From NCBI GenBank assembly GCA_022616725.1, contig JAKEEH010000340.1, positions 1 through 37,917 of the forward strand: a stretch of 37,917 nt of DNA. The letters are read 5' to 3'. Position numbers and translations under genes: made by a program. The notes beneath the pieces are model-generated. The model searched no databases. It was not told the origin of the DNA and saw only the letters and a program-made list of their open reading frames with translations. Source of the DNA: Limisphaerales bacterium. GTDB lineage: Bacteria; Verrucomicrobiota; Verrucomicrobiia; Limisphaerales; JAKEEH01. Positions 1 through 37,917 of this stretch are shown here, piece after piece (the stretch's first letter is position 1; every line of letters begins with the position of its first letter).

Positions 1-2027
1 ACGGAGAAGGTGACCGGGTGATTGGCTTCGGCGGTGGTATTGGTCGGCGGCTGGGCGATCGTCAGCGTGCCGCCAAGGTCGCGCGGCGCCAGGGGCGAAC
101 CGATGGCGGCGCCCATGACGGCGTTGGTGTCCAGCTCGGCATTGGGTACACCGGGCGGGACACCTGTGCCTAACAACCGCGCGGCCACCTTTATGACATC
201 AGCGGCCGTGTCCGATTTGTGCAAGGCTTCGATATAGTAAGCCTGTCCGGCGCGCAAACTTACGGGACTCGACAGAACTCGTCCCCAGTTTCCGTCCGTG
301 TCCGCGTGAGCTTCCTCGCACATAAACTGTTTGCCGGCGGCATCCAGGCCATTGGGATTTAAAAAGAGTCTGGAAATATCAATCCCGCGCAGGTAAAAGA
401 TCCAATCGCCAGATACCGGCGGAATAAAGACCCCGCGTGTGCGCGACCCATAATCCTCGCGCATGTCATCGGGCAACGCAGCGCGCGAGTCGAATATCCA
501 TAGGTTGGTTCGGAGACTTGCGTTATCTGGATAAAGTGGGCTGCTTGTCAGGTCCGCAACGCTGCTACCGCCGATGCCGTCGAAAACCTCAAACAAAAGG
601 CCGTTGCCAGGTCCACGCATCCAGCTCCGGAAGGGCGCGGGATTATTGGTGCCGCCATTGCTGATATTGTTTCCAACTAGGTCAAGTATCCCACTGACCT
701 GAACGGTATAGGGCGTGTCTTCGGCTAAAGCAGTGGACAATTGTAGCGCCACCGTGCGGTCATTGGTCAAAACGACCGAAGCCGGATTGCCTATCCCGCC
801 CGAAACGACGTAACGAGTCGGGTCGGTCGCGCCCGCCGCCTCGATCCCTTCATTGAATTCGATAATCACCTGGTTCAAGGAAGCCGCCTGCGTTGCAAAA
901 TCGAAGGTCGGATATGAGAACGCCGTAGCGATGCCAGGCCCGGTCACGTCGGCATTTACTGTGACGTGCGCTACCGAGCTGGTTTGACTTCCGAGCGGGT
1001 TGGAAACCACAACGAAGTAATCGCCAGTGTCACCCGGAAAGGCCGCCTGCGAAACCGAATAGGTGGCAAATGTGGCCCCCGAAATCAGCCCCGATCCCTG
1101 CTTATACCACTGGTAAAACAGTGGAGTGCCCGAGGCCAGTACCGAAAGGCTGAATGGCCGGTTCTGCTCGACGCTCGTTTGGGCGGCCGGTTGCTGCGTG
1201 ATTGCCGGCGGAGCCACCTCGACCTCCGCCAGCAGCATCGCATTGATTGCATAGCTATAGATATTATTGGCCGCAGTGCCGCCAGGAATCTGCCCCACAT
1301 AATTTGAAGACTGAATCGAGAACGTGCCGTCCTCCGCAGGAGTGATGAAGTCCCAGCCAATTACTGCGCCTGCCCGATTGTCTCCCGCGTTCCAGGCCGC
1401 CTGACCAGGTTCAAGACTGGCGGGAAAGTTGTTCGACGTCAGCACGCTGGCGCTGGCTCCTCCAACACCGTTTATGTGAGCATCAACGAATGTGCGTGCG
1501 CCGATAATCGTCGCCACCGTCCAACGCAGCGGATAACTGCCGCCACGCACGGCAGTGCCTCGAAAGACGTAGCGTTTATTTGGATCCAGCCCGCTAAAAG
1601 TGAAGGTGGCATAGTCCTCAGGTGAGAACTGCACCCCGATAACATTTCCCGCAGGCTGCGCGTTTCCTTCATTGGAGATATCGATGATGCCCCTGAAAAG
1701 CTGGGCGGCGGGGGTGTTGGTATTCGGCGCGACAGCCAAACCAAAATTGTGCAGAGGACCCGTATGAAACGAGGTCATGATCACATCCAGTTGCTCTCCA
1801 CTATAGAAGTTGATCAGGTTGCCGGTGGCGCCTGCCTCGCCCATATCATGGCCCGTTGTCCTTGAATGTGTGACCCAGCCGTTAACCGGGTTGTTATAAT
1901 TGGGCACCTGATCATTATAAGCAACCCAGTTGGTGACAATCTGGGCATTGGTTGGAATGGCGGTGGCCAACACCGCCAGGGCCAATACTGTTCCGGAAGC
2001 AGTGGAGAACAAACGCATGATCTTCAT
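1..2027 (-). CDS. Secreted multidomain protein with Ig-like, SbsA-type Ig-like and PA14-like regions (3' end truncated by window edge)
   Basis: Not in the ORF track because it runs off the edge. I read the minus strand from ATG at 2027 (MKIMRLFSTASGTVLALAVLATAIPTNAQ, signal peptide) to base 1 without a stop. Ig-like segment PPAITQQPAAQTSVEQNRPFSLSVLASGTPLFYQWYKQG...GDTGDYFVVVSNPLG; later segment SLRTNLWIFDSRAALPDDMREDYGSRTRGVFIPPVSGDWIFYLRG resembles PA14. Confidence 0.82.
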   Translation of the reverse strand, partial: MKIMRLFSTASGTVLALAVLATAIPTNAQIVTNWVAYNDQVPNYNNPVNGWVTHSRTTGHDMGEAGATGNLINFYSGEQLDVIMTSFHTGPLHNFGLAVAPNTNTPAAQLFRGIIDISNEGNAQPAGNVIGVQFSPEDYATFTFSGLDPNKRYVFRGTAVRGGSYPLRWTVATIIGARTFVDAHINGVGGASASVLTSNNFPASLEPGQAAWNAGDNRAGAVIGWDFITPAEDGTFSIQSSNYVGQIPGGTAANNIYSYAINAMLLAEVEVAPPAITQQPAAQTSVEQNRPFSLSVLASGTPLFYQWYKQGSGLISGATFATYSVSQAAFPGDTGDYFVVVSNPLGSQTSSVAHVTVNADVTGPGIATAFSYPTFDFATQAASLNQVIIEFNEGIEAAGATDPTRYVVSGGIGNPASVVLTNDRTVALQLSTALAEDTPYTVQVSGILDLVGNNISNGGTNNPAPFRSWMRGPGNGLLFEVFDGIGGSSVADLTSSPLYPDNASLRTNLWIFDSRAALPDDMREDYGSRTRGVFIPPVSGDWIFYLRGIDISRLFLNPNGLDAAGKQFMCEEAHADTDGNWGRVLSSPVSLRAGQAYYIEALHKSDTAADVIKVAARLLGTGVPPGVPNAELDTNAVMGAAIGSPLAPRDLGGTLTIAQPPTNTTAEANHPVTFS

Positions 2028-2219
2028 AATTGGTGTATTGGGTTTTGCGCCGTGAGGCGTTCGCAGCAAAGAATTGTTGCATGTCATAACGACAAGTCAG
2101 GCAGCGTGTGTTTGCATTTGAAGCATATTTCCACGCAAATGTCACGCATTTTTCACAAAAATGCTCATCGTTCGCCGGGCTGGCTCGGAAATGCCCGACC
2201 CACGACTGTCGCAGTGTTG

Positions 2220-2292
2220 GGTAGGGTCGGCGCGGCGTCGCCGCCGACCGTGTTGGTTGGCCAAAGTGGCCGGCTCGGCGCGCCGACCTACC
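2220..2292. repeat. GC-rich REP-like imperfect palindrome
   Basis: Left arm GGTAGGGTCGGCGCG (2220-2234) matches the reverse complement of CGCGCCGACCTACC (2279-2292) with one extra G; internal hairpins GGTCGG...CCGACC and GGCCA-AAG-TGGCC. Confidence 0.7.
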
Positions 2293-3799
2293 GGGACTTT
2301 GGCGCCGGCCGTTTCGGTTCTTGTTCCAAGCGCCGCAAAGGATTCATTTGTTCGAGCAGTGCCGCGTCCGGTCCGCCGCCAAACTGCTTCCAATAGAGTT
2401 CCTTGAACGGATTCACTTTCGGGCCGATGGCTTTTTCGTTGACGAGCAGCGGCTGAATCGAAGTCCACCACGAGTCGAAGTTTGCGGTCATTGCGCGAAC
2501 GATTTCGGCGTGCCGTGTGGCGACATCGTTGGTTTCGCCCGGATCATGGGCAACGTCGAACAATTGCCACTTGGGCTGCCGGCCGCCGTCGAGCGACACG
2601 AGATGCCAGCGCGTGTTGCGGACGCTGCAGGCTTTACACTTCGAGTCTTCCGGGTCTGCGTCCTTCGGCCAGCGGCCTACGTGGGTGATCAGCGTGCGGT
2701 CCGGCCAGTCAGTCCGAGGATTTTCGAGCAGTGGCACGAGGCTTCTGCCCTCGACCTGTGCCTGCGTGTTCGAGTCAAGTCTTGCGCCTGCGAGCGCAGC
2801 GAGCGTTGGAAACACGTCGATGTGCGCGGCGAGAGCGGGGATATCCGCCGGTGAGATGCGCCCTGGCCAGCGCCAAATCGAGGCCGCGCGCGTGCCGCCC
2901 AGCCAGGGTGTGCCTTTCTGACCGCGCATGCCGGCATTGAATACCTTTACGCCCACGGTTCCGCCATCGTCGTTCATGAAAATTACCAGAGTGTTTCGCT
3001 CCAGGCCCCAGCGTTTCAAGCGGTCCAGCAATCGGCCCACGTTGTCGTCGATATTGGCGATCATGCCGAAGAATTTTGCCGTGTTCGTGTGGCCGACCCG
3101 GCTGGAGTAACGCGCTTGGTCGCGCGGGCGCACCTGCAATGGGGCGTGCGGCGCGTTTGGGGCTATCCAGGCCAAAAACGGCTGTGGCTTGTCTTTCGTC
3201 GATTTGATCCAGGCCAGCGCCTCGTTGAAAAACACGTCGGTGCAATACCCCCTCGTCTTGACAAATTTGCCATTCTTCAAAATGACGGGATCAAAGTAGC
3301 TGTTATCCGGCGCATCGCCGCAGGACCCGGGGAACGTCTGTCCGATGCCGCCCGCGCCGTGAATGAACATTTCATCGAATCCCCGCCGGTTGGGCCAATA
3401 CTGAGGCTCGTCGCCAAGGTGCCATTTGCCGAAGATTCCAGTGGCATAGCCCGCTCGTTGCAGCACGTCGGCGACGGTGGTGGCTTCGAGGGTCAGGCGT
3501 TCCCGTTCATAAATCGTATGCGTGACGCCGTTCTTGAACTCGTGACGTCCAGTGAGCATAGCGCTCCGCGTCGGCGCACACGTGGGGCTGACATGGAAGT
3601 CGGTAAATCTCGCGCCTTCGCGATGCAGCCGATCGAGGTGCGGGGTTTTTAGCACCGGATTTCCGTGCGCAGAGAGATCGCCGTAACCCTGATCGTCCGT
3701 GAGAATCAAAATAATGTTGGGTCGCGAACCCGCCAGCGGTTCGCCGCACCAGGCGGACAGCGGAAAGAGGAAAAGGAGCAAGGTCCAAAATCGATGCAT
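2288..3799 (-). CDS. Sulfatase (arylsulfatase family), secreted
   Basis: NIILILTDDQGYGDLSAHGNP and SPTCAPTRSAMLTGRH (C-x-P-x-R formylglycine motif). Start at 3799 gives a signal peptide MHRFWTLLLFLFPLSAWCGEP; the ORF is open to 3856. Confidence 0.93.
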   Translation of the reverse strand: MHRFWTLLLFLFPLSAWCGEPLAGSRPNIILILTDDQGYGDLSAHGNPVLKTPHLDRLHREGARFTDFHVSPTCAPTRSAMLTGRHEFKNGVTHTIYERERLTLEATTVADVLQRAGYATGIFGKWHLGDEPQYWPNRRGFDEMFIHGAGGIGQTFPGSCGDAPDNSYFDPVILKNGKFVKTRGYCTDVFFNEALAWIKSTKDKPQPFLAWIAPNAPHAPLQVRPRDQARYSSRVGHTNTAKFFGMIANIDDNVGRLLDRLKRWGLERNTLVIFMNDDGGTVGVKVFNAGMRGQKGTPWLGGTRAASIWRWPGRISPADIPALAAHIDVFPTLAALAGARLDSNTQAQVEGRSLVPLLENPRTDWPDRTLITHVGRWPKDADPEDSKCKACSVRNTRWHLVSLDGGRQPKWQLFDVAHDPGETNDVATRHAEIVRAMTANFDSWWTSIQPLLVNEKAIGPKVNPFKELYWKQFGGGPDAALLEQMNPLRRLEQEPKRPAPKSR

Positions 3800-3935
3800 C
3801 GCCGCATAGCTCAGCAGAACACTACCGATTCGTCCAGCCACGCTCGACCGCCTCACCGTGTCCTCTCCATTTGAACGGGGTTGAGATTCATGGTTTGTAC
3901 AGTGCCCCTGGGATTTCTATTCACTTCACTTTTAT

Positions 3936-4175
3936 TCAGTTTTTCAGTTTTTGAAGCCGGAGGCGCTGCGGTGGCGTGAGAGGCGAACATCTTTTGTCGA
4001 TCCGCGATAGAAGAGTGCCCTGATACCAGGAGAGCTGCTCGGTGTTGACGTAGCCGTAGTCGCGCTCGCGGAACTCGGCCTGGACGCGCTTGAGTTCTTC
4101 GGCCAGATGGGTGAGTTCCTGGTCGTAGTCGGCCAGGCATGACCTGGCGGAATTGTGAAGCGCCGTGCGGCATTC
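3936..4175 (-). pseudogene. C-terminal remnant of an uncharacterised coiled-coil-like protein
   Basis: Stop-to-stop frame without ATG: ECRTALHNSARSCLADYDQELTHLAEELKRVQAEFRERDYGYVNTEQLSWYQGTLLSRIDKRCSPLTPPQRLRLQKLKN*. Protein-like composition, but no start and an in-frame TAA just upstream. Confidence 0.4.
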
Positions 4176-4252
4176 TTACGTCGGGCCTTACAGGGCTTTT
4201 AGACGCGCTGTTCCCTCTGGACATGGCTGGGGCGTGATGTTCAATTCGGCGT

Positions 4253-5281
4253 GTGAAGGCGGCAATCTTGTACGGGCGCGAGGACTTAAGGGTTGAAGAG
4301 GTCGGGGCGAAGCCGCTCCGGCCGGGCGAGGTGCGGATGGGGATCAAAGCTGCGCTGACGTGCGGCACGGACCTCAAGGTCTTCCAGCGAGGCTATCACG
4401 CAAAGATGATCACGCCCCCTGCAGTGTTTGGCCATGAGATGGCGGGAGTAATTATTGAAGTAGCGAGCGATGTGACCGGCTGGCAGGTCGGGGAGCGCGT
4501 GGTGGTGGCCAATTCCGCGCCGTGCGGTGAATGCTATTTCTGCCGGCAGCGCCGTGAGAACCTGTGTGACGACTTGCAGTTTCTGAACGGAGCATACGCC
4601 GAATCGGTTGCCGTGCCGGCGCGGATTGTCCAGCGAAACATGGTGCGATTGAAACCGGGGACTTCGTACGCAGATGCCGCGTTGACGGAGCCGCTGGCCT
4701 GCGTCGCACAAGGCGCGCAGGATTGCGAGTTGCAGGAGGACCAGCGTCTGCTCGTGATTGGAAGCGGACCGATCGGGCTGATGTTCACAGCTTTGGCGCG
4801 TTACGTGGGCTGCGTAGTCACTTTCGCCGGGCGCGGCGAGCAGCGGCTGGCGCTGGCGAGGCGGCTTGGGGCCGGGCACGTCGTCGATGTGTCGGGAGCT
4901 GACGATGTGGTTGCGGCTGTGCGGAATGGTTGCACCGAGGCGTTCGATGTCGTGATCGAAGCGGTTGGAAAGCCTGCCACATGGGATGCGGCTCTGAAGC
5001 TTGTGCGCAAGGGAGGCACGGTGAATTTCTTTGGCGGCTGCCCTTCGGACACGTCTATCTCCCTCGATACGGGCCTGATGCACTATTCGAGCCTGAAGCT
5101 GGTGGCCAGCTTCCATCACACGCCGGCCGCGATTCGGCAGGCGTTAGGTTACATTGAGAAAGGGCTGATTCGCGCGGCGGATTTCGTGAACGGGGAATGC
5201 AAGCTCGAAGAGCTGCCCGCGCTGTTCAAGGCGATGGCGCGAGGCAATCGCGCGGTGAAGACACTCGTGCGTACGGCCTGA
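4253..5281 (+). CDS. Zinc-dependent medium-chain alcohol/polyol dehydrogenase
   Basis: CGTDLKVFQ, GHEMAGVI, zinc-site CGECYFCRQRRENLC, Rossmann LVIGSGPIGLMFT. GTG start. Confidence 0.92.
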   Translation: MKAAILYGREDLRVEEVGAKPLRPGEVRMGIKAALTCGTDLKVFQRGYHAKMITPPAVFGHEMAGVIIEVASDVTGWQVGERVVVANSAPCGECYFCRQRRENLCDDLQFLNGAYAESVAVPARIVQRNMVRLKPGTSYADAALTEPLACVAQGAQDCELQEDQRLLVIGSGPIGLMFTALARYVGCVVTFAGRGEQRLALARRLGAGHVVDVSGADDVVAAVRNGCTEAFDVVIEAVGKPATWDAALKLVRKGGTVNFFGGCPSDTSISLDTGLMHYSSLKLVASFHHTPAAIRQALGYIEKGLIRAADFVNGECKLEELPALFKAMARGNRAVKTLVRTA

Positions 5282-5435
5282 ACCGAAATATCAAACGGCA
5301 AACAGCACAGCAAGGAATCCAAAACTCAGGATGTGGCATATCGCGATATCGCGATTTGAGGTTCGCCGTTTCCAGGGTGTTTAATTTTTGGTGTTTGGGT
5401 TTTCCGGTGTTTGGGTTATAGCGAGCGGCGTCAAA

Positions 5436-6569
5436 ATGGCTTCACCGGCCCAAAATCGCCCGCGTCCCACGCTGCTGCGACTTCAGGAGGGCGGTCTTAT
5501 TGTGGTGATTCTGCTGCTCGGCCTGGTCCTCACGATTTTTGGCGGCAAGGTTCGGGAGCCGAAATTCCGCATCAACGAGCAAGGGGAATCTGAGCGCGTC
5601 TTCATCAAGGACGCCGATGGCGAGGAAGTTCCGGCGTTTGTGGAACGCAATAAGTTTCTTCGGCCGCAAAGCCTGACGCAACTCGCGAAGGACACAAGTT
5701 TCACGGCGATCATGGCCGTCGGAATGACCTTCGTAATTGTTTCTGGCGGGATCGATCTGTCGGTTGGAGCCATTTACGCGCTGGCATCGGTTATGGGCGC
5801 GCTGGTCTTTCAGCTTTACGGGCCGACCGGGAGTCTGGCAGGCGCGCCGCCGTGGGTGAGTGTTCCTGTGGGCATTGCGGTGTGCGTGGGCAGCGCCACC
5901 TTGTGTGGATTTCTAAACGGCGGGATGACGGTCGCATTGCGGGTACACCCATTTATCATCACGCTTGGGACGATGGCAATTTTCCGCGGCATCGCGTTTG
6001 TCATTACGACCGGGCAATCGGTCGGTGGATTCCCGGAAGCATTTCGCAGGATTGTGCGATGGGAAGCGGGCAACAACTTAAGTCTTGTCCCGCTGTTGGT
6101 GATGGTGGCGGTAACGGTCGTTGGCGGCACGTATCTGTCGCGGCTCGCTGCCGGGCGTCGAATTTATGCTGTCGGGGGCAACGAACTTGCCAGCCGATTT
6201 AGCGGGATTCGGGTTGAGCGCGTGAAACTGAGCGTCTTTGTGTTCTCGGGGCTGACTGCCGGGATTGCGGCGTTGTTGGCGTTAGGCTATTACGGCTCGG
6301 CGTCGTCGGCTGATGGCACCGGTTATGAATTGAACGTCATCGCGGCGGCGGTCGTGGGTGGCGCAAGCCTTTCCGGAGGTAAAGGGTCGGCGTTTGGTGC
6401 GCTTCTCGGGGCGTTGGTCATCCAGATGATCAGCACAGGGCTGGTGATTCTGGAAATTAACCAGAACTACAGCCAAATCGTCATTGGTGCAGTAGTCATA
6501 TTGGCCGTTGTGCTCGATCAGTTTAATGCGTGGGTGGCCAAACGGCGTTTGGTCTCGCGAGCTGTTTAA
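5436..6569 (+). CDS. Sugar ABC transporter permease (RbsC/BPD_transp_2 family)
   Basis: MTFVIVSGGIDLSVGAIYALASVMGA, GFLNGGMTVALRVHPFIITLGTMAIFRGIAFVIT, ISTGLVILEINQNYSQIVIGAVVILAVVLDQ. ORF is open to 5388 but ATG at 5436 (MASPAQ) fits better. Confidence 0.9.
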   Translation: MASPAQNRPRPTLLRLQEGGLIVVILLLGLVLTIFGGKVREPKFRINEQGESERVFIKDADGEEVPAFVERNKFLRPQSLTQLAKDTSFTAIMAVGMTFVIVSGGIDLSVGAIYALASVMGALVFQLYGPTGSLAGAPPWVSVPVGIAVCVGSATLCGFLNGGMTVALRVHPFIITLGTMAIFRGIAFVITTGQSVGGFPEAFRRIVRWEAGNNLSLVPLLVMVAVTVVGGTYLSRLAAGRRIYAVGGNELASRFSGIRVERVKLSVFVFSGLTAGIAALLALGYYGSASSADGTGYELNVIAAAVVGGASLSGGKGSAFGALLGALVIQMISTGLVILEINQNYSQIVIGAVVILAVVLDQFNAWVAKRRLVSRAV

Positions 6570-6704
6570 GCCTGACATTCGCTATTTCAACACTCGTGGT
6601 CACGGCAGTCACGGCATTGTCCGGCTGAAGAAACTTGCTTAAGGGGAGGCGGGCGCTTACATGTGAGTCAATCTGGCGCATGTGTTGGCGCTTTGGACAA
6701 CCGC

Positions 6705-7703
6705 ATGATTCGGTCATTCGCGTTTACGACGCAGGGTCGGCTGCACAGCAAAGACATCGAGATCTTTCTCATGCCAACCTTGCTGGCCGACACGAACTTG
6801 TTCCTGTGGGTTGATCTCGAAGCGCCGACGCCCGAAGAAGCCAAGCGCGTGCTGGCCGATATCTTTCATTTTCATCCCCTCTCGGTCGAAGACTGTATCG
6901 GAATCAGTTCGTCGCCAAAGGTCGAGGAGTATTCACCGAAAGACGACGACCGGTTTGCCTCTTACTTGTTCATGGTGATTCACGCGGTGGATTACAGCCG
7001 CAAAGATGGCGTGTTCGCGACCAGCGAGCTGAACTTTTTCCTTGGGAAGAGTTTTTTGGTGACATATCACGACGTGCCGCTGAAGAGCATTCAGGTGACG
7101 GAGGAACGGTGTCTGCGCGGGACGATGCACATCGCGCGGGCGCCCGACCGGGTGGCGCACACGCTTTTGGACGGCATTGTGGAGAACTACAAACCTGCGC
7201 TGGAGGAGTTATCGCTGGAAATATCCGAACTGGAAGATCAGGTGGTACAAAACCCGACCAAGAAGACGTTGCACCGAATCAATCAAATTAAGAAGGAAGT
7301 GTTGCATCTGCGCCAAATCATAGGGCCGCAGCGCGAGGTGCTGGCGCGATTCGCGGCAGGCGAGTTCAAGCTGATCCGTCCGCATTTGGTGCCGTATTAC
7401 CGGGACGTGTATGACGGGCTGTTTCGGATTTCAACACTGGCGCAGACGTACATGGACTCTTTGACGAACATTCTGCAGGTATATTTGAACATGCAATCGA
7501 ACCAGACCGGCGAAGTAGTGAAGCTGCTGACGATGATCACTGTGATCACAACACCGATGACCCTGGTCGGCACGTGGTATGGGATGAACTTCGAAGCGAT
7601 GCACGAGTTCAAGTGGCAGCACGGGTATAAACTGGCGCTGGCTATCACAGCGGTCGCGACCGGCCTTACGGTATGGTGGTTTAGGCGGAAGAAATGGTTC
7701 TGA
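6705..7703 (+). CDS. corA: CorA family magnesium transporter
   Basis: C-terminal WYGMNFEAMHEFKWQHGYKLALAITAVATGLTVWWFRRKKWF with YGMN motif. Alternative GTG start at 6663. Confidence 0.94.
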   Translation: MIRSFAFTTQGRLHSKDIEIFLMPTLLADTNLFLWVDLEAPTPEEAKRVLADIFHFHPLSVEDCIGISSSPKVEEYSPKDDDRFASYLFMVIHAVDYSRKDGVFATSELNFFLGKSFLVTYHDVPLKSIQVTEERCLRGTMHIARAPDRVAHTLLDGIVENYKPALEELSLEISELEDQVVQNPTKKTLHRINQIKKEVLHLRQIIGPQREVLARFAAGEFKLIRPHLVPYYRDVYDGLFRISTLAQTYMDSLTNILQVYLNMQSNQTGEVVKLLTMITVITTPMTLVGTWYGMNFEAMHEFKWQHGYKLALAITAVATGLTVWWFRRKKWF

Positions 7704-7794
7704 GTGAGTTGAAGGGTTGAAGCGTCGAGTTGAAGCGGAGAACGGAGAAAACAATAAATGAGTCAAGGCAAGAACCGTCTGACGACCAAAGGTG

Positions 7795-9057
7795 ATGGCT
7801 AATCCAAATTCCAGTTTCTTGGACAAGGTGCTTTACCGGATCGGGCGGCTGGACAAGGAAGGCCTGCAAACAGTGATCCAGCGACTGGCGCGTGAGCGCC
7901 GGTTTTTGGAAACACTATTCAATGCCATCGAGGATGGGGTGCTGGTCGTGGATGAGACTGGACGAGTTTTATATTTCAACCAGGCGGTGACCCGGCTGCT
8001 GGGACTGCAAACGCGCGACGCCGAGGGGCAATTGATCACTGCCATCCTGCCCGAATTGGACTGGGCACAACTTTTGGCGTCGGACAGCAGCGGCGGCCAG
8101 CGAATCATGCGGCACGAATTCGAGGTCTCTTATCCACGGCCGCGCTATCTCAGCGTCTATGCCGCTCCACTGGATGGAGACGCCGAAGGCAGCTCGGGGC
8201 TGGCGCTGATCATTCACGATGCGACCGAGGCCCGGCGGAAAACATTTGCGGCTATAGAGACCGAGCGAATTCAGGCGCTGACACTGCTGGCAGCGAGTGT
8301 GGCGCACGAGATTGGCAACCCCTTGAATGCGCTGGACATCCACGTGCAGTTGATGGAGCGGGAAATCAAGAAACTCCGGCAGGGGGCACCGGAGGCTGCT
8401 CCAAAGAAATTTGAGCGGCGTCGCAAAGAGGAGGCGCGACTTCCTGTGCTCTCCGAGGAAGCCTTGCAACGGCTGGAGCGCTTCCTGGGCGTTGCCAAAG
8501 GGGAAATCGTGCGCCTGGATTACATTGTGCGACAATTCCTGGAGGCGATCCGGCCCTCCCCGCCCAAGCTGGCGCCGGCCAACCTGAACGACGCGGTGCG
8601 GGAAACCGTCGATCTGTTGCGGCCAGAGATCGAAAACCGAGGGATTGCGGTTCACGAGAAACTGGTGCGGCACCTGGCGGATTCGCCGTTCGATGCCGGG
8701 CAGATGAAGCAGGTGCTCGTCAACCTGATAAAGAACGCCCTCCAGGCAATGACTCGCGGGGGAATACTAACGCTGGAAACCGGGCAAACCTCCGAAGGTG
8801 TTTGGGTGAAAGTGAGCGACACCGGCGGTGGAATTCCCGAAGACCAGATCAACCGGATTTTCGAACCGTTCTATACGACGAAGAAAAAAGGAAGCGGGCT
8901 TGGGTTGATGATCGTACAGCGGATTGTGCGCGACCACGGGGGCCGCATCGAGCTTGAGAGCCGGCTGAAACAGGGGACCACCTTTCGTATATGGCTGCCG
9001 CTCCACGAGCCCGCTCCAAGGTTACTGGGACAGGGGGAGACAGGGACTAATGGCTAA
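7795..9057 (+). CDS. PAS-domain sensor histidine kinase (NtrB-like)
   Basis: PAS region FNAIEDGVLVVDETGRVLYFNQAVTRLLG; H-box SVAHEIGNPLNALDIHVQLM; G-boxes VSDTGGGIPEDQINRIFEPFYTTKKKGSGLGLMIVQRIV. Confidence 0.95.
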   Translation: MANPNSSFLDKVLYRIGRLDKEGLQTVIQRLARERRFLETLFNAIEDGVLVVDETGRVLYFNQAVTRLLGLQTRDAEGQLITAILPELDWAQLLASDSSGGQRIMRHEFEVSYPRPRYLSVYAAPLDGDAEGSSGLALIIHDATEARRKTFAAIETERIQALTLLAASVAHEIGNPLNALDIHVQLMEREIKKLRQGAPEAAPKKFERRRKEEARLPVLSEEALQRLERFLGVAKGEIVRLDYIVRQFLEAIRPSPPKLAPANLNDAVRETVDLLRPEIENRGIAVHEKLVRHLADSPFDAGQMKQVLVNLIKNALQAMTRGGILTLETGQTSEGVWVKVSDTGGGIPEDQINRIFEPFYTTKKKGSGLGLMIVQRIVRDHGGRIELESRLKQGTTFRIWLPLHEPAPRLLGQGETGTNG

Positions 9058-9091
9058 TGACTGATGGCTAATTGTCTCGGGTGTAATTAGA

Positions 9092-10462
9092 ATGAGCAAA
9101 CCCATGCTATTGATTGTCGATGACGAGAAGCCGACGCGGGAAGGTTTGCGGGCGGCGCTTGAGGATCGATATGATGTTTATATTGCTGAGGACAGCACCA
9201 CGGCAATGGGATTGCTCGAAGCTGAGCACTTTGATGTCTTGCTCACCGATTTCCGGCTGCCACATGAGGACGGCATGAAATTGATCGCCCGCGCCAAGTC
9301 GCTGCCAAGAGCGCCTGTGTGCATTTTGATGACAGCCTACGGTTCGGAAGAAGTCGCCGTGCAGGCGATGAAGAGCGGGGCCGATGATTATATCCCCAAG
9401 GGGAGGTTGCAAATTGATGAGCTTGAGATGCGGATTGCGCGCGTTTTACGCCAGCAGAAACTGGAGGCAGAAAACGTGACGTTGCGCCAGCAACTCGACT
9501 CGAAATTCGGACTCGAAAACATCATCGGCAAGTCCCCGGGGATGGTGGAAGTGCTCACTGTGGTCCGGCAGGTGGCCCCGGCGCGCGCGACGGTGCTGAT
9601 CACGGGCGAAAGCGGGACGGGCAAGGAGTTGATCGCGCGGGCCATTCATAATTTGAGTCCGCGCAGCCGCCAGCCGCTCGTGGCGGTGCACTGCGGAGGA
9701 TTGCCTTCGACACTGATCGAAAGCGAGCTTTTCGGGCATGAAAAAGGCGCCTTTACCGGAGCGCACGAGCGGCGCATCGGACGAGTCGAGCAGGCCCAGG
9801 GCGGGACCTTGTTTCTCGATGAAGTGGGTGAAATAGACAGTGCTATACAAATCAAGTTGCTGAGGTTTCTGGGCGAAAGAACTTTCGAACGGGTTGGATC
9901 GACAAAGACCTTGACATCGGATGTGCGCCTGATCGCCGCGAGCAATAAGAAGCTCGAGGATCTCGTGCGCGCGGGAACGTTTCGCGAAGACTTATACTAT
10001 CGGCTGAAGGGGGTGCGCATCGAACTGCCGCCTCTGCGGGAACGGCTCGGCGACATCCCGTTGCTCGCACACGCTTTCATGCGCGAGTCAGCGCGTGAGA
10101 ATGACAAAGCGGTGCGTGAAATCACGAGTGACGCAATGGAAAAGCTCCTGGCCTATCGCTGGCCGGGAAATGTACGTGAATTACGCAGCGCGATCGAAAC
10201 CGCGGTCGTCCTGAGCCGGACGGACAAGATTGCTGTCCGGGATCTTCCGGCAGAAGTTCGCGCGTCTGAAGCCAGCATCGCGACGGCAGGCGGCCAGTTG
10301 ATCGCGCCGGGTGATATTACGGTCAAAGAGGCCGAGAAACAGTTGATCGTGCGCGCCCTCAAGGAGGCTGCTGGCAGCCGGACCGAGGCGGCAAAGAAAC
10401 TGGGCATGAGCCGGCGGACGTTGCATCGCAAATTGCACGCTTACCAGTTGGAGGATTTGTAA
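9092..10462 (+). CDS. Sigma-54-dependent response regulator (NtrC family)
   Basis: Receiver LIVDDEKPTREGLRAAL; AAA+ Walker A GESGTGKELIARAIH; GAFTGA in HEKGAFTGAHERR; C-terminal HTH SRTEAAKKLGMSRRTLHRKL. Confidence 0.96.
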   Translation: MSKPMLLIVDDEKPTREGLRAALEDRYDVYIAEDSTTAMGLLEAEHFDVLLTDFRLPHEDGMKLIARAKSLPRAPVCILMTAYGSEEVAVQAMKSGADDYIPKGRLQIDELEMRIARVLRQQKLEAENVTLRQQLDSKFGLENIIGKSPGMVEVLTVVRQVAPARATVLITGESGTGKELIARAIHNLSPRSRQPLVAVHCGGLPSTLIESELFGHEKGAFTGAHERRIGRVEQAQGGTLFLDEVGEIDSAIQIKLLRFLGERTFERVGSTKTLTSDVRLIAASNKKLEDLVRAGTFREDLYYRLKGVRIELPPLRERLGDIPLLAHAFMRESARENDKAVREITSDAMEKLLAYRWPGNVRELRSAIETAVVLSRTDKIAVRDLPAEVRASEASIATAGGQLIAPGDITVKEAEKQLIVRALKEAAGSRTEAAKKLGMSRRTLHRKLHAYQLEDL

Positions 10463-10463
10463 C

Positions 10464-12428
10464 GTGCCGCTGCGCCTGCAGGAGGTCATTCACAAGTACG
10501 AAGTCGGCGCCGGGACTCGTGTTCTGAAGGTGATCGTGGGCATCGTTGCGGTGGTTGCACTGGCCCTTTTCTATGACATGGCGGCGTTCCAGAACTTTTC
10601 CACCGTGGAATCGATGGACGCCGCCCAGTTGGCGCGCAACATCTCGGAAGGCAAGGGGTTCACGACCGATTACGTGCGACCTTTGAGCTTGTATGTACTC
10701 AAACGGCACGGGCCGTCGGCAGGCCAGGGCACGAACGCGCTGGCAGCGGCGGTGGAACGGAGCCCGGACGTGTCAAATCCACCCGCATATCCGCTTGCGC
10801 TGGCGGGCGCACTGAAGCTGATGCCGTTCGATTTTCCTAATCTGCGCCGGGTCAAATCGTTCACAACGTATTCGCCGGAGCTTTGGATCGCCGGCTTCAA
10901 TCAGTTTATTCTCCTGATTTGCGTTTGCCTGGTGTTTGTTCTGGCCCGCCGACTTTTCGATGAACCGGTGGCTTGGGTTTCGGCCGCTGTATTCGCAGGC
11001 ACGGAATTGATCTGGCGGCACAGCATTTCCGGGCTGCCCACCCTTTGGTTAACCATGCTCGCACTTTTGCTGGCGCTGGTGATCGCGCGCACGGACGCCA
11101 TCGCCCGCGAACCATCGCCACGCGGATTGATCCTGCTGGCTGGCGTCGCCGGATTCCTGGTTGCGACGTTGGGGCTGAGCCGTTATGCACTGCTCACGCT
11201 CATAGTGCCAGTGATCATATATCTGGTCACTGTGCCAGCCCCACAAAGAGTTGCGATGGCGCTGGCCGCCGGCATCGGCTTTTTGGCCCTTGTTGTCCCG
11301 TGGCTGGCGCGAAATCACGCGGTCAGCGGCACGCTGTTTGGAACCGCGGCATATACAGCCTTGCAAACGACGGCGCCGTTCCCGGCTGACACCCTGTTTC
11401 GTTCGCTTTCGCCCGATTTCAGCACCATGACAAACGCCGAAGTGAGCCGGAAAATTTTGCTCAATCTGCGGGAAATTATAGCGAAGGAATTGCCGCGTTT
11501 AGGAGGGAACTGGGTGACCGCGCTGTTCCTGGCAGGGCTTTTGATGCCATTTCGAAGCGCCATGACGGCCCGAATGCGGTTGTTTGTGGTAAGCACGATG
11601 GGCATTCTTCTCCTGGCGCAAGCAACTGTTTCCCCAACCTCTGGATCGGTTAGCGTCGATCCGAATAATTATCTGATCATCGCCGCGCCATTGGTTTTCA
11701 TCTATGGAGTCAGCTTGTTGTTTAACCTGCTGGATCAATTCTCGGGGTTGGCCGCACGCTATTCTGTCCTTGCGATTTTTTTTCTTGTTTCGTGCTTGCC
11801 CCTAGTCCTGACGTTTTCAGCGCCGCCGGCTTCGCCCCTTGCGTATCCTCCTTATTATCCGCCCTGGGTGCAGGACAAAGCTCGTTATGCCCTGGAAGAT
11901 CAGTGGATCATGTCCGACATACCCTGGGCGATGGCCTGGTATGGTGACCGGAAGGCCGTTTCTCTGAGCCTCAAGCATGGCCGCGCCGGCGGGATAGCCG
12001 CCAACGACTTCTATGCGCTGCATCGGATCAAGCCGCTCTCCGGGTTGCACCTGACGCCCCGAACCGCGAAAACCCTCGACGTCAATGCCATCGCTCAATG
12101 GCGGCAAAGCGAGGCAGCCGACCGCGATTGGGAGGCGTTCCGGGAGAAACTGAAGGCGGTTGGTAAGGCGATTTCTCCAGATGGTCAGAATTCTGCTGCT
12201 TTGGACCCGCTGATGGAAATTTATTCCCTGGCGGATAAGCATTGGGTCCGGGGAGCGGGGGTGGATTGGGAAGGCTTTATCCTGGGGGTATTTGTGACAC
12301 GAGAGGTTCCGACGGGATTCCCCCTGACGCGGGCTCCCGAAGGAGTGATTCCTGAGGTATTTTTAACTGATTCTGAACGTCCGGCGGAAAAAACAATCAA
12401 ATCCTCCGAGCAGTCTGAACCGCCGTGA
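10464..12428 (+). CDS. Polytopic membrane glycosyltransferase-like protein (ArnT/PMT-like)
   Basis: GTG start one base after the regulator stop; about ten hydrophobic segments; N-terminal SMDAAQLARNISEGKGFTTDYVRPLSL resembles the first luminal loop of GT-C enzymes. Confidence 0.7.
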   Translation: MPLRLQEVIHKYEVGAGTRVLKVIVGIVAVVALALFYDMAAFQNFSTVESMDAAQLARNISEGKGFTTDYVRPLSLYVLKRHGPSAGQGTNALAAAVERSPDVSNPPAYPLALAGALKLMPFDFPNLRRVKSFTTYSPELWIAGFNQFILLICVCLVFVLARRLFDEPVAWVSAAVFAGTELIWRHSISGLPTLWLTMLALLLALVIARTDAIAREPSPRGLILLAGVAGFLVATLGLSRYALLTLIVPVIIYLVTVPAPQRVAMALAAGIGFLALVVPWLARNHAVSGTLFGTAAYTALQTTAPFPADTLFRSLSPDFSTMTNAEVSRKILLNLREIIAKELPRLGGNWVTALFLAGLLMPFRSAMTARMRLFVVSTMGILLLAQATVSPTSGSVSVDPNNYLIIAAPLVFIYGVSLLFNLLDQFSGLAARYSVLAIFFLVSCLPLVLTFSAPPASPLAYPPYYPPWVQDKARYALEDQWIMSDIPWAMAWYGDRKAVSLSLKHGRAGGIAANDFYALHRIKPLSGLHLTPRTAKTLDVNAIAQWRQSEAADRDWEAFREKLKAVGKAISPDGQNSAALDPLMEIYSLADKHWVRGAGVDWEGFILGVFVTREVPTGFPLTRAPEGVIPEVFLTDSERPAEKTIKSSEQSEPP

Positions 12429-12451
12429 AATATCGTGGCGTAGGGAATGTG

Positions 12452-12479
12452 TTGACAAACGGAAGTGAAATCGTAAAAC
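12452..12479 (+). promoter_or_regulatory. Possible sigma-70 promoter TTGACA-N16-TAAAAC
   Basis: Perfect -35 TTGACA (12452-12457), 16-nt spacer, -10-like TAAAAC (12474-12479). Confidence 0.4.
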
Positions 12480-12480
12480 G

Positions 12481-12496
12481 TGGCAGTCGTTTTGCT
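12481..12496 (+). promoter_or_regulatory. Candidate sigma-54 -24/-12 promoter
   Basis: TGGCAGTCGTTTTGCT matches TGGCACGNNNNTTGCW with exact spacing; two differences in the -24 block (C to G, G to T). Confidence 0.68.
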
Positions 12497-12534
12497 AAAA
12501 CCCTTAGGTCATTGAGTCGGATAAAACAACAAAT

Positions 12535-13818
12535 ATGAAAAAAATCATTGCGTCCGCAGGATTGGTCGCAGTTAGTGCAACGGGGATTCAGGCTGCCCCT
12601 CCAGGATTATCTCCGATGGAGACATCCAAACCATGGAGTATCTCGGCCACATTGCGTGGTTTTTACGACGACAACTACGCCGCAGTGCACAAGAATATCA
12701 ATGATGATGTTGATAGCCTCGGATTTGAGATTCGTCCTGCCGCTCAATTGAATTTCCTCCCGACGGAGCAGACATTCATCGGTGTGGGGTATATCTACTC
12801 GATGAAGTATTACGCAGATCGCGATGAAAACACCGCCGACCACACGCACGAAGTCACCCTAAAGGCGGACCACCGGTTTTCGGAACGCTACAAAATCGAA
12901 TTTGATGATTCGTTCGTTTATGCCCAGGAGCCGACCTTGATTGAAGAAGGGGCCGTGGGCGCGCCGGACCGAACCGATTCGGATGCGTTCCGAAATCGCG
13001 CCGCGCTTAATTTCACGGCCGATATAACTGAACTGCTCGGCGTTGGTCTTGGGTACCAGAATCTCTGGTATGATTACGATCAAGATGGGGACTTCAGCCG
13101 CTCGGCTTTGTTGGATCGATTGGAGCACCTTTTCCGCATTGATGGCCGCTGGCGCGTCCGCGAAAGCACCGTCGCTCTCCTCGGGTATCAATATGGCGTT
13201 TTCAGTTATACTGGCGACGAGATCATCAACGATCCCGATTTTCCAGCGGGTAGTGTGACAAACAATGACGGGGACGAGGGAGTGAGTGAGGACCGCGACA
13301 GCACGTCGCATTATTTTTACATAGGCGCCGAGCAGGCGCTGACCACGCAGTTCTCTGCGTCGGCCCGCGTCGGTGCCCAGTTCACCGACTACGACAACCT
13401 GGATCAGGACCACACAAGTCCATACGCGGACATTCATGGCACCTACACATATTTACCCGGCAGTTACCTTCAGTTTGGGTTTCGGCATACACTCAACGCC
13501 ACTGATCTGGCCGGCGGTACGGGGAACGACATAACCACCGACCAGGAAACATCGGCTCTTTTTGCCTCGATCAACCATCGAATCACACCGCGCACGACCG
13601 GCAGTCTCGTTGGGCAATATCAACGGTCCAGCTTTAATAATGGTTTGTACGATGGCGAAGTTGACAATTTCCTGCTGTTGGGTCTGAATTTTGAATACAG
13701 ATTCAATCCCAACTGGGCCGCCGAGTTGGGCTATAACTATGACCGTTTGGATTCCGACATAGTATTGCGCAGCTACACGCGGAATCGCGTGTATGCGGGC
13801 GTGCGGGCTACTTACTAG
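12535..13818 (+). CDS. Outer-membrane beta-barrel protein of an exopolysaccharide locus
   Basis: Signal peptide MKKIIASAGLVAVSATGIQA; alternating aromatic/polar strands ending YNYDRLDSDIVLRSYTRNRVYAGVRATY. Confidence 0.82.
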   Translation: MKKIIASAGLVAVSATGIQAAPPGLSPMETSKPWSISATLRGFYDDNYAAVHKNINDDVDSLGFEIRPAAQLNFLPTEQTFIGVGYIYSMKYYADRDENTADHTHEVTLKADHRFSERYKIEFDDSFVYAQEPTLIEEGAVGAPDRTDSDAFRNRAALNFTADITELLGVGLGYQNLWYDYDQDGDFSRSALLDRLEHLFRIDGRWRVRESTVALLGYQYGVFSYTGDEIINDPDFPAGSVTNNDGDEGVSEDRDSTSHYFYIGAEQALTTQFSASARVGAQFTDYDNLDQDHTSPYADIHGTYTYLPGSYLQFGFRHTLNATDLAGGTGNDITTDQETSALFASINHRITPRTTGSLVGQYQRSSFNNGLYDGEVDNFLLLGLNFEYRFNPNWAAELGYNYDRLDSDIVLRSYTRNRVYAGVRATY

Positions 13819-13843
13819 TCATTTGAAACAATAATTCGGACGG

Positions 13844-13876
13844 GAGGCTGGAGGATCAATCTAGCCTCTTTTTTTT
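13844..13876 (+). terminator. Intrinsic terminator
   Basis: GAGGCT (13844-13849) - 13-nt loop - AGCCTC (13863-13868), then TTTTTTTT (13869-13876). Confidence 0.75.
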
Positions 13877-13880
13877 GAGT

Positions 13881-16049
13881 ATGGAAAACGCAAAACAAGC
13901 AACGTTTAACGCGCCGGAAGTCAAACTTCACTTTCTGGATTACTGGCGAATCATCCGCCTGCGCAAGACGGTGATTCTCGCCGTGTTTCTGTTGGTGACG
14001 ATCACCACGACGGTGGTGACGTTCATTCTTCCGAAGGCCTACGCCAGCAGTGTGCGCATGAAGGTGGAGAAGGACAGCCAGGACGTCGGCGGGCTTGGCA
14101 GCGAACGGCAGTACACCGGTTATGATCCCTATTGGGTGCAAACGGAGTTCGAGACCATTCAGTCGAAATCGATTCTGCACCAGGTTATCACCAACCTGAA
14201 TCTGAGCCGCAAATGGGCTGAAAAGTACAAGGAGGAAGGGGAACTGCCCACGGACCTGACCTATCAGATTCTAAAGAGCAAGATCGATGTGCGCCAGTCG
14301 CGCAACACGAGCTTGATCGAAGTACGCGCTTTCAGCGAGGACAACAATGAGGCAGCGGTAATAGCAAACGAGATCGCCAGCGTTTATCGCGAATCGCGGG
14401 TCAACCAGCGCAGGATGTATTCGGCGCGCGGCGTCGAGACGCTGAACAAGGAGTTTGAAAATCAGGACAAGCTCGTCAAAAAACAGCAGGCCGAAGTCGA
14501 TGCCATGAAGGAAGAGCTCGGGATTTCCGACTGGGAGGCGCAACAAGGTTATTCGATGTCCACCGTGGAGCCCGAGACGCTGCGAAAGCTGGAAGGGATG
14601 CGCATCGAACAACAGGCGAGTTATGAGCAGATTCACAAGTTATACACCCACTTGGCTGGCCTTGCCCGCCCGGAGTTGAAGAAGGCCGTCCAGGTCGCCT
14701 CCCCGGATTCGCATTTGGGGCTGCTGCTGGATCGCCAGGCGGAGTCTGACCAGAAGCTCGCGCTGGCAATCGAAAACTATTCCGAAAATCACCCCGAGGT
14801 GGCGGGGCTTCGCCGGCTGCTTCAAAAAATCGATACCCAAATCAATGACCGGCTCGACGGCATTCTGGAAGGACTTAAGGCGAAGACCGCATCAGAAAAG
14901 GCGGCGCTGGACCAGCTCGCGATGGAGGTGGACAAGGCAAAAAAAGTCGATATCGACGCCGCCATCAAGCGTCGTCCGTATTTCCAGGCCAAGCGTGACC
15001 TCGAGAGCCTTCAACTGGTGCGGGAGCGCCTTACGCTGCGCATCATTCAGGAGACCGTTGATGCGGCCATCCCGAAATCGGGCATTGTCGAGATTATCGA
15101 CCCCGCAGAACCGAGTCTGCGCGCCGTCCGGCCGAACAAAAAGTTTATTATTCCCGTGGCAGTGGTGATCGGATTGGCCCTTGGTATCGGGTTGGCATTC
15201 TTCATTGAATACCTCGACACGAGCGTGAAGACCATCGATGACGTGGAGCGGGCGCTACAATCGCCGGTACTGGGCGTGATCCCTCAAAACGTTGGTTCAT
15301 TGCTCCAGGAGGGGCCCGACAGCCCTCATGCGGAAGCCTATCGCGTATTGCGTACCAATATTCTCTTTTCGCAAAAGGAACCGAATGGCAACACGATCAC
15401 CATCGTCAGCGGCGGGGCAGGTGAAGGCAAATCCACCACCACGTTCAACCTCGCGACTATCTTCGCGCAGAATGGCCAACGGGTGCTGGTCGTCGATTCG
15501 GATCTCCGCCGCCCGAGTCTGCACAAAATCCTGAAGGTGAGTAACGCTGTTGGGCTGACGAATTACCTGCTGAAGCAGAACGCGTTGGAAGAAGTCATCC
15601 AGACGACGGGCCTGGCCACACTCGATTTCATGCCCAGCGGCAAGTTGCCGAGCAGTTCGATGGGGGTCCTCAGCTCGGTGCAAATGAAGGAAATGATCCA
15701 GGACCTTAAGCGCCGTTATGATTGGGTATTCTTTGATTCGCCGCCTATTATGGGGGTGAGCGACGCCTCAATCCTCGCCAGTGAGGTGGATATCGTGCTG
15801 CAGGTGATCCAGTATCGCCGCTATCCCCAACCAATGACCATCCGGGCGAAGCAGATGATCGAAAAGGTGGGCGGCAATCTGCTCGGCATTGTCCTGAACA
15901 ACATCAGCATGGCATCCGACGAGAATTATTATTATTACAGCGGTTATTATTACGATTACTACTCGAAGCAGGACGAGGAGGAGCCCGAAGTGAAAGCCAA
16001 CAAGCGCGGCAAGGCTGAGGAGAGGGCGGAGATCAAACAAAAATATTGA
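13881..16049 (+). CDS. Polysaccharide co-polymerase/tyrosine autokinase (Wzc-like BY-kinase)
   Basis: Wzz-like N-terminus; Walker A SGGAGEGKSTTTFNLA, Walker A' VLVVDSDLRRPS, Walker B YDWVFFDSPP; C-terminal tyrosine cluster ENYYYYSGYYYDYYS. Alternative TTG start at 13875. Confidence 0.95.
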   Translation: MENAKQATFNAPEVKLHFLDYWRIIRLRKTVILAVFLLVTITTTVVTFILPKAYASSVRMKVEKDSQDVGGLGSERQYTGYDPYWVQTEFETIQSKSILHQVITNLNLSRKWAEKYKEEGELPTDLTYQILKSKIDVRQSRNTSLIEVRAFSEDNNEAAVIANEIASVYRESRVNQRRMYSARGVETLNKEFENQDKLVKKQQAEVDAMKEELGISDWEAQQGYSMSTVEPETLRKLEGMRIEQQASYEQIHKLYTHLAGLARPELKKAVQVASPDSHLGLLLDRQAESDQKLALAIENYSENHPEVAGLRRLLQKIDTQINDRLDGILEGLKAKTASEKAALDQLAMEVDKAKKVDIDAAIKRRPYFQAKRDLESLQLVRERLTLRIIQETVDAAIPKSGIVEIIDPAEPSLRAVRPNKKFIIPVAVVIGLALGIGLAFFIEYLDTSVKTIDDVERALQSPVLGVIPQNVGSLLQEGPDSPHAEAYRVLRTNILFSQKEPNGNTITIVSGGAGEGKSTTTFNLATIFAQNGQRVLVVDSDLRRPSLHKILKVSNAVGLTNYLLKQNALEEVIQTTGLATLDFMPSGKLPSSSMGVLSSVQMKEMIQDLKRRYDWVFFDSPPIMGVSDASILASEVDIVLQVIQYRRYPQPMTIRAKQMIEKVGGNLLGIVLNNISMASDENYYYYSGYYYDYYSKQDEEEPEVKANKRGKAEERAEIKQKY

Positions 16050-16088
16050 TCCGCTGTCTAACTAAAGAACCAGAAAGAGAGATCAGTC

Positions 16089-16808
16089 ATGAAAGCATTC
16101 AAACTGGCGGCAGGATGCGCGCTTGCCGCGGTCGCGCTGGGCTTGGCCGGCTGCGGCAGCACACAACACGACCCGGTCAACCCCCCGCAGCCATTCGTAT
16201 TTCCCGGCCAAACACCGGATCCCGGGATGGTTCAGACGGCGCCGACCCCGGGTTTGCCGACGGCGCCCGTGCCGATCACGCCAATTGCTGTCAATCCCAA
16301 CCAGATTCCTCAGCCGACTCCACCACCGACCGCGGCGATTCTGAGCGCAGGGGATTTGGTGCGGATTTCGTTCTCGGATTTGCCGCCGCCCGGGATTCAG
16401 CCGCTGGACATACGTATCCCGCCGGACGGCAAGATCACTCTACCCTACAACATCACTGTTTTCGCCGTCGGCAAGACGGTCAACCAGTTGCAGGAGGAGA
16501 TACGCAACGCTTATGTGCCGAGCTTGTTTGTGCGCCTGACGGTCACTATTCGGCCCGAAGACCGCTTTTATTATGTCGGCGGGGAAGTGCGTGCTCCGGC
16601 GCGCCAACCCTATATGGGTGAGATTACGGTGCTGAGGGCGATTGACAGCGTCGGAGGCTTCACAGATTTCGCGAACCGCCGCAAAATCGAACTGCGTCGA
16701 GCAACGGGAGAAATCATCAAGGTTGACTGGAAAAAGGCCAGCAAGAATCCGCGGTTGGACCCGCCAGTTTATCCGAACGACCAAATCACCGTGCATCGCC
16801 GCTGGTAG
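16089..16808 (+). CDS. Polysaccharide export lipoprotein (Wza-like, poly_export/SLBB)
   Basis: Lipobox LGLAGCGS; LSAGDLVRISFSDLPPPGIQPLDIRIPPDGKITLPYNITVFAVGKTVNQLQEEI; YVGGEVRAPARQPYMGEITVLRAIDSVGGF. Confidence 0.93.
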   Translation: MKAFKLAAGCALAAVALGLAGCGSTQHDPVNPPQPFVFPGQTPDPGMVQTAPTPGLPTAPVPITPIAVNPNQIPQPTPPPTAAILSAGDLVRISFSDLPPPGIQPLDIRIPPDGKITLPYNITVFAVGKTVNQLQEEIRNAYVPSLFVRLTVTIRPEDRFYYVGGEVRAPARQPYMGEITVLRAIDSVGGFTDFANRRKIELRRATGEIIKVDWKKASKNPRLDPPVYPNDQITVHRRW

Positions 16809-16810
16809 CA

Positions 16811-17200
16811 GTGATCCAACTTGACGTCCTCTCCGGCAAAAAGGCGGGCACGAGCATCGTAACCCGCCATTTTCCTTTCTACGTGGGGCGTTCGCCGGAT
16901 TCCCTTCTGCGGCTCGACGATAGCGGCGTTTGGGAGCGGCACCTGATGTTTTCGCGGCGCGGGCAGGAGATCGTCTTTGACGTTGAGCCAAACGCGCTTG
17001 TAACGCTCAATCACGAACCGGTCAAAGGGACTGCGCCGTTGCGGAATGGCGATGTCGTCGAGGTTGGCGCCGCGAAGCTTCGTTTCGCCTTGTCGGCTGC
17101 CCGGCAACGCAGCCAAGCCTGGCGCGAAGTTGTTACGTGGATCGGCCTTGGGTTTCTCTGTATCGCGCAGGTAGGTGTGATCTACTGGGTACTTGACTAA
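16811..17200 (+). CDS. FHA-domain protein with C-terminal transmembrane segment
   Basis: FYVGRSPDSLLRLDDSGVWERHLMFSRRGQEIVF...LRNGDVVEVGAAKLRF, then WIGLGFLCIAQVGVIYWVLD. GTG start 2 nt after the Wza-like stop. Confidence 0.8.
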   Translation: MIQLDVLSGKKAGTSIVTRHFPFYVGRSPDSLLRLDDSGVWERHLMFSRRGQEIVFDVEPNALVTLNHEPVKGTAPLRNGDVVEVGAAKLRFALSAARQRSQAWREVVTWIGLGFLCIAQVGVIYWVLD

Positions 17201-17269
17201 CTGCGAGTCCTCTCGCGCAGTGCAGTCGGCGCTGTCGAGTCTGTCGAGTCCGCCCTCTTTTCTTCCGCA

Positions 17270-17297
17270 TTGACGGCGCGGCAGCATTTGTTATTGT
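17270..17297 (+). promoter_or_regulatory. Candidate sigma-70 promoter TTGACG-N16-TATTGT
   Basis: -35 TTGACG 17270-17275, -10 TATTGT 17292-17297; predicted +1 near 17304, coincident with the leader peptide GTG. Confidence 0.5.
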
Positions 17298-17303
17298 GCG
17301 GGG

Positions 17304-17378
17304 GTGAATTTTCGCAGCTTTGGATTTAATCGCTGGCAACGCGGCGGGTTTTACTTCGGCCCGGCGTCCTGCGACTGA
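17304..17378 (+). CDS. Aromatic-rich attenuator leader peptide
   Basis: GTG-started 24 aa peptide (M/V)NFRSFGFNRWQRGGFYFGPASCD*: 5 Phe, 1 Trp, 1 Tyr, followed by antiterminator and terminator stems and DAHP synthase. Confidence 0.72.
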   Translation: MNFRSFGFNRWQRGGFYFGPASCD

Positions 17379-17412
17379 AGCTGCACGCGTTAAATTGGAG
17401 CTTTGCCGCAGG
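17368..17412 (+). promoter_or_regulatory. Candidate antiterminator stem
   Basis: CCTGCG (17368-17373) pairs with CGCAGG (17407-17412); AAGCT (17378-17382) pairs with AGCTT (17399-17403). Mutually exclusive with the terminator at 17405-17427. Confidence 0.65.
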
Positions 17413-17437
17413 TTCGCAGCCTGCGGCTTTTATTTTC
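17405..17437 (+). terminator. Attenuator terminator
   Basis: GCCGCAGG-TTCGCAG-CCTGCGGC (perfect 8-bp stem) followed by TTTTATTTTC. Confidence 0.82.
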
Positions 17438-17438
17438 T

Positions 17439-18452
17439 ATGATCGTCGTCCTGAAGCCAAACATTGCTAAGAAAGAAGAACGGGCCGTCCTGAAAGAGAT
17501 CCGAAAACTCGGCTATCGCCCGCACGTCATGCGCGGCGTCGAGCGAACGGTCATTGGTGCTATCGGCGACGAGCGGACTCATCAGACCCTGGAGACACTC
17601 GTTAGCTGGCCGCAGGTCGAAAGTGTTACCCCGATTCAAAAGCGTTACAAACTCGTCAGCCGTGATGCGCACGCGGCCAATTCGACTATTAACGTTCGCG
17701 GCAACGTCATAGGAGGGAAGAAGTTCCAAGTCATGGCCGGGCCGTGTTCGGTTGAAAGTGAGAAACAGTTGATGAGCACGGCGGAAGCTGTCGCGAAAGC
17801 CGGGGCCACGATTCTGCGGGGTGGGGCGTTTAAACCGCGCACTTCGCCTTACGAGTTTCAAGGTTTGGGCGAAAGAGGGTTGAAACTGCTCGACAAAGCC
17901 CGCCGGGAGACCGGTCTGGCTGTGATCACCGAGTTGCTCTCTGAACAGCACGCGGAACTCGTCGCCGAGTACGCCGACATCCTCCAAATCGGCACGCGCA
18001 ATGCGCAAAACTTTCAGCTTCTCATCGCCGCGGCGAAAACCGGCAAGCCCGTGCTGCTCAAGCGTGGCCTCTCAATGCGAATCGAGGAATGGCTTCTCGC
18101 CGGTGAGTACGTCCTCGCAAACGAAAACTGCGGGTTGATGTTTTGCGAACGCGGCGTGCGCACCTTTGAAACATATACGCGCAACACACTCGATCTCTCG
18201 ACCATACCAATCATCAAGCAGGAGTCGCACTGCCCGATCGTCATTGACCCGAGCCAGGGCGCTGGCCGTGCCGATCTCGTGGCCGCCATGTGCAAGGGCG
18301 CGGTCGCCATGGGTGCAGACGCGTTGTTAATTGAGGTCCATCCCAACCCGGCGGAAGCCTGGAGCGATGGCGCGCAGCAAGTGTCACTCGAGGCTTTCAG
18401 GCGGTTGATGAACGACTTGAGGCCATTCATAGCGGCGGCGGGTCGCGAATAG
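17439..18452 (+). CDS. aroF: 3-deoxy-7-phosphoheptulonate (DAHP) synthase
   Basis: MIVVLKPNIAKKEERAVLKEIRKLGY, VMAGPCSVESEKQLM, LRGGAFKPRTSPYEFQGLGERGL, PIVIDPSQGAGR. ATG at 17439, not the track TTG at 17403, which lies inside the attenuator. Confidence 0.96.
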   Translation: MIVVLKPNIAKKEERAVLKEIRKLGYRPHVMRGVERTVIGAIGDERTHQTLETLVSWPQVESVTPIQKRYKLVSRDAHAANSTINVRGNVIGGKKFQVMAGPCSVESEKQLMSTAEAVAKAGATILRGGAFKPRTSPYEFQGLGERGLKLLDKARRETGLAVITELLSEQHAELVAEYADILQIGTRNAQNFQLLIAAAKTGKPVLLKRGLSMRIEEWLLAGEYVLANENCGLMFCERGVRTFETYTRNTLDLSTIPIIKQESHCPIVIDPSQGAGRADLVAAMCKGAVAMGADALLIEVHPNPAEAWSDGAQQVSLEAFRRLMNDLRPFIAAAGRE

Positions 18453-18460
18453 ATTCATTC

Positions 18461-20323
18461 ATGGGGCCGAGGGTCACGATTGCGCGGAACCGCCTGGATG
18501 CGGCGCTGGAAGTGGCCCAATCAGAGTTGCTCGGGCGGTGCAACAGCGCGGGACAGTGGGAGGGCGAACTGTCAAGCAGCGCGCTCTCGACGGCGACTGC
18601 GGTCACCGCGATCGCTCTTGCGGACCGTAACTCCACGTCAACTCAGATTGCCCATGGCTTGCGCTGGCTGGCTGAAAATGTCAATGCGGACGGCGGCTGG
18701 GGCGACACCACCGTCAGCAAAAGCAACCTCAGCACGACCACCTTATGTTGGGCTGCTTTTGGCGCAGTGCCGGGAGCAGACGAGAAATTTAACGGCGTGA
18801 TCGCGAAGGCACAGCAGTGGTTGTGGAAAGCCGTCGGCAGCCGGAACGTTCATACGCTCGCCCGCGCCGTCGTCGCGCGTTATGGCAAGGACCGCACTTT
18901 CTCCTCCCCGATCCTCACCATGTGCGCCCTTTCCGGAAGACTTGGGCGGGGCGCGTCGGCGTGGGACCACGTGATCCAACTTCCGTTTGAACTCGCTGCG
19001 TTTCCGCCGAGGCTCTACTCACTGCTTCGGTTGCCGGTTGTGAGCTACGCTCTGCCAGCGCTTATCGCTGTCGGCCAGGCAAAGCACCACCACGCGCCAA
19101 CCGGCAATGCCATCATCGATGCCATCCGTGATTGGCTCAGACCGCGTACCTTGGAGATCCTGCGAGCGATTCAGCCCTCCAGCGGTGGCTTCCTGGAAGC
19201 CACTCCGCTCACCAGTTTCGTCGTGATGAGTCTTGCCTCTAGCGGTCAAGCCGGGCATCCGGTCACGCGCAAAGGGCTGGGGTTCCTTAGAGCCTCCCAG
19301 CGCAGCGACGGTTCCTGGCCGATCGACACCAATCTCGCCACGTGGGTGACAACGCTCGCGACCAATGCATTACTTGCACCGGCAGATGGGATTCCTCACC
19401 CGCAGCTTACTGTCGCGGGATTGGACGCAGTTCGCGATTGGCTTGTGCAGCAACAACACACTCGGATTCATCCTTACACCAATGCCGCACCGGGCGGATG
19501 GGCATGGACGGACTTGCCTGGTGGAGTGCCGGATGGCGATGACACGTCGGGCGCGGTTCTTGCCTTATCGCGAGTAAATCCAAATGAGAGAGCGAACGGA
19601 GCGGCGATAAGTGGCTTGCGCTGGCTGATCGATCTGCAAAACGCCGATGGCGGCCTGCCTACGTTCTGTCGCGGGTGGGGAGCCCTTCCGTTCGACCGCA
19701 GCAGCGCGGACATCACCGCGCATGGAATCGAAGCATGGCTGGCATGGCTTGATCATGTTCCCTCTGAATTGGAAAGCGCCCTCCACAACGCGATTCGTAG
19801 CGCGGTACAATTCCTCTTCAAGCGCCAGACCGCTGAGGGTGCGTGGACGCCGCTGTGGTTCGGCAACGAACATGCGCCCGACGAGCAGAACCTTACTTAC
19901 GGCACTGCGCGTGTCGTGACCGCGCTGGCAAACCTCGCTGCGAGCCGGCCCCACGTCGGGTGGTTCGAGCCGTATTTTCAGCGCGCACTGAACCACATGC
20001 TGCCCGCGGGTGTCGCATGGCTGATCAAGGCTCAGCAACGCGATGGCGCTTGGAGCGGCGGGGTGATTGGGCCGGTTTCCGTAGAAGAGACCTCCCTCGC
20101 CTTGACAGCACTTGCGACCGCGCTGGCCCACATTGAAACTCCCGCTGCCACCGCGGGCGCGATTTCACGCGGGGCGGATTGGCTGATCGACAAGGTGGAA
20201 CGTGGCGAATGGAAGAAACCCTCGCCCATCGGCTTTTACTTCGCGCGTTTATGGTATTATGAAACAGTCTATCCTCTCATTTTCACCATGAGCGCTCTGC
20301 GCGCGATCGGCGCCATTTCCTGA
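18461..20323 (+). CDS. Squalene-hopene cyclase-like class II terpene cyclase
   Basis: QW-like repeats (QRSDGSWPIDTNLATW, QNADGGLPTFCRGWG, QTAEGAWTPLWFG, QQRDGAWSGGVIG) and GGWAWTDLPGGVPDGDDTSGA containing the D-x-D-D-T acid motif. Confidence 0.87.
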   Translation: MGPRVTIARNRLDAALEVAQSELLGRCNSAGQWEGELSSSALSTATAVTAIALADRNSTSTQIAHGLRWLAENVNADGGWGDTTVSKSNLSTTTLCWAAFGAVPGADEKFNGVIAKAQQWLWKAVGSRNVHTLARAVVARYGKDRTFSSPILTMCALSGRLGRGASAWDHVIQLPFELAAFPPRLYSLLRLPVVSYALPALIAVGQAKHHHAPTGNAIIDAIRDWLRPRTLEILRAIQPSSGGFLEATPLTSFVVMSLASSGQAGHPVTRKGLGFLRASQRSDGSWPIDTNLATWVTTLATNALLAPADGIPHPQLTVAGLDAVRDWLVQQQHTRIHPYTNAAPGGWAWTDLPGGVPDGDDTSGAVLALSRVNPNERANGAAISGLRWLIDLQNADGGLPTFCRGWGALPFDRSSADITAHGIEAWLAWLDHVPSELESALHNAIRSAVQFLFKRQTAEGAWTPLWFGNEHAPDEQNLTYGTARVVTALANLAASRPHVGWFEPYFQRALNHMLPAGVAWLIKAQQRDGAWSGGVIGPVSVEETSLALTALATALAHIETPAATAGAISRGADWLIDKVERGEWKKPSPIGFYFARLWYYETVYPLIFTMSALRAIGAIS

Positions 20324-20335
20324 CGATGTACAGCG

Positions 20336-22414
20336 CTATACGATTTCGATCGCGCACTTTGGGACCGCGTCGAGGAAGGCCTGGCCGTAACGCTTGGTCA
20401 GGACGCGGTTGTCGAGCACAACGACAATGCCTGAATCGGTCTTTGTGCGAATCAGCCGTCCAACCCCCTGGCGAAACTTCAGGATCGCTTCGGGCAACGA
20501 GAATTCGCTGAATGCGTTGCCGCCGCGGGCTTCGATGGCCTCAATACGCGCTTCGATCAACGGGTGATCCGGCACCGCAAACGGCAGCCGCGTGATGATC
20601 ACGTTCGACAGCGCTTCGCCCGGAACATCCACCCCCTGCCAGAAAGAATCAGTGCCGAAAAGCACCGAGTCCACGTCCTTTTTGAACTTCTCCAGCATTA
20701 ACGAGCGCGGCGTGCCTGTCCCCTGGACAAAACACGCAAGACCGAGCTTGTTGAAAAACGATTCCATCTGCTCGCCGACATCGAGCATCAGCTTGAAGTT
20801 CGTGAACAGCACAAAGGCCTTGCCGCGGGTCATCTCCACGAAGTGCTCGATCCACTTGATCAATGCGTCCTGGTAACCAGTATCCCGCGGCTCTGGAATC
20901 TTATTGACGACGAAAATTTTCATCTGGCGTTCGTAGTCGAAGGGCGATCCAACCTGGAGCATCGTGGCCGATTCCGCGCCGACCCGTTTCGCGAAGTAGC
21001 CCAGGCCCGCGCCCGCATTGCGCCCGCCGCCTGCGACCTGTGTCGCGAGCGTCGCGCTCGTCATGATCACCGATGTCTCGCTCGCGAAAAGCCGCCGGCG
21101 CAGGTAGTCGGCGACGTCCACTGGCGCGGCGTTCAGGCTCAATTGCTTTTGCGCCTTGCCCGTGCGCTCGACCCAATAGACCTGGTCATTCGCATCATGG
21201 CTCAGAAAAAACGCCAGTTCCGCGCGTAATTCAGTCAGCCGCCGGTTGCACTCGGCCAGCTCATTGCCCGTATCGGCGTCGTTGCTGGCTTTGATCAAAT
21301 CGCTAACGGTCTCGCGCACCCTCTGCAACGGCAGCGTGATCGTATCGGTGACCAGATCCGGATTGCGGATGCGCAACTCCGTCCATTGCCGTCCGGCGCT
21401 GCCCTCGCCGGCAACGCGCTTCTGCTTACGACGCAACTCTTCGCACGCCTGCTCAACTTCATGGAAGAATTCGTCTCCCTGTTCGAGCGCCTCGTCCACT
21501 ATTTTAACTCCCGGCCCCTGCCGCAGCGTCGCCAACAGCCCTTTCTCCGTTTTCGGGTTCCACAACCGCTGCAATGTGTAGCGCAATTGTCCGTTCGACA
21601 CGCTCAGCCCGATGTGGCGCGAAGCCACCTGTTCCACCGTGTGCGCCTCATCAAAAACCACAAAATCATTCCTGAACAGAATGCCGCCTTCAACCTTTTC
21701 GGCGGCGCCCAACAAGGTGAAGAACAGCGTGTGATTGAGCACCAGCACGTCCGACGAGAGAATCCGTTTGCGCGCGCGCTGGAAGAAACAAACGGCATGG
21801 TTCGCCTTCGCAAACTCCGAGTCGAAACCGCATGCTTTCGGCGAGCAAAGCCCGCGTTCCGAACACACCTGCGCCCAGACTTTTGGGTCCGGTTCGACAT
21901 CAAAATCCGACAGGCTGCCGTCCTGGGTGGTCTTGGACCATTCGTAAATGCGCTTCAGTTCCTGGACTTCTGGCGAAGTAAACAGGCTGCCCGCCTGCTG
22001 CATCGCCTTGTGCAGACGCCGCAAGCAAAGGTAGTTGCCTCGCCCTTTGAGCATCGTGTAGCTGAACTTCACCGGCAGCACATCCTCGAGCATCGGCAGG
22101 TCTTTCTCGATCAACTGCTCCTGCAGATTGATCGTGTGAGTGCAAATCACCGCCTTCTTTTTCCGTGCGACCGCGAACAGGATGGAAGGCACCAGATAAC
22201 CGAGGCTCTTACCCACGCCCGTGCCGGCTTCCACGGCCAGATGTCCGCCGTCCTGCAGCGCTCGCGCCACCGCCGCCGCCATCTCCTGCTGCTGCGGCCG
22301 ATATTCGAAATTGCGCGCTTTAGACAGTATCCCATCCGGCGAAAAAATCGCCTCGACTTGCGCGATGAAGTCCGGCTTTGGCGGGCCGGCATGGGCTTCG
22401 ACAATACTGATCAT
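20336..22414 (-). CDS. dinG: ATP-dependent DNA helicase, DinG/XPD-like
   Basis: AVEAGTGVGKSLGYLVP, FDEAHTVEQVA, Cys set CSERGLCSPKACGF...AVCFFQRARK, SFWQGVDVPGEALSNVIITRLPF, GVGRLIRTKTDSGIVVVLDNR. Confidence 0.92.
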   Translation of the reverse strand: MISIVEAHAGPPKPDFIAQVEAIFSPDGILSKARNFEYRPQQQEMAAAVARALQDGGHLAVEAGTGVGKSLGYLVPSILFAVARKKKAVICTHTINLQEQLIEKDLPMLEDVLPVKFSYTMLKGRGNYLCLRRLHKAMQQAGSLFTSPEVQELKRIYEWSKTTQDGSLSDFDVEPDPKVWAQVCSERGLCSPKACGFDSEFAKANHAVCFFQRARKRILSSDVLVLNHTLFFTLLGAAEKVEGGILFRNDFVVFDEAHTVEQVASRHIGLSVSNGQLRYTLQRLWNPKTEKGLLATLRQGPGVKIVDEALEQGDEFFHEVEQACEELRRKQKRVAGEGSAGRQWTELRIRNPDLVTDTITLPLQRVRETVSDLIKASNDADTGNELAECNRRLTELRAELAFFLSHDANDQVYWVERTGKAQKQLSLNAAPVDVADYLRRRLFASETSVIMTSATLATQVAGGGRNAGAGLGYFAKRVGAESATMLQVGSPFDYERQMKIFVVNKIPEPRDTGYQDALIKWIEHFVEMTRGKAFVLFTNFKLMLDVGEQMESFFNKLGLACFVQGTGTPRSLMLEKFKKDVDSVLFGTDSFWQGVDVPGEALSNVIITRLPFAVPDHPLIEARIEAIEARGGNAFSEFSLPEAILKFRQGVGRLIRTKTDSGIVVVLDNRVLTKRYGQAFLDAVPKCAIEIV

Positions 22415-22458
22415 GCTTCGAGCGGCCGCGGTTCATCGCGGCGCGCGCCCGCATTGTA

Positions 22459-23145
22459 TCACACTTCACGCGGCCTGCGCACTACAACTTCGATCGCCGC
22501 CCTGTTTTTCGCGATCATGTTCGCGGGCAGGATGCCGCGCCAATTCGTGTTCGGATAGATGACCGAGCCCTGCCCAATGATGCTGCCCGGATTCAATACC
22601 GAGTTGCACCCCACGTCCGAATGATCCCCCAGCAACGCCCCAAACTTGCGCAGCCCGGTGTCGAACGGCGCGCCCTCCTTCTCCACCGTGACATTGCCCG
22701 GCATCAACTTGATATTTGACACCTTCACTCCAGCCCCCAGGTGCGCGCCGTGGCCAAAAATCGAATCCCCCACATAACTGAAATGGGGCACCTTCGCCTC
22801 GTTGAAGAGCACGCTGTGCTTGAACTCGCACGAATTCCCGATCACGCATCCGTCACCGATGATCACGTGCTCGCGAATATAGGCATTGTGGCGAATCTCG
22901 CAGTTCCGGCCAATGATCGCCGGACCGACGATCATCGCTCCATCCTCCACCAGCGTCCCCTCACCGACAAAGACGTCATCACCGATATAAGCGGTGCCTT
23001 TGCAACGATTCCTCAGAGCCGGCTTGAGCGTGGCCTTCAGGTAATCCTTGAGCTTCTTCAACGCATCCCAAGCGTGTTCGCACCCGTCGAATAGCGCGGC
23101 ATGTTCCGTCTGACTCAAGTCAAACAAATCTGCTGGTTTGAACAT
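22459..23145 (-). CDS. Left-handed beta-helix acyl/nucleotidyl-transferase-like protein (GlmU C-terminal-like hexapeptide repeats)
   Basis: YIGDDVFVGEGTLVEDGAMIVGPAIIGRNCEIRHNAYIREHVIIGDGCVIGNSCEFKHSVLF...; start MFKPADLFDLSQTEHAALF at 23145. Confidence 0.86.
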   Translation of the reverse strand: MFKPADLFDLSQTEHAALFDGCEHAWDALKKLKDYLKATLKPALRNRCKGTAYIGDDVFVGEGTLVEDGAMIVGPAIIGRNCEIRHNAYIREHVIIGDGCVIGNSCEFKHSVLFNEAKVPHFSYVGDSIFGHGAHLGAGVKVSNIKLMPGNVTVEKEGAPFDTGLRKFGALLGDHSDVGCNSVLNPGSIIGQGSVIYPNTNWRGILPANMIAKNRAAIEVVVRRPREV

Positions 23146-23309
23146 GCCCGCCACCCTAGCCCATTTCGCCGCAGTCACGCAACTTGTGCCGCCCAGTCCT
23201 GACCACCGGGCCGGGTGCCAACGTGGCACATAAGACGACATAAGACGAAGCATTGCCGGGTTTTTGCTATGTACAACGGAGGTCGAGTGATAAGTTGCCA
23301 CAACGACCC

Positions 23310-25553
23310 ATGGGACGAGGTCCAGAGCAACCAAAGCGCTCCGCCCGTGAATCACGGCCACGCAAATGGCTGTTCCGCGCCGCCGCGATGCTCCTCGCCC
23401 CAATCCTGTTCCTTTCCCTGTTGGAAGGCGGTTTGCGCCTGTGCGGTTACGGTTACCAGACGAGTTTCTTTCGCAAAGCGCGCATCAACGGCAAGGAGGT
23501 CTTCGTCGAAAACCATGAGTTCGGCCTGAGGTTCTTTCCACTCGCGGCGGTTCGCAGTCCACCCGCCACGGTCATGCCGGCAAGAAAGGGCACGAACACG
23601 TATCGGGTATTCGTTTTGGGCGAATCCGCTGCAATGGGAGATCCCGAGCAGGCGTATGGGTTTTGGCGCTATCTCGACGTTCTCCTTCAGGAGCAATTTC
23701 CGGGGACCCGTTTTGAGGTGATCTGCGCGGCGATGACCGGAATCAACTCGCACGCGATGCTGCCGATTGCCCGCGAATGCGCCGAACACGACGGCGACCT
23801 GTGGGTTATTTACATGGGGAACAACGAGATGATCGGTCCCTTCGGTCCGAGCAACTCAGAGCGTTCGCGCGTGCCAGGTTTGCCATCGATTCGATTCAGC
23901 TTGGCTCTGAAAACAACACGATTGGGCCAATTGCTCGATAGAATAGGCTCTGGTTTTGCGAGGGAATCAAAATCTTCAAAGACCTGGCGCGGCATGGCCA
24001 TGTTTCTAGAACACCAGGTCCGCCATGACGCGCCTGCGCGGCAACGCGCGCGCGAGCATTTCAAAGCGAACCTCGATGACATCCTCGATTTGGCAGAAAG
24101 AAATCACATCAAGGTGGTGGTCAGCACTGTTGCGAGCAACTTGAGGAATTGCGCTCCGTTTGCGTCGTTGCACTCCCCGGCGCTGCAACCAGGTGACCTG
24201 CGGCGATGGAAACAGCTTTACGACGAGGGCGCGGCCGCTGAATCAGCCGGCAAACACGCCGAAGCCAGAGACAAATACGTGGCAGCGGCGCAGATCGACG
24301 ATGACTACGCTGAGCTGCAGTTCCGGCTTGGCAATTGTTACCTCGCGCTGACCAATCAAGTGCAGGCGCTGCGCTGCTTTGAGCGCGCGCGGGATTTCGA
24401 CGCGCTTGCGTTTCGAACTGATTCGCAGCTCAACGAGATAATCGCGCAAGCGGCAAATCGCCGGAGCGCGGCACACGTTCGTTTGGCCGACCCCGTAAAA
24501 TTGATTAGAGGGCGGACGCCAGCGCAGGTCCCGGGCCACGAATTCTTTTACGAACACGTTCATCTTAACTTCGATGGAAACTACCTGCTGGCGGTCGCCG
24601 TTGCAGACCAGCTCGCGGAACTGCTTCCCGCAAACATAAAGCGGCGGGACCGGCAATCGTGGCTGGCGCCCCATGAATGCGCACTGAGATTGGCCTTGAC
24701 AGACTGGAACCGCTATCACAGTGCCGAAGCGATGCTTCAGCGCATCCTGGTGGCGCCCTTCACCGGACAGTTGAACCACGACGCGCAAGTTGAAAGGCTC
24801 CAGCAGGAACTCGCCCGATCGAAAGCGAATCTGACGCCCGAAGCGGCACTGCAAGCACGCGCAATTTTCGCAAACGTCTTTGCCGCGAGGCCGAATGATT
24901 ACCTCGCCCGCCGCAAATACGCCGAGTTCCTTGCGGCTGTCGCGGATACGGCCGGTGCTATGGAACAATGGCGGGCAATCACAGGGCTGTTGCCGCATCA
25001 TCCCATTGCCTACTTCCGTCTTGGCCAGTTGCTGGCGCAATCCGGTAAGCCAGTCGAAGCCGAAGGCCATTTGCAAAAGGCGCTGCGCATCCGGCCCGAT
25101 TTCGCGGACGCGCGGGTTGAGTTGGGCAAAGCGCTTGTGCAGCAGGGGAAACTCGAGTTGGCCGTTGCTGCCTATCAGGACGCGCTGCGCATCGAACCCG
25201 ACAGCGCCGCCGCTTACTACCACCTGGCGAACGCATTCCTTGCGCAAAACAAACGGTCGGACGCCGCGCGCGCGCTCCACGAAGCCGTCCGGCTTCGCCC
25301 TGCCTTTTGGGAAGCGCATTACTTGCTGGGGCTGGAGTTGGCGCGAGCGGGTGACGACGCTGGCGCGCTGATTCAATTTGCAGACGTGGTGCGTCTGGAA
25401 CCGAGCCATGCCGTCGCCCACCTCAACCTCGGCGTGGCGCTTCAAAAACGGGGGCGGACAGTGGAGGCCCGGAAGCACTTTCGCGAAGTGTTGCGGCTGA
25501 ATCCTTCAAATGAGATGGCGCAAACCTTCCTTAACCAACTGCCGCCCGAGTGA
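23310..25553 (+). CDS. Membrane-anchored SGNH-hydrolase-like/TPR protein
   Basis: N-terminal TM LFRAAAMLLAPILFLSLLEGGLRL; VLGESAAMGDPEQAYGFWRYLD; YMGNNEMIG; EFFYEHVHLNFDGNYLLAVAVADQL; C-terminal TPR repeats. Confidence 0.85.
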   Translation: MGRGPEQPKRSARESRPRKWLFRAAAMLLAPILFLSLLEGGLRLCGYGYQTSFFRKARINGKEVFVENHEFGLRFFPLAAVRSPPATVMPARKGTNTYRVFVLGESAAMGDPEQAYGFWRYLDVLLQEQFPGTRFEVICAAMTGINSHAMLPIARECAEHDGDLWVIYMGNNEMIGPFGPSNSERSRVPGLPSIRFSLALKTTRLGQLLDRIGSGFARESKSSKTWRGMAMFLEHQVRHDAPARQRAREHFKANLDDILDLAERNHIKVVVSTVASNLRNCAPFASLHSPALQPGDLRRWKQLYDEGAAAESAGKHAEARDKYVAAAQIDDDYAELQFRLGNCYLALTNQVQALRCFERARDFDALAFRTDSQLNEIIAQAANRRSAAHVRLADPVKLIRGRTPAQVPGHEFFYEHVHLNFDGNYLLAVAVADQLAELLPANIKRRDRQSWLAPHECALRLALTDWNRYHSAEAMLQRILVAPFTGQLNHDAQVERLQQELARSKANLTPEAALQARAIFANVFAARPNDYLARRKYAEFLAAVADTAGAMEQWRAITGLLPHHPIAYFRLGQLLAQSGKPVEAEGHLQKALRIRPDFADARVELGKALVQQGKLELAVAAYQDALRIEPDSAAAYYHLANAFLAQNKRSDAARALHEAVRLRPAFWEAHYLLGLELARAGDDAGALIQFADVVRLEPSHAVAHLNLGVALQKRGRTVEARKHFREVLRLNPSNEMAQTFLNQLPPE

Positions 25554-25558
25554 TTCCC

Positions 25559-25698
25559 GATTTCCGATTTGCGATTTCCGATTCAACGATTCAACGGTTC
25601 AATTCAACCCTTCAACTCTTCAACTCTTCAACCCTTCAACCCCGCCCGGTTCAACGATTCAACGAGGCTGGGCCAATCGCCAATCGTAAATCGCAAAG
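25559..25698. repeat. Composite short-period intergenic repeat
   Basis: CGATTTN heptads, TTCAACNN octads, then inverted AATCGNN heptads; arms TTTGCGATTT (25568-25577) and AAATCGCAAA (25688-25697) are perfect inverted repeats. Confidence 0.75.
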
Positions 25699-25781
25699 GA
25701 AAGGGCCGGCCACCTCACGATGGTCGGCCCTGAGCACCCTAACAACTCCTTTTAGGTCATATGCCTATTGCGCAACGACAA

Positions 25782-25808
25782 GACGAGTTTACGTACTTCG
25801 TCTTTTTT
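25782..25808 (+). terminator. Intrinsic terminator
   Basis: GACGAGTTTACGTACTTCGTC hairpin followed by TTTTTT. Confidence 0.65.
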
Positions 25809-26011
25809 GCCTATTGGGGTATTTACCCCACCAATTCTTCCGGCGGGACGAAGTAGGGTTTTACCGACCTGTAGCGCTGGAGGCGCAACGGTTGAATGCA
25901 CTCGGTTCGCATGGACCGAGCCGGGTGCTGGGTTGGCAAGCCGGCTCACCTTGCGCAGGCCCGCCAATTTGCTTTGGCGCGCCTGTCATTTGATCCGGGC
26001 AGTGGGAAAAA

Positions 26012-26087
26012 TGGGGTGGCCAACGGGACTCGAACCCGCAACATCCAGAACCACAATCTGGGGCTCTACCATTGAGCTATAGCCACC
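26012..26087 (-). tRNA. tRNA-His (GTG)
   Basis: GGTGGCTATAGCTCAATGGTAGAGCCCCAGATTGTGGTTCTGGATGTTGCGGGTTCGAGTCCCGTTGGCCACCCCA: cloverleaf, anticodon GTG, G-1:C73 pair, encoded CCA, followed by T5. Confidence 0.97.
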
Positions 26088-26189
26088 AATCGAACCTCAA
26101 AAGTTAGGTTTAGCCGATCCTTCCGTCAAGTGTGAGGCAAACCCTGGAATAAATCTGTGAAAGAAATCGATAGACGGGCCGTTTAGCCT

Positions 26190-26834
26190 ATGATGAGTGC
26201 CAGCGCGCTTATGGCCGATCCTGAGGAACTAATTCCAACGCGGGACAGCTTGTTGAGCCGGTTGAAGGACCGGAACGACCAGGAGAGTTGGCAGGATTTT
26301 TTCAATACCTATTGGAAACTCGTCTATGGCGTAGCCATCAAGGCTGGTCTGACTGACCAGGAGGCGCAGGAAGTCGTCCAGGAAACGGTCATCACGGTTG
26401 CACGGCGGATTCCCGAGTTTCGTTATGACCCGGCAGTGTGCTCATTCAAAACCTGGCTGCTGAATCTGACGCGCTGGCGGATCGTCGATCAACTTAGAAA
26501 GCGCAAACCGGAGTTTGGTTCACGGCGACGCAAATCCGAGACGGCTCGGACGCCGACGGTCGAGCGCATTCCCGACCCCGCTGGCATGGACCTGGACGAG
26601 GTTTGGAACGAAGAATGGGAACAATACATCCTTGATGCGGCCATCGATCGTGTTAAAAAACAGGTCAGCCCTGAGCAGTTCCAGATTTTCGCGTTGCGGG
26701 TTTTTAAGGAATGGCCTGTGATGAAGATTGCCCGCGAATTGGACGTGAGCGTTGGACAGGTTTACCTGGCCAAGCATCGGGTCGCCGCGCTGATCAAAAA
26801 GCAGGTCAGAGAGTTGGAGAAAAAGATGACGTGA
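26190..26834 (+). CDS. ECF-type RNA polymerase sigma factor
   Basis: SWQDFFNTYWKLVYGVAIKAGLTDQEAQEVVQETVITVARRIPEFRYDPAVCSFKTWLLNLTRWRIVDQLRKRK; region 4 FQIFALRVFKEWPVMKIARELDVSVGQVYLAKHRV. Confidence 0.92.
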   Translation: MMSASALMADPEELIPTRDSLLSRLKDRNDQESWQDFFNTYWKLVYGVAIKAGLTDQEAQEVVQETVITVARRIPEFRYDPAVCSFKTWLLNLTRWRIVDQLRKRKPEFGSRRRKSETARTPTVERIPDPAGMDLDEVWNEEWEQYILDAAIDRVKKQVSPEQFQIFALRVFKEWPVMKIARELDVSVGQVYLAKHRVAALIKKQVRELEKKMT

Positions 26835-26885
26835 TTCGTCATGGCCCTGGATGATACACTTTGGTGCACTACTGAATCTTGAATC

Positions 26886-27038
26886 GTGAAGAATAGCAGC
26901 AATAGGGAGGCGCTTTCGGATACTCGTTCGATGTTGCGAATCAAGGCACTGAGGCTGCGCCGCCCCCTCGCGTCGCCGCAGCGCCTGCAAAAGGTCAAGC
27001 AACAGATTTTACAACGATTGATCCAGCGGTTATCGTAA
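26886..27038 (+). CDS. Possible small basic protein between sigma factor and kinase
   Basis: GTG ORF VKNSSNREALSDTRSMLRIKALRLRRPLASPQRLQKVKQQILQRLIQRLS*; basic helix-like composition, no homology evidence available. Confidence 0.3.
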   Translation: MKNSSNREALSDTRSMLRIKALRLRRPLASPQRLQKVKQQILQRLIQRLS

Positions 27039-27083
27039 TCCTTCACAGATTACGATCGCGTGCGAGCCACTCAACAGCAAGAC

Positions 27084-27159
27084 AGGCGCGCGGGCGCCCT
27101 CGCCCGCGCCACGCCCGGCCGCGCAGGCTCCGGCGGCGGGCGAGGACGCCCGCGCGCCT
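27084..27159. repeat. Long GC-rich inverted repeat upstream of kinase start
   Basis: AGGCGCGCGGGCGCCCTCGCCCGC (27084-27107) versus GCGGGCGAGGACGCCCGCGCGCCT (27136-27159): 24-bp arms with one mismatch. Confidence 0.85.
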
Positions 27160-27165
27160 ATTCCT

Positions 27166-30100
27166 ATGCCTGAGCTTGATGATGCAGCCGTCGGCGACCT
27201 CCCGGTGATTCCTGGATTGGCGTTGTTGCGCCGCATTGGCCGCGGCAGTTACGGCGACGTTTGGCTGGCCCAGGAGGCGAACGGGGACTTTCGCGCGGTC
27301 AAAATCGTCTATCGTAAAACTTTCGAGCGGGATCGGCCCTTTGAACGGGAGTTCTCCGGAATCCAGAAGTTTCAGCCCGTGTCCCATGCGGAACCCAGTC
27401 AGGTTTCCATCCTGCAGGTGGGGCGCGATGACGAGGCTGGTTTCTTCTACTATGTGATGGAACTGGCGGACGACGAGGTGTCGGGCCGACAGATCGATCC
27501 CGCAGTTTACAAGCCGAAGACGCTGCGCAGTGAAGTCTCCCGCGCAGGCCGCATTCCTTACCTTCAAGCGCTCGATATCAGCCTTTCGCTGACCAAGGCG
27601 CTCGAGCATTTGCACCGGCACGGGCTGATTCATCGCGACATCAAGCCGTCCAATATTATTTTTGTGAACGGTGTGGCCAAGTTGGCTGACATCGGGCTGG
27701 TGACCGACGTGGGCGCTTCGATCTCCTATGTCGGAACCGAAGGCTTCCTGCCTCCGGAAGGTCCGGTCAGCCCTCAAGCCGATATATACAGCCTGGGTAA
27801 AGTGCTATACGAAATGAGCACAGGCCAGGACCGCCTTGATTTTCCGGAATTGCCGACATTTCTGGGCGACGCCGCCGAAAAGCAGGGATTGCTGGAACTG
27901 AACCTCGTCTTTCTTAAAGCGTGTCAAAATGACCCGCTCAAACGTTATCGCTCCGCACACGACATGTACGCTGACCTGACGCTGTTGCGCGGCGGCAAAT
28001 CATTGAAGCGGGCTCGCGCGCTCGAGAAAAGGCTTGCCACGGCGACGCGCGCATCCATTGCTACCGCAGCCATCGGGTTGCTGGTAGCGACTGGACTCTA
28101 CCTTTTCAACCAGCACCGCTTGAACAAACTTCAAGCGGAAATAACGCGGCAACGTCACGACGCACGATTGGTTGAGAACACAGCAAAAGAGACGAGAGAA
28201 CGGTTGATCAAGCTTTTCGTCGCGCATGGCGAGCAATCCCTCCGGGCGGGCGATGCGGGAGGAGCCCTCGCGTGGCATGCGCGGGCGCTTTACGAGGAGG
28301 TCGAACCCTCTGGCGTCGCGGCACATCAGAGCCGCATGGCGCGATTGCTGAAGAGCTTTCCGAAGCTAGCCGGCTTCCTTGCGCACACCGGCGGCATTCA
28401 TTCGGCATACTTCAGTCACGACAATGCACGCGTGATCACTGCCGGGGAGGACCAGACCGCGAGAATTTGGGACATTGCTTCGGGCCAATTGGCGACAAAG
28501 CCGCTGCGCCACAAGAGCGCGGTTGTTGACGCCAGGCTCAACGCGGATCAGCAGCGTGTCCTGTCAATTTGCCAGGACGGCACCGCATGGCTTTGGCGCC
28601 TGGCCCCGGATGAGACCATTGCGCTGGAACTATCGCACGGTGCCGCGGCTCGGGCGGGGGAGTTCAGCCCGAATGGCCGCCTGGCCCTGACCCGCGGAGA
28701 GAACACAAGCATCGTCGTCTGGGACGGCCTGAATGCACGTGAACGTTTCCGGCTCAGACACGAGGCGGTTCCCGCCGATGCCCGCTTCAGCGCGGACGGG
28801 CGCTACATTGGAGTCGTCGCCGGGCCAACACTTCGCGTTTGGGACACCGAACGCGGCGATCATGTTTCCGAGGCCCGCTCAGCACACGGCGAAGTGACGC
28901 AAATCGCGTTCGGATCGGAAAATCGGCGGGCGGTTGTTGTCGCCGGAGGTGTCGCGCAGGTCTGCAATATTGCCAGTGGTGAATGGGCGATCTTCACGAT
29001 CAGGGAGACGGCACGAATTACGTCGGCGCAATTCCTGCCGGATGGCTCCATCATCACCGCAACCGAATCAGGCGCCGTTCACCTGTGGGACAGCGTGACG
29101 GGGGACCGGATCAAAGAGTTATGGACATTCAGAGATCGCGTCAACGTCGTTCCGATCAGCCCGGACGGCGCGGTGGGGCTCTGCGTCGCCAATCACTCCG
29201 CGTACGTTATTGATCTCAAGAGCAATTATGCCGTAATTCCTCCCGTATTGTGCCAAGGCCGCGGACAGAGGGCGGCGTTCAGTTCCGATGCGCGTCTGTT
29301 GTTGACCGCCGGCGGCAGCGGGGCAGTTTGGATCACCGCCATGCCCACCGGCACGACTAATGATGTCTGTACATTCGCCGCGCTCGCGCGCGACGAGCTG
29401 ATGTCCGCCTCGCGCGTGCTGTCGGGACGTGAAGTGGATGAGGGCGAACGGCTCGTCGAGGTGCAACCGGCGCGCTTGCGTGCGGACTGGGAGCGACTGC
29501 GAACGAATGCCGCGTTCAGGCTAATGGCACCCGCCGCCTGGCACCGAGCGCGAGCCGAGCGGCTCTTCGGAGATGGGATGTGGTTTGGGGTCCGATTCCA
29601 TGCAGAGCGCCTGGCGAAGTTGAACGTGGCCGATGACCAAGTCCGGTCGTGGGATCAGCAAGCATCCATTGAATTGGCACGCGCGGCCAGTCACCACGGT
29701 TCAAGCCTGGTCGCCACCCCTTCCACGCCTACCCCGGCACGCTCGCCGGACGCGACACCGAACCTCATCGATCTGACGCGCTATTACAACGCGAGCCTGG
29801 CGCAAACCTGGTTGCCCACCAACTACGTCGGGCGCAGCAACGACCTCGCCCAGCTTCCGGTCGGAGTGCAAAAGCTGAATGGGGTGGCCTTTGAAATTCG
29901 TGGGTTGATTCAGCTTTCTGGCAGTGCGCTGGAGAATTTCGGCGCGAGATTCCCGCAGCGCGTCGCGAATATTCCTGTCCAACGCAAATGTCGCAAATTG
30001 CATTTCCTGCAGGGCGCGGCCTGGGAAGCGCTCTACGGCACAGTTATCGGCAAATATGTCGTGACCTACGCCGACGGCGAGCGGCGCGAAATCAAGATCG

Positions 30101-30339
30101 TGTTTGGGAAAAACGTGCGCGAGTGGTGGTTCCCGCCGACTCAGCCGCAAATCACCATGGAGGCCGCTGTTGCGTGGCAGGGAACAAATCCCGCGAGCCG
30201 AAATATGGGTATGGCGCTACGAATTTACCAGTTCCAGTGGGAGAATCCGCGGCCTGACACGGAAGTCCACACTATCGACTTCGTCTCCTCGATGGAAAAG
30301 CCCGCGCCGTTCCTGCTCGCGATCACGGCTGAGGATTGA
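27166..30339 (+). CDS. Transmembrane Ser/Thr protein kinase with WD40 repeats and C-terminal beta-rich domain
   Basis: RIGRGSYGDVWLAQ, VKIV, HRDIKPSNIIFVNGVAKLADIGL; TM ASIATAAIGLLVATGLYLF; WD-like ARVITAGEDQTARIWDIASGQ repeats; C-terminal LPVGVQKLNGVAFEIRGLIQLSG domain. Confidence 0.93.
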   Translation: MPELDDAAVGDLPVIPGLALLRRIGRGSYGDVWLAQEANGDFRAVKIVYRKTFERDRPFEREFSGIQKFQPVSHAEPSQVSILQVGRDDEAGFFYYVMELADDEVSGRQIDPAVYKPKTLRSEVSRAGRIPYLQALDISLSLTKALEHLHRHGLIHRDIKPSNIIFVNGVAKLADIGLVTDVGASISYVGTEGFLPPEGPVSPQADIYSLGKVLYEMSTGQDRLDFPELPTFLGDAAEKQGLLELNLVFLKACQNDPLKRYRSAHDMYADLTLLRGGKSLKRARALEKRLATATRASIATAAIGLLVATGLYLFNQHRLNKLQAEITRQRHDARLVENTAKETRERLIKLFVAHGEQSLRAGDAGGALAWHARALYEEVEPSGVAAHQSRMARLLKSFPKLAGFLAHTGGIHSAYFSHDNARVITAGEDQTARIWDIASGQLATKPLRHKSAVVDARLNADQQRVLSICQDGTAWLWRLAPDETIALELSHGAAARAGEFSPNGRLALTRGENTSIVVWDGLNARERFRLRHEAVPADARFSADGRYIGVVAGPTLRVWDTERGDHVSEARSAHGEVTQIAFGSENRRAVVVAGGVAQVCNIASGEWAIFTIRETARITSAQFLPDGSIITATESGAVHLWDSVTGDRIKELWTFRDRVNVVPISPDGAVGLCVANHSAYVIDLKSNYAVIPPVLCQGRGQRAAFSSDARLLLTAGGSGAVWITAMPTGTTNDVCTFAALARDELMSASRVLSGREVDEGERLVEVQPARLRADWERLRTNAAFRLMAPAAWHRARAERLFGDGMWFGVRFHAERLAKLNVADDQVRSWDQQASIELARAASHHGSSLVATPSTPTPARSPDATPNLIDLTRYYNASLAQTWLPTNYVGRSNDLAQLPVGVQKLNGVAFEIRGLIQLSGSALENFGARFPQRVANIPVQRKCRKLHFLQGAAWEALYGTVIGKYVVTYADGERREIKIVFGKNVREWWFPPTQPQITMEAAVAWQGTNPASRNMGMALRIYQFQWENPRPDTEVHTIDFVSSMEKPAPFLLAITAED

Positions 30340-31531
30340 GCGTGCGCGTGTGCAGCATTTCCATCGGTTCGCGCGTCGGAAGAAGGGTGATATCCAGCGG
30401 CTGCCCGGGCAGCAACTTGAGGTCGGCCGGCAAACTGACCGAGACAAGCCGGCCGATCAGAGGCAGGGTCGGCTGCACGCCGGTCGTGTTGAAAACGGCA
30501 TTGGTGATCGGTTCCAGGTGCGGGCTGACACCGGTGATCGTCGCGACGCCACACGCCCTCCGCAGCGAGAGTGGAGACCGCGTTCGCACTTCGACCTGCA
30601 TGCCCACCTTCGGGTTGATCGGAAATGCTTGTGGGAGATATCCCACAATTCGGCTGGCGGCGCGGGACGTGATCGTGGCAATGGCTTCGCCGGCTAGGAT
30701 TTGTTCCCCGGCCCGCTTGTGTATTATCGTAACGATTCCATCGATCGGCGCGGTCAATTCCAGCGGCTTCATCTTGGCTTGGAACAGGCGCAGCTTGTCC
30801 GCTTCGACGCTTAGGGCGGCCTTTAATGGATCGTTCTCGCCCCCGGGGACAAATGTATCCGCCATGTAACGCAGCCGTTCGAGGCTCTTCTCAGCCAGGG
30901 CCACGATTTTCTCCTTCTCCTCCACTCCCACCTGGAGCGCCTCCTTGTTCTTTAAAGACTGATCATAGAGATCAGCCGAGATGAGGCTGTCTCTAAAGAG
31001 CTTTTCATCCCGTTCCAAAGCGTTTTTCGCGCGCTCAAGCTCTACTTTCTGGGTCGCCAATTCTACCTTGATTTGCGCGCAGTCCACGACCAGGCGTTCG
31101 TAATCCAAAGCGCTGCGCTGCCGGTTCAGAATGGGATCAAGCTCCAATTCCGTCAGTTGCATGCGTCCGCGAAGGACCGCCAGGCGGCTGCCAGCCGTGC
31201 GCGGATCTGTGGTGAGCACCTCCGCAATGACGTCCCCAGCCCGGATTTCCTGCAGCGGCGCGGTGGCGATGTTCGTCAACAGCCCTGCGTCAGGGCTCGT
31301 CACCGTGGTCTGGATCGTTTCCACAACCCCGACAAAACTGGTCGGACGCGCTAGACGCTGCCAGATGACCGCGATGGCGCACACCACCACAAACAGGACA
31401 ATGACGGGAAGCCCCTGCTGGCGCAGCGGCCGGAGCCGTTGTCGAAGCGGGGTCGGAATAGTTGGCAACGAATTCATTGACGCATTTGCCTCATCAGTGG
31501 ACTTCGGCTTAATATTTCCTGATTGTGACAT
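30323..31531 (-). CDS. HlyD-family membrane fusion/efflux adaptor protein
   Basis: TM GLPVIVLFVVVCAIAVIW; lipoyl-like VTSPDAGLLTNIATAPLQEIRAGDVIAEV; long coiled coil; LELTAPIDGIVTIIHKRAGEQILAGEAIATI. Confidence 0.88.
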   Translation of the reverse strand: MSQSGNIKPKSTDEANASMNSLPTIPTPLRQRLRPLRQQGLPVIVLFVVVCAIAVIWQRLARPTSFVGVVETIQTTVTSPDAGLLTNIATAPLQEIRAGDVIAEVLTTDPRTAGSRLAVLRGRMQLTELELDPILNRQRSALDYERLVVDCAQIKVELATQKVELERAKNALERDEKLFRDSLISADLYDQSLKNKEALQVGVEEKEKIVALAEKSLERLRYMADTFVPGGENDPLKAALSVEADKLRLFQAKMKPLELTAPIDGIVTIIHKRAGEQILAGEAIATITSRAASRIVGYLPQAFPINPKVGMQVEVRTRSPLSLRRACGVATITGVSPHLEPITNAVFNTTGVQPTLPLIGRLVSVSLPADLKLLPGQPLDITLLPTREPMEMLHTRTLNPQP

Positions 31532-31533
31532 TT

Positions 31534-31552
31534 AGTCAATGCTTTGTTGACT
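31534..31552. promoter_or_regulatory. Inverted repeat AGTCAA-N7-TTGACT at the hlyD start
   Basis: AGTCAA 31534-31539, TTGACT 31547-31552, 2 nt upstream of the ATG (minus strand) at 31531. Confidence 0.45.
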
Positions 31553-31672
31553 CGCCAAGACACGCAGCCAGCAGCCGATTTGTCTTACAAACGTCGCTAC
31601 CCTGGAGGGGCCCGGGGTTGGGTACCCTGCGTTGCCTCACAAAGGGTGTTATCCAGAGGTTCACCGAAACAC

Positions 31673-31891
31673 ATGAGTCAACAAAACACGAGCGGAAGCG
31701 CTCACAAGACTGCGGCAACAGCCCGCCGTACGTTGTCTAAAACGACACCCACTGGAAGAACCCGACATCCACGACTCCGTGCAAAATCGCTGTCCTGGCG
31801 GCCCCGGAATGGCCGCCATTTCCCTCTTGAGTTTGGGCCTAAGCTGCCGATTACCAATGATATGGGACTCCGTTCCAGATGCGCCACCTGA
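31673..31891 (+). CDS. Possible small basic protein upstream of histidine kinase
   Basis: ATG ORF MSQQNTSGSAHKTAATARRTLSKTTPTGRTRHPRLRAKSLSWRPRNGRHFPLEFGPKLPITNDMGLRSRCAT*, ending 7 nt before the kinase ATG at 31899; no domain recognised. Confidence 0.25.
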   Translation: MSQQNTSGSAHKTAATARRTLSKTTPTGRTRHPRLRAKSLSWRPRNGRHFPLEFGPKLPITNDMGLRSRCAT

Positions 31892-31898
31892 ACGGCCT

Positions 31899-32996
31899 AT
31901 GATGAGGGCCAACGAAGAGACGACCACGTTTCGTACGCGAGCCGCGGCTGCGCGCTCCAACGTCGTGCCTTTCCCGGGGGCCATCGCCCCAGCCCCGTCC
32001 GGTCCACACGATCTCAAACGTAGTGAAACCGAACGCCAGGCATTGCAGAGCATCATTCCCGACCTGATCTTCACCGTCCGCAAAGATGGTCTGGTGCTGG
32101 AGACCCATGCGCCGAAGGACAATGAGATGACCGTCTCGGCCAACACCGCCGTCGGCAAGCGCATCAAGGATTTACTCCCGACGCAGATCGGGCAGCAGGC
32201 GACGCACTACATTGAGAAAGCCCTACGCACCGGGCAGACCCAGGTCTTCAGCATTCAGCATTCGCTGCCGAGCCGCCTGCGCGTGTTCGAAGCGCGCATC
32301 TGCCCCAGCGGGCCCGACGAGGTCTTCGCTCTCGTCCGCGATGTCACCGACCGCAAGCTGCTCCAGAAGGAAATCCTCGAAATCACCAATCGGGAGCGTG
32401 TCCAGATCGGGCAGGACTTGCACGATGGCCTCGGCCAGCACCTGACCGGGATTACTTTCCTGAGCCGTGCCCTCGAAAGCAAACTCTTGGCCTTGAACCT
32501 GCCCGAGGCTCGCGACGCCGCCGAGATCAGTAAACTGGTCATGCAGGCGTTGTCGCAGACGCGCAACCTCGCGCGCGGCCTCTTTCCTGTCGAATTGGAG
32601 GAAAGCGGATTAATCCATGCCTTAAAGGAACTCGCTTCGACCGTGGAGCAGCTCTTCAGCATCACTTGCGTGTTCGACTGCGAAGACAAGCTGGCGATCC
32701 GCAATCGGGCCGCCGAAAACCATCTCTTCCGGCTTTCCCAGGAAGCAATCAATAATTCTGTCAAACACGGCAAGGCCAAGCACGTCACCATTGGGTTGAA
32801 GCGCTCCGGCGAGCGGGTGCTACTGTCGATTGCCGATGACGGGGTGGGTTTCTCCAATGATCCGTCCAAGAGTACCGGCCTGGGGTTGCGCATTATGAAC
32901 TATCGGGCGCAGAAGATCGGCGCCGCTCTGGAGATTCAACCGGGCAACGCCAGCGGCACGGTCGTGCTCTGCACGTTTCCCAACAACAAATCCTGA
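31899..32996 (+). CDS. PAS-containing sensor histidine kinase, NarL/HisKA_3 type
   Basis: RERVQIGQDLHDGLGQHLTGITFLSRAL (HisKA_3), HLFRLSQEAINNSVKHGKAKHVTIGL, SIADDGVGFSNDPSKSTGLGLRIMNYRAQKIGA. ORF open to 31779; start at MMRANEE preferred. Confidence 0.93.
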   Translation: MMRANEETTTFRTRAAAARSNVVPFPGAIAPAPSGPHDLKRSETERQALQSIIPDLIFTVRKDGLVLETHAPKDNEMTVSANTAVGKRIKDLLPTQIGQQATHYIEKALRTGQTQVFSIQHSLPSRLRVFEARICPSGPDEVFALVRDVTDRKLLQKEILEITNRERVQIGQDLHDGLGQHLTGITFLSRALESKLLALNLPEARDAAEISKLVMQALSQTRNLARGLFPVELEESGLIHALKELASTVEQLFSITCVFDCEDKLAIRNRAAENHLFRLSQEAINNSVKHGKAKHVTIGLKRSGERVLLSIADDGVGFSNDPSKSTGLGLRIMNYRAQKIGAALEIQPGNASGTVVLCTFPNNKS

Positions 32997-33021
32997 CCAA
33001 ATTTAACGACGACAACGCCCA

Positions 33022-33723
33022 ATGACCGGACAAAAACCTATGGCAAACAAGAATCAACCTGGAATCCGCAAAGGAAAAATCCGAGTGCTCCTCGTGGATG
33101 ACCATCCAGTGCTGCGCCGCGGTCTGGCCCAAATGATCAATCAGGAGCCGGACATGATGGTCTGCGGTGAAGCCGAAGATGCCGGCAAAGGATTTGAACT
33201 GGTCGGCACTCTCAACCCTGACGTCGCCGTCGTGGACATCTCGCTCAAGACCGGCAATGGCATCGAACTGGTCAAGAACGTCAAAGCCCGATACCCCGAG
33301 CTGCCGGTGCTGATGCTCTCGATGCACGACGAGTCGCTCTACGCCGAGCGCGCCCTGCGCGCGGGCAGCCGCGGCTACATCATGAAGGAAGAAGCCAGCG
33401 AGCAGGTCCTCCTGGCCATCCGCCGCGTCTTGACTGGGGACATTTTCCTCAGCGAACGGATGAAATCCAAGATGATCAATCAACTGGCCAACGGCGTCCG
33501 CACAGTCGTCTCCCCGCTCGAACAATTGACCGACCGTGAACTCCAGGTGTTCCGCCTCATCGGCGAAGGCCATAGCACCCGCCAGATCGCCTCCGAGCTG
33601 CACCTGAGTGTCCGCACGGTCGAAGCTTACCGCGAGTACATCAAGAGCAAGCTGAACCTCAAGAACGCGACCGAACTCGTCCAGCACGCATTTCACTGGG
33701 TCCATCACGAAGCGGCGGCGTAG
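33022..33723 (+). CDS. LuxR/NarL-family response regulator
   Basis: VLLVDDHPVLRRGLAQMI, DVAVVDISLKTGNGIELVK, HTH LTDRELQVFRLIGEGHSTRQIASELHLSVRTVEAYREYIKSKLNL. Confidence 0.96.
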   Translation: MTGQKPMANKNQPGIRKGKIRVLLVDDHPVLRRGLAQMINQEPDMMVCGEAEDAGKGFELVGTLNPDVAVVDISLKTGNGIELVKNVKARYPELPVLMLSMHDESLYAERALRAGSRGYIMKEEASEQVLLAIRRVLTGDIFLSERMKSKMINQLANGVRTVVSPLEQLTDRELQVFRLIGEGHSTRQIASELHLSVRTVEAYREYIKSKLNLKNATELVQHAFHWVHHEAAA

Positions 33724-33788
33724 CCCGAACGATTAAGTTGAAATGGGGGGGAGCCGCAAAACCCCCTTAGAAGGAGCTCGCTCGAAGC

Positions 33789-35651
33789 TCACAGTTCCAC
33801 TTGCATGCCCAATTCAACGACCCGATTGACGGGCAATCGGAAGAAGGTGGTTGCATGCTGAGCGTTGCGGGACATGGTGGCAAAAAGACGTTCGCGCCAG
33901 AGCGCCATGCCCGGCATCCGAGTCGGAATGATGGTTTCACGACTCAGAAAGAATGTCGCCTGCTCAGGGTCAACCTTGAGACCCTCCTTTGCGCAGAGTT
34001 CGAGCAAACGCGGCACGTTCGGCTCCTCCATAAAGCCGTAATAGCCAATAACGCGATAAAACCCGAGGTCAGACTTCTCGAGCTTGATCCGCTCGGCGTC
34101 ATTGACGTATGGCGTTTCACGCGTCGAGACGGTGAGAATGATCACGCGCTCGTGCAGGACTTTGTTGTGTTTCAAATTGTGCAGCAACGCCACCGGCGTG
34201 CCTTCGGCGCTGCCGGACATAAACACGGCGGTGCCAGGGACGCGCAGAGGTGAGTTCGCGCGCACATCATCGAGGAACAAATCATAAGGGAGTGAGCTGG
34301 CGGCGAGTTTATTGCGGAGAATTCTTCGACCGCTTTTCCAAGTGGACATCAACGTGAAAATCACCGCGCCAGCGACGATCGGGAACCAGCCCCCGTGGGC
34401 GATCTTAAGCCCATTGGCCCCAAGGAACGCCAATTCGACGACAAGAAACGCGCTGCAAACGAGTCCGGCCAGCCATGGTTTCCACCCCCACATTCGCTGG
34501 GCGGCAAAAAAGAGCAGCACAGAGGTTATGGACATTGTCAGGGTCACGGCGATGCCGTAGGCAGCGGCGATATTGCTCGAGGTCTGAAATCCGAGCACCA
34601 GGCCCACACACGCCAGCATGAGCGTCCAGTTTACCTGAGGCATATAGATTTGGCCCTTTTCTGCGTGCGACGTGTGCTGGATAACAAGCCGGGGAAAGTA
34701 CCCGAGTTGAATCGCCTGCATCGTCAGCGAGTACGCTCCGGAAATCAGCGCCTGCGACGCGATCACCGCCGCGGCCGTCGCCAGGGCGACCATGGGATAC
34801 ACCGCCCAGGAAGGCGCAAGAAAATAGAAGGGATTTTCCGCGGCAGCGGGGTTTTTCAACAGCAGCGCCCCTTGTCCGAAATAATTGAGCAGCAGCGCCG
34901 GGAATACAACGAAGAACCACGCGCGCCGAATCGGTCGAAGACCAAAATGCCCCATGTCCGCGTATAACGCCTCGGCGCCCGTGACACAGAGAAAGACAGC
35001 TCCGAGCACAACAAAACCAAGCATCCCATTATCCGGGAAAAACCGCACCGCATAGATCGGGTTGAAGGCCAGCAGCACCTCTGGTGCGTCGGCTATGCCG
35101 CGAATTCCCAGCAGCGCGAGCGCCAAAAACCATAGCAACGTCACGGGACCAAAAATAAACCCCACGCGTCCGGTTCCGATACGTTGCACCGAGAACAACC
35201 CCACAAGAATGGCAATCGTAATTGGAACGATGTAGTGCTCGAAAACAGGCGTGGCAACTTTCAAGCCTTCGATTGCGCCCAAGACCGAGATGACCGGCGT
35301 GATCATTCCATCGCCGTAAAGCAGTGCCGCCCCGAAAACGCCAATGGCGATAAACATCAAGCGCACACGGCTGCCTGACTCACGGTCGGTGAAGGCCAAA
35401 GCGAGCAGCGCGAGAATCCCGCCCTCCCCCTTGTTGTTCGCGCGCATCACGAACGTGAGGTATTTGACCGAGACGATGATCGTGAGCGACCAGAAGAAAA
35501 GCGAAAGTACTCCAAGAATGTTGTCGCGGGTCGGCGCAATTGGATGCGTCCCGTGAAAGCATTCACGGATCGCGTAAAGCGGACTGGTGCCAATATCGCC
35601 GTAAACGACGCCCAAAGCTCCCAGCACAAGCGACGCCTGATATCTATTCAC
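33789..35651 (-). CDS. kup: KUP/Trk low-affinity potassium transporter
   Basis: LGALGVVYGDIGTSPLYAIRECFHG, NNKGEGGILALLALAF, YGDGMITPVISVLGAIEGL, CVTGAEALYADMGHFG. GTG start. Confidence 0.96.
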   Translation of the reverse strand: MNRYQASLVLGALGVVYGDIGTSPLYAIRECFHGTHPIAPTRDNILGVLSLFFWSLTIIVSVKYLTFVMRANNKGEGGILALLALAFTDRESGSRVRLMFIAIGVFGAALLYGDGMITPVISVLGAIEGLKVATPVFEHYIVPITIAILVGLFSVQRIGTGRVGFIFGPVTLLWFLALALLGIRGIADAPEVLLAFNPIYAVRFFPDNGMLGFVVLGAVFLCVTGAEALYADMGHFGLRPIRRAWFFVVFPALLLNYFGQGALLLKNPAAAENPFYFLAPSWAVYPMVALATAAAVIASQALISGAYSLTMQAIQLGYFPRLVIQHTSHAEKGQIYMPQVNWTLMLACVGLVLGFQTSSNIAAAYGIAVTLTMSITSVLLFFAAQRMWGWKPWLAGLVCSAFLVVELAFLGANGLKIAHGGWFPIVAGAVIFTLMSTWKSGRRILRNKLAASSLPYDLFLDDVRANSPLRVPGTAVFMSGSAEGTPVALLHNLKHNKVLHERVIILTVSTRETPYVNDAERIKLEKSDLGFYRVIGYYGFMEEPNVPRLLELCAKEGLKVDPEQATFFLSRETIIPTRMPGMALWRERLFATMSRNAQHATTFFRLPVNRVVELGMQVEL

Positions 35652-35682
35652 GCAAAAAGTTTTGGACCGATACTCATTCCGC

Positions 35683-36363
35683 TCAGGTATATTCCCCCAT
35701 GAAATTGGCCAGGTCGATCACGCTACCCACCAGCGCGAGCACGTCGTCCGGTTGAATGATCTCGTCCGGGAGCGGAACGGGGTTGAACATTTTGAGGACC
35801 TTTTCACCCCTCGAGGTCAGTTCCATTCGCTTCAGCGCGACGAGGTTAATACGAAACCGGCGGCGCAGGCTCAACTCCTCCAGGCTCTTGCCCACGATTC
35901 CGGGCGGCGCGTTGACTTCGACCACGCTAAAGCCTTCGGCCAATTCAAAATAACTGGATATATTCGTGATGAGGAGGCGTTGCACCATCCATCGCGCAGC
36001 TTCTTCCTCCGGGTTGAAGACTTCATCGGCGCCGACTGCTTTCAAAACTCGGTGATGGTCGGCGGTTGTAGCACGGGCGACGATTTTTTTGATGCCAAAC
36101 TGCTTGGCATGCACCACGACGAGCACTTGCGCTTCAAAATTGGCGCCGATCGCGGCGATCAATACATCGACCTCTCCGATGCCGTGGGCATGCAGCGCAT
36201 TTTCCTGACTGGCATCCATCCGAAGCGCCAACGCAACGCGGTCCTTGACCGAGTTAACGCGGTCCATGCTGACATCCACCGCGATGACCTCGACGCCCTC
36301 CTTCGACAAGCCGACCGCGGCGGCCCTGCCAAATTCCCCTAATCCGATCACAGCGCACTTCAT
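35683..36363 (-). CDS. Potassium uptake regulatory subunit, KtrA/TrkA (RCK_N + RCK_C)
   Basis: MKCAVIGLGEFGRAAAVGLSKEGVEVIAVDVSMDRV; VLIAAIGANFEAQVLVVVHAKQFGIKKIVARA; C-terminal VVEVNAPPGIVGKSLEELSLRRRFRINLVALKR. Confidence 0.94.
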   Translation of the reverse strand: MKCAVIGLGEFGRAAAVGLSKEGVEVIAVDVSMDRVNSVKDRVALALRMDASQENALHAHGIGEVDVLIAAIGANFEAQVLVVVHAKQFGIKKIVARATTADHHRVLKAVGADEVFNPEEEAARWMVQRLLITNISSYFELAEGFSVVEVNAPPGIVGKSLEELSLRRRFRINLVALKRMELTSRGEKVLKMFNPVPLPDEIIQPDDVLALVGSVIDLANFMGEYT

Positions 36364-36445
36364 CGATCAATGTCTCCCAACTGTGTTCCGCGGTCTGTGG
36401 GACAGGCGCAGGCAGATTTGTCGCCGTTGGCGCAGGCCTGCAAAT

Positions 36446-37915
36446 TCATCCGACCACCACTTCTTCTTCAGGGAGATCATACGTCAAAGTACGGCCGCTT
36501 TGGAAAACCGTCAGCACAAGTGAAATCGGCCCAACTCGTCCAATAAACATCGCGACACAAAGGACCAATTTGCTGCTCCAGCTTAACTGCGCCGTTATCC
36601 CGGTGGAAAGGCCGACCGTGCTGAGCGCTGAGATAAGCTCGAACGCCTGGTCTTGCAAGGTCAAATGACGGTCGAAGAGCGCAAGTAAAAAGATGCCGAG
36701 GCTGGCGCTAATGACGTAAAGGACGAACACGCTCAACGCGGCGAACAAGATCTTCACTGTCAGGGTCCGGCCAAAGACCTCCACCCGTTCGCGCCGCATG
36801 ACGAACGCTCGCAAAGCCAGGAGCAAGATTCCGAAGCTCACCGTTTTGATTCCCCCGCCCATCGAAACGGGGCTTGCCCCAATCGCCATCAGTATCATCA
36901 GAAAAATCAGCGTCGCATCCTGCAGTTGCTCGATCGGCACGGTGTTGAACCCGGCGGTGCGCGGGGTTACCGATTGAAATGCGGCAATGAGAAAGCTCTC
37001 GGTCACGGTCCGGTCCCGCAGAATGTGGTTGAATTCCAGGGCCCAAAACATAATCAAGCCGGTCACCAACAAAATGAATGTGACCTGCAAAGACAGCCTG
37101 GTTTGCACACTGAGCCGCTCCGGCGCCTGCCCAGCGTGAAGGCGACGAAACAAGCCGATCCGTCGGAAAAGGGGTCGGCGCGTGAATCGGTAGCCAAGCA
37201 ATTCGGGAATGACGAGAAAACCCAGCCCGCCCAAGACAATCAATGCCATAAAAGTAAACATGAGGCCCATATTGGCCTGGAAGGGCACAAGACTGTCACT
37301 CTGCAGGGCAAAACCCGCATTGCAGAAAGCGGAGACGACATGGAAAAGAGACCATTTGATACGCGCGAGCGGGTCTCCTTCACGCGGCAAGAATTGATAA
37401 ATCAAAACGACGCCGATCAGTTCGATCACGGCTGTGGCCAGCAAAATGCCGAGAATCTGCCGATTTACATCGGAAAAGCGCGGCGCATTGACGATCTGTC
37501 GAAAAGCTACCATTTGCGGCACGGGGAGGGCACGGGTGGAGAATATCGATAAGAAACCAACAAAGGTGATAATCCCCAAGCCGCCCACTTGGAAGAGAGC
37601 GAGGATTATCATCTGCCCAAAGGTCGAGAAATCCGTTCCCGTGTCGCGCACGACGAGGCCAGTCACACAGACTGCGCTCGTTGCCGTAAACAGCGCATCC
37701 AGGGCGCTGATGGGGGCCTCGGGCCGGGCGCTGCAATTTGGCAACAGCAGCAAGGAGGTGCCGATGAGGATCAACATCGCAAAGGATCCGGCCAGAATCA
37801 GTTCGGGACGGACCCCTTTGCCGAAAAGTCGCTCAATGGCGCGCAACAATTGGATGCACACCGAGGAGAGCAGGAACAGCTTGACGAGATTTAGCGTTAA
37901 TGCCTGTGTGGATTC
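36446..37915 (-). CDS. Potassium transporter membrane subunit, KtrB/TrkH (5' end probably outside window)
   Basis: TATSAVCVTGLVVRDTGTDFSTFGQ, VSAFCNAGFAL, SVTPRTAGFNTV, SALSTVGLSTGITAQLS selectivity loops. The frame stays open from the track start (GTG 37861) to the window edge (ESTQALTLNLVKLFLLSSVCIQLL...), so 37861 may not be the real start. Confidence 0.92.
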   Translation of the reverse strand, partial: ESTQALTLNLVKLFLLSSVCIQLLRAIERLFGKGVRPELILAGSFAMLILIGTSLLLLPNCSARPEAPISALDALFTATSAVCVTGLVVRDTGTDFSTFGQMIILALFQVGGLGIITFVGFLSIFSTRALPVPQMVAFRQIVNAPRFSDVNRQILGILLATAVIELIGVVLIYQFLPREGDPLARIKWSLFHVVSAFCNAGFALQSDSLVPFQANMGLMFTFMALIVLGGLGFLVIPELLGYRFTRRPLFRRIGLFRRLHAGQAPERLSVQTRLSLQVTFILLVTGLIMFWALEFNHILRDRTVTESFLIAAFQSVTPRTAGFNTVPIEQLQDATLIFLMILMAIGASPVSMGGGIKTVSFGILLLALRAFVMRRERVEVFGRTLTVKILFAALSVFVLYVISASLGIFLLALFDRHLTLQDQAFELISALSTVGLSTGITAQLSWSSKLVLCVAMFIGRVGPISLVLTVFQSGRTLTYDLPEEEVVVG

Positions 37916-37917
37916 CA

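Follow-up and report, generated by a model that had tools for sequence, protein, structure and literature searches.

The gene aroF of a Limisphaerales bacterium, encoding a DAHP synthase, is very probably controlled by a ribosome-mediated transcription attenuator that senses charged tRNA-Phe and tRNA-Tyr. The element lies in a contig of 37,917 nucleotides (JAKEEH010000340.1), referred to as the window; its parts are collected in Table 1. A 1-2-3-4 attenuator of DAHP synthase had been proposed in a preliminary description of this DNA. On re-reading of the sequence, the ORF, stem and terminator coordinates given there were correct base for base, and the proposal is supported by the conserved codons, coevolving stems and terminators of related loci. 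The case from the window sequence alone is modest, and conservation across loci decides.

Table 1. Features of the putative aroF attenuator, with positions in the window
Feature	Position	Strand	Basis
Promoter: -35 TTGACG (17270-17275), 16-bp spacer, extended -10 TGT-TATTGT (hexamer 17292-17297)	17270-17297	+	Promoter-like match
Leader ORF, 24 codons, VNFRSFGFNRWQRGGFYFGPASCD and stop	17304-17378	+	GTG start, without Shine-Dalgarno sequence; homologous leaders in 65 other loci
Segment 1, GCAGCTT, pairing with AAGCTGC 17378-17384 (protector 1:2)	17314-17320	+	MFE fold; partner-swap p 3e-8
P1 hairpin CGGGT/GCCCG, control codons in and beside the loop	17345-17363	+	Partner-swap p 8e-10, 60 loci
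Control codons TTT TAC TTC (Phe16-Tyr17-Phe18)	17349-17357	+	Aromatic residues at the three core columns in 89%, 95% and 67% of leaders
Segment 2, antiterminator 5' arm: CCTGCG 17368-17373 and AAGCT 17378-17382	17368-17384	+	Duplex/folding, partner-swap
Segment 3, antiterminator 3' arm: AGCTT 17399-17403 and CGCAGG 17407-17412	17399-17412	+	Constrained folding
Intrinsic terminator 3:4, perfect 8-bp stem GCCGCAGG/CCTGCGGC (17405-17427) and U-tract (17428-17437)	17405-17437	+	Found in 62/65 homologous leader loci
aroF, type I-beta DAHP synthase with N-terminal ferredoxin-like regulatory domain	17439-18452	+	Pfam PF00793, PF18152; NCBIfam NF006421

Leader ORF and alternative RNA structures in the window

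Translation of the GTG ORF yields the leader peptide (V/M)NFRSFGFNRWQRGGFYFGPASCD, which contains five Phe, one Trp and one Tyr and ends at a TGA (17376-17378) that overlaps segment 2. The Phe-Tyr-Phe codons are positioned 11-19 nt 5' of segment 2, with the Tyr codon 16 nt from the start of this segment, while the Trp11 codon (17334-17336) lies about 30 nt 5' of it. For the window taken singly and an assumed aromatic frequency of 8%, the chance of at least seven aromatic residues in 23 codons is P ~0.002, and the fold z-score was -1.8.

Segment 3 shares bases with the 5' arm of the terminator (GCCGCAGG, 17405-17412). The 3' arm CCTGCGGC (17420-17427) is directly followed by TTTTATTTTC (17428-17437). 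In the window sequence, the pairings 1:2, 2:3 and 3:4 are mutually exclusive. When the RNA 5' of segment 2 was treated as held by the ribosome and segment 4 as not yet made, segment 3 paired with segment 2 over 7 of 8 nt. For the 1:2 pairing, TCGCAG (17312-17317) with CTGCGA (17369-17374) had been put forward in the preliminary description; both sequences are present, but the helix that matches those of relatives is the longer GCAGCTT:AAGCTGC. A repeat-element origin of the terminator hairpin was considered and ruled out, as the 6.07 Mb genome contains a single copy of the perfect stem motif, which thus is not a dispersed repeat.

Conservation of the leader in related aroF loci

A scan of genome contigs yielded 80 related aroF loci; nearly every one bore the label Verrucomicrobia, Limisphaerales or Pedosphaera. 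In 65 of them a leader ORF rich in aromatic codons matched that of the window, 62 of these 65 also had a detectable terminator, and at some close aroF loci (e.g. L055, L056 and L072) the element had no counterpart. The upstream regions of the relatives follow a common order, in which a start codon opens a frame rich in Phe, Tyr and Trp with a core such as TTTTACTTTAG, followed by CCTGCG...GGGCTG and the stop. Beyond the stop come ACCC...CCGCAGG-loop-CCTGCGG, a T-tract and, ~35-45 nt on, aroF. In the window the distance from the terminator stem to the aroF ATG is 11 nt, compared with 35-45 nt in most relatives, and the U-tract abuts the start codon. The aligned leader peptides read (M/V)-N-S...F...F-x-G-[YF][YFW]F-S-P...L-R-x-G-L-R.

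In the leader set (n = 66; 65 related loci and the window), aromatic residues made up 24.1% of the leader frame versus 6.8% and 9.4% of the other two frames; the in-frame figure is somewhat inflated because at least three aromatics were required in picking the leaders, which does not explain the shared positions and the core. The other two frames were interrupted by stop codons in 62/66 and 44/66 loci. Compared with AroF, the leaders were enriched 5.6-fold in Phe, 3.7-fold in Tyr and 7.2-fold in Trp. The ratio of the Phe codons TTT:TTC was 183:50 in the leaders versus 103:422 in aroF.

Coevolution of the alternative stems

Consensus folding of a MAFFT alignment kept the terminator helix alone, since the positions of segments 1 and 2 vary from locus to locus. 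In its place, duplexes were tested locus by locus and partner-swap tests were run. In the latter, the pairing of a segment with its own partner was compared with its pairing to the partners of dissimilar loci (60 loci). The own partner gave the more stable pairing for 2:3 (p 6e-6), 1:2 (p 3e-8) and P1 (p 8e-10), where related loci are counted as independent apart from the similarity filter; no own-partner advantage was observed for 1:3 (p 0.95) or P1:3 (p 0.47), which served as controls. Against dinucleotide shuffles, with loci counted in the same way, the mean z was -2.3 for 2:3, -1.5 for 1:2 and -1.75 for the control-codon hairpin. A 1:2 helix of at least 6 bp was present in 56/63 loci with 49 distinct 5' arms, a descriptive count of the longest helix within the search window; examples are CTCAACACGCGA/TTGCGTGTTGAG (L063), ATTGCAGAAA/TTTCTGCAAT (L082) and TCAACGCAGCC/GGCTGCGTTGA (L008). 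P1 of locus L042, GGTCCGGCTA-TTT-TAGCCGGGCC, carries aromatic codons in its loop. Conservation in relatives had been named beforehand as the check on the proposal, and here it came out in its favour, with conserved Phe/Tyr codons and coevolving stems.

In folds that began at the boundary of a ribosome taken to be stalled on the core codon and ran through segment 3, most loci formed the antiterminator. The core codon is separated from the stop by exactly 36 nt (12 codons) in 44/60 loci and by 24 nt in the window; its distance to the start of segment 2 is 17 nt in 29 loci and 16 nt in the window. This spacing suits a stalled ribosome that frees segment 2 as well as a terminating ribosome that covers it.

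Promoter and predicted start of the transcript

The promoter was the sole promoter-like match within 1.8 kb, giving the layout TTGACG-N16-TATTGT-GCGGGG-GTG in the window. The arrangement TTGAC(G)-N16-TGnTAnnnT was found in 65/66 leaders, with the -35 element as TTGA(C)(G) and a spacing of mostly 16 bp, and the leader start codon follows 6-9 nt past the -10 element in 59/66 loci. Given the usual distance between a -10 element and the start site, transcripts should start on the leader start codon or a few bases away. In the window, transcription is accordingly predicted, from the sequence, to start at ~17304, where the leader GTG begins, give or take a few bases, so that the leader ORF looks leaderless; an SD-like stretch precedes it in 1/66 leaders. 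The element points to leaderless translation as a possible driver of attenuation; a precedent for a leaderless attenuator RNA is rnTrpL of Sinorhizobium (PMC7298713). Between terminator and aroF, no further promoter-like site was found in the window. An SD-like stretch before aroF was detected in just 3/66 loci, and translation of aroF therefore appears to be SD-independent too.

Proposed mechanism and alternative explanations

With plentiful Phe and Tyr, the ribosome would reach the stop inside segment 2 and cover this segment, upon which the terminator 3:4 would halt transcription before aroF. If Phe-tRNA or Tyr-tRNA ran short, the ribosome would stall at Phe-Tyr-Phe, opening P1 and 1:2 and leaving segment 2 free, 2:3 would form and the polymerase would read into aroF. 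Without translation, 1:2 and P1 would be expected to form, and the terminator would form too. P1 may double as a pause hairpin that couples the polymerase to the first ribosome. Since segment 1 lies ~30 nt 5' of the control codons, the stalled ribosome would not be located on it, and release of 1:2 would therefore have to come from the opening of P1 and competition by 2:3.

The hairpin might instead terminate the upstream FHA-domain gene, which is located on the same strand and ends at 17200, ~200 nt before the hairpin, in which case the aromatic ORF would be a product of chance. This is very improbable, given the conserved promoter between that gene and the leader, the gap of 11 nt between hairpin and aroF, which leaves too little space for aroF to have a promoter of its own, and an ORF, aromatic codons and alternative stems that are conserved and coevolve over 60 loci. 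We likewise give hardly any weight to a riboswitch or T-box, i.e. a leader RNA that binds a ligand or tRNA and is not a translated sensor. A structured leader that contains both a terminator and an antiterminator and precedes a biosynthesis gene would suit such an RNA, but none of the Rfam leader families, T-box included, matched in the window, or near the element in the scanned relatives at permissive thresholds. Moreover, conservation tracks the reading frame, as seen from the aromatic shares of the three frames, with no fixed RNA core, and the leaders of other families are unalignable yet keep their aromatic codons.

A switch driven mainly by Trp, or by a general slowdown of translation, and not by Phe/Tyr is unlikely as well. 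Trp11 of the window leader and the 7-fold enrichment of Trp in leaders over AroF point towards Trp, but the core columns are Phe/Tyr, which dominate the control site (Trp accounts for 9/189 core codons), Trp11 is encoded ~30 nt 5' of segment 2, and no such leader precedes the gene for the genome's second DAHP synthase, of AroG/H type. Similarly low is the probability of an additional action in trans, by the leader peptide or by the leader RNA after termination, as reported for rnTrpL/peTrpL of Sinorhizobium meliloti (PMC7298713). The leaderless architecture resembles that of rnTrpL, and the C-terminus of the peptide is partly conserved within the order (L-R-x-G-L-R/P); however, the C-terminal codons overlap segment 2, so that RNA pairing explains their conservation, and the peptides are completely different between families. 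Attenuation in response to charged tRNA-Phe and tRNA-Tyr is the reading that we prefer.

Distribution in the order and the phylum

A covariance model (R1) was built from 59 loci, and copies of 42 bits or more were regarded as strong. One strong copy was found in 94/196 genomes of the same order, some of which had supplied the model, and all copies fetched (30/30) were located just upstream of aroF. Outside the order, R1 gave weak matches alone, mostly plain terminators. Two of these weak matches preceded aroF (L119, VNRFPAYFYSFGFWGYFTRKIMGG and stop; L120, MNLNSVYFRFYFYAAFYFRKRAFIAVLIP and stop) and prompted a survey of the whole phylum.

At aroF genes of other Verrucomicrobiota families, 34/109 upstream regions contained a leader with four or more aromatics in six residues, compared with 2/109 reverse complements and 69/2180 shuffles (3%). 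Among 35 leaders picked by hand from about ten further families of the phylum, a terminator was detected in 26/35 versus 21/350 shuffles (6%) and the 2:3 pairing had a mean z of -2.4; as these leaders were chosen for their aromatic content, the terminator and pairing results alone are independent evidence. The leader peptides differ between families (MNRYFGFGFYFGPRAARPSR, MNSKRVYFYFSYFRSPDTRFGSAR, MSFINNSFFYYFFSCFAYFYYRKRGG and others) and are unalignable while the architecture matches; they are too different for a common origin to be shown by alignment. Attenuation of aroF had been ascribed to "this lineage" in the preliminary description. The element is present in the order, but a confinement to one lineage did not hold, given the matching attenuators of about ten other families.

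A wider reading combines several points: Phe/Tyr control of aroF would be phylum-wide and ancestral in Verrucomicrobiota, would rest on leaderless leader ORFs in the class to which the window belongs and on a nested hairpin with the control codons in its loop, and would have originated independently of the actinobacterial and mollicute cases; the leaderless terminated RNA might also act in trans. Taken together this is possible, with the balance leaning somewhat against it. The switch is widespread in a little-studied phylum, absent from Rfam and located at the entry of carbon into the aromatic pathway, and about 100 comparable sequences fix its parts. The aroF upstream regions form a natural data set on how often such switches arise anew at one gene.

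In G290 (L171 and L176) and in further genomes that encode two I-beta enzymes, the aromatic leader precedes one aroF copy and not the other, hinting at divided regulation between the isozymes.

Relation to known attenuators

In Escherichia coli, aroF is under TyrR control. The E. coli pheL-pheA and trpL-trp systems likewise use 1:2, 2:3 and 3:4 alternatives, control codons and an intrinsic terminator (PMC11802643). They differ from the element described here in the gene concerned; in this element, moreover, a hairpin enclosed by 1:2 carries the control codons in its loop, and the predicted 5' end falls on the start codon. The 5' end of the S. meliloti attenuator RNA rnTrpL (trpL) also coincides with the leader start codon, but this RNA carries Trp codons and belongs to the trpE(G) operon of an alphaproteobacterium (PMC7298713).

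The aroR-aroF attenuator of Corynebacterium glutamicum is reported to be read through on ribosome stalling and to respond to limitation of Phe, not of Tyr (Neshat et al., 2014, as described in PMC11802643; PMC4046766). It shares with the window a Phe-Tyr-Phe leader peptide directly 5' of the DAHP synthase gene. The C. glutamicum aroR is actinobacterial, and the likeness, drawn from the Phe-Tyr-Phe codons and the gene context with the sequences unaligned, is no evidence of common descent. In the proposed motif uORFC-13-1 (Acholeplasma, environmental DNA; PMC8632094), a uORF with Phe codon(s) by a terminator likewise precedes aroF; it has 24 representatives in another taxon and a ribosome binding site, whereas the window leader is without Shine-Dalgarno sequence and looks leaderless. 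Shikimate-linked uORFs with Phe/Tyr have also been noted (PMC6429828).

The leader-peptide attenuators documented so far come chiefly from Proteobacteria, Actinobacteria and some Firmicutes; according to a 2010 study, none had been shown outside Proteobacteria and Actinobacteria before the Firmicutes case that it reported (PMC2965389). For Verrucomicrobia or Verrucomicrobiota, nothing relevant on leader-peptide attenuation was found in the open-licence literature. Control of aroF by a Phe-Tyr-Phe leader was already known from C. glutamicum, and in Verrucomicrobiota it is apparently undescribed.

AroF, further DAHP synthases and gene neighbourhood

PF00793 (DAHP_synth_1) and PF18152 were above cut-off in AroF, and NF006421 scored 454 bits against a cut-off of 335. 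The nearest solved relative is 1rzm/3pg9, and the start at ATG 17439 (MIVVLKPN...) is common to the 80 relatives. The source genome (G000) is a MAG of 6.07 Mb in 583 contigs. Its AroG/H-type DAHP synthase gene, which is without aromatic leader, is located on contig C136 (370-1386, minus strand; L246) and is directly preceded by TATGGT-GTAACCG-ATG, another possibly leaderless start. No class II DAHP synthase was found in this genome, and from length and sequence the third PF00793 match looks like a KDO8P synthase. Upstream of its aroG, pheA and trpE, no similar leader was found.

A squalene-hopene-cyclase-like gene (18461-20323) starts 8 nt past aroF and may be co-transcribed; as a conserved partner of aroF it was rejected, since a homolog was adjacent in 2/75 loci. 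The upstream genes (12535-17200) resemble an exopolysaccharide export set consisting of a beta-barrel porin, a Wzz/tyrosine-kinase-like protein, a Poly_export/SLBB protein and the FHA-domain protein. The window further contains a tRNA gene (26015-26086, minus strand) and a gene for a serine/threonine kinase with WD40 repeats (27166-30339, plus strand).
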